Assembly: GCA_025057615.1 (NCBI GenBank)
Contig: JANXBF010000005.1
Span: forward strand, 1 to 56,150
Source of the DNA: Candidatus Calescibacterium sp.
GTDB lineage: Bacteria > DRYD01
Length of the DNA stretch: 56,150 bases
Direction: 5' to 3'
The stretch's first letter is position 1, and every line of letters starts with the position of its first letter. The translations under genes were made by a program, and so were the position numbers. Below, piece by piece: positions 1-56,150 of the stretch. The notes under the pieces are model-generated. The model was given only the letters and a program-made list of their open reading frames with translations, ran no database searches and was not told the DNA's origin.

Positions 1-406
1 TGTACTCTGTGCCGTATATATCATTATCTATTGTTCCTGTTATTCCAACGACTTTTATATTAGATTCTGTGATGAATTTGTATGCAGCATTAAAACTACC
101 ATTTCCACCGATTATTATTAACCAATCTATACCGTTTTGGTTAAGTTTTTGGTAAGCAATCTTTCTGTATTGATAGTCGAAAAATCGTGGTTCACGCGAT
201 GACTGTAAGAAAGTCCCTCCTTTTTCTATTATTCCACTGACACTCCTGTCATCAAGTTCAACAAACTTATCATCAAGTATCCCCTTTAATCCCTGAATAA
301 ATCCAATAATCTGGATATTCTTATCTTTAGCTGTTCTGACAGCCGACCTTATGGCAGCGTTCATTCCTGGGCTGTCCCCACCACTTGTTAATATACCCAC
401 TTTCAT
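1..406 (-). CDS. pfkA: 6-phosphofructokinase, N-terminal part (cut by window edge)
   Basis: The N-terminal ~135 residues of a phosphofructokinase, the enzyme that phosphorylates fructose 6-phosphate in glycolysis; the rest lies beyond base 1. Seen: LTSGGDSPGMNAAIR at the N-terminus (ATP-binding glycine loop), a conserved Arg in QSSREPRFFD, GGNGS at about residue 105 and GTIDNDI with the catalytic Asp just before the edge. The Gly following the GGN position fits ATP- rather than PPi-dependent enzymes, but the usual GGDGS Asp is replaced by Asn. Two in-frame ATGs occur, at 412 and 406; the GGGGG run at 414-418 sits 7 bases before the second, so 406 is preferred. Divergent from the sigma-factor locus that starts at 529. 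Confidence 0.93.
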   Translation of the reverse strand, partial: MKVGILTSGGDSPGMNAAIRSAVRTAKDKNIQIIGFIQGLKGILDDKFVELDDRSVSGIIEKGGTFLQSSREPRFFDYQYRKIAYQKLNQNGIDWLIIIGGNGSFNAAYKFITESNIKVVGITGTIDNDIYGTEY

Positions 407-490
407 AATCATTCCCCCAAAATATTATTCCGGTCATTCTTCTTAAAAAAATTTTTCTAAAAATGCAATAAAAAACCTCTCATTTCCGTC

Positions 491-496
491 TATAAT
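491..496 (+). promoter_or_regulatory. Candidate -10 box of the sigma-factor operon
   Basis: A perfect TATAAT lies 33 bases before the anti-sigma ATG at 529, with a good ribosome site (GGGAG, 517-521) between. No convincing TTGACA-like -35 is seen 16-18 bases upstream, where the sequence is A-rich. This may be a housekeeping promoter of the -10-dominated kind, or part of an autoregulated promoter. Confidence 0.35.
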
Positions 497-528
497 ATCA
501 GGAAAAATGAAAAGTTGGGAGAAAATTA

Positions 529-969
529 ATGAAAGATATAAAAAGTAAACGCCTAACAAACAAATGTCTAAATGAAAGAGAAATAGCACTATTAAAATTT
601 AATGAACTAGATACCGAACAGAAAAACATCTTGTCTCTGCATATAAAAAACTGTAATAAATGCAAAAATAAATTTGAAAACTACAGCAAAATAATAAGCA
701 AATTGGAAAATAATAAACAAATAATAGAAAAATACACAAATAAAATTTCTAATCAAACTTCAAAAAATTTCATAAACACAAAAATTTTTAAAATGGTTTT
801 TGCAATTAGCATAACAATAATTTTAGTTAACATCAACTTTGTTATCTACCATCTTTTATCATCAAATGAAAATGATAAAAACGGTGACACATTGTATCTT
901 TTGGAAAAAGAATTATTATATTTTGAAAATATAGAGCAAGCTCTAATAGGAGGTGATGAATATGAATAA
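529..969 (+). CDS. Zinc-finger (ZAS-type) transmembrane anti-sigma factor
   Basis: A 146-residue protein with the H-x3-C-x2-C signature of zinc-binding anti-sigma domains (His38, Cys42, Cys45, with Cys13 as possible fourth ligand), one membrane helix at about 85-109 and a short outer segment. Such proteins hold an ECF sigma factor inactive at the membrane until a signal arrives. The gene is first in a three-gene run ending in an ECF sigma factor (1675-2148), which supports the call; the second gene overlaps its last 8 bases. GGGAG at 517-521 fits the ATG at 529. Sequence similarity outside the zinc motif is too low to name a subgroup. Confidence 0.72.
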   Translation: MKDIKSKRLTNKCLNEREIALLKFNELDTEQKNILSLHIKNCNKCKNKFENYSKIISKLENNKQIIEKYTNKISNQTSKNFINTKIFKMVFAISITIILVNINFVIYHLLSSNENDKNGDTLYLLEKELLYFENIEQALIGGDEYE

Positions 970-1606
970 TAAAACAAATCCAAGGATAAACCTTATAATA
1001 CTTTCCTCAATATTAATACTAATACTATCGTTTATGATATATATTAACAACTCTAATACTCAAGCTTTAGCAACTGAAACTAACAAGCAATACTCAAAGG
1101 AAATTAAAGAAAAAAATGTTGATCATGCCACAAATTTAAAAAATATAAAAAATATAGAAAAGGATCAAGAATTTTGGAATTATCTTAAAACAAATCATAC
1201 TGAAACATACAATCTGCTTAATTCCATAAAAGACAAACAACCCAAAATGTACAAAAAACTACTTAGAATAACAGGAAGAATGTACATGAAAATTAAAGAA
1301 ACAGGAAACCAAGAACTGAAAAACATTTTCGCAGATCAAATAAATAACCAAACCAAACTTACCCAATTAATGATAAACCACAAGGAAGGCAAAGTCAAAG
1401 AAAGCGAATTTGATACCCAAGCAAAACAAATCTTAACAAAAATACATGATAACAATATTAGAATAATGGAAATAAAAATAGAAGACCTTAAAAATAGGAA
1501 AGAACAAAAAGTAGAAGAAATGCTAAAAAAAATAAAAGAAGAAATAAAAGAATTTGAACAAAAATTCGAAAAAAGAGAATCAACAAATAAAAATAAAACA
1601 AAATAA
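962..1606 (+). CDS. Membrane-anchored periplasmic helical protein, possible signal sensor of the sigma locus
   Basis: About 214 residues: an N-terminal membrane anchor or signal (residues ~10-28), then an almost wholly helical, highly charged domain ending in a Lys/Glu-rich coiled coil. No enzymatic motif is seen. The layout (anchor plus four-helix-like periplasmic region between an anti-sigma and an ECF sigma gene) resembles the periplasmic metal-sensor proteins of the CnrX/Spy-CpxP type, but no metal ligands can be assigned. Start: GTG at 953 also opens the frame, but GGAGG at 949-953 sits 8 bases before the ATG at 962, which is preferred. Overlaps the anti-sigma gene by 8 bases, so probably translationally coupled. 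Confidence 0.6.
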   Translation: MNNKTNPRINLIILSSILILILSFMIYINNSNTQALATETNKQYSKEIKEKNVDHATNLKNIKNIEKDQEFWNYLKTNHTETYNLLNSIKDKQPKMYKKLLRITGRMYMKIKETGNQELKNIFADQINNQTKLTQLMINHKEGKVKESEFDTQAKQILTKIHDNNIRIMEIKIEDLKNRKEQKVEEMLKKIKEEIKEFEQKFEKRESTNKNKTK

Positions 1607-1640
1607 TCAGGATAAAAAACAAAAGTCTCAAAAATTAAGA

Positions 1641-1664
1641 GAGGGGGAATAAATTTCCCCCCTC
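1641..1664 (+). promoter_or_regulatory. GC-rich hairpin just upstream of the sigma-factor start
   Basis: GAGGGGGAA and TTTCCCCCCTC form a strong stem with a very short A/T loop, ending 10 bases before the sigma ATG (1675). No T-tract follows, so it does not look like an intrinsic terminator. No Shine-Dalgarno sequence lies between the hairpin and the ATG; the only purine-rich candidate is the 5' arm itself, 27 bases away. It may control translation or protect a processed mRNA end. Confidence 0.55.
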
Positions 1665-1674
1665 GAATAAGATA

Positions 1675-2148
1675 ATGATAAAAATTAATATAGAAGGCTT
1701 ATACAAAGAAAACTATAAAAAATTGAAAAACTTCTTTATAAAAAGATCTCTAAAAAACGAAGCTGAAGATTTGGTTCAGCAAACCTTTTTAAAAATTTCA
1801 GAAAATGTTCATAACTTAAAAAATATTCACAAAGCTCCGTCATATATTTTTAAAATAGCACAAAATTTGGTTGTTGACACATTAAGAAACAAAAATAAAA
1901 GCTACCTACCAAATAAAGACTTAGAAAAAACCAAAAATTATGAGAAAGATGTAGAACAAAAAATTCAAGATGAAATAGAATTTGAAAAACTCATATCGCA
2001 ATTAAATAAAGATGAAAAAATAATCATAAGAATGAAAATAGTTGATAACTTAACCTTTAAAGAAATATCAGAAATTTTAAATATTAACATAAATACTGTA
2101 ATATCAAAATTCAATAGAGCAGTAAAAAAATTAGCAAAGAAATTATAA
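1675..2148 (+). CDS. ECF-family RNA polymerase sigma factor
   Basis: A 157-residue sigma-70 family protein of ECF length. Region 2 covers about residues 10-75 (AEDLVQQTFLKI, then the SYIFKIAQNLVVDTLR helix that contacts the -10 element) and region 4 about 105-157 (LTFKEISEILNININTVISK, the helix-turn-helix for the -35 element). It presumably directs transcription of a stress or surface regulon and is held by the anti-sigma factor at 529-969. No start codon exists between the upstream in-frame stop at 1636 and the ATG at 1675. Third in the operon, behind anti-sigma and periplasmic protein, an inverted order compared with the common sigma-first arrangement. Confidence 0.88.
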   Translation: MIKINIEGLYKENYKKLKNFFIKRSLKNEAEDLVQQTFLKISENVHNLKNIHKAPSYIFKIAQNLVVDTLRNKNKSYLPNKDLEKTKNYEKDVEQKIQDEIEFEKLISQLNKDEKIIIRMKIVDNLTFKEISEILNININTVISKFNRAVKKLAKKL

Positions 2149-2177
2149 GAAAATTGAATTTATCAATATTTTCTTAT
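2145..2177. terminator. Convergent hairpin between sigma factor and pilin operon
   Basis: ATAAGAAAATTGA (2145-2157) pairs with TCAATATTTTCTTAT (2163-2177) across a 5-base loop, with a 2-base bulge. It overlaps the stop codons of both convergent genes. The stem is AT-rich, so a weak bidirectional terminator or mRNA 3'-end protector is the likely role. Confidence 0.45.
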
Positions 2178-3071
2178 GACCTTATAGACGCTTAGTGCTG
2201 ACGAACCTACTATTTTTATCCTTAAGAAATAATTTCCTCCCGAACTTCCCACTTCGACAATGAGATTAATAATATAGTAAGGTCTTAAATACAAAACATT
2301 TTTATGATTATTGATCAAAGTATGATATTTTTTTGATACTTTAAGCTTATATTCAATAGAGTATGGAACATAGACTTCCCAATAATTAACAAAATTGTTA
2401 ACGCTGAAATTAGTAGGACTCAAAATCACATTAGAAACAAGTTTCCCATTTTCATATTCCTTGAAACCTTTAATAAACCCTCTAAGTGAATCCGCTACAA
2501 AAAAATCCATATATTCTTTTACTTTACTTTTTATCTCTGATTCAGTGATAGTGAAATTGTCTAAAAATTCCCTCCTTCTATTAATAAAAGGAGATAAATT
2601 TACATAAAATTGTGCTAAAGTATTTGAGTTTTCATCAGATAAAGATACCAAACATTGATTATTAGAATCAAGGTTACCTATATCTACAATTCTTACTGTT
2701 CTTAAGAATCTTGAGATACTTGAAACTTGGTTTTTATCAATGATTTGATACCCATCAAATATTTCCTCATTATCCAACAAACTGTCAAAAACATAATTTG
2801 CATTTAAATTAGATTCAATAAATATGAAATTAATTTTGTCCAAAAAAGTTGGAGGGTCAGAAATTTGATAGACATGTTTGTTCACCATCTCAACAAGTTT
2901 CATGTTATATATTTCGTACATTGGTATAAGCGAGGATTTGAGATTGGTAATTTGCATCTGCTGACTAGAATTTCTAACATAAAGGTAACCTATCCCAAAT
3001 ATAGCAATTGCAAAAATAATAAGAAACAGGCTTAACAGAAGTATTGTACCTTTTCTATAAAAAATTTTCAT
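2163..3071 (-). CDS. Minor-pilin-like membrane-anchored protein (PilX/GspK-type position)
   Basis: A 302-residue protein with a short basic leader and a single hydrophobic helix at about 9-33 (KGTILLLSLFLIIFAIAIF), then a long exported domain rich in Ser/Asn/Tyr. It lacks the Glu5 of classical type IV pilins but resembles the larger PilX/GspK-type minor pilins, which often diverge there. Last of three genes; the two upstream encode clear prepilin-like proteins, with only 3 bases separating this start from the preceding stop. The operon probably supplies minor subunits that prime pilus or pseudopilus assembly. The function is inferred from context; the exported domain has no recognised family. 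Confidence 0.55.
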   Translation of the reverse strand: MKIFYRKGTILLLSLFLIIFAIAIFGIGYLYVRNSSQQMQITNLKSSLIPMYEIYNMKLVEMVNKHVYQISDPPTFLDKINFIFIESNLNANYVFDSLLDNEEIFDGYQIIDKNQVSSISRFLRTVRIVDIGNLDSNNQCLVSLSDENSNTLAQFYVNLSPFINRRREFLDNFTITESEIKSKVKEYMDFFVADSLRGFIKGFKEYENGKLVSNVILSPTNFSVNNFVNYWEVYVPYSIEYKLKVSKKYHTLINNHKNVLYLRPYYIINLIVEVGSSGGNYFLRIKIVGSSALSVYKVIRKY

Positions 3072-3074
3072 ATT

Positions 3075-3605
3075 TCAAAAACTCCTTGAGTAGATAAATA
3101 TTCTATCCCCAGGAATTATGTTTTCAAGAGGGTTGGTAATAGTCTTTTTTGGTTTTGAAATATAAGCAATATTTTTTGGTTTTGAAATATAAGCAATAAA
3201 TGGAATATAGAAAACATATTTTATTTGTTTTTTCCTATAGTTTGTTGATATTTCACATTTTTCCAGTCTTATTCTATAAATCGATTTTGAGCCATCATTA
3301 TTTTTAACCTCAACAGTACTCATTGAATAATTGCTATATTTGATTATGGTATTACCTATATTAAATTGCCAATTTATTTGGTTCTCTTTTAAGTACTCCA
3401 ACAAATTATCAAATTCCATTGTTATGAGTGTTTTATAGTACATCTGTGCTGCAAGGTTTTTCATGTTATTTTTTAGAATCTGGCTCTCAAGGTATCTACT
3501 AACAAATATTTTGAAAGAATATATCGAAACTATTATTATAGCAACTATTCCCAGAGAAATAAGAACTTCAACCAAAGTAAAGGCTTTTAAGTTCCTCATT
3601 TTCAA
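3075..3605 (-). CDS. Type IV prepilin-like minor pilin
   Basis: A 176-residue protein with a type III prepilin signal: short basic leader MKMRNLKA, then FTLVEVLISLG with the Glu at mature position 5, and a hydrophobic helix to about residue 30. Prepilin peptidase would cut before the Phe. The C-terminal part carries a perfect in-frame duplication of nine residues (IAYISKPKN/K), produced by a tandem 27-base repeat at 3145-3198. Sits 27 bases after the upstream prepilin gene and 3 bases before the next. Probably a minor pilin (PilV/GspI-like) of the type IV pilus whose retraction motor PilT is encoded at 8763. Confidence 0.8.
   Translation of the reverse strand: MKMRNLKAFTLVEVLISLGIVAIIIVSIYSFKIFVSRYLESQILKNNMKNLAAQMYYKTLITMEFDNLLEYLKENQINWQFNIGNTIIKYSNYSMSTVEVKNNDGSKSIYRIRLEKCEISTNYRKKQIKYVFYIPFIAYISKPKNIAYISKPKKTITNPLENIIPGDRIFIYSRSF
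3145..3198. repeat. Perfect tandem 27-bp duplication inside a pilin gene
   Basis: Two identical 27-base units lie head to tail at 3145-3171 and 3172-3198. The unit length is a multiple of three, so the reading frame is kept and nine residues are doubled. The absence of any mismatch suggests a recent event. Confidence 0.95.
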
Positions 3606-3632
3606 CTCCTTTTATAATTTTATACAAAAGCA

Positions 3633-4172
3633 TCAAAAATTCCTCAGAAGGATAAAAAACGTACCAAAGGATACTTTCTTGGGCTTGCTAATTTTCATAG
3701 GAACTATAGTTGAATACAGCTCAGCATAAATTGTCAAAAGAACGTAATTGTTGTGCTTTTTGTATTCCGGATATACATTAGGTGACATCCTATGGATATA
3801 TTTTTTGTTGTTTACGAAAGTTTCATTTATCCAATGGCTCCCATTGTCATGTAAATCATAGAAACCTATAGCAGATATTGTTGTTTGCTGAGTTCCACTG
3901 ATTACCAATTTCTTAATTACAATATTTCCGTTTCCTTGAAATTGTATTTTCGTATCATTTAAATTTGGTGATTCGTATAAAATTTTATTTATTCTTTGAG
4001 AAATCAAATCCGCTTCTCTTGTAATATTTGATATTCTTTCAATACCTGTTTTCAAGTGATTATAAAAAATAATGAACTGAACAACAGCAATAAGTATAAA
4101 CGATAATATAGCAATAACAACTAAAATCTCAGCTATACTAAAAGCCTTTTTTGAAAAAGAACTTCTGTTCAT
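3633..4172 (-). CDS. Type IV prepilin-like minor pilin (first of the cluster)
   Basis: A 179-residue protein with leader MNRSSFSKKA followed by FSIAEILVVIAILSFILIA, the prepilin cleavage and N-methylation region with Glu at mature position 5; cleavage would fall after Ala rather than the usual Gly. The rest is a soluble pilin-type domain without a recognised subgroup. First gene of the minus-strand minor-pilin cluster, divergent from the PrmA-like gene. The AGAAGG at 4173-4178 abuts the ATG directly, so either initiation is weak or the ribosome site is non-standard; no alternative start preserves the leader. Confidence 0.78.
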   Translation of the reverse strand: MNRSSFSKKAFSIAEILVVIAILSFILIAVVQFIIFYNHLKTGIERISNITREADLISQRINKILYESPNLNDTKIQFQGNGNIVIKKLVISGTQQTTISAIGFYDLHDNGSHWINETFVNNKKYIHRMSPNVYPEYKKHNNYVLLTIYAELYSTIVPMKISKPKKVSFGTFFILLRNF

Positions 4173-4287
4173 CCTTCTAAAATATTTACCGCTTATTTTT
4201 TACTATCCTCTTTATTTAACTACTGTATATCGATCAGAGTTTATTTATTAGGTAAAGGAAAAGAATTACAGTTGAAGAAATAGGAAT

Positions 4288-5181
4288 ATGATGCATAGGG
4301 TTATAAACATTTGTTTCACCAACTTAGAGATTTCAAAAAAGCTTATAACCTTCTTGTCACTAATTAATACGAAACTAATCGCTTTCAAAACATTTACTCC
4401 ACCAACTTTAACAGTGATCACAGACGAAAAGTACAGTATTTTTCTAAATAAAATGTATTCATATTTTTTTGAAAATTTAAAACATTTAGATCTATCAATT
4501 TACAATACTTATATAACTCAAGAAGAGTATGAACAAATGGTAATAGACTATACAGAGGATATAGAAACAAAAGATTTTATAATAACTCCCAGAGAAGGTA
4601 ACTATGATAAGATACCGATATATATAAGGTCTGTAAATTTTGCTGAGGGAACAGGAGCACACCCAACAACCAGAATGATATTGGATAATCTCAGAACATC
4701 TGTTGAAAAGCTAACCAACAAAGCACTCGTAATAGACTATGGCTCTGGAAGTGGTATCCTATCCATAGCAGTAAAAAAAATATTACTCAACTCCAAAGTT
4801 ATATCAATAGAAATAAACTTTAAAAGCCTTTTAGAAGCCATACAAAACTACAAACTCAATCAAACAGTAATATATCCCTGTTTATCAAACAACATACAAA
4901 TCATAAACTTCACAAAAATAATCCAAAAATTTAACACATGTATCCTCATTATAAATGTTCCATTAAATGTATTGGAAACGTCCATAAAATACCTAAAGAA
5001 AAATAATTTTTATTTTGATATTATTATATTATCAGGGATAAAAAAACCCAAAAATGAAGAACTAGACTCATTTATTCAAAAAATTGATAAAGAAAATTTT
5101 GATAATTACCTGATAAACTATAAAACTGAAATATATACCCTCAAAGACTGGGTAATGATAATTGGAGAAAAAATAAAATGA
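4288..5181 (+). CDS. prmA: PrmA-like ribosomal protein L11 methyltransferase
   Basis: A 297-residue SAM-dependent methyltransferase. The family hallmark GTGAHPTT appears at about 121-128 (usually GTGTHPTT), followed by the SAM-binding loop VIDYGSGSG at 148-156, an acidic ribose-binding strand (ISIEI) and IINVPLNVL, the equivalent of the NPPL-type motif IV. The N-terminal ~100 residues match the size of the L11-recognition domain but are divergent. PrmA trimethylates ribosomal protein L11. Two adjacent ATGs (4288, 4291) exist; the AGGA at 4282-4285 is a little better placed for the second. Overlaps the next gene by 4 bases. The modified motif leaves some doubt about the substrate. Confidence 0.75.
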   Translation: MMHRVINICFTNLEISKKLITFLSLINTKLIAFKTFTPPTLTVITDEKYSIFLNKMYSYFFENLKHLDLSIYNTYITQEEYEQMVIDYTEDIETKDFIITPREGNYDKIPIYIRSVNFAEGTGAHPTTRMILDNLRTSVEKLTNKALVIDYGSGSGILSIAVKKILLNSKVISIEINFKSLLEAIQNYKLNQTVIYPCLSNNIQIINFTKIIQKFNTCILIINVPLNVLETSIKYLKKNNFYFDIIILSGIKKPKNEELDSFIQKIDKENFDNYLINYKTEIYTLKDWVMIIGEKIK

Positions 5182-5996
5182 AAAGAAAATTAATATTATG
5201 TTTCTTAGCCGGGGGGAAAATAGATAATCAACCCAAATGCTTTATAAAAACCCCAAATAACAAAACGATCCTTGAAGAAGAATTTGAAATTTTCAACAGG
5301 ATAACTTATGACGAATACAACATAGAATTAGAAAACATAATTATTCTATATCCCAAAAATTATGAAAAATTAGAATTTACAAAACTCTTTGAAAAAAATG
5401 GAATAAGTATAGATTTCTTAGAAGGAGGAGAAACATTACAAGAGACAATTAACAATGTAATACTTTTTATACAAAACAAAGAGGTAGAAGATAACACATT
5501 TATCTGTTTTATTTCCACAGATACACCCCTGATAAATCATGAAGCTATCGATGACATAATAAAGAGATTTTCATTGTTAGATGGAGACGTTTTCTATCCC
5601 TTTGTAAGTAAGGAAGTATACAGAGTTAAATTTGGAGATAAAATGGCAAAAAATAGAACCTTCATAAAGCTAAGTAAAGATAGCTTTTGTGGAACAGGAA
5701 TAGTGATAATAAAAAAAGGGATACTATTAAATATATGGGAAAAAATCAAAAAAATTCTGGAAAATAGGAAAAATCCTTACCAAATAGCTAAACTTTTGAA
5801 TTTAGACCCAATAACGATATTAAAAATTATGACAGGAAGATACACAGTATTAGAATTAGAAGACAAAATAAATTCAATGTTTAAAATCAAAACTCAGGGA
5901 ATGCTAACCAATTTTGCAAACCTGGCTTTCAACATAGATAACCAACAAGACATAAAGGATTACCAGGAGATCCTAAAAGAAAAATCAAAACTATAA
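5178..5996 (+). CDS. MobA-like nucleotidyltransferase family protein
   Basis: A 272-residue protein with the start of a Rossmann-like nucleotidyltransferase: ILCFLAGG near the N-terminus (usually LAGGxGxR; here the Arg is not obvious), a central FISTDTPLI acting as the metal-binding Asp loop, and the late NIDNQQDIKDY that matches the NIDTPEDL ending typical of MobA-like and sugar-nucleotide transferases. It would transfer a nucleotidyl group to a phosphorylated substrate, either molybdopterin or a sugar or polyol phosphate; nothing nearby tells which. Overlaps the prmA stop by 4 bases. The lack of a clear GxR after LAGG is unusual for the family. Confidence 0.6.
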   Translation: MKRKLILCFLAGGKIDNQPKCFIKTPNNKTILEEEFEIFNRITYDEYNIELENIIILYPKNYEKLEFTKLFEKNGISIDFLEGGETLQETINNVILFIQNKEVEDNTFICFISTDTPLINHEAIDDIIKRFSLLDGDVFYPFVSKEVYRVKFGDKMAKNRTFIKLSKDSFCGTGIVIIKKGILLNIWEKIKKILENRKNPYQIAKLLNLDPITILKIMTGRYTVLELEDKINSMFKIKTQGMLTNFANLAFNIDNQQDIKDYQEILKEKSKL

Positions 5997-6066
5997 AGAA
6001 TACTTATCAAATAGATTAATCTCTTTTTTTGGAGGACAATAAACGAATCAATAAGAATATATTATT

Positions 6067-6726
6067 ATGAGTGAGTGGACCCTGTTTTTTCTGATTTTAA
6101 TCCTTTTTCTCGTACGTCTAGGGATTACTAATGATGTCTTTTCCTTTCCCAAGTTTTGGCTACCAGCCTTCTTAAGAAAAGTAACAAAAAAGGGAGTTTT
6201 AGAGTGGATAGACAGTGCATTGACAGCTGGAATTTTTGCTCTGGTATTTATTACCTTAATTGGAAGACTATATATTATTCCCTCATCTTCCATGGAACCC
6301 ACGCTAAAACCTGGAGATATTGTATTGGGAATAAATAAAATTTGGTTCAATAAAAAAGATAAACTGAACATAAAAAGAGGTGATATCATAATTTTTAAAC
6401 CACCCGTAGACAATAAGTTGTATATCAAAAGATTAATAGGATTGCCAAATGAGAAGCTGATGATCATATCAGGAAAGCTATACATCAATGACAAATATAT
6501 AAGAGAGGATTATGTTTATAATAAAGACTATTATGATTACGGGCCTGTAAAAGTTCCACAGGAAAACTACTTTTTCTTAGGAGACAACAGACCCAATAGC
6601 TACGACAGCCACCTATGGCCAGAACCATTCGTCAATAAAAAAGAAATCAAAGCCAAAGCACTTATTATAATATTCCCACCAAACAGAATAAGAATTCTTT
6701 CAAATCCTTTTGAAAAAAGGCAATGA
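6067..6726 (+). CDS. lepB: Signal peptidase I
   Basis: A 219-residue membrane protease that removes signal peptides from exported proteins. Two N-terminal hydrophobic segments (about 5-20 and 52-71) precede the catalytic boxes: SSSMEPTLKPGD with nucleophile Ser75, YIKRLIGLP with general base Lys121, and GDNRPNSYDS at 172-181, all as in family S26. The ATG at 6067 is the only plausible start. An unused-looking GGAGG lies 31 bases upstream, and the immediate leader is pure A/T, so initiation may be inefficient. The next gene starts 4 bases before its stop. It serves the many exported proteins of this window, but not prepilins, which need a different peptidase. Confidence 0.93.
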   Translation: MSEWTLFFLILILFLVRLGITNDVFSFPKFWLPAFLRKVTKKGVLEWIDSALTAGIFALVFITLIGRLYIIPSSSMEPTLKPGDIVLGINKIWFNKKDKLNIKRGDIIIFKPPVDNKLYIKRLIGLPNEKLMIISGKLYINDKYIREDYVYNKDYYDYGPVKVPQENYFFLGDNRPNSYDSHLWPEPFVNKKEIKAKALIIIFPPNRIRILSNPFEKRQ

Positions 6727-7580
6727 TAATGAGAAACAAAACAGAAACAACGCTACTAAAAGGAAACTTTTACAAAGAACTATTAGAAGAATATAAACAA
6801 AAAATAATATCATATCTGGGAGATCCAAGTGTATACAGAATTGCTATATTCTATTTCAAAACCAAAAATAACAATTATTTTTCAATTAATCAACAAAAAA
6901 TATTTGAAAGTATAGGATTAAAGGTTAAATCTATATTTACTGAGGATCAAAAAGAATTCACAGATTTAGTAAGACAATATTCATCTGATGAAAAGACAGT
7001 TGGAATAAATGTGGAGTTACCTTTACCTAAAAATTTTGACATTTCATGTTTATATGAAATTCCAGTTGACAAAGATCTTGATTGCTTGAATCCAGTTAAT
7101 TACTTTAATTTCGTTGCCAGCAATGATATACAAAACATCATTACACCTTCAGTTGCTAATGCAGTTATACTAATGATGAGACATTATAATATAGAATTTG
7201 AAAAGAAAGATATCGTAGTTTTAGGTAGAAGCTTGTACACAGGTCTAGCAATAGCTCATATTCTAATAAAGTTCAATTCAACAGTTCAAATCCTAAATGA
7301 ATATTCCAAGGATTTAAAGCACAAGTGTAAAAGCGCTGATATAATAATCTCAGCTACAGGTAAAGTTAATTTAATAAACCGAGAATTTGTTAACGAAAAC
7401 TCCGTAGTAATAGACATTGGCTTTGAAGTTGTTGATGGAAAAATAAAAGGAGATGTAGATATAGATAGTGTAAAAGGGATAGCAAAAGCCGTATCGATCG
7501 TACCAGGAGGAATAGGATTACTCTGCAACTTATCAACAGTTATAAATCTTTACAAACTGATAAAAAGATATAGGATATGA
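6723..7580 (+). CDS. folD: FolD-like methylenetetrahydrofolate dehydrogenase/cyclohydrolase, divergent
   Basis: A 285-residue protein alignable along its length with FolD, which interconverts methylene-, methenyl- and formyl-tetrahydrofolate. Seen: VELPLPKN (usually VQLPLP), IPVDKDLDCLNPVN (KDVDGF/L), ITPSVANAV (TPxG), VVLGRSLYTG in the NADP loop, ADIIISATG, VIDIGFEV, GDVD and VPGGIGLLCNLSTVINL. The catalytic Tyr-x3-Lys near residue 50 is not intact: the region reads YFSINQQK, so the active-site Lys is shifted or lost, and the Gln of VQLPLP is Glu. It may be a dehydrogenase only, or a specialised paralogue. Overlaps lepB by 4 bases and the next gene by 4. Confidence 0.8.
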   Translation: MIMRNKTETTLLKGNFYKELLEEYKQKIISYLGDPSVYRIAIFYFKTKNNNYFSINQQKIFESIGLKVKSIFTEDQKEFTDLVRQYSSDEKTVGINVELPLPKNFDISCLYEIPVDKDLDCLNPVNYFNFVASNDIQNIITPSVANAVILMMRHYNIEFEKKDIVVLGRSLYTGLAIAHILIKFNSTVQILNEYSKDLKHKCKSADIIISATGKVNLINREFVNENSVVIDIGFEVVDGKIKGDVDIDSVKGIAKAVSIVPGGIGLLCNLSTVINLYKLIKRYRI

Positions 7581-8776
7581 AGAAATATATCATAATACTT
7601 TTGTTTATACATTACTTTATAATCACAATTGCCGGAGCCAATTCCATAAAATTCCTAAAAACAGATTTTGACAATCTCAGAATCTTAATAGATATTATAG
7701 ATTCTGAAAAAACAAACTTAGTAGTTAAGGGCAATAACATAAGTTTGAGGTATTCAACCGAGAAATTTCCATCAATTTATCAAGGAGGTTTTAGTTTAGC
7801 AAATCAAATAACTATACTTAATCTCAACCCAGTTTTAAAATTTTTCTATGATCATAATTATGACAAAACAGATGAAATACCTGAATACAAAGATATCATG
7901 ATACTATCATCAAATTATTTGGAGTACAAGAATAGGAAATATAGGGGGAAGTTTTTTATTGTTAATAAAGATAAAAAGTATTATCTGGTAAATTTAGTAG
8001 GAATAAATGAGTATTTAAAATCTGTAGTTCCGTCGGAGATGCCATCAAGTTGGCATATTGAAGCACTTAAAGCTCAAGCAATAGCAGCAAGAACTTATGC
8101 CATTAAGGTGACAATTGAACGAAGAAAAAAAGGAGAAGTTTTCGATCTCTATTCAACAGTTTTAGATCAAGCTTATTATGGGATAGACAAAGAGAACCCC
8201 AGAACAGATGAGGCTGTTGAAAAAACTAAAGATCTCATCATTGTTTATGATAATCAACCAATCTGGGCACTTTATCACTCCAATTGTGGAGGCCAAACCA
8301 TAGACGGAAGGATGGTTTTCCCCAAAAGGTTAGACCCAACACACCAGTATTTATCGTCAGTTAAATGTCAGTATAGTGGGAAAAAGTGGGAAAATAAAGT
8401 AGAAATCTATACAATTAAAAAAAATCTTGAAAAATCAATAAAAATTAATATCTACTCAATAGAAAATATTTATACAAATAACTTTAGAGTCTATATTATT
8501 TATAATAGAAACTCAATATATAGTTTATATAATTGGGAGATAAGAAAATTAATAGGATACAACATTATAAGGAGTCCATATATAAGTAAAATAGGCATAG
8601 AAGGGGAACATGTAGTATTTGAAGGTATTGGATTTGGTCATGGTGTTGGCCTTTGTCAATTCGGAGCCAACACATTGGCAAAAAACGGTTTTAATTATCA
8701 GGATATTATAAAATATTATTATAAAAATGTTGAAATAATTGATCTTGGAAGGTGGTTAGAAAATGCTAATATTTGA
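7577..8776 (+). CDS. SpoIID/LytB-domain secreted protein
   Basis: A 399-residue exported protein with a signal peptide (hydrophobic 4-20) and a SpoIID domain over about 135-390. Key matches: VVPSEMPSSWHIEALKAQAI at 151-170 with the catalytic-type Glu154 used by SpoIID to cleave denuded peptidoglycan strands, YHSNCGG, and the C-terminal GFGHGVGLCQFGANTLA motif. In non-sporulating bacteria such proteins are thought to act on septal or envelope peptidoglycan. No sporulation genes are in view. It lies between folD and pilT, overlapping both by a few bases. A second, larger SpoIID protein is encoded at 19795-21723. Confidence 0.85.
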   Translation: MKKYIIILLFIHYFIITIAGANSIKFLKTDFDNLRILIDIIDSEKTNLVVKGNNISLRYSTEKFPSIYQGGFSLANQITILNLNPVLKFFYDHNYDKTDEIPEYKDIMILSSNYLEYKNRKYRGKFFIVNKDKKYYLVNLVGINEYLKSVVPSEMPSSWHIEALKAQAIAARTYAIKVTIERRKKGEVFDLYSTVLDQAYYGIDKENPRTDEAVEKTKDLIIVYDNQPIWALYHSNCGGQTIDGRMVFPKRLDPTHQYLSSVKCQYSGKKWENKVEIYTIKKNLEKSIKINIYSIENIYTNNFRVYIIYNRNSIYSLYNWEIRKLIGYNIIRSPYISKIGIEGEHVVFEGIGFGHGVGLCQFGANTLAKNGFNYQDIIKYYYKNVEIIDLGRWLENANI

Positions 8777-9812
8777 TCTATTGGAAAACATGCATAAACT
8801 AGAAGCAAGTGACTTACATTTGGGTGTTGGGTCCCCACCAATTTTCAGAGTGAAGGGGAAGTTGAAAGCTCTTAATTTTCCCCCATTAACAAATGAGATG
8901 ATAAGGAGCATGGTGTTTGCCCTTCTCACATCAGAACAAATTGAAGAGTTTGAGAAATCTAGGGAATTGGATTTTTCTTACTCACTAGAAAATACTGGTA
9001 GGTTTAGAGGTAATCTATATTTTCAAAAGGGAACAATAGCTGCAGCTATAAGATCCATACCTTTTAAAATAAAAAATATGGAGGAATTGGGTTTACCACC
9101 AATATTGGCAGAAATGTCCTCATTTGAAAGAGGGTTCTTTTTAGTGACTGGTCCCACAGGAGTCGGTAAATCAACAACATTAGCTTCAATGATAGACTAT
9201 ATAAATAACAATTTTTCAAAACACATCATAACAATAGAGGATCCTATAGAATATGTTCACGTAAATAAAAAATCAGTGATACATCAGAGAGAAATTGGTG
9301 TAGATACACACTCATTTCATGAAGCTCTGAGACATGTTTTAAGGCAAGATCCTGACGTTATCTTAATAGGAGAGATGAGGGATATGGAAAGCATTTCCTT
9401 AGCTTTAACTGCAGCAGAAACAGGACACCTTGTATTTTCAACCTTACATACATTTGGAATAGTTAACACAATAGATAGGATAGTTGACGTATTTCCAGCT
9501 TCACAGCAAAACCAAGTAAGAACTCAATTAGCCAACATTTTAAATGGATCAATGTCACAAATATTAGTTCCGACAGTTGATGGCAATCTTATAGTAGCCT
9601 ATGAGGTAGTAGTTGCCAATGCAGCAGTGAGAAACCTGATAAGAAAGGGAGAACATCATCAACTTTACAATGTTCTATATACTGGAAGAGAATCAGGAAT
9701 GATATCTTTAGAATCAAGGCTAACAGAACTATACAAAAAAGGTCTAATAACCAAAGACACTGCCTATAGATACGCAAATAACAAAGATGTCATTGCAAGA
9801 ATGATAGAATGA
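8763..9812 (+). CDS. pilT: Type IV pilus retraction ATPase PilT
   Basis: A 349-residue hexameric ATPase that powers pilus retraction and twitching. The N-terminus has the ASDLHLGVGSPPIFRVKG motif of the PilT/PilB N-domain; Walker A is GPTGVGKS at 130-137, Walker B DPDVILIGEMRD at 196-207, and the His box GHLVFSTLHT follows. Length and the AIRSIP and GEMRD motifs match PilT rather than the longer PilB assembly ATPase, which is not in the window. Starts 14 bases inside the SpoIID gene and overlaps the next gene by 4 bases. The minor pilins at 2163-4172 are probable partners. Confidence 0.95.
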   Translation: MLIFDLLENMHKLEASDLHLGVGSPPIFRVKGKLKALNFPPLTNEMIRSMVFALLTSEQIEEFEKSRELDFSYSLENTGRFRGNLYFQKGTIAAAIRSIPFKIKNMEELGLPPILAEMSSFERGFFLVTGPTGVGKSTTLASMIDYINNNFSKHIITIEDPIEYVHVNKKSVIHQREIGVDTHSFHEALRHVLRQDPDVILIGEMRDMESISLALTAAETGHLVFSTLHTFGIVNTIDRIVDVFPASQQNQVRTQLANILNGSMSQILVPTVDGNLIVAYEVVVANAAVRNLIRKGEHHQLYNVLYTGRESGMISLESRLTELYKKGLITKDTAYRYANNKDVIARMIE

Positions 9813-10102
9813 ACCTTTTAGAATTAATAATCTTCATCCTTATCATATTCTTGCTGGTTTTCATTGACGGCTTCACTAGAATCCTGTATATACTGATGAA
9901 ATACAAACCTGATTTTTTCATGTACAGTTTGTTTAGATTTTCATTAATTATTATAATAATACTTCTATTTATAAAGTTATTTCCTAATTTCTATTTTTAC
10001 AGTATAGGTTTTTTGATTTATTTACTATTCAGTGGTCTAATTTGGAAAGGTATACTAAAATTATGGTATTCCAACTACATAAAAAAGAACAGAATAGAAT
10101 AG
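9809..10102 (+). CDS. Small membrane protein of unknown function
   Basis: A 97-residue, very hydrophobic protein with three predicted membrane segments (about 3-25, 37-57 and 62-80) and a basic C-terminus (YIKKNRIE). No family is recognised. Its ATGA overlap with pilT suggests that it is co-translated and could be a membrane partner of the pilus machine, though this is only positional. It is the last protein gene before tRNA-Trp, with 38 A/T-rich bases between. Confidence 0.65.
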   Translation: MNLLELIIFILIIFLLVFIDGFTRILYILMKYKPDFFMYSLFRFSLIIIIILLFIKLFPNFYFYSIGFLIYLLFSGLIWKGILKLWYSNYIKKNRIE

Positions 10103-10140
10103 AAGGATATATAAATAAGATTGTCAAAAGATAAAACTAT

Positions 10141-10214
10141 AGGGCGGTAGCTCAGTTTGGTAGAGCGGTGGACTCCAAATCCATTGGTCGGGGGTTCAAA
10201 TCCTCTCCGCCCTG
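10141..10214 (+). tRNA. tRNA-Trp (CCA)
   Basis: A complete cloverleaf is visible: acceptor AGGGCGG/CCGCCCT, D-arm GCTC/GAGC, anticodon stem GTGGA/TCCAT enclosing CTCCAAA with anticodon CCA, a 5-base variable loop and T-arm with TTCAAAT. The discriminator base is G, as expected for tryptophan. The terminal CCA is not encoded (CAA follows). An LptD-like gene starts 8 bases after the discriminator base, so 3' processing of the tRNA would produce the 5' end of that mRNA. Confidence 0.96.
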
Positions 10215-10222
10215 CAACAAAA

Positions 10223-12324
10223 ATGAAGTTTTTTTTTTCATAGCAACATTACTACTTTTTACGCTCCTTCCATCATATCCTAAAGACACAGATATAATTC
10301 TCTATACTCCACAAATAGTATCAGACCCCCAAAAAATAGAAATTAATCAAACCATAGAAATATACACCAACCAATATTGGTTGAAATCATCAAATGCCAA
10401 CATAGACAAGGAAAAAAGAAAAATTACAATACCTGGAAAAACATTTATCAAAAATTTAGATACTCAAGATGAATTTGTAACTGAAAAATTAGAAATTGAA
10501 TACAACACCGAAGGTAAAATAGAAAAGATATATGGTGCAAGAGGAGCAGGTTACATCACTAGCTTCGGTGAAGAACCTTTGAAACTAAAAGATAAGTTAT
10601 TCTTTGAATATTCACAAATATATCTCTTTTCAAACAAATATACATTTGAAAATGTTAAATTTTCAACCTGTAACTTATGTGGATATGATCATTTTGATGA
10701 TAAGCATTATATTCTCAATTCAGAAAAAGTTGATGTCATACCCGAAGACAAAATGATACTTTCAAATTCCAAAATGTTTCTGTATAAAAAGCAAATATTC
10801 GGATACAAAAAATTAATAATACCCCTAAAGCGAAAAAAAACTCCACAACTTCTACAAGAAGATACATCGACGTTTCCAAAAATAGGATACAACAACACAG
10901 ATGGATTCTTTATTACTAAAAATTTCGATTATTTTTTCAACAATTCAAATTATGGAAAGATACTAACAAAGTATGGTCAATACACAGGAATATACTATGG
11001 AATAAACAGTCACTACACCAAACAAATAGGAAAAATAAATGTTAAATTTGATAACTACTTATTTGTTAACAACAATAAAAAGTTTGGTAACAATTTCAGA
11101 AATATCAACACTAACCTTAATTTAACAGGAAACCAGTTAAATATCTTTGTCAGATACTCAAGCAACAGATCAATATATAGAAATTTCAGGGCTCCACTTA
11201 CGGAAAGTATATCCTACGGATTCACAACAAATATAAAAGGAATAAATATAAGCTATGCTTCCAGTAAAACATCAACAGAAAAACAGTTTTCTTCACTTAA
11301 TCAATTCCTGAGGTTATCAGGTAATTTTAAGAACTTTAATTTCAACTTTAATCTAAATGATCTACAAAATACTTACTTTATAACCAATAACTTTCAGACA
11401 AGTCAAAATGTAAAACTGGACTTAAATTATACTTTTTCAAAAAATTTATATACATTATCTTTATTATTAGATAACACAACGAATAATTATGGTTTCTTTG
11501 GAGTTAATAAACTTCCTGAATTGACATTAAAATTGAACAAACCTATAAAATTCAAAGATAGAATAACAATATCTCCTTCAATATTCCTGGGTAAATACAA
11601 AGAACCAAGGTTCAACAGAAACACGACTAAATATCAGCTATTTCTGAATTACAGTATTCAGCACATAAAAGATAAAGATTTAAATTGGACAACGAATGGT
11701 ATTTTTAAACAGAATTTCTTTGATACTGGTAAATACTACTCTGACAGAAATTTTCACGCTTCCTATGTTCATTCATTCGTTTCAAATTTCAGCTTAATAA
11801 AAAGAAGTTATAAATTAAATATAAATTACACTTATAATTTTGGGAAAGGATTTGCTCCGATATTTTCAGATTTCACTGGAAAGTATCAAAACCTTTCAGC
11901 CAACCTTTCTATTTTTAATAACAGAACTTTTGATCTAAACTTATCAACAAACTATAATCTCAATACTGGTTCAACAAGCCCAATAAGTGTCAATTTTAAA
12001 TATTTTCCCAACAATAAGTTTAACGCAAGTATTTTCACAACATTTGATACAAAAAGAAGCTCATTCACAAACATAAATACTAACATAGATTGGTATATAT
12101 CCCAAAGTATACGCCTTACAACATGGTTCAACTACAATTCCTTTACTAAAAAAATAGATTATGTAGATTTAGTACTTATAAAAGATAACCACTGTTGGGT
12201 AAATTATATAGTTTATAGAAGTTCATTAAAACAGCTATATTTCTATGCATATCTAAAAGCATTACCAATATTGGGAATAAATATTGGTATAGACCAATCA
12301 AAAAAGTTTACGCCACAATATTGA
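10223..12324 (+). CDS. lptD: LptD-like LPS-assembly outer-membrane protein; start out of frame at a T10 run
   Basis: About 700 residues: a jelly-roll (OstA-like) N-domain, the STCNLCGYDHFDDKHYIL segment and the FGYKKLIIPL strand that match LptD, then a long Asn/Tyr/Phe-rich part with alternating strands typical of an outer-membrane barrel. LptD inserts LPS into the outer leaflet. The open frame from base 10225 has no start codon after the tRNA. The ATG at 10223 reads MKFFFS then stops at 10241; one extra T in the ten-T run (10229-10238) would give MKFFFFIATLLLFTLLPS, a textbook signal peptide, in frame with the rest. Cause may be sequencing error, slippage or phase variation. Upstream in-frame ATG (10168) lies inside the tRNA and is not credible. 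No Shine-Dalgarno. Confidence 0.7.
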
Positions 12325-12340
12325 AAGGAGGTGTTAAAAA

Positions 12341-13738
12341 ATGGCCAGAACAATCATAGAAAAAATATGGGATAACCACGTAATTTATGAGTTCGATGGT
12401 TGGTATGGCTTGTATGTAGATTTACATTTCATACATGAGGTAACTTCCCCCCAAGCTTTTGAGGGGTTAGAGTTAGCCAACAGAAAAGTCAGACGTCCTG
12501 ATCTAACAGTAGCTACAGTTGATCACAATGTTCCAACGACCCCGAATCACAGTCCAATAACAGATCCAATAGCTGAAAAACAAATAAGATCTTTATATAA
12601 GAACACTGAAAAGTGGGGTATCCTGTTTTTTGATATAAACTCACCCTATCAAGGAATAGTTCACGTAATTGGTCCAGAACTTGGAATCACCCAACCAGGA
12701 ATGGTAATAGTTTGCGGTGATTCACATACATCAACACATGGAGCCCTCGGAGCAATGGCATTCGGAATAGGAACCTCAGAAGTAGAATTAGTTCTCTCAA
12801 CACAAACAATTAAAGTAAAAAAACCTAAAACTATGGAAATAAGATTTGAGGGAGAGTTGAGCAAGGGTGTATATTCTAAAGACGTTATTCTTGCACTAAT
12901 AGGAAAAATAGGGGTTGGTGGAGCGAATGGATACGCTGTGGAATACACAGGCAATTTCATAACCAATTTATCCATAGAAGGTAGATTAACAATATGTAAT
13001 ATGAGCATAGAGGCTGGCGCAAGAGTGGGAATAATTTCTCCTGACGAAAAAACATTTGAATACTTAGAAGGTAAGCCTTTTGCTCCCAAAGGGAAAGAGT
13101 GGGAAAAAGCTCTTTCATATTGGCAAACATTGAAATCTGATCCTCAAGCAAAATACGATAAAGTAGTTACTATGAATGTTAGTAACCTTGAACCAATGGT
13201 AACTTGGGGTACGAATCCATCCCAAGTTCAACCCATAACAGGTAGAATACCATATCTTCATGAAATAGAAGATGAGTTTCTGAGAAATTCGGCAAAAAAA
13301 GCACTGAGTTATATGGGATTAGAAGAGGGAACAAGAATCACCGACATACCTATAGACGTGGTTTTCATTGGTTCGTGTACCAATGCAAGGATAGAAGATT
13401 TAAGGGAAGCTGCAAAAGTTATAAAAGGCAAAAAAGTCCATCCCAAAGTCAGAGCAATGGTAGTTCCGGGATCAACACAGGTAAAACTACAAGCTGAAAA
13501 AGAGGGCTTGGATAAGATATTCAAAGATTCTGGGTTTGAATGGAGAGAATCTGGTTGCTCCATGTGTCTTGGAATGAACCCAGATGTGTTAGCTCCAGGA
13601 CAAAGATGTGCCTCAACTTCCAACAGAAACTTTGAAAATAGACAAGGTAAAGGAGGAAGAACACATTTGGTCAGCCCTGCTATGGCAGCAGCAGCAGCAA
13701 TAGCAGGAAAATTTATAGATGTAAGAGAAATTCTGTAA
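12341..13738 (+). CDS. leuC: 3-isopropylmalate dehydratase large subunit
   Basis: A 465-residue aconitase-family protein of leucine biosynthesis that, with LeuD, isomerises 2- to 3-isopropylmalate. The [4Fe-4S] ligands are in place: Cys346 in [11 protein letters not shown], and Cys406 and Cys409 in [11 protein letters not shown]. The N-terminus ([18 protein letters not shown], then [10 protein letters not shown]) and the length match bacterial-type LeuC (466 residues in E. coli). Strong ribosome site AAAGGAGGTG 8 bases before the ATG. leuD follows after 11 bases with its own GGAGG. leuA lies downstream on the other strand; leuB is not in the window. Confidence 0.97.
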
Positions 13739-13749
13739 GGAGGTAAGAA

Positions 13750-14370
13750 ATGAAAGGTATAACAATATATAAAGGTAAAGCCACCTATATTGATAGAGCT
13801 GATATTGATACAGATCAAATCATGCCAAAACAGTTCCTAAAAAGAATAGAGAAAACAGGATTTGGACAGTATGTATTCTACGAATGGAGATATTTAAAAG
13901 ATGGCTCACCAAACATGGAATTTGAACTGAACAAATACCCTAATTCAACAATACTAATTACTGGCCCGAACTTCGGCTGTGGTTCATCAAGAGAACATGC
14001 CGTATGGGGATTAAAAGAGTATGGTTTCAGAGTAATAATATCTCCCTCTTTCGCAGATATATTCTACTTCAATGCAGTTGAAAATATGCTATTACCATGC
14101 ACAGTAACCCATGATAATGTAAAACTGTTAATACAAAAAGTTAGAGAAAAAGGTGAATATTATCTTACAGTTGATTTACCCAACCAATTAATATACGATG
14201 ATGAAAACATAAAAATTCCATTCATTATAGACCAGGAATCAAAAGATAGATTAATTAAAGGTTGGGACAGCATAGATTTAGTTCTAAGATTTGAAGATAA
14301 GATAAGTGAGTATGAAAAAAATAGACCCTCTTTTTTTCCAACAACCAAAAACTTTCAACATACAAAGTAA
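13750..14370 (+). CDS. leuD: 3-isopropylmalate dehydratase small subunit
   Basis: A 206-residue swivel-domain partner of LeuC. Seen: DIDTDQIMPKQFLKRI near the N-terminus and TGPNFGCGSSREHAVWGLKE, the signature that binds the substrate carboxylate, followed by SPSFADIFYFNA. Length matches the E. coli-type LeuD (~200). Start supported by AAGGAGG at 13737-13743. Its stop overlaps the ATG of the dehydrogenase gene by one base, so the two are probably co-transcribed. Confidence 0.96.
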   Translation: MKGITIYKGKATYIDRADIDTDQIMPKQFLKRIEKTGFGQYVFYEWRYLKDGSPNMEFELNKYPNSTILITGPNFGCGSSREHAVWGLKEYGFRVIISPSFADIFYFNAVENMLLPCTVTHDNVKLLIQKVREKGEYYLTVDLPNQLIYDDENIKIPFIIDQESKDRLIKGWDSIDLVLRFEDKISEYEKNRPSFFPTTKNFQHTK

Positions 14371-15374
14371 TGTATAAAAGCCAGGGATACTTTGTAAATA
14401 AAGGTAAAATATATCTCGATATCAATGAAATTCAAGAATTATATGATAATGAAGTACTACTTGATATAATGTTTTGTGGTTTATGTAGAACAGATTTACA
14501 TATTATAGACGAAGAGATTCCGTTTACTAAATATCCCATTATTCCTGGCCATCAAATAATAGGGAAGGTTGTAAAAAAAGGGAAAAACGCCAACACAAAG
14601 ATTGGAGATAAACTGGGAATATATTGGTTATACTCAAGTTGTGGTAAATGTTACTATTGCTCAGTTGGAAAGGAAAATCTGTGTGATAACGCAAATTTTA
14701 CCGGTTGCACTGTTCATGGAGGTTTTCAACAATACATAAAGATTTCGCAGGATTACACAGTAAGTATACCGAGTTTTTACGAGGATTATGAGATTGCTCC
14801 TCTATTATGCGCAGGAATCATAGGATACAGAGCACTGTCATTTGTTGAAAATTGTGAAACTATTGGTATATACGGTTTCGGTTCTGCAGGACATATCATA
14901 GCTCAAATAGCTATATGGCAAGGTAAAAAAGTGATGGCTTTCATAAAACGTAACGATATCAAAACTGCAAAATTAGCAGAAAACCTCGGATGCAACGTCT
15001 ATTATAGTGATGAAATTATAGAGTTTAAGCACCAAGGTAGTATAATTTTTGCACCTGCTGGAGAATTATTAAAAACAGCCTTAATAAATACAACCAAAGG
15101 AGGCATAATCGTCTGTGCCGGAATACATATGTCAGAAATACCACCACTTAAGTACCAATGGATATGGAATGAAAAAATTATTAGATCAGTAGCCAACGTC
15201 ACAAGAGAAGATGCAAAAAAGTTATTCCAACTTATCAACGATTTTTATGAAAAAAATGGGAAAAAAATAAAAATAGACATTGATTTGTATCCAATAGAAA
15301 AAATTGAAGAAGTAATAGAAAAATACAGAAAAAGTAAAACTTCAAAGTCAGTAGTATTCCAAATAATTAAATGA
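14370..15374 (+). CDS. Zinc-dependent alcohol dehydrogenase-like protein
   Basis: A 334-residue medium-chain dehydrogenase. The catalytic zinc ligands are Cys39 (CGLCRTDLH), His61 (PGHQIIG) and Cys147; four cysteines at 91, 94, 97 and 105 form the structural zinc lobe. The nucleotide loop IGIYGFGSAGHI lies near residue 165. The layout resembles the AdhA/AdhP-type alcohol dehydrogenases that oxidise or reduce short-chain alcohols and aldehydes with NAD(P). It starts on the last base of leuD and overlaps the next gene by 4 bases; whether it has any role in branched-chain metabolism is not shown by sequence. Confidence 0.88.
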   Translation: MYKSQGYFVNKGKIYLDINEIQELYDNEVLLDIMFCGLCRTDLHIIDEEIPFTKYPIIPGHQIIGKVVKKGKNANTKIGDKLGIYWLYSSCGKCYYCSVGKENLCDNANFTGCTVHGGFQQYIKISQDYTVSIPSFYEDYEIAPLLCAGIIGYRALSFVENCETIGIYGFGSAGHIIAQIAIWQGKKVMAFIKRNDIKTAKLAENLGCNVYYSDEIIEFKHQGSIIFAPAGELLKTALINTTKGGIIVCAGIHMSEIPPLKYQWIWNEKIIRSVANVTREDAKKLFQLINDFYEKNGKKIKIDIDLYPIEKIEEVIEKYRKSKTSKSVVFQIIK

Positions 15375-16846
15375 GTTACAGAGAAATATTAGAAGAATAC
15401 GATTTTATAGAAGACAAAGAAGAATTTTGGAAAAATTTGAACACTCCCAAACCCTCATATTTCAGAATTAACACTTTAAAACATGATAAAGAAAAGATCG
15501 TAAGTGCTCTCAAGAGATACCCTGATCTTGAATTTGAAGAAATAAAAACATTGGATAACTATTACATTGTTAACAAAGGTAATATAAGCAAGAAACCCGA
15601 GCATTTATTCGGATACCTCTATATACAGGATATATCATCGGCCATGGTAGTTAACATGTTCAACAAAAAAACAAATCCTTCTTTAATAATAGATATGTGT
15701 GCTTCACCAGGAGGTAAAACCACCTTACTATCAACAATCTTCCCCAATAGTCTAATAATAGCAAATGATGTGGATAGAATAAAAAGTCTGGTTCACAACG
15801 TACAAAGGATTGGTTCACTTAATGTTGTGATTACCCAATGTAATGCCAGATTCTTCCCTTTTATAACAAACAAGGAGATAGACTTCATACTGGCAGATGT
15901 TCCATGCTCAGCAGAATCAAACCTTGATAACTATGAAAATTATAATATCCAAAAACACCGAAATTTCATTGAATACATAACAAAAATACAATACGAAATA
16001 TTGAACAGAGCTACAAAAATCTCCAGCAAAAACACCGAAATAGTATATTCAACATGTACATTTAACCCTATGGAAAATGAATACATAATTGATAAGCTGG
16101 TAAAAGAACAAAAAATTGTGGTTTCCGAATTACCCAAATTGGAAAACTTTAAAAACATACAAACTGGACTCGTAAAATACAAAGACATAGAATTTGATAA
16201 AAGCTTGAGCAAAACCCTTAGAATCTATCCTGAGAATATGAAAGGAATGTTCATATCCAAAATTTTACCAACAAAATATCAACAAGAAAAAAACGGATCA
16301 ACAGCAAAAATACTCAACCTAGAAGATAAGCCAACCTTTCAAAATCATATAATCCAAAAGATTAGTAATGACTTAGTTCTTAGCTATTTAGATAAATTTG
16401 GTATTCAACATGAAATAGTTAACAGGTTCACTTGGTTTCACAAGGACAAAGAAAAAATTTCAGATATATATGTAAGTTCAACAGATCTTTTTCTTGTTAA
16501 AGAAAAGGGTCCATTAAAAGTGGAACATTTTGGATTAAAAGCATTTAGATACTTTAAACCTCTGAAAATTTATAAGCCAACAAGCTCATTCCTAACAATT
16601 ATAGGAAAGTACATAACCAAAAATTTCGTAGAACTGAAATTTGATCTTAACCTTCTGAAAAAATTTTTGATGAGAGAAGAAATTGAGTTTAACCAGTTTG
16701 AACAAATAGAAATTGATAACTCATACCCTTTTGTAGCAGTGAAATTCAATGGATTGGTAATAGGTTGTGGAATATCTAAAAATGGCAAGATATTGAGTGA
16801 GATACCAATATCAAAGTCAGAGTTTCTCTTAAATATAATAGACTAA
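15371..16846 (+). CDS. RsmF/NOL1-family RNA (cytosine-5)-methyltransferase
   Basis: A 491-residue SAM-dependent RNA methyltransferase. The core spans about 25-260: MCASPGGKT at 109-117 (SAM loop), ANDVD, the DVPCS box with Cys179 (product release) and STCTF with catalytic Cys229, then NPMENE. The C-terminal ~200 residues resemble the RsmF-type extension with a PUA-like fold (GLKAFRYFKP, then FVAVKFNGLVIGCG). RsmF methylates 16S rRNA at one cytosine; the exact target here cannot be read from sequence. Overlaps the dehydrogenase gene by 4 bases; converges with leuA 28 bases away, with no clear terminator between. Confidence 0.87.
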   Translation: MSYREILEEYDFIEDKEEFWKNLNTPKPSYFRINTLKHDKEKIVSALKRYPDLEFEEIKTLDNYYIVNKGNISKKPEHLFGYLYIQDISSAMVVNMFNKKTNPSLIIDMCASPGGKTTLLSTIFPNSLIIANDVDRIKSLVHNVQRIGSLNVVITQCNARFFPFITNKEIDFILADVPCSAESNLDNYENYNIQKHRNFIEYITKIQYEILNRATKISSKNTEIVYSTCTFNPMENEYIIDKLVKEQKIVVSELPKLENFKNIQTGLVKYKDIEFDKSLSKTLRIYPENMKGMFISKILPTKYQQEKNGSTAKILNLEDKPTFQNHIIQKISNDLVLSYLDKFGIQHEIVNRFTWFHKDKEKISDIYVSSTDLFLVKEKGPLKVEHFGLKAFRYFKPLKIYKPTSSFLTIIGKYITKNFVELKFDLNLLKKFLMREEIEFNQFEQIEIDNSYPFVAVKFNGLVIGCGISKNGKILSEIPISKSEFLLNIID

Positions 16847-16874
16847 ACTTGATAAATTTAATTTGAGAAAATTT

Positions 16875-18029
16875 CTAAAAATTCTTTATTTCCTCTTTAA
16901 CTATATCAACAAGTTCTTCATCCTTTATTTCACCTTTAGAGTCTGCGATTTTTTTGAATTTTTCGAAAACTTTATTTATTTGATCTTCAGTAAGTTGGAA
17001 CCCAAGCTCATTTAATTTAGCTTTTAATCCATGTCTGCCTGAATTTTTGTTAAGTACTATTATTCCTCCTTTTGGTAGTCCTATATCCTGAGGATCTATA
17101 ATTTCATAATTCATCCTATTCGATACGACTCCGTGTTGATGAACCCCAGATTGATGTCTAAAAGCGTTCAAACCAACTATGGCTTTGTTGGGCTGAATCG
17201 GTATTCCTGAGTAGCTGGAAACCATTTTACTCAGGTTATATATTCTGGTTGTATCTACGTTAGTCCACAGGTTAAAGAAATCTTTCCTTATCTTTATTGC
17301 CATAATTACTTCTTCAAGAGCGGTGTTACCAGCTCTCTCACCTATTCCATTTATGCATCCCTCAACTTGCCGAGCACCGGCTTTGACAGCAGCTAAACTA
17401 TTTGCAACAGCCAATCCCAAATCATCATGACAATGTGTAGAAACAATATATTTACCATCAACCTTCTCAAGAATTGTTTTTATGAGTAAAGAGTATTCTT
17501 CGGGGACAGTATATCCAACAGTATCTGGTATATTTATTGTTGTTGCTCCATTTTTTACAGCTATTTGAAGGACTTTTATGAGAAAATCCCAATCTGATCT
17601 TGTGGCATCTTGTGCAGAAAATTCAATATCAGAACAGTATTTCTTTGCATATTTCACCATATTCTCGGTAATCTCAAGTACTTCATCTCTACTTTTTTTC
17701 ATCATTGTCTGCAAATGAATATCGGATGTAGATATAAACACGTGTATTCTTGGATTTGCAGCATTCTTAACCGCTTCCCAACCAATATCTATATCTCTAC
17801 TAACTGTTCTACAGAGTGTGGCAACAGTAGATTCCTTAATAATAGAAGCTATAGTTTTAACATTCTCAAACTCTCCTGCTGATGAAGCAGCAAACCCAGC
17901 TTCTATCACATCAACCCTTGCTCTCTCTAATTCCTTAGCTATCTCTATTTTTTGTTCCAGTTTCAGGTTAACACCCGGTGTCTGATCCCCATCCCTCAGA
18001 GTAGTATCAAAAATATAAACCCTTTCCAT
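16875..18029 (-). CDS. leuA: 2-isopropylmalate synthase, short form without regulatory domain
   Basis: A 384-residue HMGL-like synthase that condenses acetyl-CoA with 2-oxoisovalerate, the first step to leucine. Seen: YIFDTTLRDGDQTPGVNL at the N-terminus, the metal-binding THCHDDLGLAVAN, GCINGIGERAGNTALEE, and HQSGVHQHGV. The protein stops shortly after NKNSGRHGLKAKL and a helical linker, so the C-terminal leucine-binding regulatory domain of ~510-residue enzymes is missing. The frame continues up to 18068, but AAGGAGG 9 bases before the ATG at 18029 fixes the start. It lies 13 bases after the secreted hypothetical protein gene. Citramalate or homocitrate synthase are less likely alternatives, given leuCD opposite. 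Confidence 0.88.
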   Translation of the reverse strand: MERVYIFDTTLRDGDQTPGVNLKLEQKIEIAKELERARVDVIEAGFAASSAGEFENVKTIASIIKESTVATLCRTVSRDIDIGWEAVKNAANPRIHVFISTSDIHLQTMMKKSRDEVLEITENMVKYAKKYCSDIEFSAQDATRSDWDFLIKVLQIAVKNGATTINIPDTVGYTVPEEYSLLIKTILEKVDGKYIVSTHCHDDLGLAVANSLAAVKAGARQVEGCINGIGERAGNTALEEVIMAIKIRKDFFNLWTNVDTTRIYNLSKMVSSYSGIPIQPNKAIVGLNAFRHQSGVHQHGVVSNRMNYEIIDPQDIGLPKGGIIVLNKNSGRHGLKAKLNELGFQLTEDQINKVFEKFKKIADSKGEIKDEELVDIVKEEIKNF

Positions 18030-18042
18030 TTTAAAATCCTCC

Positions 18043-19758
18043 TTATAAGTTACTTGTAGATATCTCAAATTCTATGGGATAAGATAGCCCAGGAGTTATA
18101 AGAAAACTTATAGGATAATCAATTGTTTCAAAAGGTTTCAAAGATATCTCAATAATCTTCCTATAAGAACCACTGTTTACCCTATAAATATCCAAATTAT
18201 TCATAAATATCAGTGGAGTATAACCTGAAATAGAGGAAAAGTAAATACTAACTTTCTGAAAATATTCCTTATTATTAGTTATTTTAAATATCAGTTTATA
18301 TAGAACACCGTAATTAGAATAATTTTGTTTTTCTTGATTGGATATTATCTCTTTATCTGGCAACCTAAAGCTATCAAAATTCTTAGTAGTTTCAAAATGG
18401 TATTCCTTATGTATTATTGGTTTTGGAAACTTGCCTGTGGATCTTGGAGTTCCATCCTCAGATAGATATTCAGAGGGAATAACGCCATCAAAAGCAAATA
18501 TTCTCAACTTCAATTTTTTGTTAGAATTTAGATAAAGGAAACCAGTTATAACTTGGTTAACAAATGCTTTCTCAAGTATCAGTCTAACTTTCTGTTTTGG
18601 ATATATCCTAGTCTTTGCTATTGCTTTATTTTTAAAGAATTCGTAAAAATCGATTGATGTTCTTATACCCGTTTCTATTTCACTATTACCTTTATTGAAA
18701 GATCCAAAAAATTCGAGTTCTACAATGTCTTGTCTATACTCTTCCAAATTTTCTATTTCTATACAATAGTTCAAATTGGACATAAACTGATGGTGAAACC
18801 ATATCCAATAGCCACTCTTTTCAAAAATATCAGTTTCGTATATAATTCCCCTTTTTTGAATTTTTTCGGGGTTATTTGACATAATAAGATAATCGAATTC
18901 TATGTTTGGAACAGTTTTATCATTTTTTAATGCAACTTCAACTTCTCTATGAACGGATTTATATGGGAAAGAGGTTTCAGGTGTCCAAATGCGGTACTTA
19001 ATTCCTTTAGACGTCTTTATTTCAGAATATTTAATCTCATGGTCTCCATTCTTAACAATATTTGGTAAAATAAATGATTTAAATAAATTAACCTTTTCAA
19101 ATATAATGGGGTTACCATAATATATTGAATACTGATAATCTTTAATTTCTATAGTTGGAATTTTTATGGTTATATAAGAACTATCAGTTATATTATCATA
19201 ACTAACAGTAATGGTTTGTTGTAATATTGGTTTGCTGTGTTTTATGTAAAGCTTACCATCCTGATAATAACAATATTCTGGAATATTTAACGTAAAACTT
19301 CGATTTGATTTATTAAATATTCTAATAGTTTTAGTTTGATTAACAAGAGCCTCTATATAGGTGCTTTCAAAGAAAACATCAGGTATATACTTCAAATTGG
19401 ATAAACTACTGTGGTAAGACTGCAACAAAGAATTTATATTTGAATAACCAAGTGAATAAGCACAATACTTATCAAAAGTAAAAAGTAAATCATCATTAAT
19501 ATAAATACCATAATTTCTATCATACTCGTTAAATACTATTTTGTATTTAACAGGTAAATCAGAAAAAATATTTTTTTTAAGTACTCTCATTATATTTGGG
19601 TTATCCATATTTTTTGGCAAATATATCAATCTATATTCAGTATTGTTAAATTTTATAAAATAATGAACTATTTTGTTTTTCTCTTTTTTTACCAGTTCTA
19701 TACCTGCAAAACAAAAATTAAATATTAAAATTAAAAAGATGGTAATTATCCTTATCAC
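18043..19758 (-). CDS. Secreted protein of unknown function
   Basis: A 571-residue protein with a signal peptide (hydrophobic 4-17, FCFA cleavage region), rich in beta strands, Tyr and Asn, without a recognised catalytic motif. Residues ~75-125 (IYINDDLLFTFDKY, then LGYSNINSLLQSYHSSL) resemble a short 'vivid strand plus helix' module seen in assorted periplasmic proteins, but this is a weak impression. The later half looks like stacked beta-sandwich domains. It lies 36 bases after the SpoIID/amidotransferase-like gene and just before leuA, all on the minus strand. A role in the cell envelope is likely; nothing more can be said. Confidence 0.75.
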   Translation of the reverse strand: MIRIITIFLILIFNFCFAGIELVKKEKNKIVHYFIKFNNTEYRLIYLPKNMDNPNIMRVLKKNIFSDLPVKYKIVFNEYDRNYGIYINDDLLFTFDKYCAYSLGYSNINSLLQSYHSSLSNLKYIPDVFFESTYIEALVNQTKTIRIFNKSNRSFTLNIPEYCYYQDGKLYIKHSKPILQQTITVSYDNITDSSYITIKIPTIEIKDYQYSIYYGNPIIFEKVNLFKSFILPNIVKNGDHEIKYSEIKTSKGIKYRIWTPETSFPYKSVHREVEVALKNDKTVPNIEFDYLIMSNNPEKIQKRGIIYETDIFEKSGYWIWFHHQFMSNLNYCIEIENLEEYRQDIVELEFFGSFNKGNSEIETGIRTSIDFYEFFKNKAIAKTRIYPKQKVRLILEKAFVNQVITGFLYLNSNKKLKLRIFAFDGVIPSEYLSEDGTPRSTGKFPKPIIHKEYHFETTKNFDSFRLPDKEIISNQEKQNYSNYGVLYKLIFKITNNKEYFQKVSIYFSSISGYTPLIFMNNLDIYRVNSGSYRKIIEISLKPFETIDYPISFLITPGLSYPIEFEISTSNL

Positions 19759-19794
19759 ACTATTTAAATTAAAGTGAAAAAACTAAAAATCCTT

Positions 19795-21723
19795 CTATCT
19801 CATTGCTTCTACTTCGACGTTACTATAGTAATGTTTAAGTATTTGGATATAGTTATATTTTTTTGCCAAATAGTTTGCACCAAACTGACACATACCAACG
19901 CCATGTCCAAATCCTCTACCATAAAAAATAACACTATCAGTGTTAATTTTTATTTCATCAATAAAGTTTGATGGAAGCAAACTGAAATATAAATCTTCTG
20001 AAAACAGATAAATAGAGTCATCTTTATAGGCGTAGTAAGTACCTTCAGTGGTTATTATTGTCATTTTTTCAACTCTTCCGCTCTTATTTTTTTGAAGTTT
20101 TATATTTTTCAGTTTTCCATTAAATCTAGCACCAAGAAGGTGAGGAACTGACTTTGAAAGCATTTTTTCTAAACGATCTTTTTTTATTTCTATTTCCCAT
20201 TTGAATAATCTTGATTGTTTGCAATAGGCATCATCAATTTTCCTATCGTAGTCTTTTACTGACCTCAGATAGGGAACATTTTTATTCCATACGTCCTCAG
20301 AATTGGCTGTTAATCCACCACAAGTTGAATGATAAACAGCATCTATTGGTATTCCCTTGTATAATATTATCTTTCCAAATGTGGAAAAAGTTGATATATA
20401 GCTTTTAAATGTTTCTTGTTTTTCTCCTTCAAAATTCTGACAATGAGGTTTATCACACAGATCATAATTTCGGTGTCTATTCCTATTTTTAATAGCGTAA
20501 GTTCTTGCTGCAACAGCCTGAGCCTTTAGAGCTTCCAATTCAAAAAAATCTGGCATCTCACTCAAAACCACAGAAGATATATAATCCTCTAAGTAAACGC
20601 TTATAATAAAAGGATGGTAAGAAACTACCCTCTTCAATCTGTAGCTATAGTACTCAGCTATTCCCCCCTGATAATCCTCTTTAACAAGTAAGTAAAAATT
20701 TTTACCCAAATAGTTTACAAATTTGGTTGTGGTAAACTCTTGAGGCCTAATTTTATTAACGCCTACCTTAATTAGAGTTGAAAAATTTTGCGAATTAGAT
20801 AATTTTTGTAGACTACCAATCTCATCCAAAATTAATTTCATTTTTTTAGAATAATAGAAATACCTCTTTGCTTTATTATTATTTAAAATATATTCAATAG
20901 GAAATATAATCTCAATATCGCTAACATTATTTTTTATCTTATCCTTGGTATTCTGTTCATTAATCAAATCTGGTAGAACATAATTCATAAAATACACATT
21001 GAAATCAAAAATATAGGGGTTAGATAGATTTTCAACACAAAAAGTATTTTCAGCTATAAAGTAACAATTGTTATAGTTTAAGATGAAGGGAGTTTTACTC
21101 GAAGTCCAAGCCAATACATTATTCTTATTGGTATAATATTCAACACCATATCCTCTTGAGATTTTAATCTTAGTAAAATGTCTGAAACTAAAATATTCAT
21201 ATTTTCTATTAACAAAAACTATGTCATACAAACCAAAATCTCTGAGTATTTCCTGAGAGTATTTCATACCAAACTGATTGAACATTAAGCTCTGATAGGT
21301 GAATATTATTTTACCATTTTTTGAATATTCTTGGAACTTCAAGATCGTGCTTATAGGGACGAATCTAGCATCATTAACAACCAACAAATCAATATCCTTT
21401 TCCAATAAATTAATATTTCTATCCGTTAGTATCAGGTATCTAACTTTATTCATATGAAAAAACCTTTCCAAAAAGTAAAACTCTTTTATATATCTTCTTT
21501 GTAATTTTTCAAAAGTGGCAATAGAAAAATATAGGGCTACAATTTTTTGTTTGTCACTTTCTCTTTTACTCTCAAGGTATTCATAGAAATAATCAAAAGA
21601 TTTATTATTAAAAACATCCATAAAAGCAATAAAAACAAATATTAAAAACAGAAAAACTCCTCTTAAAATGTTCTTTAACAATAAAAAAAAGAAAGATAAA
21701 AATTTGGCAAACGTATTTTCCAT
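19795..21723 (-). CDS. Membrane-anchored SpoIID-domain protein with amidotransferase-like N-domain
   Basis: A 642-residue protein. A membrane anchor (about 10-34) is followed by a region at 60-250 that reads like a degenerate class I glutamine-amidotransferase (ThuA/DUF4350-like) fold: YLILTDRNINLLEKDIDLLVV, then KNGKIIFTY. The SpoIID domain fills 350-640, with SEMPDFFELEALKAQAVAART (Glu389), YHSTCGGLT and GRGFGHGVGMCQFGANYLA. The family cleaves or remodels peptidoglycan; the N-domain has no visible catalytic Cys and may bind a ligand. CDKPHCQNF in the insert suggests a disulfide. Divergent from the ABC permease at 21828. Compare the simpler 399-residue SpoIID protein at 7577. Confidence 0.82.
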   Translation of the reverse strand: MENTFAKFLSFFFLLLKNILRGVFLFLIFVFIAFMDVFNNKSFDYFYEYLESKRESDKQKIVALYFSIATFEKLQRRYIKEFYFLERFFHMNKVRYLILTDRNINLLEKDIDLLVVNDARFVPISTILKFQEYSKNGKIIFTYQSLMFNQFGMKYSQEILRDFGLYDIVFVNRKYEYFSFRHFTKIKISRGYGVEYYTNKNNVLAWTSSKTPFILNYNNCYFIAENTFCVENLSNPYIFDFNVYFMNYVLPDLINEQNTKDKIKNNVSDIEIIFPIEYILNNNKAKRYFYYSKKMKLILDEIGSLQKLSNSQNFSTLIKVGVNKIRPQEFTTTKFVNYLGKNFYLLVKEDYQGGIAEYYSYRLKRVVSYHPFIISVYLEDYISSVVLSEMPDFFELEALKAQAVAARTYAIKNRNRHRNYDLCDKPHCQNFEGEKQETFKSYISTFSTFGKIILYKGIPIDAVYHSTCGGLTANSEDVWNKNVPYLRSVKDYDRKIDDAYCKQSRLFKWEIEIKKDRLEKMLSKSVPHLLGARFNGKLKNIKLQKNKSGRVEKMTIITTEGTYYAYKDDSIYLFSEDLYFSLLPSNFIDEIKINTDSVIFYGRGFGHGVGMCQFGANYLAKKYNYIQILKHYYSNVEVEAMR

Positions 21724-21827
21724 TATAAATATCTATTTGCCAATAAAATCTGCAAACCTGTCAAATCTGCCTATCCTGTAAAAAGGTTAAAAATAAAAAT
21801 GAAAGAATAAAATTTTTAGAAAATAGG

Positions 21828-22634
21828 ATGGTTCAGAGAATTCTTAACAACATTCTAATATTAATTGTTGTTTTGTACAGTTTGTTTCCGATACTTATAA
21901 CGTTTATATATTCTTTTTTGCCGAACAAGTCAATATCTCAGGGTAAATTTTCTGGCTGGACACTGGGTAATTACCTTTACATTTTGAGTGATCCCAACAT
22001 TCTACACTATGTTTATAACAGTGTGGTAGTTTCTTCAATATCTGCAACAATAACAACTTTTCTGGGATTTATATTGGCATACTCAGTTGTCAGAAAAAAG
22101 CTACCATTTTCTAATATTTTAGAGAACATTTTTCTGCTACTTAACACTTTTTTAGTATTGGGAGTTTTAATAATAGTTCCAATATTTGAAATAATTGTGA
22201 AAATGGGTGTTTACAACACATTAGTAGGGTTGATAATAGTTTACACTTCTTTAGGTTTTGTTTTCTCTTTTATACTGCTAAGCAGGTTTATAAGTAATCT
22301 GAAAAAAGATTATGAAGAAGCAGGAATAGTAGAAGGAATGAATAATCTACAAATAATGTTTTTAATAGTTTTACCAATGATAAAACAAGCTTTTATAAGC
22401 GTTTGGATTCTTCAATTCATAGGCTTTTGGAATGAATTCATATTTGCTTTAACTTTAACAAATGAAAGTGTAAAAAGGACTCTAACAGTGGGAATAACTC
22501 TGATAAGTGGTTCTGATATGTTTGAGATACCCTGGGGAATGATTATGGCAGGAGTATTCATTTCCATATTCCCCTTAATTATCATTGTCTCTTTCTTAGA
22601 AGAATACTTAGTAAAAGGTATTTCAGGGAAATGA
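21828..22634 (+). CDS. Sugar-type ABC transporter permease, MalG-like
   Basis: A 268-residue permease with six membrane segments and the EAA loop EAGIVEGMNNLQIMFLIVLPM at about 164-184 that contacts the ATPase. The C-terminal GMIMAGVFISIFPLI matches the MalG/UgpE family of carbohydrate importers. The probable partner, a MalF-like permease, lies 4.6 kb away at 27239-28060. No substrate-binding protein or ATPase gene is in the window, so the substrate cannot be inferred. AATAGG abuts the ATG directly, a poor ribosome-site spacing. Ends 7 bases before mfd. Confidence 0.88.
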   Translation: MVQRILNNILILIVVLYSLFPILITFIYSFLPNKSISQGKFSGWTLGNYLYILSDPNILHYVYNSVVVSSISATITTFLGFILAYSVVRKKLPFSNILENIFLLLNTFLVLGVLIIVPIFEIIVKMGVYNTLVGLIIVYTSLGFVFSFILLSRFISNLKKDYEEAGIVEGMNNLQIMFLIVLPMIKQAFISVWILQFIGFWNEFIFALTLTNESVKRTLTVGITLISGSDMFEIPWGMIMAGVFISIFPLIIIVSFLEEYLVKGISGK

Positions 22635-22641
22635 TAATTGA

Positions 22642-25323
22642 ATGTTTTATAACCTTGTCCTTAAAGAAAATCTCAATAAAATACCTACTGACTACGACAA
22701 CATAATTTTTATTATTGAAGAAAAACTTAACCCAGAAGAGTTGGAAACACTCAACAAAAGCGACATACCGATTTGTAACTACAAAAATATAGATTACGTA
22801 ATAAGGGAAATTATCAAAACTGATACCCTTACACTCAAAGTAAACCAAAATATTAGTCAAGAAACATTAATACAGATTCTAAACAGAATGGGCTACAAAC
22901 AATCAAACGACACAATAGAAAAAAACTCTTATCAAATAAGAGGAAACATAATAGATATTAACTGTAATACACCAGTAAGGGTAGAAATAGAAGATGATAA
23001 GATAGAATCCATAAGAACTTTTGATCCACATACCTTATTGAGTATAAAAAAAATAAACTCCATCAAAATTTATGGTAATAATCCAAACGACAAAAATTTA
23101 ACAACTCATCTCAAAATTCTCTTTTTGAGTTTAGAAGAAAAAGAAATAGTAGAAAATTTAATACAAAAAGAAATAGAAAACCTAAAAGAATATATAGATT
23201 TGGATTGGAATGTATTAAACATAGTTCCAAGAAAAAGCCTCAAAAAAATTGATACAAAATACGAAATAATAAAACTAATAAGAGAGCATAGAGAATACAG
23301 AATAACCTTTTCCAATAAAGAAACATTTGAAGAATTTACCAGTTTTATAATAGAATACTGTAGAAAAAAGAGAATGAGTATTAATGAATTCAATATTGCG
23401 AATTATGAAATTCTTGAAGTTGATTCAATATTTGGTTTCGTTGATCACGAAAATCGCCAAATATTTATCACCATGAGAGATCTAAAAGAAGAGCCGATTA
23501 TTCATAATACCAATGTGGTTGATTCAATAAAGGAATTTAGAGAGGGAGATTTAGTGGTAGTTGAAGGATACGGTATAGGAATATATTTGGGAATTCAAAA
23601 ATTGAAGATCTCACATTATCCAGAAAAAGAATTTGTAACAATACAATTCAAAAAAAACAGAAAGATCCACTTTTCCGTAGAAAGCGTAAACCTACATAAA
23701 TATCTATCTTCAGAAAAGGTAACAGAAAAAATCAAAGAAAAGATACTTTCAATACCCTCTTTTAAATCATGGCAAAAAAAACTTGAAAAAGTATATGAAG
23801 ATATCAAAACCATTGGACAAAAAATAATACAAATCAACGCTGAAAGATATTCAACAACAGCACATAAGTTGGTACCCAACGAATACGACAAATACATCGA
23901 AGAAACATTTGATTACATATTAACAGAAGATCAAGAGAAAGTAATCAATGAGGTTTTAGCTGACCTAGAGAAACCCTTTCCTTCAAACAGACTAATCCTA
24001 GCAGATACAGGCTACGGTAAAACAGAAGTAATAATAAGAGCAATCGTAAGAAGCTTATCAAATAACTACAAATCTATACTATTTGTTCCAACAACAATAT
24101 TAGCTTATCAACACTACATGAACATAACAAAAAGATTAAAAGATTTTAGAATAGGTATAAACACATCTCTATACAAAACAGCAAGTTTGAACGATTTGTA
24201 TCAAAACAATATAGACTTGTTAATATCCACTCCATTCGATATAACAAAATATGACAATGGTTGTGATAACATAGGATTAGTGGTGATAGATGAGGAGCAT
24301 TTAATGGGTGCAATTTTCAAAGAAACTTTGAAAGGAATTTTTAAAAAAGCTCATTTTTTATACTCCTCAGCTACACCAATACCAAGAACCTACTTCATGG
24401 CAAAAACTGGAATATTGGATATCTCAGTTATTAAAACTCCGCCACCGACATATAAACCTCCAAAAACATTTATTCTAACATTTACTGATAAATCGCATAA
24501 ACTGTTGCTACTAGAGAAGTTAATAAGAAAATCTCTAAATTATTCGCTGAAGATAATATATGTAAACAACAACATAGACGAGCTTTATGAAAAATGGTAT
24601 TATTTCAAAAATATTGCAAGCAGTTCAATAATTCACGCAAAGCTAAATTCGAAAACTATTCAAAAAATATTCATGGATTTCATAAAAGGCAAATTTGATA
24701 TAATACTTTCTACCACAATAGTTCAATCCGGTGTGGACACTCCAGAGTTTGATGTAGTAATAATAGACAACAGCCAAATGTTGGGTATATCTCAGCTGTA
24801 TCAACTCAGAGGAAGAGTAGGAAGAGGCAGCAAAAATCCTTACTGTTACATCTTAATTCAAGAAAATTTTGTTAATACACCAACATTTGAAAGGATATCC
24901 ATCTTTGAAAAGGATAATCTTTCTAATATAGACATAGCCCAGAAAGATATGGATATAAGAGGTCCCGGATCGATACTATCCAAAAAACAATCTGGAAACG
25001 TTGAACAGATAGGATTGATTCAATTTTTAAAAATGGTTAATCAATATTTGAACCAAGAAGAAGAATTACCAGAAATAGAATGTGATGCACCCACTTTCCT
25101 TCCCGAAAGCCCAATAAAAAATAAATTATACAGGCAACTACTAACAACTAAAAACTTGGAAGAATTCCAAATTCTGAAAAAAGAAATCATTGACATATAT
25201 GGGAAAAATCTACCAGAACCAACATTAAATCTCTTAAAACTGATAGAATACAGAATAAAAAACAAAGGGAAAAAACAAAAAATAAGAATAAAAATAATAA
25301 ATGGAGAAATTGTTGAAGCTTAG
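22642..25323 (+). CDS. mfd: Mfd-like transcription-repair coupling factor, shortened
   Basis: An 893-residue SF2 translocase. From the N-terminus: a partial UvrB-like module (NSYQIRGNIIDI to IESIRTFDPH, ~95-130), the RNA-polymerase interaction (CarD-like) domain at about 297-355 (FREGDLVVVEGYGIGIYLG), Walker A ADTGYGKTE at 454-462, DEEH, SATPIPRT, the TTIVQSGVDTPEF and LYQLRGRVGRG boxes, and DMDIRGPGS. Mfd removes stalled RNA polymerase and recruits UvrA. The E. coli protein has ~1150 residues; the front of the UvrB-like module (UvrA-binding side) and the end of the C-terminal inhibitory domain are missing here. RecG is excluded by the CarD-like domain. ATG at 22642, 7 bases after the permease. 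Confidence 0.87.
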   Translation: MFYNLVLKENLNKIPTDYDNIIFIIEEKLNPEELETLNKSDIPICNYKNIDYVIREIIKTDTLTLKVNQNISQETLIQILNRMGYKQSNDTIEKNSYQIRGNIIDINCNTPVRVEIEDDKIESIRTFDPHTLLSIKKINSIKIYGNNPNDKNLTTHLKILFLSLEEKEIVENLIQKEIENLKEYIDLDWNVLNIVPRKSLKKIDTKYEIIKLIREHREYRITFSNKETFEEFTSFIIEYCRKKRMSINEFNIANYEILEVDSIFGFVDHENRQIFITMRDLKEEPIIHNTNVVDSIKEFREGDLVVVEGYGIGIYLGIQKLKISHYPEKEFVTIQFKKNRKIHFSVESVNLHKYLSSEKVTEKIKEKILSIPSFKSWQKKLEKVYEDIKTIGQKIIQINAERYSTTAHKLVPNEYDKYIEETFDYILTEDQEKVINEVLADLEKPFPSNRLILADTGYGKTEVIIRAIVRSLSNNYKSILFVPTTILAYQHYMNITKRLKDFRIGINTSLYKTASLNDLYQNNIDLLISTPFDITKYDNGCDNIGLVVIDEEHLMGAIFKETLKGIFKKAHFLYSSATPIPRTYFMAKTGILDISVIKTPPPTYKPPKTFILTFTDKSHKLLLLEKLIRKSLNYSLKIIYVNNNIDELYEKWYYFKNIASSSIIHAKLNSKTIQKIFMDFIKGKFDIILSTTIVQSGVDTPEFDVVIIDNSQMLGISQLYQLRGRVGRGSKNPYCYILIQENFVNTPTFERISIFEKDNLSNIDIAQKDMDIRGPGSILSKKQSGNVEQIGLIQFLKMVNQYLNQEEELPEIECDAPTFLPESPIKNKLYRQLLTTKNLEEFQILKKEIIDIYGKNLPEPTLNLLKLIEYRIKNKGKKQKIRIKIINGEIVEA

Positions 25324-25774
25324 TATAATATTACTCATACTAACAACAAGCTTTTTAGGTTGTAATAAAAAGATTAATACTAACCAAGAATCACTGTCAT
25401 TTAAAAATCTTGAATATTACATCAATGAAGAAACATACTTTTCAATAAAACAAGGAATATACAAAAACAATCACATATTATTTAAAGACATGAAAATAGT
25501 GTTCAAAGAAGGATATACTGAAATAAAAGAAGGATATTTAGATCTAAATAGCTTAATTGTAAAACCAGAAAAATCCTTGGAAATATATACAAATGATTTT
25601 ATCATAGATATTCAAAAAGATCCTATTATCAATTTAAAAAAAATGCAAATAGAAGGTTATGACACAATAATAAAAAATCTGAAAAAAGAGGATAAAATCA
25701 ACAAATCATATAAAATTAACATTGACATAAGAAACAATAAAATATATACTTATCAAAACACAGGAGTATGGTAA
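25301..25774 (+). CDS. Lipoprotein, possibly LptC-like
   Basis: A 157-residue exported lipoprotein: hydrophobic signal at 5-20 with lipobox TSFLGC (lipid-modified Cys21). The rest is mainly beta strands with alternating hydrophobic residues (ILFKDMKIVFKEGYTEIKEGYLDL, split by turns), a pattern similar to LptC/OstA-type jelly-roll proteins that carry LPS across the periplasm. The similarity is one of shape, not of firm motifs. Starts 22 bases inside mfd and overlaps prfB by 7 bases, so it is translationally coupled. The presence of an LptD-like gene and lpxA in the window makes an LPS-export role reasonable but unproven. Confidence 0.5.
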   Translation: MEKLLKLSIILLILTTSFLGCNKKINTNQESLSFKNLEYYINEETYFSIKQGIYKNNHILFKDMKIVFKEGYTEIKEGYLDLNSLIVKPEKSLEIYTNDFIIDIQKDPIINLKKMQIEGYDTIIKNLKKEDKINKSYKINIDIRNNKIYTYQNTGVW

Positions 25775-26844
25775 CAATAGATCTGAAAGAAATAAAAAAC
25801 ATAAAGAATAAATTGATGGAATATAAACCATTGATAGATGACTTGTTTTTAAAAGTAGATAAAATAGATAAAGAGTTATCAAATGAAATAAATCCAGATT
25901 TCAGAAAAATAAAAGAGAAAAAGAAGCTGACAGAATTATTATCAAAATATAACAATCTCTGTAAAGAAGTTGATGAGTTTGAAGATATATATAAAACTTA
26001 CGGTAATGAAAGTCAAGACTTAGAAGACATAAAAAACATATATAAACAGATAATCCAGGATTTTGAGAAATTATCGATAGACCTGCTTTTGAGTGAAGAA
26101 TATGATGACTATGATGCAATATTGACAATAACATCAGGTGCTGGAGGAACAGATGCACAGGACTGGGCTCAAATGCTAATGAGAATGTATATTCAATGGG
26201 CTGAAAAAAATGAATTAAACTACTTCATAACTGATATCACATATGGCCAAGAAGCAGGCATTAAATCTTGTGAAATAATAATCAAATCATCTTATGGATA
26301 TCTAAAATCGGAAAAGGGGGTTCACAGATTAGTAAGAACCTCTCCATTTAATGCACAAAATAAAAGGCACACATCATTCGCTTTAGTAGAGGTTATTCCC
26401 AAAATAGATGAAAACATCAATATCGAAATCAAGCCGGAAGATTTGAAAATAGAAACGTTCAAAGCTGGTGGAGCGGGAGGCCAACACGTAAATAAAAATG
26501 AATCGGCAGTTAGAATAACACATATACCAACAGGGATAGTGGTAACTTGTTCAAATGAACGTAGTCAACATCAAAACAAAGAAACAGCAATGAAAATACT
26601 CAAAAGTAAAATCTATGACTTGGAAAAACACAGGATTAGTCAAAAAGTAGACAGTTTTAAAACCAAACAACAGGCCGCTTGGGGGAACCAAATAAGAAGC
26701 TATGTATTACATCCATACAAACTAATAAAAGATTTACGTACAAATACTGAAATTTACAAAGTTGATGAAGTTCTGAACGGAGATCTAGACAAGCTTATTT
26801 TAGATTACTTGCTTTATCACAATATGCAAAAAACACAAAACTAA
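25768..26844 (+). CDS. prfB: Peptide chain release factor 2
   Basis: A 358-residue class I release factor that ends translation at UGA and UAA. Seen: the RTSPFN tripeptide region (SPF, the RF2 stop-codon reader) and GGAGGQHVNKNESAVR with the GGQ loop that triggers peptide release, then CSNERSQHQNKETAM. Length equals that of typical RF2. No CTTTGA shift site or internal stop is seen near codon 25, so the autoregulatory +1 frameshift found in most prfB genes is absent. Overlaps the lipoprotein gene by 7 bases and the following small gene by 1. Confidence 0.95.
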   Translation: MVTIDLKEIKNIKNKLMEYKPLIDDLFLKVDKIDKELSNEINPDFRKIKEKKKLTELLSKYNNLCKEVDEFEDIYKTYGNESQDLEDIKNIYKQIIQDFEKLSIDLLLSEEYDDYDAILTITSGAGGTDAQDWAQMLMRMYIQWAEKNELNYFITDITYGQEAGIKSCEIIIKSSYGYLKSEKGVHRLVRTSPFNAQNKRHTSFALVEVIPKIDENINIEIKPEDLKIETFKAGGAGGQHVNKNESAVRITHIPTGIVVTCSNERSQHQNKETAMKILKSKIYDLEKHRISQKVDSFKTKQQAAWGNQIRSYVLHPYKLIKDLRTNTEIYKVDEVLNGDLDKLILDYLLYHNMQKTQN

Positions 26845-27239
26845 TGTATGGCGGTAAACTAATAAACCTCATTTGTAGACAATCAGCATTGACATTACTA
26901 AACATCTGTAAATCTCAAAAAAAACCAGAATATGGAGTATATATCAAAATATTAAACAATTTAGCTAGGATATTCTCAATACTTTCTGAATTGGATAGTG
27001 AACTTTATAAGATATATTTGACAAAAAAACAAGAAAAAAAGAAATATTTAAAAAAAATCATAAACTATCCAATTCTATACGGTATAAATTTTTCATTATT
27101 ACTATTATTTTTAACTACAAAGTTGAAACTACACAAATCTTTGAAAGTGGATGTTAAAATAATTCAAAGAACAGTTGTAAATTGTATTATTAGTAACATA
27201 GAATTGTTAAGAGAAAACATGAGAGTTTTTAAAGAATAA
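26844..27239 (+). CDS. Small protein of unknown function
   Basis: A 131-residue basic protein with a hydrophobic stretch near residues 75-92 (ILYGINFSLLLLFLTT) and otherwise helical, Lys-rich sequence. No family is recognised. The start overlaps the prfB stop by one base and its stop overlaps the permease start, so it is very likely a real, co-translated gene. Composition is A/C-leaning like the genes before it, whereas the next gene leans to G/T; the strand-bias switch of the window therefore falls near the end of this gene. Confidence 0.6.
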   Translation: MYGGKLINLICRQSALTLLNICKSQKKPEYGVYIKILNNLARIFSILSELDSELYKIYLTKKQEKKKYLKKIINYPILYGINFSLLLLFLTTKLKLHKSLKVDVKIIQRTVVNCIISNIELLRENMRVFKE

Positions 27240-28060
27240 TGAGATTTTTTTATCTAATTTTTCCATTCATTATTTTTTGGTTGGTGTTTAACGTATTATC
27301 TATAATTTTGGGTATTGTATATGTTTACAAGAATGTGGGGATAGTTGAAAGTTTTTTATTTGTATTGAAGGACCCATTATTTTGGATTTCGTTGAAAAAT
27401 TCATTTGTATACTGTTTAATAGTTATACCACTTCAATTGTTCTCTTTTTTTTTAGCGTTTATGATTTACAGTTTATCAAATAGGTGGGCATCGTTCTTTA
27501 GGATTATCTTGTATTTACCTGTAGTTGTTCCTATAGCAAGTATTGGTTTTGTATTCAAAATAATGTTCAATGATGAAGGAACGATAAATGACTTCTTATT
27601 GAAAATATTTGGATTAAAAATTCCATTTTTATCAAATTACTATTATTCAATGTTAGTTGCGTTTATGTTGACTTTTTGGAAAGGTTTAGGATATTATGTG
27701 GTTATTTATTTATCTTCGTTGTATTCAATATCAAAGGAAATAATAGAGAATTCAGTTATGGATGGGATGAATTTTTTTCAGAGAATGTGGTATATTTATT
27801 TACCATTATTGAAGGGGACCTTCTATTTTGCGTCTTTTTTATCGATGTTAGCGGCATTAAAAGTTTTTGCTGAGATTTTTATTGTTACTGAAGGTGGTCC
27901 AGGAACTTCAACATATACACTGATGATGTATATTTATTCTCGTGCTTTCCATAGTTTTGATCTTCCCACGGCAATAGCTGCTTCACTTATACTTTCATTT
28001 ATTGCGATACTTTTAAGTCTTTTCATATTTAAGAGACAAATAGAGAACATAAAAATTTAG
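27239..28060 (+). CDS. Sugar-type ABC transporter permease, MalF-like
   Basis: A 273-residue inner-membrane permease with six segments. The EAA loop reads NSVMDGMNFFQRMWYIYLPLL (about 178-198), and FIVTEGGPGTSTYTLMMYIY is the hallmark of MalF/UgpA-type subunits of carbohydrate importers. It should pair with the MalG-like permease at 21828. It follows the small unknown gene with one base of overlap and is the last gene before the origin region. G and T strongly exceed C and A on the coding strand, unlike the plus-strand genes upstream. Confidence 0.88.
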   Translation: MRFFYLIFPFIIFWLVFNVLSIILGIVYVYKNVGIVESFLFVLKDPLFWISLKNSFVYCLIVIPLQLFSFFLAFMIYSLSNRWASFFRIILYLPVVVPIASIGFVFKIMFNDEGTINDFLLKIFGLKIPFLSNYYYSMLVAFMLTFWKGLGYYVVIYLSSLYSISKEIIENSVMDGMNFFQRMWYIYLPLLKGTFYFASFLSMLAALKVFAEIFIVTEGGPGTSTYTLMMYIYSRAFHSFDLPTAIAASLILSFIAILLSLFIFKRQIENIKI

Positions 28061-28394
28061 TCATTTTTTAATCTAATTTCTTCATAATATTTAACAAAAT
28101 TTTAATAATTTTTTAACATTTTATTAATATTTAGTTAATAATTTTGTAATATTTGTAATAATTTTGCAATATTTTTGTAATATTTGTCATAATTTTTTAA
28201 CAAAGCAGCATAAATTTTAACAATTGTAACACTTTTTTCATAAAAATTTAACAATTTTGAGTCTTCTATTTATTGGTATAGTAGGAATAGAAGCTACACT
28301 AAAATTTTAACATTTAACATAATTTTGTAACAATTGTATTATTTTTTTTAATATTTTTAACAATAATTTAACATATTTTTAACAAAATTTTCAT

Positions 28395-28450
28395 GTTAAA
28401 TTTGTAAAAATAAAGTTAAATTTGTAAAAATTATGTTAAATTTGTAAAAA
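28395..28450. repeat. Three phased 16-bp direct repeats, 20-bp period
   Basis: GTTAAATTTGTAAAAA occurs identically at 28395-28410, 28415-28430 and 28435-28450, separated by four variable bases. The exact 20-bp spacing inside the AT-rich arm of the origin resembles iterons or a phased initiator-binding array. Confidence 0.85.
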
Positions 28451-28744
28451 ATTTTATATGTTCATTTTTTTGTAATTTTTGTAATAATTTTGTAATAATT
28501 TTAATAATTTTGCAATATTTTTTTAACAAAAATTGTTAAATTTTTTATTTTTAACAAAAATTTAATTTAGTTAACAAATATTTTACAAAATTTGTATATT
28601 TTATATATTGATAATACTATATTACTCGTTTCAAGAAAATTTTTAATATTTTTTATTTTTTTGTAATATTTGTAATAACTCTGTAATAATTGTTAAAAAA
28701 TTTTTAACTTAATTTACATTTTTGTAATAATCAAAAATTAGCAT

Positions 28745-29071
28745 TTTTCCACCCCTTTTTCCATTTTTTCCACATTTTTTCCACATAGTTTTCCACATAC
28801 CCCCAAAATTTTTCCACATCGTTTCACTAAGTTTTCCACATTTTTAACATTTTTTTCCACATGTGGAAAAAATACCCAATTTTTGTGGAAAAATCTTTTC
28901 AAAATGTGGAAAAAGTACCTCAAAGATGTGGAAAAAATGTGGAAAACTTTTTTAAATCAACTTTTTTTTTCCACCCCTTTCCAAATTTTTTCCACATCTT
29001 TTCCACATACCCCAGAACCGAAAAACCTTACAAATACTCAAATTGTGAAAGTTTTCCACAAATGTGGATAA
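28745..29071. repeat. Cluster of DnaA-box-like sites
   Basis: Exact TTTTCCACA on the plus strand at 28766, 28777, 28789, 28810, 28832, 28853, 28988, 28999 and 29052 (first bases). Exact TGTGGAAAA (same site reversed) at 28862, 28884, 28905, 28927 and 28938. The textbook box TTATCCACA is present reversed at 29063-29071. TTTTCCACC variants lie at 28745 and 28967. Spacings of 11-22 bases suit cooperative DnaA loading. The orientation switches at 28861/28862 and back near 28967. Confidence 0.9.
28851..28872. other. 22-bp perfect palindrome at the centre of the DnaA-box cluster
   Basis: Boxes 28853-28861 and 28862-28870 abut head to head to form TTTTCCACATGTGGAAAA, extended by two T/A pairs on each side. 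The symmetry axis marks where box orientation flips from forward to reverse. Confidence 0.9.
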
Positions 29072-29074
29072 TTA

Positions 29075-29117
29075 TACTACTACTGTCTTTAATAATAAAT
29101 ATATATAATAGTAGTAA
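29075..29117. other. TAC/TAG triplet runs next to the consensus DnaA box
   Basis: TACTACTACT (29075-29084) follows the consensus box by 3 bases and TAGTAGTAA (29109-29117) lies 24 bases further on, as an inverted pair around A/T-only sequence. On one strand or the other both give repeated TAG triplets, like the DnaA-trio element on which DnaA opens the duplex. Confidence 0.5.
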
Positions 29118-29265
29118 TACAACTACGAACAGATTTTTTAATATTTTTTTTTAATATTCATTTTCCTATTTTAATCAGTCTTGCTATTTTTTTCTAAAAG
29201 GTAAAAAACTGTATACTCAAGAATTCCTTAAAATGGAAAGTCAAAAATGAATGGAGGTTTTCAAA

Positions 29266-31806
29266 ATGCTAAATCAGAAGCAGGTTTTAAACCACAATCA
29301 AATAAGAACCACTTTCCTAAATTTCTTCGAGAAAAAGGGACATGTTGTACTTAACAGTTTTAGTCTGATTCCGGAGAATGATCCTTCTCTTTTATTTGTT
29401 GCTGCTGGTATGGTTCCATTCAAAGCTGAGTTTGCTGGTAAAATTGAGCCAAAGTACAAAAGGATTAGTACATGCCAAAAATGTTTCAGAATGGATGATA
29501 TAGATAATGTTGGTTGGACTTTGAGGCATCACACTTTTTTTGAAATGCTCGGAAATTTCTCTTTTGGAGACTATTTTAAGAGAGAATCTATTGAGTGGGC
29601 CTATGAGCTTCTTACGGAAGTTTACAAAATAGATTCTTCTAGACTTTACTTCAGTTGTCATCCTGATGACGATGAAGCGGAAGAAGTTTGGTTGAGTTTG
29701 GGAGTTAAAAAAGAGAAGATAGTAAGACTAGAAGATAATTTTTGGGGGCCTGCGGGACCAACTGGCCCCTGTGGACCATCAAGTGAAATATTCTATGAAA
29801 ATTTTCATTGTCCGAATCCCTTATGTAAGCCTGGTTATGAATGTAAGGAATGCGAAAAAAATGAAAGATTCATAGAAATATGGAATATAGTGTTTACACA
29901 GTATTTCAAGGAGTCCGATGGAAGTTTATCTCCTCTCCCACAAAAAAACATAGACACAGGGATGGGATTAGAAAGGCTTACAAAAATTCTCCAAGAAAAA
30001 CCAAATCAATATCAAACAGATCTGTTTTTACCAATCATATCGAGATTGGAAGAATTGGTCCATAAGGATGTAGATGAAGTTTATAAAGAATTGAAGATAA
30101 AATACAATCATGAAAAATATCTGGAAAATAGAGAAGTCTATAAGAGAATAGTGGCTGATCATATTAGGGGGGCGGTTTTTTTACTTGCGGATGGTGTTGT
30201 TCCTTCTAATGAGGGGAGAGGGTATGTTCTCAGAAAACTTATTAGGAGAGCACTGCTTTATTCCAGACTCTTGGGAATAAAAACATCATATCTAAATACT
30301 ATACCTGATATTGTGGAATATATATATCGGGATGTTTATTCTGAAATATCTTCCAGAAAAGAGTATATAAAAAGGATGCTAGAAAATGAAGAAAATGGAT
30401 TTTCTAAAAATTTGTCCAAAGGTATGGATTATTTATCAAAAATTGATTTCAAAAAGCTCACAGGTAAAGATGCTTTCTTTTTATATGATACTTTGGGTTT
30501 TCCCATAGAACTAACTTTGGAAATATCTAAAAGTCAGAACTTTATTATTGATTTAAATGAGTTTTATGAGGAACTTGAGATTCAGAAGCAAAGGTCGCGT
30601 CAAAAATCTGTCGATATAAAAATATTTTCAATAAAGGAAAAGTATTCAACTTCTTTTGTAGGTTATGATCATCTTGATTACCAATCGAAAGTAATTGGTA
30701 TATTGAAGAGAGAAGATGGGAAGCTCAACTCTTTGGATTATTATGAAGATAATGATGAGGTTATACTTGTAGTTGAAGAAACTCCATTCTATCCTGAATC
30801 GGGAGGGCAGGTTGGTGATAAGGGAAGAATATTCAATGAGAATTTTACTTTTATTGTAGATGATACCCAAAAACATGTGGAAGGTTTTGTTTTTCACATA
30901 GGTAGAATTGTTAATGGTTTTGTCAGATTGGGAGATGAGGTTCATTTGTCAGTTGATAAGAAAAGGAGGAAATTGACTGCTATAAATCATACGGCTACGC
31001 ATTTGTTGCATTCTGCCTTGAGAAAAATTTTAGGACATCATGTTTATCAAGCTGGATCTTTAGTTGATTATGATAAATTGAGGTTTGACTTTACTCATTT
31101 TGATAATCTTTCAGATTTGGATGTTAAGAATATAGAGGATTTGGTAAATGAGAAAATATTGGAGAATATTGATGTTGAGGTTTCTTATAAACCTCTAAGA
31201 GTTGCTTTGGATGAGGGTGCTATTGCTCTTTTTGCAGAAAAATATCCTGATTTGGTAAGGACTGTTAGGATTGGAGGTTTTTCCTATGAGCTTTGTGGAG
31301 GAACTCATGTTAAAAATACTTCTGTTATTGGAATATTTAAAATAGTTAGTTCTGGTTCTGTACAGATGGGAGTTAAAAGGTTGGAAGCAATAACATCATT
31401 AAAAGTCTTGGAATTTTCCAGAATTTTGGAACAAAGAAATTCACAATTGAAAAGTATTACTAAACAGGAGGAAAATAATCTTATAAATTATGTTAGTAAG
31501 TTAATGAATGAGAATAAAGAATTGGCTAAGAAAAACAGGGATTTGAAAGTCAAATTTTACAGAAAATATCTAGATGGAATTAATTTTGAAAATAAACCTT
31601 TAGAATTTGAAGTTGAAGAAGAAGAGGACATGTTTATTATTCATGACATTATAAAATTGAAGCAGAAGTATTTTGCTTTTTACAAATTAAAAGATAAGAA
31701 GATAGCTGTATTTCATAAAGATTTTGTGGATTATTTTAAAAATTTAGTAAAAGTGGACAAAATTAGGTTTATACCTTTGGGAGATTACTTTAGGGTAGTA
31801 ATTTAA
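29266..31806 (+). CDS. alaS: Alanyl-tRNA synthetase
   Basis: An 846-residue class II synthetase that charges tRNA-Ala. Seen: SFSLIPENDPSLLFVAAGMVPFK, the RHHTFFEMLGNFSFGDYFK motif, GMGLERL (motif 3), and in the editing domain NHTATHLLHSALR and CGGTHVKNTS with the zinc-binding His and Cys residues. The C-terminal domain is short and divergent. The frame opens at 29251, but GGAGG at 29253-29257 is 8 bases before the ATG at 29266, which is taken as start. First gene on the right side of the origin; the coding strand is strongly G/T-leaning, as for a leading strand. Confidence 0.96.
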   Translation: MLNQKQVLNHNQIRTTFLNFFEKKGHVVLNSFSLIPENDPSLLFVAAGMVPFKAEFAGKIEPKYKRISTCQKCFRMDDIDNVGWTLRHHTFFEMLGNFSFGDYFKRESIEWAYELLTEVYKIDSSRLYFSCHPDDDEAEEVWLSLGVKKEKIVRLEDNFWGPAGPTGPCGPSSEIFYENFHCPNPLCKPGYECKECEKNERFIEIWNIVFTQYFKESDGSLSPLPQKNIDTGMGLERLTKILQEKPNQYQTDLFLPIISRLEELVHKDVDEVYKELKIKYNHEKYLENREVYKRIVADHIRGAVFLLADGVVPSNEGRGYVLRKLIRRALLYSRLLGIKTSYLNTIPDIVEYIYRDVYSEISSRKEYIKRMLENEENGFSKNLSKGMDYLSKIDFKKLTGKDAFFLYDTLGFPIELTLEISKSQNFIIDLNEFYEELEIQKQRSRQKSVDIKIFSIKEKYSTSFVGYDHLDYQSKVIGILKREDGKLNSLDYYEDNDEVILVVEETPFYPESGGQVGDKGRIFNENFTFIVDDTQKHVEGFVFHIGRIVNGFVRLGDEVHLSVDKKRRKLTAINHTATHLLHSALRKILGHHVYQAGSLVDYDKLRFDFTHFDNLSDLDVKNIEDLVNEKILENIDVEVSYKPLRVALDEGAIALFAEKYPDLVRTVRIGGFSYELCGGTHVKNTSVIGIFKIVSSGSVQMGVKRLEAITSLKVLEFSRILEQRNSQLKSITKQEENNLINYVSKLMNENKELAKKNRDLKVKFYRKYLDGINFENKPLEFEVEEEEDMFIIHDIIKLKQKYFAFYKLKDKKIAVFHKDFVDYFKNLVKVDKIRFIPLGDYFRVVI

Positions 31807-31887
31807 ATTAATTTTTTTATAAATACAATCTAATAGTGTTTGGTAGGAGTTTATATTATATTTTTATAAAATAAAAAATAGAGGTTT

Positions 31888-32826
31888 ATGGGGATTATAA
31901 AAAAGAATCTATTCGATAACAAAGAGTTTTCTGAAGAAAAAAAAGATAATTCTTATACTTCTCCAAAGATATTGGGTAATATTATTAAGCATGATTTTTT
32001 AGGTAAAGAAATTGTATCTATTTCTTTAAATCAAGAAAAATTGAACAAAAAAATAATAAAGAGAGAAGATGTTTCTCTGCCTGTTAATGAAATCATTGAA
32101 GAGATTAAAGATGTTAGTATAGTTGGTAAATCTTCTTTAGAATTCGAACTTGAGGAGGAGAAAAATAGGTATCAGAGACTAAATGAGGAACTTGAAAAGA
32201 AAATAAATGAACAGAATTTGAGAATTCAAGAAATAGAGAATATGAAAGGAACGGTTTTAACAGAAGCTCAAAAGCAAGCAGAGATGATCATTAAAAAGGC
32301 AATAGAAGAGGCTCAAAACAAGGCTAAAGAGATTTTAGAACAATCCTATAGTCAGGGATTTCAACAAGGATTGGAAGATGCTCATAAGAAATTGGAAAAT
32401 GAGTATCAAAAGAAAATCTTGGAACTACAGCAAGAAATAGATAACATATTTAATATTAGGAAGAAGTTGGTTAAAGATTTTGAAAAAGAGTTAATAGAGC
32501 TTGTTTTGGATGTTGCTGAAAGAATTATTTCCAAAAAAATAGAAGAGGAAGGTAGTGTGGTTGTTTCTTACCTTTCTGATTTACTTACAAGAGTTGAAAG
32601 AAGTAAATCTATTACTATTTGGGTAAATCCTGATGAATTGGAAGATGTTAAAAATTTTAAGGAAAATTTTAAATATTTGCTTGAAGATGTTGAAAATTTA
32701 ACTATTGCTCCTGATCAGAGAATCTCTAAAGGTGGATGTATCATAGAGACAAATTTTGGTAAAATTGACTCCAGAATATCAACTAAATTTGATGTTCTAA
32801 AAGAAATATTGTTGAGGAGTAAATAG
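31888..32826 (+). CDS. fliH: Flagellar export stator protein FliH
   Basis: A 312-residue protein with a variable N-terminus, a long charged coiled coil at about 85-220 containing the KEILEQSYSQGFQQGLEDA segment typical of FliH/YscL, and a C-terminal domain (ELVLDVAERIISKKI, then GGCIIETNFGKIDSRI) like that of V/F-type ATPase peripheral stalks. FliH dimers hold and regulate the export ATPase FliI at the base of the flagellum. Followed at once by fliI (1-base overlap). TAGAGG precedes the ATG with short spacing. The gene symbol rests on both sequence and gene order. Confidence 0.88.
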   Translation: MGIIKKNLFDNKEFSEEKKDNSYTSPKILGNIIKHDFLGKEIVSISLNQEKLNKKIIKREDVSLPVNEIIEEIKDVSIVGKSSLEFELEEEKNRYQRLNEELEKKINEQNLRIQEIENMKGTVLTEAQKQAEMIIKKAIEEAQNKAKEILEQSYSQGFQQGLEDAHKKLENEYQKKILELQQEIDNIFNIRKKLVKDFEKELIELVLDVAERIISKKIEEEGSVVVSYLSDLLTRVERSKSITIWVNPDELEDVKNFKENFKYLLEDVENLTIAPDQRISKGGCIIETNFGKIDSRISTKFDVLKEILLRSK

Positions 32827-34178
32827 TGTTAGAGCTTGAAAAATACAAAAATATAATTAAAAGTATATCTTCTAAGGATTTGGTTAAGGTATATGGAAAA
32901 GTTAAACAGGTTATAGGCTTAGTTATAGAGAGTGACGGTCCTCCATGTCAGATTGGTGAGATTTGTCATATTTATCCTAATGAATACTCTGAGCCTATAG
33001 TTGCCGAGGTTGTCGGTTTCAAAGAGGACAGAGTGTTACTTATGCCGATAGGTTCAACTATTGGTGTTTCTCCAGGCAATGAGGTTAGAGCCACTGGAAA
33101 GCAGCTGATGGTTAAGGTTGGTCCTAAGATATTGGGAAGGATACTTGACGGTTTAGGTAATCCCATTGATGGAAAGGGTAATTTGGAGTATGAGGAGTTG
33201 TATCCTATATACAATGAGCCTCCAAATCCTTTTTTAAGGCCGAGGATAAAAACTCCTCTTTCTATCGGTGTTAGGGCTATAGATTCTCTACTTACATTGG
33301 GTAAGGGACAGAGGGTTGGAATCTTTGCAGGATCTGGCGTAGGAAAAAGTACCACTTTGTCGATGATAACTAGATTTACAGAGGCAGATCTTACTGTTCT
33401 CTGTTTGGTTGGAGAACGTGGTAGGGAATTAAGAGATTTTATTGAAAGAGACCTAGGAGAAGAGGGATTAAAGAGATCTGTTGTTGTGGTTGCTACTTCG
33501 GATACCCCTGCTCTTGTTAGGTTAAAGGCTGCTTATGTAGCAACTGCCATAGCTGAGTATTTCAGAGATAAAGGTAAAGATGTAATTCTGATGATGGATT
33601 CTGTAACGAGGTTTGCTATGGCTCAAAGGGAAATAGGATTGGCTATTGGAGAACCACCATCTACTAAGGGTTACACACCATCTGTTTTTGCACTTTTGCC
33701 AAAGCTAATGGAAAGGCCTGGAAATTCTCCAACAGGTAGTATAACAGCAATATATACTGTTTTGGTTGAGGGTGACGATATGAACGAGCCAATAGCTGAT
33801 ACTACAAGAGGTATATTGGATGGACACATCGTTTTGTCCAGACAACTTGCACATATGAATCATTATCCTGCTATAGACGTTTTACAATCTGTAAGTAGAT
33901 TGTTCGTCGAGATAACTACCGAAGAGCATCAAAAGGCAGCAGGAATAGTTAGAGAAATATTGAGCACTTATAAAAAAAATGAAGATATAATATCCCTTGG
34001 TATGTATAAAAAGGGAACTGACCCGAGAATAGATTACGCAATTGAGAAAATAGACCAGGTTAATTCTTTTTTGAGACAAGGAGTTTTTGAACCGGACAAT
34101 ATTAAAAATACCATAGAGAAATTGATCCAATTGGTCAATGACTATGATGATAAGGTTACAAAGAGGTTGAATAAATAA
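32826..34178 (+). CDS. fliI: Flagellum-specific export ATPase FliI
   Basis: A 450-residue F1-beta-like ATPase that energises flagellar type III export. Seen: Walker A GSGVGKST at 169-176, GERGRELRDFIERDLG, the MMDSVTRFAMAQREIGLAIGEPP block that is diagnostic for FliI/YscN, and SITAIYTVLVEGDDMNEPIADTTRGILDGH. Start is GTG at 32826 sharing its first base with the fliH stop codon. Flanked by fliH and fliJ, the standard export trio. A virulence type III ATPase is unlikely because both neighbours are flagellar types. Confidence 0.96.
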   Translation: MLELEKYKNIIKSISSKDLVKVYGKVKQVIGLVIESDGPPCQIGEICHIYPNEYSEPIVAEVVGFKEDRVLLMPIGSTIGVSPGNEVRATGKQLMVKVGPKILGRILDGLGNPIDGKGNLEYEELYPIYNEPPNPFLRPRIKTPLSIGVRAIDSLLTLGKGQRVGIFAGSGVGKSTTLSMITRFTEADLTVLCLVGERGRELRDFIERDLGEEGLKRSVVVVATSDTPALVRLKAAYVATAIAEYFRDKGKDVILMMDSVTRFAMAQREIGLAIGEPPSTKGYTPSVFALLPKLMERPGNSPTGSITAIYTVLVEGDDMNEPIADTTRGILDGHIVLSRQLAHMNHYPAIDVLQSVSRLFVEITTEEHQKAAGIVREILSTYKKNEDIISLGMYKKGTDPRIDYAIEKIDQVNSFLRQGVFEPDNIKNTIEKLIQLVNDYDDKVTKRLNK

Positions 34179-34636
34179 TGTATTCTAAACCTTTTAAATT
34201 TAAATTGGAAAAAGTATTACAAATGAAGTTGGAAGAAGAAGAGGAACAGAAAAGAGTTTATGCCAAGGCACAAAAAAAATTAATAGAAGAGGAAAACAAA
34301 TTGGAAAACTTAATAAAAAGCCTACAATTGAAGACAGAAGAGTATAAATTTAAGCTTATGCAAGTTGGTCAGCCAGAGTATTTCCATAATTTTAACAATT
34401 ATTTGGATAAATTAAAAAAAGATATAGAATTACAGAAGATAGTTGTTGAACAAGCTAAAATACAATTGGAGATAGAGAAACAAAAACTACAGGAAAAAAT
34501 GAATGAAAGAAAAAGTTTTGAGAAACTGAAAGAGAAAGAGTATCAGAGGTATCTTCAAGAGCAAAAAATGGCCGAAAATAAATTTTTGGACGAACTATCA
34601 AGTATAAAATTTTCAAGAAATAAAACACAGAATTAG
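34178..34636 (+). CDS. fliJ: Flagellar export chaperone FliJ
   Basis: A 152-residue, almost wholly helical coiled-coil protein rich in Lys, Glu and Gln, starting FKFKLEKVLQMKLEEEEEQK, as FliJ proteins do. FliJ fits into the FliI hexamer like a rotary stalk and helps in export and chaperone recycling. Its start overlaps the fliI stop by one base, which completes fliHIJ. Sequence alone would be weak evidence because coiled coils look alike; the position makes the call firm. No other flagellar genes follow. Confidence 0.85.
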   Translation: MYSKPFKFKLEKVLQMKLEEEEEQKRVYAKAQKKLIEEENKLENLIKSLQLKTEEYKFKLMQVGQPEYFHNFNNYLDKLKKDIELQKIVVEQAKIQLEIEKQKLQEKMNERKSFEKLKEKEYQRYLQEQKMAENKFLDELSSIKFSRNKTQN

Positions 34637-34705
34637 TTTTTTGAAGGAATTATACAAATTAAGGAGAATAAGATAATTGGGGTCTGGAAGAAAGACTTTT
34701 CGGAA

Positions 34706-35452
34706 ATGTTTAAAGAGTATGAAAAGGGAAGGGTTAAGATTCCCTTCCCTCCCACCTCCCCCATAGTACTAATTCTCCTATCCTCTTTATTGTTTTTTAT
34801 TTATTCTTGTGCTACTGGCGTACCTACTTTAAATCCTAATATTCCAACAAATAAATTACTCTCGGTCTCTCTATTCTTTAAATCTAATATTAATCCTGTA
34901 ATTCAGTATGAGAATAACGGTCAAGATTTTACATACTATTTTTATGTTGCAAACTTTTTTAGGTTTGATGATGGTCTTATATCAAATAATTTGGATCTAA
35001 TTCAACACATTTTCTATTTTCAGAATGGTTTTAAAAGAATAAATAGGGTGTCACCACCCTCAGCCAATACATCTACTCAGGATGAGTGGTCTTCTATCAT
35101 AATAGATAATAATTCTCAAATAATAAGTAATAGAGAATTGAGATTCAATATTTTGATACCTGATGATATAATTGGTAACAAGAGTTATTACAAATTTATA
35201 ATATTAGTTTTTTTAAGAAATTATGAGTATCAGAGTATAGATGATAATTTTGGGCAAGATCCTGTTCATTATTTTGATAATCCATCTTATAGTATCAATA
35301 TTGATTTAAATTCTATTGAGGTTGGTAGAATTTACGTTTTGAATAATCCTTTTAATGATGTTGTTAATATTAATTTACCTATTGGTTTTCCTGAGGATAA
35401 AAAAGATGGATTAATTATTGAGAGAGTAGAGTACGTATACAGAGTTTTTTAG
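34706..35452 (+). CDS. Exported lipoprotein of unknown function
   Basis: A 248-residue protein with a long N-region, a hydrophobic segment at 20-34 and lipobox-like FFIYSC (Cys35), then a Asn/Tyr/Phe-rich domain that looks beta-rich. No family is recognised. The first ~20 residues are coded by a GC-rich hairpin (34726-34749), which is unusual here; the real start could lie elsewhere, but no other ATG, GTG or TTG between it and the hydrophobic segment suits. It stands alone between fliJ (69 bases upstream) and the exchanger gene (115 bases downstream). Confidence 0.6.
   Translation: MFKEYEKGRVKIPFPPTSPIVLILLSSLLFFIYSCATGVPTLNPNIPTNKLLSVSLFFKSNINPVIQYENNGQDFTYYFYVANFFRFDDGLISNNLDLIQHIFYFQNGFKRINRVSPPSANTSTQDEWSSIIIDNNSQIISNRELRFNILIPDDIIGNKSYYKFIILVFLRNYEYQSIDDNFGQDPVHYFDNPSYSINIDLNSIEVGRIYVLNNPFNDVVNINLPIGFPEDKKDGLIIERVEYVYRVF
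34726..34749 (+). promoter_or_regulatory. GC-rich hairpin at the start of the lipoprotein gene
   Basis: GGGAAGGG and CCCTTCCC pair perfectly around TTAAGATT, 20 bases after the presumed ATG. Very GC-rich for this sequence. It is followed by a C-run, not a T-run, so it is not a normal intrinsic terminator. Confidence 0.5.
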
Positions 35453-35567
35453 TGGTTTCAGTAAAATTTTCAAATAATAAAATTTAGAAAAGGTAAGCAA
35501 TAAAATATTAAGAATAATTAAATTAATATCTACTATTTTGTAGAGATTTTTGGGGAAAGGAAATAGT

Positions 35568-36878
35568 ATGACAGAGTCAGTGGTAAAAGAGTCCTTGAAA
35601 AGCGGTAAAAAATATTTTTATTTGATATTATTAATGTTTTTGATACCTCTTCCGTGGATTACGATAAGATTCCTTTATTTGAATGGTTATATACAGTGGG
35701 ATTACAACGAGTATGCTTTAATATCTGCTTTTTTAACTGGGGTTTCTATAATAGCCGGGGCTTTTTTAATTAGCTGGGCTGCAGAAAGCTCTCAAGAATA
35801 CTTACCACCAAATTTGGTTCTCGCTGCCATAGCTCTTATAAACGTAATACCAGAATATGTGGTTGATATATATTTCACATGGGTTGCAGGTAATAATCCT
35901 GAGTATAAGTATTATGCAATAAGTAATATGACAGGTGCCAACAGAATGTTAGTTGGTATAGTTTGGCCTCTTATATTGATAGTGTATTTACTTGCAAGAA
36001 GAAGAGAGAGAAAACAAAATGAATTACCAAATTATATTCAAATGGAAAAAAATAACATATTAGAGATAGTGTTTTTACTTGTTTCTACCCTTTACTGTTT
36101 TATTATACCTCTGAAAGGTAGGTTGGAATTGGTGGACACTTTTGTTTTGTTTACCATTTTTATATTGTATATATATATGGCTACGAAAATGGGTAAGAGG
36201 GAGCCAGAGTTGGAGGGACCTGCCCATTATATATCAATTTTACCGAAAAATAAAAAGATACCCTTGTTAATTGGGATGTTTCTTTTTGCAGGTATAACCT
36301 TTTTGGCTTCTGCTAAACCATTTGGTGAGAGTTTGCTTATTATAGGTTCTAAAATAGCTGAAAGTATAGGATTTGATCCCAAATTGGCCAAGTTTCTTAT
36401 GGTTCAATGGGTTGCTCCAATAGCTTCAGAGTCACCAGAGATAATAGTTGTTATAATATTTGCCTGGAAACTTATGGCCACTGATTCTTTTACCACTGTT
36501 GTATCTTCTAAAATAAATCAGTGGACTTTGTTGGTTGGTTTTATCCCGTTGGTTTACTTCATATCTCGTATTTACCATGGCCATGAGGGGATACCTTTGG
36601 TGTTAGATGAATTAAAATATCATGAGATATTATTAACTGCAGCACAAAGTTTATTTGCTCTTATAATTTTGCTTGATTTCAAATTTACTATTTTTAAAGC
36701 TGTTTTAATATTTTTACCATTTTTTGTACAGCTTGTTAATCCTTCCATAAGAATGGAAGTAACTTATATATATTTGCTTTTGTCATTTTTATCATTATTT
36801 TTTGTTATTAATAAGAAAAGTATAATTATGTTAAAAGAATCTGTATCTCATGTAGTTGAAAAGATATATAAAAAATAA
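35568..36878 (+). CDS. Sodium/calcium exchanger family membrane protein
   Basis: About 436 residues with roughly ten to twelve membrane segments and two inverted alpha-repeats: GAFLISWAAES followed by NVIPEYVVDIYFTW in the first half, and APIASESPEIIVVIIFAWK in the second. The acidic Pro-Glu motifs (IPE, SPE) match the ion-binding GSSLPE-type motif of CaCA exchangers such as YrbG. It should move Ca2+ or another cation against Na+ or H+ across the inner membrane. A TTG at 35550 also opens the frame, but AAAGGA places the ATG at 35568 best. No operon partner within 90 bases on either side. Confidence 0.78.
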   Translation: MTESVVKESLKSGKKYFYLILLMFLIPLPWITIRFLYLNGYIQWDYNEYALISAFLTGVSIIAGAFLISWAAESSQEYLPPNLVLAAIALINVIPEYVVDIYFTWVAGNNPEYKYYAISNMTGANRMLVGIVWPLILIVYLLARRRERKQNELPNYIQMEKNNILEIVFLLVSTLYCFIIPLKGRLELVDTFVLFTIFILYIYMATKMGKREPELEGPAHYISILPKNKKIPLLIGMFLFAGITFLASAKPFGESLLIIGSKIAESIGFDPKLAKFLMVQWVAPIASESPEIIVVIIFAWKLMATDSFTTVVSSKINQWTLLVGFIPLVYFISRIYHGHEGIPLVLDELKYHEILLTAAQSLFALIILLDFKFTIFKAVLIFLPFFVQLVNPSIRMEVTYIYLLLSFLSLFFVINKKSIIMLKESVSHVVEKIYKK

Positions 36879-36972
36879 TTTTAGGACTTTAGGGTTTATC
36901 TTGTTATTTTTTAGTTGAAGGTTTTTTCGTTATTTTTAAAGAATCTTTTCATAGAGTGGTTTCTATTGATAG

Positions 36973-39900
36973 ATGGAAGGCTTGTTACTGAATAGGTATA
37001 GGGTTTTAAGTAAACTTGGTCAGGGTGGTATGGGCCAGGTTTTTATGGCTCATGACACAGTTCTTGATAGGAGAGTTGCAATAAAAGTTTTATCCCCAGA
37101 ATTAACAAAGAAGGAAGAGTTTTTACAGAGATTTCTGAGGGAAGCAAGAATAACTGCTTCTTTAGACCATATAAACATTGTTAAAATATATGATTTGGTT
37201 GTTAGTAATAATCAGTATTATTTAGTGATGGAGTATATCGATGGTCAATCTCTAAGAAGTTATATAGAAAAAAAAGAAAATAATAGTTTGGATGTTTCTT
37301 TGGATATTTTTTTACAGATACTTGATGGTATGGAATATGCTCATTCTAGAAATATTGTTCATAGAGATTTAAAGCCTGAAAATATAATGATCACTAAGGG
37401 CAGAATAGTTAAGATAACGGATTTTGGTTTGGCTTTTGCTCTTGGAAGTCACAGCATAACTAATCCAGGTATGCTTATGGGAACCCTTGGGTATCTGTCT
37501 CCTGAGCAGGCTAAAGGTGTTGATGTTGATCATAGAACAGATATATATTCCATAGGAGTAATTTTATACGAGTTGTTGACTTTCAATCTTCCCATAGTGG
37601 ATCTAAATCCTGCAGGAATGATATATAAGATTTTGAACGAGTCTCCTATTCCTCCTTCTAAATATAATCCTTCTATTCCTAAAGAAATAGAAAGCATAAT
37701 ATTAAAGTGTTTACAAAAAGATAAAAATAGAAGATATAATAAAATATCAGAGATAAAAAAAGAAATAGAATATTTCCTTTCAAAACTTGATTCTGAGTAT
37801 TCAGAGGATAATGGTTTAGGGGATAATTATTCAACACCAAAGGATAAAGATATTAATGAGATTGTTCAAAAAACTATAGGTGATATAATTTCTGAAATAT
37901 CTGCTTATAAGAAGAATTTACCAGAAATTGTATACAAGACTGATAAAAATTATGATGTAAGAGAGTATGTTGAAATAAAAGATTATGATGAAAGAATTAC
38001 CAAAGCTTCATATTCAAATCTTGAAAAATCACATGATATTACCGTAGAAAAATCTTCCAAGTTGTCTGCAAGAGATATAGAAATAATGCTTTCTAAAGCT
38101 CAGAAGGAATATGAAGAAAAAAATTATGATGAGACGATCAAAATACTTGAACTTATTTTACCTTACTACAAGAGCAAGACTATTTTGTATATTCTTGCCA
38201 AATCATACTATAAGCTTAATGATTTTCAGAAGGCGTTGTATTATTTGGACTTACATAGAAAAAATTACGGTGAAAATGAAAAGGTGCTTTCACTTGAAGG
38301 TGATGTCCTATATATTTTAAAAGACTATGTTAATAGTTATGTTAGTTACCAAAAGGCTTATGAATTGACGGGAGATAGGTACTATTTACTTTTGGCTTGT
38401 AAATCTGCTTTGAATTATAATCCTGATTTGGTTATTAATTTTCTTTCTTCTGTTATTTCTACAGAAACTGATCAACACATTTTGCATAAGTCCTATAAAT
38501 ATTTGGGGTTAGCCTATTATAAAATTGGCAACTATGAGTTGGCTATACGGAATTTGGAATACTATTTAAAAGTTTATAATGATCCTGCTGTTTTAGGACC
38601 TTTAATAAAGTCCTATAAGATGGCTGGTAAAAGTTTGGAACTTGCTAAAATATATTCGGCTTTGCTTGAAGTTACTGATGATGAGAGTGTTTTAAAAGAC
38701 GCTTTATCTTTCTATATTAGTACATCTAAATATAAAGAAGCTATAGAAATATGTTATCGTTTGATTTCTATTAATCCTAATGATCTTTCTGTTTACCAAG
38801 ATTTATATTTGGCTTCTAAATCCATAAATAACACCACTTCTCTTATATTATCTATTGAGAACATTTTGAGATTGCACACTGATCTAAATAAAGAGTCACA
38901 AATTGAATTGTTGGAAGAATTAGTATTTCTCTATGAAGAAGAATTACAATATTTTGATGCTATAAGTGTTATAAATAAATTGATAGATTTGAAGGGTTCA
39001 AATGCTGAATATAAGTATAAATTGGCAGATCTGTATTCAAAAATGGGGAATTACGATATTGCTCTAAATTTAATGTATGAACTTGTAAGCATGGATTCTA
39101 ATAATCCGCTTTTATATGAAAAGATTTCTTATATATATCACATGATGGGTGATATTGATCAAGCTATACAGAATATAAAAACTGCCCTGCAGATTGATCC
39201 TTCGAACTATGAGTATTATAAGATTCTTTCGAATTTATACCTTGAGTCCAATAGAATAGAGGAATTGGTTCAAATATTGAAGAATTTGATAGACTATAAG
39301 CCAGATGAGGTTGAGGCATACATACTTCTCTCTGATGTTTATCTTAGATTAAAGAATTATCATGAAGCTTATGATTATATACTTATTGCTCATTCTAAAG
39401 CTACTGCGCTTAATGTTGAAATACCATTGAAGTCTTTTGATATTTTGTTACATTCGCTATATGGTATGTTTAAGGGAGTGGATTTAATAAATAAATTTAA
39501 GGAGATAGTTTTTGAGATTAGGAATCCGAATTACCTGCCATATTTATACTATTCCATTGCTTTTTTCTACTGGTTTAATGGATATGAAATAAATTCCATA
39601 GAATATCTCAATAATTCCGTAATAATTTCTAAAAATTCAAATAGGTACATTTATATTTTGTCGAGTTCTCTGGCCAATTTTATAAAAGGAGGGTATGGAG
39701 AGTCTATAAATACTCTTGAGAGTAATCTCAAACTTTTTAAGGAGTGTAATATTAGTGAAATAAAGAAGAGATATTTTGAGTTGCTTATAACTATGTATTT
39801 ACTTACAAATACTTTTCCACATAACTTGGATTTTTATTTTAGCTTATTGGGCGATTTGTATAATAGGTATGAGCTTTATGGTTTATTTTTAAAGGGTATG

Positions 39901-40131
39901 TTTATTGAAAGAACGGATAAGAATAGGAGGGTGGATTATTCCAATGCCCTTTTTTTATATGAAAAGGCTATAAGTGAGGGATTTGAAAATGAATATATTC
40001 TATTCAGAGCGTTTTTTTTGAATTTCATACTTTCTAATTATGAGAACGCTAAAAAATATTTGGATAAGCTCATAGTCTATAATCCAAATGATAGTATATA
40101 TTTATATTACTATAAGAGAATTAACGGTTAG
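36973..40131 (+). CDS. Ser/Thr protein kinase with C-terminal TPR array
   Basis: A 1052-residue protein. The kinase domain fills about 8-270: glycine loop GQGGMGQV (16-23), AIK with Lys38, HRDLKPEN (130-137), DFG (150-152) and the GTLGYLSPEQ activation-segment end; all catalytic residues are intact (PknB/Hanks type). After a charged linker (~275-365) the rest is tetratricopeptide repeats, for example DIDQAIQNIKTALQIDPSNYEYY, split across helices. No membrane helix is seen, so it is probably cytosolic, with TPRs recruiting targets. Ends 3 bases before the transglutaminase gene, which suggests co-expression. No matching phosphatase gene is in the window. Confidence 0.9.
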   Translation: MEGLLLNRYRVLSKLGQGGMGQVFMAHDTVLDRRVAIKVLSPELTKKEEFLQRFLREARITASLDHINIVKIYDLVVSNNQYYLVMEYIDGQSLRSYIEKKENNSLDVSLDIFLQILDGMEYAHSRNIVHRDLKPENIMITKGRIVKITDFGLAFALGSHSITNPGMLMGTLGYLSPEQAKGVDVDHRTDIYSIGVILYELLTFNLPIVDLNPAGMIYKILNESPIPPSKYNPSIPKEIESIILKCLQKDKNRRYNKISEIKKEIEYFLSKLDSEYSEDNGLGDNYSTPKDKDINEIVQKTIGDIISEISAYKKNLPEIVYKTDKNYDVREYVEIKDYDERITKASYSNLEKSHDITVEKSSKLSARDIEIMLSKAQKEYEEKNYDETIKILELILPYYKSKTILYILAKSYYKLNDFQKALYYLDLHRKNYGENEKVLSLEGDVLYILKDYVNSYVSYQKAYELTGDRYYLLLACKSALNYNPDLVINFLSSVISTETDQHILHKSYKYLGLAYYKIGNYELAIRNLEYYLKVYNDPAVLGPLIKSYKMAGKSLELAKIYSALLEVTDDESVLKDALSFYISTSKYKEAIEICYRLISINPNDLSVYQDLYLASKSINNTTSLILSIENILRLHTDLNKESQIELLEELVFLYEEELQYFDAISVINKLIDLKGSNAEYKYKLADLYSKMGNYDIALNLMYELVSMDSNNPLLYEKISYIYHMMGDIDQAIQNIKTALQIDPSNYEYYKILSNLYLESNRIEELVQILKNLIDYKPDEVEAYILLSDVYLRLKNYHEAYDYILIAHSKATALNVEIPLKSFDILLHSLYGMFKGVDLINKFKEIVFEIRNPNYLPYLYYSIAFFYWFNGYEINSIEYLNNSVIISKNSNRYIYILSSSLANFIKGGYGESINTLESNLKLFKECNISEIKKRYFELLITMYLLTNTFPHNLDFYFSLLGDLYNRYELYGLFLKGMFIERTDKNRRVDYSNALFLYEKAISEGFENEYILFRAFFLNFILSNYENAKKYLDKLIVYNPNDSIYLYYYKRING

Positions 40132-40134
40132 GGT

Positions 40135-42138
40135 ATGCAGCAGGTAGAAAATAATGTTTTATTTAGATTTTTATCTTACCTTCTGTGTTTGCTTTCAATT
40201 TGGGGTTATGGGATTTTTATATATTTATCATTGTTTGAACCTGAATTTATACAAAAGTCAATTTTGTATTCTTTTGTTTTGACTTTTGGTTATTTTTGGA
40301 GTTGGAAAAATAGGTATAATAATCAATATTTTGTGAAGGCGATACTTGCTTTGTTGATGATAGGTGTTGCAATATATTTCTTCAGAAGCCTTTCTGAAAG
40401 TATTTATGATCCACGTATTCCTCTACTTGAACTACTTATTTCTTTGCTTTTAATACATAGTTTTGATTTACCAAGAAGAAGGGATATTTTATATTCTATA
40501 ACTTCTACGTTGATTATAGTTATTGTATTGACGGTGGTTTCTTTCTCGAATTGGATAGTTTTGTTCATCATGATTTTTACTTTTTTGTTTTTGGTTACTC
40601 TTTTGGTTATGGATGGTGAGGCTGAGTTCAAAGATTTAAAATTGATATTCAGAATTGGTGCTAGTTTAGCAGTTTTTGTGTTTCTTTTGAGTACCTTTTT
40701 ATTCGTTTTTTTACCTAAACCAAGTGGGGGTTATTTTTTCAGGTTTGTTTTTGCTCCTAAGGGAGATATAACAAATTTGGGACCTTCTGACTCCCCTGAG
40801 GTGGTCCAAAAAAAAGTTGAATCCATATTTTCACAAGCTCATACCTATAAGGGATTCAGAGGAGAGATTGATCTATCCAGTAGAGGGTTATTACCTCATG
40901 TTCTTGTAATGAAAGTTAAGTCTCCTTTTATGACTTACATTAAGGGTATGCATTTGATTTATTATGATGGCAAAAAGTGGTATAATCCAGCTGGTGATGA
41001 TATAACTGTAACATCTGGTGATTATTCTTATTTTTCTTTACCAAATGAATTTGAATATTACAATTATAATGTTATTAACTCTTATTTTATGGTTGTTGAA
41101 GATTTACCTGATATACTTTATCATATTCCTGTTGCTAGTGAAGTTTTTTTCCCTGCCAATTTTCTCAGGATGAGAGATTATAATATATATGCTGAGTATC
41201 CTCTTGTTAAGGGGATAACTTATACTGCTGTTTCTAAAGTTCCATACTTTGATATGAATAAGTTAAAGGAGTTCTCATATGATGAGTATAAGAGATTTAT
41301 TGGAAAGATAATTGAGAGAAATAATTTTTATTACAATTATCTTTCTTTACCAGAAATGCCAATAGAGGTAGAAAGGATATCTGTTGATTTAACTGAGAAT
41401 GAATCTACATTTTGGGGCAAAGTTGAGAAGATTAAGGAATATCTTGAGAATAATTATACTTACGATCTGTTTATAGATGTTCCTAAAACTGATGCTGTAT
41501 ATGATTTCTTATTTATTCAGAAGAGAGGTTATTGTGAGCAATTCGCTAGCTCTTTGGCTGTTATGTTGAGAAAAGTAAATATTCCTGCAAGAGTGGTTTT
41601 GGGTTATGCACCTCAGAAAAAAGACCCTCTTACAGGTTTTATTGAGGTTTATTCTGATGATGCACATGCTTGGGTTGAGGTCTTGACACCTTTTGGTTGG
41701 TTACCTGTTGATCCAACACCTTATAATGTGGATGAACAAACACTTAAATATTTAGAAGATAAAAATAGAGGTTCCAATATTTATCGTATGTTTGGATTAG
41801 ATGAAGAGTTTATTCAAAGATTATCAGTGTTATTTAATTTGACGCTTAGAATATCGGTTATGTTAATTTTCATATTTGTTGTTTATAATCTTTATTTTGT
41901 TTTGAGGAGAGTGTTTATTATAAGGTATTTAGAAAAGATTGATATTAGTAAAATTGACGATAGAGATCTTCTTAGAGTTTTCATGATATTTGTTGAATAT
42001 TTCAAAATGAAGGGCAATGAGTTTCCCAAGGAATTTACTTTGAGAGAAATAAAAGGTCTTTCAATCAATGATCCATTATTTGAAAAGTTTAAGAGTTTTA
42101 TTGATATTTATGAGAGGTACATTTATGGGCCAAAGTAA
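40135..42138 (+). CDS. Transglutaminase-like membrane protein (TgpA/DUF3488 type)
   Basis: A 667-residue protein: about six membrane helices in the first 195 residues, an extracytoplasmic domain, a transglutaminase-like core at about 430-540 with RGYCEQFASSLAVMLRKVNIPARVV (Cys nucleophile), DAHAWVEV (His) and PVDPTP (Asp), then one more membrane helix near 570-590 and a cytoplasmic tail. This is the layout of TgpA-like proteins, whose periplasmic cysteine-protease-like domain has an unsettled substrate. Commonly paired with a MoxR ATPase and DUF58 protein; neither is here. Instead it sits between a kinase gene and a LuxC-like gene that overlaps its end by 14 bases. Confidence 0.85.
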   Translation: MQQVENNVLFRFLSYLLCLLSIWGYGIFIYLSLFEPEFIQKSILYSFVLTFGYFWSWKNRYNNQYFVKAILALLMIGVAIYFFRSLSESIYDPRIPLLELLISLLLIHSFDLPRRRDILYSITSTLIIVIVLTVVSFSNWIVLFIMIFTFLFLVTLLVMDGEAEFKDLKLIFRIGASLAVFVFLLSTFLFVFLPKPSGGYFFRFVFAPKGDITNLGPSDSPEVVQKKVESIFSQAHTYKGFRGEIDLSSRGLLPHVLVMKVKSPFMTYIKGMHLIYYDGKKWYNPAGDDITVTSGDYSYFSLPNEFEYYNYNVINSYFMVVEDLPDILYHIPVASEVFFPANFLRMRDYNIYAEYPLVKGITYTAVSKVPYFDMNKLKEFSYDEYKRFIGKIIERNNFYYNYLSLPEMPIEVERISVDLTENESTFWGKVEKIKEYLENNYTYDLFIDVPKTDAVYDFLFIQKRGYCEQFASSLAVMLRKVNIPARVVLGYAPQKKDPLTGFIEVYSDDAHAWVEVLTPFGWLPVDPTPYNVDEQTLKYLEDKNRGSNIYRMFGLDEEFIQRLSVLFNLTLRISVMLIFIFVVYNLYFVLRRVFIIRYLEKIDISKIDDRDLLRVFMIFVEYFKMKGNEFPKEFTLREIKGLSINDPLFEKFKSFIDIYERYIYGPK

Positions 42139-43453
42139 TTATAAAGCTAACTATGTTTTTGGACACATAATTGAGGAAGTTTTTCCTGATGATCTGAATT
42201 ACATTTTTTCGCTTGCCAGATCCAAAAGAAAAGAAATGTTAAAAAATAGTATTCATGATATTATAAAAGTGATAGACAGAGTCAGCAATTTTTGGTTAGA
42301 TGAAAATAATAAATTTTATCCTTTGGTTTTCCAAAATTTGAATAATTTGGGTTTCAGTCAAGGAATGTTAAAATTAGCAATAAGAGAATTATCGAGAATT
42401 TTTACTTATGAAACTATAGTAAAAAGGATTGGTATTGAGTTGGGTTCTCTGGAGATTTTGGATGGTTGGAAAGGTGAAGATATAAAATTGAGAGCTTTTC
42501 CCGTAGGTGTTCTTACTCATATAACTGCTGGAAATGTTTTTGTTTCTTCTATTGATTCTCTTCTTTGTGGGGTTATCACAAAGAACATCAATATTGTAAA
42601 GACTTCTTCGAAGGTTGGTAATTTTTTTGGTATTTTATGGGTTGAATCTTTAAGAAAAATTGAAGAAGAGTTAGGGATGAAGGGTATTATTTCTGACAAT
42701 ATTGTGATTTTTACCTACAATTCTGATGACTTGATTAGTTATTTGAACAGATATTCTGATGGTTTGGTTGTTTGGGGTTCTTACGAAACTATTAAATTTT
42801 TTGGTTCAAATTTTGACCCTAAGAAAAAATTAATAATGTATGGTCCTAAGTATAGTATTTGTGTTTTGGATGATGTTTCTTTATCCGAAAGTATTGATAA
42901 TGAAGATTTTTATAGATCTTTGGCTTGGGATATATGTTTGTGGGAGCAGCGTGCCTGTTCCTCTGTCCAAACAATATATGTTGTTGGAGATGTTGATTAT
43001 GGTCTATTGGAAGTTTTTGCAAATAGACTCTCTGATAGCATAAAAAATTTTGAAATAGAACAAGGGGAACTGTCTTTTGATGAATACACAGAGATTTTTA
43101 AATATGAGGAGATCGCTTTAGCGAACAGTGTTTTAAAAAACGGAAAGTACTTTGAAAGAGTGTATTTGGATTATTCTTCTGAAGGTTTTTTTGTTGGTCC
43201 TCTCAACAGATTTGTTTGTATTAAAAGAGTCAATACTTTGCATGATCTAATTCATGTATTGTTACCTTATTCCGAAATTTTACAGAGCTGCAGCATTAAA
43301 GTAAAGGATATTGAATTGTACGTTAATGAATTGGCTGGTTGTGGAATAACGAGGTTTGTCGGTTTGGGAAACATAGGGTTTAACGAGATTTTTGTTCCTC
43401 ACGAAGGGGAATATATTTTGAGAAAATTCTGTAAATTGATTTCGAGAGCATAG
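42125..43453 (+). CDS. LuxC-family acyl-CoA reductase
   Basis: About 442 residues related to LuxC, the NADPH-dependent fatty-acyl reductase that makes long-chain aldehydes. Seen: FPVGVLTHITAGNVFVSS (the LuxC dinucleotide-site region with GN), VKTSSK, the GLVVWGSYETIKFFG segment, and the WEQRACSSVQTIYV block with the acyl-accepting Cys. The frame opens at 42068, but GAGAGG 7 bases before the ATG at 42125 marks the start, inside the end of the transglutaminase gene. No luciferase or LuxD/E genes are near. A role in envelope or storage lipids, close to fabZ and lpxA, is possible. Confidence 0.75.
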   Translation: MGQSNYKANYVFGHIIEEVFPDDLNYIFSLARSKRKEMLKNSIHDIIKVIDRVSNFWLDENNKFYPLVFQNLNNLGFSQGMLKLAIRELSRIFTYETIVKRIGIELGSLEILDGWKGEDIKLRAFPVGVLTHITAGNVFVSSIDSLLCGVITKNINIVKTSSKVGNFFGILWVESLRKIEEELGMKGIISDNIVIFTYNSDDLISYLNRYSDGLVVWGSYETIKFFGSNFDPKKKLIMYGPKYSICVLDDVSLSESIDNEDFYRSLAWDICLWEQRACSSVQTIYVVGDVDYGLLEVFANRLSDSIKNFEIEQGELSFDEYTEIFKYEEIALANSVLKNGKYFERVYLDYSSEGFFVGPLNRFVCIKRVNTLHDLIHVLLPYSEILQSCSIKVKDIELYVNELAGCGITRFVGLGNIGFNEIFVPHEGEYILRKFCKLISRA

Positions 43454-43548
43454 ATTGTTCTGACTATATTTTTCAACATTGTTGTATCGTATCCTTATGT
43501 TTTTGTGAAGGGTTGTTATTATTTGGTATCGAATATATTATAGAATAT

Positions 43549-44001
43549 ATGGTAGAGGAAATAATTTTAAAATCTTTACCCCATAGGTATCCTTTTTTAT
43601 TTGTTGATAAGGTTATTAGTATTACTGATGATGAGATAGTTGCTCAGAAGAATGTTAGTATGAATGAGTGGTTTTTTAGTGGTCATTTCCCTAATAAGCC
43701 GGTTTTTCCAGGAGTTATAATAATAGAGGCTGTTGCACAAGCGGCGGGTGTGCTTTTTCTGTCCTCTTTCCAAGAAAAAGATAAGTATTTGGCTTTACTT
43801 ATAGGGGTCGAAAATTTTAAATTTAAAAAGATTATCAAACCGGGCGATATACTGACAATAAGGGTAAAAAAGATAAAAATAAGGAAAATGGGGGATAATT
43901 ATTTTCCCACTGCTCAGTCATGGGTTTTTGTAGGTGATGAGCTTGTTGCAGAGGGAAATTTAAATTTTGCTCTCAAAAAAGAAGAAACGGTGGCCAAATG
44001 A
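43549..44001 (+). CDS. fabZ: (3R)-hydroxyacyl-ACP dehydratase FabZ
   Basis: A 150-residue hot-dog-fold dehydratase of fatty acid synthesis. Seen: LPHRYPFLFVDKV, the catalytic SGHFPNKPVFPGVIIIEAVAQ with His46 and Glu60, and the closing FALKK. Length matches FabZ. A TTG at 43513 also opens the frame, but residues from the ATG at 43549 align directly with known FabZ starts; neither has a good ribosome site. It feeds hydroxyacyl-ACP chemistry next to lpxA, which uses R-3-hydroxyacyl-ACP; fabZ and lpxA are often neighbours. The following gene starts 4 bases after its stop. Confidence 0.93.
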   Translation: MVEEIILKSLPHRYPFLFVDKVISITDDEIVAQKNVSMNEWFFSGHFPNKPVFPGVIIIEAVAQAAGVLFLSSFQEKDKYLALLIGVENFKFKKIIKPGDILTIRVKKIKIRKMGDNYFPTAQSWVFVGDELVAEGNLNFALKKEETVAK

Positions 44002-44005
44002 AAGT

Positions 44006-44968
44006 ATGTTGAAAGCCGGTGTTATTGGTGTTGGTTATATGGGTTTCCATCATGCCAGGATATACTCCACATTAAACAGTATGGTCAAATTACAGGGGGT
44101 TTTTGATATTGATCAACTCAAATCTGAATTGGTTGCAGAAAATTTAAATGTACGAAGCTATTCTGCAATGGATGACCTAGTAGATGATTGTGATATATTA
44201 TCTATTGCTGCTCCTACTGATAAACACTATGAGATAGCCATTCACTGTATAAAAAAGGGAAAACATTTGCTAATAGAGAAGCCTGTTGCAGATAATCTTG
44301 AGAAAGCTGAGGAAATAAAGTATTATGCTCAAAAGTATGGTATTAACATAATGGTTGGTTTTACTGAAAGGTTCAATCCAGCAATAAGACAGTTGTCTAG
44401 TTATATAACCAATCCAATATTTATAGAGTGCAGAAGAATGGGTCCTTTGCCAAGTAGAAAGCCTTCAACTGGTGTTCTGCTCGATCTAATGATACATGAT
44501 ATAGATATAATTCTCAATTATCTAATGAAGGATAAGAAAATAAAAAGTATTAATTCTGTTGGTAATAGTGTCTATAGCTTTACAAGTAATGAAGATATAG
44601 CCGTTGGGAATATAACATTTGATGATGGTAGTGTTGCTGTTATGACAGCCAGTAGATGTTATCCTTCAAAAGAGCGAAAAATGAGAATAGTTCAACCTGA
44701 TAATTCAATATATGTTGATCTTATTTTGCAGTATATGGAAATACATCATGTTCCTTCTAACATATATAAGAATACTGATATAGAATCTTTTGAAGTAAAG
44801 ATAGAGATTCCGAATATAATAAGGTCTGAGTCTCTTAGAATGGAAATAATGGAATTTGTTAGTAGTGTTATTCAACGTAGAGAGCCTTTGGTTGGAATAG
44901 ATGATGGAATAAGATCTCTTGATGTTGCTACCAGAATGTTAAAAAATATTCAAATAGCGAAAATATGA
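44006..44968 (+). CDS. Gfo/Idh/MocA oxidoreductase, candidate GnnA (UDP-GlcNAc 3-dehydrogenase)
   Basis: A 320-residue NAD(P)-dependent dehydrogenase: GVIGVGYMGFHHARIY (dinucleotide loop), then EKPVADNLEKAEEI with the catalytic EKP lysine, and HDIDIIL, all typical of Gfo/Idh. Set between fabZ and lpxA, with its stop overlapping the lpxA start by 4 bases. In Acidithiobacillus and Leptospira a member of this family, GnnA, oxidises UDP-GlcNAc at C3, so that GnnB can aminate it to UDP-GlcNAc3N for lipid A; the location here points to the same role. No GnnB-like aminotransferase is in the window. Start set at 44006; earlier residues in the frame overlap fabZ and precede the fold. Confidence 0.85.
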   Translation: MLKAGVIGVGYMGFHHARIYSTLNSMVKLQGVFDIDQLKSELVAENLNVRSYSAMDDLVDDCDILSIAAPTDKHYEIAIHCIKKGKHLLIEKPVADNLEKAEEIKYYAQKYGINIMVGFTERFNPAIRQLSSYITNPIFIECRRMGPLPSRKPSTGVLLDLMIHDIDIILNYLMKDKKIKSINSVGNSVYSFTSNEDIAVGNITFDDGSVAVMTASRCYPSKERKMRIVQPDNSIYVDLILQYMEIHHVPSNIYKNTDIESFEVKIEIPNIIRSESLRMEIMEFVSSVIQRREPLVGIDDGIRSLDVATRMLKNIQIAKI

Positions 44969-45741
44969 AGTATTATGTAGATCCCACATCTAAAGTAGAT
45001 AGCAGCGTTATAATAGAAGATGGTGTCTTTATTGGTCCACACTGTGTTATTAAAAAAAATGTCAAAATAATGAGGAATTCATACATAACTTACTCTATTA
45101 TTGGAGAAAATAATGTTATTTATCCAAATACCATAATAGGTACTGAGCCACAGGATAAAAACTTCAGAAATGAGCAAAGTTTTGTTAGAATTGGCAATAA
45201 CAATATAATTAGGGAGCTGACATGTATTCACCGTGCAACAGGTGAAAATAAGGAAACTTTTATTGGAGATAACAATTTTATAATGTCTCAGGTTCATATT
45301 GGCCACAATTGCTACATTGGTAATAATACCGTGATATCAAGTTTGTCAGGTATAGCAGGATATACCTTTATTGATGATTTTGTGATTATTGGTGGAATGT
45401 CAGGAATACATCAAAAAGTAAGAATAGGAAAGTATACTATTGTTGGTGGACTTACCAAAATATATCAAGACATACCGCCTTTTATGATGGTTGATGGAAA
45501 TCCTCCAAAGGTTATAGGAATAAATAGAGAAGGAATGAGAAGAAACAATTTTTCTTCTAAGCAGATTGATATTGCAAGGAAAATATATAAAATTATATAT
45601 ACTCAAAAGATGGGTCTAAAAAGCATAATAAGAAAGATAGAAGAATTGAAGAAAGAATATGATGATGAAGAATTGTTATTTATAATCGACAGTTTTCTAG
45701 CTTTTTTTAAATCTGATACTATTAGAGGCATAGAAATATAG
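44965..45741 (+). CDS. lpxA: UDP-N-acetylglucosamine acyltransferase LpxA
   Basis: A 258-residue left-handed beta-helix protein that starts lipid A synthesis by moving R-3-hydroxyacyl from ACP to the sugar nucleotide. Hexapeptide repeats run through about 8-190. Seen: GTEPQDKNF, CIHRATGENKETFIGDNN, catalytic region VHIGHNCYIG with His111 and His114 (E. coli His122 and His125), DGNPPKVIGINREGMRR, and a helical C-terminal domain. Overlaps the Gfo/Idh gene, with fabZ before it. Whether the acceptor is UDP-GlcNAc or the 3-amino analogue cannot be told by eye. Confidence 0.95.
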   Translation: MKYYVDPTSKVDSSVIIEDGVFIGPHCVIKKNVKIMRNSYITYSIIGENNVIYPNTIIGTEPQDKNFRNEQSFVRIGNNNIIRELTCIHRATGENKETFIGDNNFIMSQVHIGHNCYIGNNTVISSLSGIAGYTFIDDFVIIGGMSGIHQKVRIGKYTIVGGLTKIYQDIPPFMMVDGNPPKVIGINREGMRRNNFSSKQIDIARKIYKIIYTQKMGLKSIIRKIEELKKEYDDEELLFIIDSFLAFFKSDTIRGIEI

Positions 45742-45797
45742 AAGTTTTCTTAAGGGTGTAGGCGGGAATTAGCTACCTGTAATACTTTTTAAAGGGG

Positions 45798-45983
45798 TTA
45801 TCCCTCAGTAGGACAATCTGGACATTCTTTGGCTATGTATCCATCATTTGGACAATCTGGGCATTCTTTGGAAATCACGTAACCATCATCTGGACAGCTG
45901 GGACAGTCTTTGGATATTAGACTTCCCATGAACAAGGTAGCTATTAACGCTAAAGTGCTAACCGTTATTATTAATTTTTTCAC
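45798..45983 (-). CDS. Tiny exported protein with three CPxCP repeats
   Basis: A 61-residue peptide: signal sequence (hydrophobic 4-22, MGSLIS region), then three near-identical modules, DCPSCPDDGYVISK, ECPDCPNDGYIAK and ECPDCPTEG. The six cysteines in C-P-x-C pairs would suit zinc, iron or copper binding, or disulfides. GTG start with an excellent GGAGG at 45991-45995. No family is recognised. TATAAT (minus strand, 46041-46036) may be its -10 box. A 9-bp inverted pair, GGGTGTAGG at 45754 and CCTACACCC at 46016, flanks the gene. Confidence 0.7.
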   Translation of the reverse strand: MKKLIITVSTLALIATLFMGSLISKDCPSCPDDGYVISKECPDCPNDGYIAKECPDCPTEG

Positions 45984-46035
45984 TTTTACACCTCCGGTTA
46001 GTTTTATTTCCCCTTCCTACACCCAACAATCATTA

Positions 46036-46041
46036 ATTATA
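46036..46041 (-). promoter_or_regulatory. Candidate -10 box of the cysteine-repeat gene
   Basis: TATAAT on the minus strand, 53 bases before the GTG start at 45983. No clear -35 element is seen, so the call rests on the hexamer and on its position in a short intergenic space. Confidence 0.3.
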
Positions 46042-46101
46042 TTCAATGACATAAATTTGATCCCTTTTGAGAGATTTTTTAGATACTTTTCTTTTTATAT
46101 C

Positions 46102-47280
46102 TTATGTTGAATATGTTTTGGTGGGAATTTTTCCACTAACCAGATTTCTCATGAAAACTTTTATCATGTTTAGGACTTCTTGTTTTAGTTTTTCAAGTTC
46201 TTCTTTGCTTTTTGGGAAGAAGCTTCTGCCGATTTCTAATGTGTAAGAAAATCTACCTTCAAAGTGGTGATAGTCTGAGCTACTACCTGTTGTGGGGTAA
46301 AGGCCTATACTTTGAAGTACTCTGTATTTTCCTCCGGTTTCCTTATTCATTTCATATCCTATTTCTTTGTAGATTTGGTTCCAGTTTGATGGGTTTGATG
46401 TGTATCCCCAGGGAAATAGGATCATATTTCCGTAACTATGTATATCTATTACGGTGTTTATGTCATTTTCTTGTGCGTATTTTTGTAATGCTTGGATTTC
46501 CAATTCGCTTGCTCCATTTGGGCCTCTGTATACTTCTGAGTGTGGGTTGTCACTTGCTCCGTAGTCGTCCCAGGTGGAATCAGGTTTGTCATCTTTGGGC
46601 CTGTATAACTCTGGATTTTTTTCTGTATAATAATTCCTATTTAAATCAACTCCTATCCCTTTATCCAGTGTTCTTCTGTTTTTTCTCCACCAGGGATAAT
46701 ATTTAAGTGAATATTCGTATCCGTCTGGATTGACTATAGGAAAGATATGTAGCACTGTGTTATCTAGGAGATTTTTTATATCTTCGTTTTTGTCATATTC
46801 TTCTAGAAGTTTTTCTGCTATATTGAGAGCTGATTCTCCTGTTGCCCATTCTCTGGCATGATGTAGCCCTGTGATCATTAGACTTTTTCTGTTTTCGTTT
46901 TTTGAAGTTGATATTTTGAGTACGACTAGATCTCTACCTTCTGGTGTTTTTCCTATAATTTCTAATTTTACTTTATCAGGATACTTTTGTTCTAGTTCTT
47001 TCATTGATTCTATAATTTTTGTGTAATCTCTTATGAAATCTTTTCTTACTTGATCTGTCAGAGACTTTTTGAACTCATTTATTATATACTTCCCATTTAG
47101 AATGTTTGTTTTATTGTTTTTGGTTTTATATACTTTAACCTCATCGTTATTGATTAGGAAGTCTTGTATTTCTTGATTTGATATAAATTTGTCATTATTT
47201 TTATCTATTTCTTGTGCGAATTTGTGATTTTTTTGAGGGATTTTTATTATTTTACCGTTTATTTTTAATGAATAATCCAT
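46102..47280 (-). CDS. M14 zinc carboxypeptidase with N-terminal EF-hand
   Basis: A 392-residue protein. Residues 26-37 (DKNNDKFISNQE) form a canonical 12-residue EF-hand calcium loop. The peptidase covers about 85-375: HHAREW with zinc ligands His141 and Glu144, NPDGYEYSL, DLNRNY, IDIHSYGNMILFPWGY with the third zinc His, and YTLEIG with the catalytic Glu. Such enzymes trim C-terminal residues from peptides, and some cleave peptidoglycan peptides. No signal peptide is seen at the N-terminus, although most relatives are secreted; an upstream start was sought and not found. It stands alone on the minus strand, 118 bases before the cysteine-repeat gene. Confidence 0.9.
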   Translation of the reverse strand: MDYSLKINGKIIKIPQKNHKFAQEIDKNNDKFISNQEIQDFLINNDEVKVYKTKNNKTNILNGKYIINEFKKSLTDQVRKDFIRDYTKIIESMKELEQKYPDKVKLEIIGKTPEGRDLVVLKISTSKNENRKSLMITGLHHAREWATGESALNIAEKLLEEYDKNEDIKNLLDNTVLHIFPIVNPDGYEYSLKYYPWWRKNRRTLDKGIGVDLNRNYYTEKNPELYRPKDDKPDSTWDDYGASDNPHSEVYRGPNGASELEIQALQKYAQENDINTVIDIHSYGNMILFPWGYTSNPSNWNQIYKEIGYEMNKETGGKYRVLQSIGLYPTTGSSSDYHHFEGRFSYTLEIGRSFFPKSKEELEKLKQEVLNMIKVFMRNLVSGKIPTKTYST

Positions 47281-47374
47281 ACCTTATTTTTCCTTTCCAT
47301 TGCATTTTGTATAAAGATATATCTTAATATTTGTTATTGAAGTTATAAGAAGGTTAAAAATACGTAAACTTTTA

Positions 47375-48754
47375 CTATATTTGGAGTATTATCTTTGCGA
47401 TGGTGAAGTATATGATCAATCCTGTTGCATCTACGAATGTTGTGATGAATGGGGCTGACATCACCGCTGGGTCTATCTTTAATTTTTTAGCTATTATGGG
47501 TAATGTTGATCCAACGATTGTTGACCAAATAACTATCAGAATTTGTGAGATAACCACTACTGGTATTATTTTCCATTCTATTTTTAGTACTAAAATTCCC
47601 ATGGTTAGAGTGTACAATATTGCTATTATTCCTATTTGTAATCCCAGTAGGATTGCCGTTTTTAATTCTTTTTTAAGAATGTATATAAAATCTTTTTCTG
47701 ATAATTCGTTAAGTGCTAAGGACCTAAGGATTGTGACTGCTGATTGTGATCCTGAGTTACCACCAGTTCCAATCAGAAGAGGAATGAAAAATGAAAGTTG
47801 TACATATTTTTCTATTGTATCACTGAAGCCAGAGATGACATTACTTGTTATGGATGATGCTAAAAATAGAACTACGAGCCAGGTGGCCCTTTTGAGAGCC
47901 AATTGAAATGGCGTTATTTGAATATATGACTCTTCAAATGACTGAACTGCACCTGATTTCAGTATATCCTCAGTATATTCCTCAAATATGACTTCTATAA
48001 TATCATCATGGGTTATAATACCTAATAATTTGTTGTTTTGGTCAACTACTGGTAATGATAATATGTTATAATCTCTGAGTATTTTTGCAGCTTCTTCTTT
48101 ATCTTTGTTGGCATCAATTTTTATTAAGTTTTTTGACATTATTGATTTAACTTGGATATATGGTTTGGAAATGACCAATTCTTTTAATGATATAACTCCA
48201 ACGAGTTTTTCTTCACTATCCACTATGTAAATGTAGTTAAGGAATTCGGGTAGGTCTTCAAGTTCGCTCTTTTTTCTTATGATTTCTAATGTTTCACCAA
48301 CTGTGTAATAGGGATATATTTTGAGGAAGCTTTTGGTTGTTAGCCTGGCTGCTGTGTTCTCGGGATATTTCAGATATTCTTCTATTTCTGTGTATTCCTT
48401 GGGGTCGAGTTTTAAAATTATTTGTTTTTTAATTTCATCTGGTAATTGGTCTATCAGTTCTGCTGCCTCTTCTTCATCTAGTGATGTTATTATTTCTACT
48501 ATATTTTGTATTCCGATTTCTTTGAGAATTTTCTCCACTATGCTATCATCAAGCTCTGTTAATATGAGTGAAATTTTTTCTATTGGTAGTTTTGTTAGAA
48601 AGGATTTTATAATTTCCCAGTCTTCTATGGAATTAATTGCTTTGGCTATTATGGGGATATTAATTTCATCAAAAAAATGGGGATCGCTTATGAAATCGTA
48701 ATTGCCTGAATTGAATGAGTTTATTATTGATTCCTTGAGTTCCTCATGATTCAT
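47375..48754 (-). CDS. mgtE: Magnesium transporter MgtE
   Basis: A 459-residue Mg2+ channel. The N-terminal helical MgtE_N domain (about 20-125, with LDEEEAAELIDQLPDEIKKQ) is followed by two CBS domains (about 135-255) that sense Mg2+, a plug helix and five membrane segments from ~285. The pore-lining GTGGNSGSQSA motif and the late APFITTFVDATGLIIYF match the family. Length is typical (~450). Its start overlaps the end of the 91-residue gene by 11 bases. No M-box riboswitch is seen; the upstream sequence is coding or A/T-only. Confidence 0.95.
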   Translation of the reverse strand: MNHEELKESIINSFNSGNYDFISDPHFFDEINIPIIAKAINSIEDWEIIKSFLTKLPIEKISLILTELDDSIVEKILKEIGIQNIVEIITSLDEEEAAELIDQLPDEIKKQIILKLDPKEYTEIEEYLKYPENTAARLTTKSFLKIYPYYTVGETLEIIRKKSELEDLPEFLNYIYIVDSEEKLVGVISLKELVISKPYIQVKSIMSKNLIKIDANKDKEEAAKILRDYNILSLPVVDQNNKLLGIITHDDIIEVIFEEYTEDILKSGAVQSFEESYIQITPFQLALKRATWLVVLFLASSITSNVISGFSDTIEKYVQLSFFIPLLIGTGGNSGSQSAVTILRSLALNELSEKDFIYILKKELKTAILLGLQIGIIAILYTLTMGILVLKIEWKIIPVVVISQILIVIWSTIVGSTLPIIAKKLKIDPAVMSAPFITTFVDATGLIIYFTIAKIILQI

Positions 48755-49019
48755 AAGTGTTCTGCATTTTAAATAATTTTTTTTGTATTTGGTTTTTTAT
48801 TTTGTTTTTAAGAATATAAAATTTTATTACTCTGTGACACAGATTTTGAGTATTTATAATCAGTTTTCTGTTTTTTAAGTTAACTAATACTATTTGTGGT
48901 TTTGATTCTCTATTTATAAAGGATAGATCTTTATCTTTTGAGATATCTATTTGTAAGTTTGATAATTTAAGAACTTTTTTAAATATATTGGTGTATCTTT
49001 CGGAAACATACTTAAACAT
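48744..49019 (-). CDS. Small basic protein of unknown function
   Basis: A 91-residue Lys/Asn/Ile-rich protein with an SKPQIVLVNLKNRKLIINTQ stretch of beta pattern followed by a basic helix. No family, signal peptide or metal motif is seen, and no ribosome site precedes the ATG. Support comes from its overlap with mgtE by 11 bases and from the otherwise empty space. It could be a regulatory or nucleic-acid-binding partner, but this is only a guess from charge. Confidence 0.45.
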   Translation of the reverse strand: MFKYVSERYTNIFKKVLKLSNLQIDISKDKDLSFINRESKPQIVLVNLKNRKLIINTQNLCHRVIKFYILKNKIKNQIQKKLFKMQNTYES

Positions 49020-49121
49020 TACTAATTTATTATTTCTATTTTTTATTTTTTATTCCCCTTTGAGTTTTATCAAGAGGTAGGTTTTTTATAACTAAAGAAA
49101 ATATACAGGGAGGTGTTGAGA

Positions 49122-49781
49122 ATGATCAGGTTATCTGGCATACTATTTTTTTTATTGATTTGTATTAAGATTTGTTTGGGAGGGATTCCTGAACCTCCAA
49201 ATTTAGGGATTCTAAAAAAAACTATCAGGAATTATATAGAATCTGGATCTTATGAGAAAGATATTGAGTTGGTTGTTAATAGAGCTATCCAATACGTTTA
49301 TGATAGGTATGATGATGTTGTTAATCCTGCTGCTGTTTTCGATATTGATGAGACCACTTTATCAAATATTGAATATGAGTATAAGTATGATTTTGGTTTC
49401 AGTTATGATACTTGGATAGAATGGGTTAAACAATCGAGAGCAAAAGCGATTAAACCAACTCTTAAGCTCTATAGAATTTGTCAACGTTTTAAGGTGGAGA
49501 CTTTTTTTATAACTGGTAGAAACCAACTTAATGAGAATCTATCGGAAGACCCCACTGTTATAAACCTTAAAAATGAAGGTTATTTTGGCTGGAAAAGAAT
49601 ATACTTTAAACCTATTGGATCAAAGATGACTACTGTTGAATATAAATCTAAATGTAGAAGGGAAATAGAAGAAAATGGATATAAAATAATAATAAATATC
49701 GGTGATCAGTGGTCTGATCTTGAAGGTGGATACAGCGAACAGATCTATAAACTACCTAATCCAATGTATTATATTCCATGA
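49122..49781 (+). CDS. HAD-family acid phosphatase (class B / e(P4)-like), exported
   Basis: About 219 residues with a signal peptide (hydrophobic 4-16; ICIKIC could be a loose lipobox). The HAD core has AVFDIDETTLSN near residue 70 (nucleophile and acid-base Asp of DxDxT), FFITGRN (motif II Thr) and NIGDQWSDLEGG (motif IV acidic pair). It resembles plant acid phosphatase and lipoprotein e(P4), which take phosphate from nucleotides outside the inner membrane. The frame opens at a TTG (49113), but GGAGG 8 bases before the ATG at 49122 fixes the start. Its TGA overlaps the sbcC ATG (ATGA), so the two are coupled. Confidence 0.8.
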   Translation: MIRLSGILFFLLICIKICLGGIPEPPNLGILKKTIRNYIESGSYEKDIELVVNRAIQYVYDRYDDVVNPAAVFDIDETTLSNIEYEYKYDFGFSYDTWIEWVKQSRAKAIKPTLKLYRICQRFKVETFFITGRNQLNENLSEDPTVINLKNEGYFGWKRIYFKPIGSKMTTVEYKSKCRREIEENGYKIIINIGDQWSDLEGGYSEQIYKLPNPMYYIP

Positions 49782-52693
49782 TAATAAAGAAGCTTGTTTT
49801 AAAAAATTTTGGAAGTTATTTTAGAAGAACTGAGATAAATTTTCCATCTTCTGGTTTTTTCCTAATTTCTGGACCTACTGGTTCTGGGAAAACTACCATT
49901 CTCGAGGGGATATCTTTTGCCTTATTTGGAAAAGTTCCACGCTATGATGGTATGGGTAGAGGATTTGGACCAATCATATCCAAAAACGAAGATACAAAGA
50001 AGAGTAAATCAAAATTACTGGAAGTTGAGCTTGAGTTTATCCTCAACGAACAGTTATATCATCTAAAGAGAAGTGTGGAATTTTTACTGAAAGGTGATGA
50101 GGAAAGCTCCAAAAATTCAGAAGTAGAATTTAGAACTGACCAAAAGGTTTTGGCTGTTAAACCTAAAGAGTATGAGGAGATAATTTGTAAGCTTTTGGGA
50201 ATGGAGAACATAGGTAGTGCTTATGATACTTTTACTAAGAGTATATTTTTGCCTCAAAATGCTTTTGATAGATTTCTTTATCTTAAACCTGCCGAAAGAA
50301 AAAACCTTGTGTTTGAACTTCTTAACTTAAATGTTTATGAAAAAGTTAAAGAAAAAATTAAAGATGAGTACAGCAAGTTGAAAACTTTAATTAATACACT
50401 TGAGCAGCAAAAAGAATTGAAACAAAGGAATATTCAGAAAGAAATGGAAAAAATAAGCTCTTTTGATAATGACCAAATAATGGAATTCAAAAGGAAAGTT
50501 GAGTACTCTAAAGAAAAAATTCTGATCTTAAGGAACATTCTCAAAAAGAGTATTTTGGATCTGATGAAAAGCACTCAAGAACTAATTCAGCAAATGGAAA
50601 ACATGGAACTCAAAGACGTGGATTGGGTTAAATATGAGTCTGAAGTTAATGATTTCTGTAATACACTATCTGTTAACTATCAAAATTTCAAGTTAATCTA
50701 CCAGAGGTATGCGAGTATTCAGAGGGAAAAACAGAAGTTACTTAATATCAGAAATGAAAACAAAGAGATTGTAAATTTGCATAACTATTTTTATATAAAA
50801 AGGATATTTTCTGATTATGATATTTCTGATATACGAAAAAGTGTTATTGAAATAATTAATGATTTGAAAGAGGTCCAGGAATTGGATATCAAGATATCAC
50901 AAAGTAAGGAAAGAATAAGTAAGATTGAAGATGAATTGAAGAACATAGATTACTCTCTAGTAAAGCTAAGTGGAATATTGGAAAGTCAATATCAACAAGA
51001 AGAAAAATTTAGAACAGATTTGGAAGAATTGGAACAACAAGTACAGCAAAAAAAACAAAAGCTTGATATTAAACATAGTGTTTTAGAGCTTCAGAGAGTT
51101 ATCCATGAAAATAAACTCGATAAATGTTTGGTTTGTTCTTCTCAGCTTACCCAAGAAAATAAATCCTTTATTCAAACTTCATTGGAAAAAGGAAAAAGTG
51201 GTTTAGCTCAGATTATTAGAGAAAAAGAAGCTAAAGTGGAAGAAATTAAAAAAAGCCTAAAAGAGATTAACTCTGAGATAATAAAAAACCAACGAAAATT
51301 TACTTCCCTTGGATCCGAAAAAGAACAGAAAGAATACCAAATTAATCAACTGAAGCAAGAAATACAAAACTATGAAGATAAGAAGAATAGAATAAACACC
51401 AATTTTCAAAAGAATACAGTCATAATTGATAAGCTCAAATTGATAATTAATCAAATATTCGGATTAAAAAGTATGGACTTATCTATACTTGAGAGATTGT
51501 CTGAGTATCTCAAAGATCTGGATCATATGACTTACTTGATCCAGAAAATTAGAGAATATGCTGATATAGATTTGGAGTTTAGGATGTTTTCAGAATATCA
51601 AACTCTATTGCAAGTAGGAGTGACAGAGTTTGAAACGCTGAGTTTGTCGGACCTAAACAAAAAAATGGAAAAAATAAAAAAAATTATAGAAAAGTTCAAG
51701 ATGGACCAATATGACAAGATCCAACAGATTTTGTTCAGTGAAAATTTTGACAAAACTCATGAGTCAATAAATACTGATTTTATGCAATTATTTAATGTTT
51801 CTGTTATGCTGAATAAAAAATTGGACTCTGTTAAATCAATTAGAAACAAGAAAGAGAAGATTGATGATAATTTGAAAAGAATACATGAAAACTTGGAAGA
51901 GTTAATCCAAATTGAATTCCGAGAATTTGGAATATCTACATTGGAGAGAGAAATTGGTTTTAAGATTAATAATATAAAACGAATGAAACAAAATCTCTTG
52001 GAGAATTTACAAGATATAATTCAGGAGTACACTTCCCTACAAGAATTAGCTTCAAGATACTATAATGAATTGGAAAATAATTACGAAAATGTAAAAAGGT
52101 TATTGATTTCATTGGAGGTTATTAAAAATGGTGAGCAAGAGATAAAAGAAATAGATAATAAAATAGAATCTCTTCGTGAGGATTTCAGAATTCTTTCCTT
52201 GTTGAAGGATGATTTTGAGGGTTCTGGTAGAAAAAGGGATTTCTTGACTTTCGTTTTTAATGTTGTTTTTGAACTTATATCTCAAAAGGCAAATTCTATA
52301 CTTAGTGAGATTACGGAGGGAAGATATGTTATTGGTTTCAAAGAAGATATAGAGATTTTTGATAATTGGTATGGTATGAAGAGGAATGTTAGGAGTTTAT
52401 CGGGAGGCGAGAAATTTTTAGCATCCCTTTCTATTGCTATGGCTATTAGCGAACTTATGAGTACTTCTAAGTATAAAGTTAAGAGTATGTTTATTGATGA
52501 GGGTTTTGGAACACTTGATATGGACACTCTCAATGACGTTGTTGATTATCTTGAAAATTACTTTTATAATCATTCAGATAAGGTACTTGGTATAATAACT
52601 CATGTAGAGGAAATAAAGGATAGGTTTAACTATGTAATTAGAGTCACTAAAACTAAGAATGGTTCAGAAATACAGGTTATAAATAATATTTAG
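49778..52693 (+). CDS. sbcC: SbcC/Rad50-type DNA-repair ATPase
   Basis: A 971-residue SMC-like protein: Walker A SGPTGSGKTT at about 31-40, a long coiled coil interrupted near the middle by a zinc hook (CLVC, Cys450 and Cys453), a return coiled coil, and at the C-terminus the ABC signature SLSGGEKF (~873) and Walker B MFIDEGFGTLD (~905). With nuclease SbcD it opens hairpins and trims DNA ends. No sbcD lies beside it; a phosphatase gene is upstream, with 4-base overlap. Ends 6 bases from the convergent topoisomerase gene. Confidence 0.93.
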   Translation: MIIKKLVLKNFGSYFRRTEINFPSSGFFLISGPTGSGKTTILEGISFALFGKVPRYDGMGRGFGPIISKNEDTKKSKSKLLEVELEFILNEQLYHLKRSVEFLLKGDEESSKNSEVEFRTDQKVLAVKPKEYEEIICKLLGMENIGSAYDTFTKSIFLPQNAFDRFLYLKPAERKNLVFELLNLNVYEKVKEKIKDEYSKLKTLINTLEQQKELKQRNIQKEMEKISSFDNDQIMEFKRKVEYSKEKILILRNILKKSILDLMKSTQELIQQMENMELKDVDWVKYESEVNDFCNTLSVNYQNFKLIYQRYASIQREKQKLLNIRNENKEIVNLHNYFYIKRIFSDYDISDIRKSVIEIINDLKEVQELDIKISQSKERISKIEDELKNIDYSLVKLSGILESQYQQEEKFRTDLEELEQQVQQKKQKLDIKHSVLELQRVIHENKLDKCLVCSSQLTQENKSFIQTSLEKGKSGLAQIIREKEAKVEEIKKSLKEINSEIIKNQRKFTSLGSEKEQKEYQINQLKQEIQNYEDKKNRINTNFQKNTVIIDKLKLIINQIFGLKSMDLSILERLSEYLKDLDHMTYLIQKIREYADIDLEFRMFSEYQTLLQVGVTEFETLSLSDLNKKMEKIKKIIEKFKMDQYDKIQQILFSENFDKTHESINTDFMQLFNVSVMLNKKLDSVKSIRNKKEKIDDNLKRIHENLEELIQIEFREFGISTLEREIGFKINNIKRMKQNLLENLQDIIQEYTSLQELASRYYNELENNYENVKRLLISLEVIKNGEQEIKEIDNKIESLREDFRILSLLKDDFEGSGRKRDFLTFVFNVVFELISQKANSILSEITEGRYVIGFKEDIEIFDNWYGMKRNVRSLSGGEKFLASLSIAMAISELMSTSKYKVKSMFIDEGFGTLDMDTLNDVVDYLENYFYNHSDKVLGIITHVEEIKDRFNYVIRVTKTKNGSEIQVINNI

Positions 52694-52699
52694 TTAATG

Positions 52700-55051
52700 T
52701 TATGTGCTTCCTAAGTAGTTTATTAATGTGGCTTCTTGTATTTTATTTTCTTCAATAGTGTTGAGGATTAATATTTCTTTTTCAGTAATAACCAGATTTC
52801 TTTTTGTTTTGTCTGTACTAAATAGTCCAAATCTTGAGCGTAAAGATAAGATTGACTTTTCTTGTTTTGGTATTATTCTATTTTTCTCGGTTATATTTCT
52901 ACCCCGTGATAAGTATTCTATGTTATTTGAGCTGAAGGTTAAGAATCCGTTTGATGTGAGAAACACAATTTGACATTCATATAAATCGTTTATTGATTCT
53001 GCATTGAAGATGTTATCGTTTTCTTTTAGTGTTACTATTTTTACTCCTTTTGCACTCTTTGAGTATTCTGGAATTTCCTGGGTTTTAATTTTGAAGGCGA
53101 ATCCCATTTCGGTTATACCCAATATTGTCTGATTTTCTTGAATTGGTATTATGTTTATTACTTCGTCATCTGGATCGAGTTTAATGTAGATGCTTATTCT
53201 TGATATGTCAGCTATTTCCTTAGTGTTTATTGATTTTACCATTCCTTTTTTGGTCACTATGACAACTTTTTGATATTTTTGGAGTTTTTTAGAAGTTGTT
53301 AAGAATATTACTTTTGTGTTGTCTTCAGATTTATAAAATTTAGGAATGAATATCGAACTGTCTATGAATTTGGAAAGATCAAAGATGGCATATTTGCCGT
53401 TTGATAGGAATACTATAATTTTTTGTTTGGAGTTCGTTTCTAAGATTGATGTTATGTAGTTGTAATTACTTATGTTTCCAAATATCTTTTCTAGTTTTGT
53501 ATTTGATTTAAATGAATGTAAGTATCCATTGGATAATCCTAATACTATTAGGTCTTCTGTTGTTTGTGGTTTTTCTATTTTTATCTGTTTGAAGTTATCG
53601 GATTGTGCTATTTCAGTTTTTCTTTCTTTACCGTATTTATTTTTTATTTCTATTAGTTCCTGTTTTATTATTTCTTTTAGTTTGTTTTCATTATCTAGAG
53701 TTTCTGATAGTTCTGTTATTTTCTGTATTGTTTGGTTGTAGTCTTGCATGAGTTTATTGGTTTCCAGCTTGGTTAGTCTGTGGAGTTGTAGATTAAGGAT
53801 ATGTTCTGCTTGCTTATGGTTGATTTGTAGATGGGCCATTAGATTTAGGAGTGCTGTTTTGTAGTCCGGGCTGGTTCTTATTATTTGTATCAATTTATCT
53901 ATATTTTGGGTTGCTTTTATGAGTGCTTTGAGTAGGAAGGCTTTTTGGGAATTTTTTTCTAGTAAATCTTTGGCTTTTCTTATATTTACCTCTTTTCTGT
54001 GATCTATATATTTTTTTATTAAATCGATTATTGAATATTGTTTAGGTATGTGTCCATCAACTGCTATAAATGAACAATAAAAAGTGGATCTGAATGAGGT
54101 GAAGTTTTTCAGGTAGTTTACTATGTTTTTTTCATTGTATGGTTGTTTTAGCTCCAAGAGTATTTTTATTTCTTTGTTGTTGCTTTGATCAATAACATCT
54201 ATTACTTCTGGTATCTTTTTTTCTTTTATTGCTTCAGCTATTTCTTTTACCAATTTAGATTTGTTGATTGAGTAAGGAATCTCATATATTACTAAATATT
54301 CTTTTTTCTGTATGTTTTCTATTTTGTATTTTCCTTCGATTTTTAGTATACCCTTACCAGTTTGATATATTGATTTTACTATTTTAGAGGTGTATACTAT
54401 TCCTCCTGTTGGAAAATCAGGTCCTTTTATTATTTCCATTATTTCTTTTATACTTGCTTGTGGTTTTTCTAATAATAGTATACAACTGTCCACTATTTCG
54501 TTGAGATTGTGTGGAGGGATATTTGTTACCATCCCGACAGCTATTCCAGTGGAACCATTTACTAGAAGATTTGGGAAAGCGGATGGCAATACTGTTGGTT
54601 CTGTGGTTGAATCATCAAAATTGGGTCTAAAATCCACAGTATTTAAGTCTATATCTTTTAACATCAGTGTTCCAATTTCTGTTAGACGTGCTTCGGTATA
54701 TCTGTATGCTGCTGCTGGATCACCATCTATAGAACCGAAATTTCCCTGTCCCCATACCAATGGATATGTTAATGTGAAGTCCTGTGCCATTCTTACTAAT
54801 GCTTCATATACAGAGCTATCTCCGTGTGGATGGTATTTACCTAAGACTTCTCCGACTATGCTTGCGCATTTTTTGAATGGCGAGTTGTGAAGAAGGTTCA
54901 TTTCATACATTGCAAAGAGGATTCTTCGTTGAACTGGTTTTAAACCATCTCTTACGTCAGGCAGTGCCCTGGATAGTAAAACACTAAGTGAATAGTCAAT
55001 ATAACTATCTTTTATTTCGTCAACAAAATTTGTTTCTATTAGTTTGGTCAT
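52700..55051 (-). CDS. Type IIA DNA topoisomerase subunit A (GyrA/ParC)
   Basis: A 783-residue DNA-cleaving subunit. The N-terminal half has [19 protein letters not shown], the quinolone-region [20 protein letters not shown], and [10 protein letters not shown] with active-site Tyr118; the [23 protein letters not shown] motif follows. The C-terminal domain has six-bladed repeats ([31 protein letters not shown] and so on), but the GyrA box (QRRGGKG) is not found, so it may act as topoisomerase IV or as an atypical gyrase. The B subunit is not in the window. ATG at 55051 overlaps the stop of the carboxylase gene (ATGA); a GTG at 55060 is the alternative. Confidence 0.9.
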
Positions 55052-56150
55052 GCTTTCCACATTGATAGATCCCGGGTTTTATACACAATATTGGGGTCAC
55101 TGTTTTTTGTCAAAATTAAAGATTTGCTTTTGTCAAATATTGCTCCTATTATTTTTTCGTTTAATATTGGACTATATTTTTCTTGCCAGTTTTTGAAATA
55201 CATTGGTATAAAGTTGGTATGGATCTGTCCTTTTCTAAATGGGTCGGATTGAATTATATCCAGAAGAAGATTTTTATTGGTTTTCAATGGTAGAATTATT
55301 AGGTTTTTAAGTGCAAATATCATATTTTCTATTGCTTCTTGTCTGTTTTTCCCTTTGACTATTACTTTACATATAAGGGAATCATAAAACGGTGTAATTT
55401 CTGTTCCTTCTTCTATAAATGTGTCTACTCTGATGTTTTCGGGATAATCAAATACAAGAACTTTTCCTGATACTGGCATAAAATCGTTTTCGGGATCCTC
55501 TGCTGTTATTCTACATTCTATGGAATGTCCATCAAAATTGACTTTATTGGGGACTTTACCTCCAAAGGCGATGTTATACTGTAGTTCCACCAGATCTAGA
55601 CCTGTTATCATTTCTGTTACTGGATGTTCTACCTGTAGTCTGGTGTTAACTTCGAGGAAGTAGAATTTGTCACCTTGCAGTATGAATTCTACTGTTCCGG
55701 CGTTGTAGTATCCTACCTTTTGTGCTATTCTTATTGCTGCTTGTGTTATTTGTTCTCTTAATTCTTCGTCTAGTGCTGGTGCTTCTTCTATTAATTTCTG
55801 ATGTTTTCTTTGGATGGAACATTCTCTAACGTTTAAGTGTATTATGTTATTGTGATAATCTCCGAATATCTGTACTTCTATGTGACGAGGGTTTTCAAAA
55901 AACTTTTCTATATATATTGAGTCATCTTTGAATGCTGCTAATGCTTCTCTTTTTGCTGCCTCTATTGATTCGGCTAGTTGGTTTTTATTGTGAACCACTC
56001 TGATTCCTTTACCTCCGCCTCCTTTTGCTGCTTTTATCATTATGGGGAATCCTAACTCTTCTACGTAAGACTCTATTTCCTGATAGTTTTGAGTTGTTAT
56101 TTCTTTCCCTGGAGGTATTGGAACGTTTGCTTCTTGTGCTATTTTTCTTG
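55048..56150 (-). CDS. Biotin carboxylase (AccC-like), C-terminal part (cut by window edge)
   Basis: The last ~366 residues of an ATP-grasp biotin carboxylase; the start lies beyond the right edge, and the frame is open through base 56150. Seen: [14 protein letters not shown] (ATP glycine loop), [42 protein letters not shown] with the catalytic Glu and Arg, and [10 protein letters not shown]. It carboxylates biotin for acetyl- or another acyl-CoA carboxylase. The tail goes ~55 residues beyond the usual AccC end ([12 protein letters not shown] to DLSMWKA) without a biotinyl-lysine motif (AMKM), so propionyl-CoA or pyruvate carboxylase A-type subunits are possible. Overlaps the topoisomerase start by 4 bases. 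Confidence 0.88.

Follow-up and report, generated by a model that had tools for sequence, protein, structure and literature searches.

Does a gene-free, AT-rich stretch lying between a sugar permease gene and alaS, with neither dnaA nor dnaN in sight, serve as the replication origin of its chromosome? The window, that is, the whole 56,150-bp stretch of Candidatus Calescibacterium DNA that was analyzed, is contig C55 of host assembly G000 (1.40 Mb, 91 contigs, 84% completeness), and an earlier note had placed a chromosomal origin within it on the basis of a dense cluster of DnaA boxes. Our results support that call through a switch in GC skew, an array found only once in the related genome G002, a conserved box geometry and a box pair followed by DnaA-trios. 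We conclude, with high confidence, that positions 28061-29150 represent the chromosomal replication origin (oriC), as judged from sequence features. While this kind of oriC is known, the precise layout is a variant particular to the lineage and features mirrored trios.

For comparison, we used G001-G003, which belong to the same genus, G004 and G005, which represent two species of a sister genus, and G006, from the same order; beyond these, genomes have only the domain in common. The assemblies are all drafts, 71-90% complete, and a search for literature on those of the relatives yielded none.

A phased array of DnaA boxes

The intergenic region from the permease gene to alaS measures 1,190 bp (28061-29250) and contains no credible gene, its sole ORF of more than 80 amino acids being a 97-aa frame across the array, in agreement with the 1.2 kb of gene-free, AT-rich DNA described earlier. 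Elsewhere in the window (42068-43453), a LuxC-type acyl-CoA reductase gene (Pfam PF05893) adjoins a transglutaminase-like gene.

Features of the putative origin and its flanking genes (window coordinates)
Feature	Position	Strand	Remarks
ABC sugar-transport permease gene (MalF/UgpA/GlcT type), left flank	27239-28060	+	NCBIfam matches, below cut-off
AT-rich left arm	28061-28740		680 bp; 12.5% GC; TTTAACA and TTTGTAA repeats
TTTTCCACA boxes (n = 9)	28766, 28777, 28789, 28810, 28832, 28853, 28988, 28999, 29052	+	
TGTGGAAAA boxes (n = 5)	28862, 28884, 28905, 28927, 28938		
TGTGGATAA box (n = 1)	29063	-	TTATCCACA on the minus strand
One-mismatch boxes TTTTCCACC (n = 2)	28745, 28967		
Rightward group, six exact boxes TTTTCCACA	28766-28861	+	10.5-11 bp phasing
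Leftward group, five exact boxes	28862-28946	-	Head to head with the left group at 28861/28862
Third group	28967-29007	+	One-mismatch box 28967 and exact boxes 28988 and 28999
DnaA-box pair TTTTCCACA/TGTGGATAA	29052-29071		Seeds the unwinding element; conserved in all six genomes
DnaA-trios	29076-29084	-	Top ACTACTACT, bottom 3'-TGATGATGA-5'; separated from the box pair by 4 bp
AT core between the trio blocks	29085-29108		GTCTTTAATAATAAATATATATAA, nearly pure AT
Mirrored trio block	29109-29116	+	TAGTAGTA; polarity opposite to the first trios
Third trio-like block	29122-29128	-	ACTACGA; ACTAC here in all six genomes
alaS (alanine--tRNA ligase), right flank	29251-31806	+	TIGR00344, 821 bits vs cut-off 457

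Counting both strands, 15 exact DnaA boxes (14 TTTTCCACA and one TTATCCACA) are found within 306 bp (28766-29071), whereas 0.015 would be expected from the base composition of the local 340-bp stretch. The cluster thus lies far above chance, and the nine, five and one boxes listed in the earlier note, together with its statement that chance occurrence is negligible, hold exactly. The array contains 14 of the 44 exact TTTTCCACA sequences of the whole assembly, in which the reversed pattern, used as a control, is matched 24 times. Although the interval originally indicated (28061-29180) is adequate in extent, the unwinding element at 29052-29128 had been overlooked.

A predicted unwinding element with mirrored trios, and its conservation

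The box pair to the right of the array, which reads TTTTCCACAAATGTGGATAA, is convergent, and its right member is the sole TTATCCACA in the window. The bottom strand of the adjacent ACTACTACT presents 3'-GAT-5' trios. A basal unwinding system has been defined as a DnaA box accompanied, within 16 bp, by three or more NAN trinucleotides (PMC8287927); here, 4 bp separate the box at 29063-29071 from ACTACTACT, and the box pair, the 4-bp gap and the three trios match the system described previously (PMC8287927, PMC6669920). A putative AT-rich unwinding element adjoins the boxes. In all six genomes (that of the window and G001-G005), the first trios are followed by 19-28 nearly pure AT bases, an inverted TAGTAG(TA) and then ACTAC, the inverted block starting 28-37 bp after the first. 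Together, the trio blocks form an inverted repeat.

Matches to a strict pattern consisting of box, trios and inverted trios were confined to the window genome and G001-G005 in a survey that covered 380 other genomes as well. This shows that the exact form is specific to the lineage; mirrored trios of another form may occur elsewhere. In a one-sided survey (TGTGGAWAA plus ACTACT, 386 genomes, with a reversed control), the other matches occurred at about the frequency of the control and appear chance-like, this pattern being too strict to gauge how frequent trios are.

The order permease gene, AT-rich arm, array and alaS is kept in G001-G003 (AlaS identity 67-94%). In G004 and G005, on the other hand, the array lies in a different neighborhood, flanked by a gene for a Rieske-type protein (named by eye from its translation) and, at its far end, by other genes, while alaS is located on a different contig. 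Either the array and unwinding element moved or their surroundings did, and they stayed intact. In G006, a similar array is found at a contig end (C58, 12-188), with all boxes in one orientation and the rest of the origin off the contig; no trios were seen there.

Box geometry is conserved to the right of the central dyad (TTTTCCACA/TGTGGAAAA). Offsets in the window are 0, 22, 43, 65, 76, 104/105, 126, 137, 190 and 201, and those in G001-G003 are equal to them within about 1 bp. The sister genus (0, 22, 43, 55, 66, 94, 115, 126, 179, 190) has about one helical turn removed between offsets 43 and 65. Left of the dyad, box number and spacing are more variable among genomes. Identity between the window and G002 amounts to 89% in boxes and 51% outside, and that between the window and both G004 and G005 to 99% and 52%, respectively. 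Such conservation of box position and sequence with diverged filler would be expected for a helically phased platform for a DnaA filament.

Given that the array is found directly upstream of alaS and that the trio blocks constitute an inverted repeat, the region could instead regulate alaS or the permease operon, for instance as a DnaA-controlled promoter or a leader RNA. This is exceedingly unlikely: the same array and unwinding element occur apart from alaS, in the unrelated neighborhood of G004 and G005, which argues against a regulator of either gene; 15 boxes far exceed regulatory need; and the sequence before alaS gave no match to a T-box or other leader RNA in Rfam.

Within the origin, the left arm holds 12 forward TTTAACA and 13 forward TTTGTAA, where about 2 each would be expected counting both strands, and many of the 60-bp windows with the lowest stability in the 56 kb. 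Phasing of TTT runs at ~10.2 bp exceeds that in every one of 300 shuffles for the window as well as for G002 and G003, whereas in G001, G004 and G005 it is not clearly above shuffles. The same kind of arm is present in G001-G003. Arms of the sister genus are longer and carry TTGAC-N4-GTCAA palindromes instead of the repeats of the window: 12 and 9 TTGA[CT]-N4-[AG]TCAA palindromes, often 30, 82-83, 109 or 132-138 bp apart, were counted in G004 (L100, 8313-9965) and G005 (L101), respectively. The arm is probably a helper element for melting or bending. As a separate observation, the directional TTTAACA and TTTGTAA repeats at 28061-28740 are a possible second protein-binding or curved-DNA array. 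A strand signal of the E. coli TTGT/TTATT type was considered for the arm and rejected, TTGT being somewhat enriched and TTATT not.

Skew, uniqueness and alternative functions of the array

Third-position GC skew was computed separately for the genes on each strand, at a resolution of 15 genes. Left of the array it is -0.17 for plus-strand and -0.09 for minus-strand genes of the window, and right of the array it is +0.36 and +0.42, respectively, so that it switches from negative to positive at this site on both gene strands. G002 carries the region on contig C18 in the opposite orientation; in contig direction, skew changes from -0.37/-0.18 to +0.20/+0.11 (plus/minus genes), rising across the array on either reading strand. 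These two loci show the largest strand-corrected upward steps (0.52 each, the next being 0.42), while raw skew in G002 has other steps of comparable size. The step maximum lies 1.5 kb from the array in the window and 6 kb from it in G002, within resolution. Most other long G002 contigs have a single skew sign for both gene strands. On contig C5 of G002, skew turns from plus to minus at ~73-79 kb, and this region may hold the terminus; a search of G002 with the dif sites of E. coli and B. subtilis returned nothing convincing.

In G000, dnaA belongs to contig C91 and dnaN to contig C20, so neither adjoins the array, which is not a dnaA-linked origin. The absence of dnaA from the locus, pointed out in the earlier note, is thereby confirmed, but the location is less odd than was implied there: the E. 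coli origin also lies away from dnaA (PMC8287927), and Ori-Finder notes the same for some species (PMC10225481). The dnaA neighborhood itself is unusual (L001, 41-1430 of C91), with purine nucleoside phosphorylase-like and macrodomain-like genes, named by eye from their translations, lying upstream. A rival box cluster beside dnaA, for which a check had been proposed, was not found when the dnaA locus and the G000 assembly were scanned. A second origin in the missing DNA of G000 is possible. In the 1.54 Mb of G002 that were scanned, 15 exact boxes per 300 bp were counted at the array and never more than one elsewhere. Eight one-mismatch boxes at C5:130735 of the same genome proved to be a low-complexity coding repeat and were rejected.

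An array of head-to-head boxes, an arrangement also seen in DARS (PMC10316083), with no dnaA nearby, might titrate or reactivate DnaA in the manner of E. coli datA or DARS rather than initiate replication. We regard this as very unlikely. A site of that type would be a cluster without an unwinding element and away from a skew switch, whereas here skew switches at the array, which has trios and an AT-rich unwinding element next to it, and G002 is without any other cluster able to be the origin.

Dense repeats can also mark plasmid iterons, and the array might belong to an integrated or separate plasmid or to a secondary replicon. There is next to no likelihood of this, since alaS, prfB, mfd and flagellar export genes lie on the same contig, the repeats consist of genuine DnaA boxes whose orientation changes, a Rep gene is absent next to the array and the skew switch extends over tens of kb.

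Proposed initiation mechanism and comparison with known origins

DHTT, the box-reading motif of DnaA, is kept in the protein encoded by G000, and the genome carrying the array thus also encodes a DnaA with the classical box-reading domain. The protein aligns with B. subtilis DnaA (8btg) over domains III-IV and retains the single-strand contacts V and K and the SRF arginine finger, residues whose roles have been described (PMC10316083, PMC8287927). Profile searches of G000-G006 yielded neither a DnaD family member nor DciA above cut-off. No separate DnaC/DnaI-type loader was found either, as PF01695 matched only dnaA genes above cut-off in these drafts, which may lack genes but agree with one another on loader absence.

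For a chromosomal origin at this locus, we propose that DnaA, supplied from dnaA elsewhere on the chromosome, would bind the phased array (28766-29007) as a pair of filaments that face each other and join at the head-to-head dyad. Next, DnaA would be directed by the isolated box pair to the bottom strand at the ACTACTACT trios, from where it would open the AT core, with unwinding predicted at 29076-29108. Helicase would presumably be loaded there, and forks would depart in both directions. More speculatively, the top strand may be captured by the inverted TAGTAG block, and a helper role, through melting or bending, may fall to the left arm.

The means by which a bacterial origin positions two helicases, one on each strand, has been stated to be unsolved (PMC10721633, PMC10201434), and DnaD is the proposed second-strand marker in B. 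subtilis. The mirrored trios suggest DnaA loading on both strands, and their presence on both strands together with the lack of DnaD and DciA permits a model with DnaA as the marker of both strands, thereby placing two replicative helicases for bidirectional replication. No DnaA box able to seed the inverted block was seen to its right, an observation that speaks against a complete second unwinding element, and we put this two-sided model forward as a tentative one, with the odds clearly against it. If it were true, trios on first the bottom and then the top strand would let DnaA alone position both helicases. With trios on both strands and no recognizable DnaD, this compact natural origin would allow the ability of DnaA alone to mark both strands to be tested directly. 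Moreover, a lineage that is uncultured and represented by very few genomes now has a well-supported origin, which is linked to neither dnaA nor dnaN and has been kept as a portable unit in two different gene neighborhoods.

The arrangement resembles that of B. subtilis incC/oriC, where a box pair at the array edge is followed within a few bases by trinucleotides (consensus 3'-GAT-5') and where helical phasing of the boxes matters (PMC6669920, PMC8287927). In contrast to B. subtilis, the present origin lies away from dnaA and dnaN, its box pair is convergent instead of tandem, its array has dyad symmetry and greater length, another trio block, in inverted orientation, begins 28-37 bp after the first, and a DnaD family member above cut-off was not found in this lineage.

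Trios that adjoin AT-rich DNA, inverted boxes and phased spacing are shared with T. maritima oriC, the unwinding element of which contains three essential TAG repeats of the same kind as the B. subtilis trios (PMC10316083). That origin has five divergent boxes ACCTACCAC (PMC10316083), as opposed to 15 classical 9-mers here, and T. maritima DnaA is without DHTT and reads a different box, whereas the present DnaA keeps this motif. Like E. coli oriC, finally, the origin is not located beside dnaA and comprises two facing box groups of opposite orientation, yet trios are weak in E. coli (PMC8287927) and strong at the present origin.
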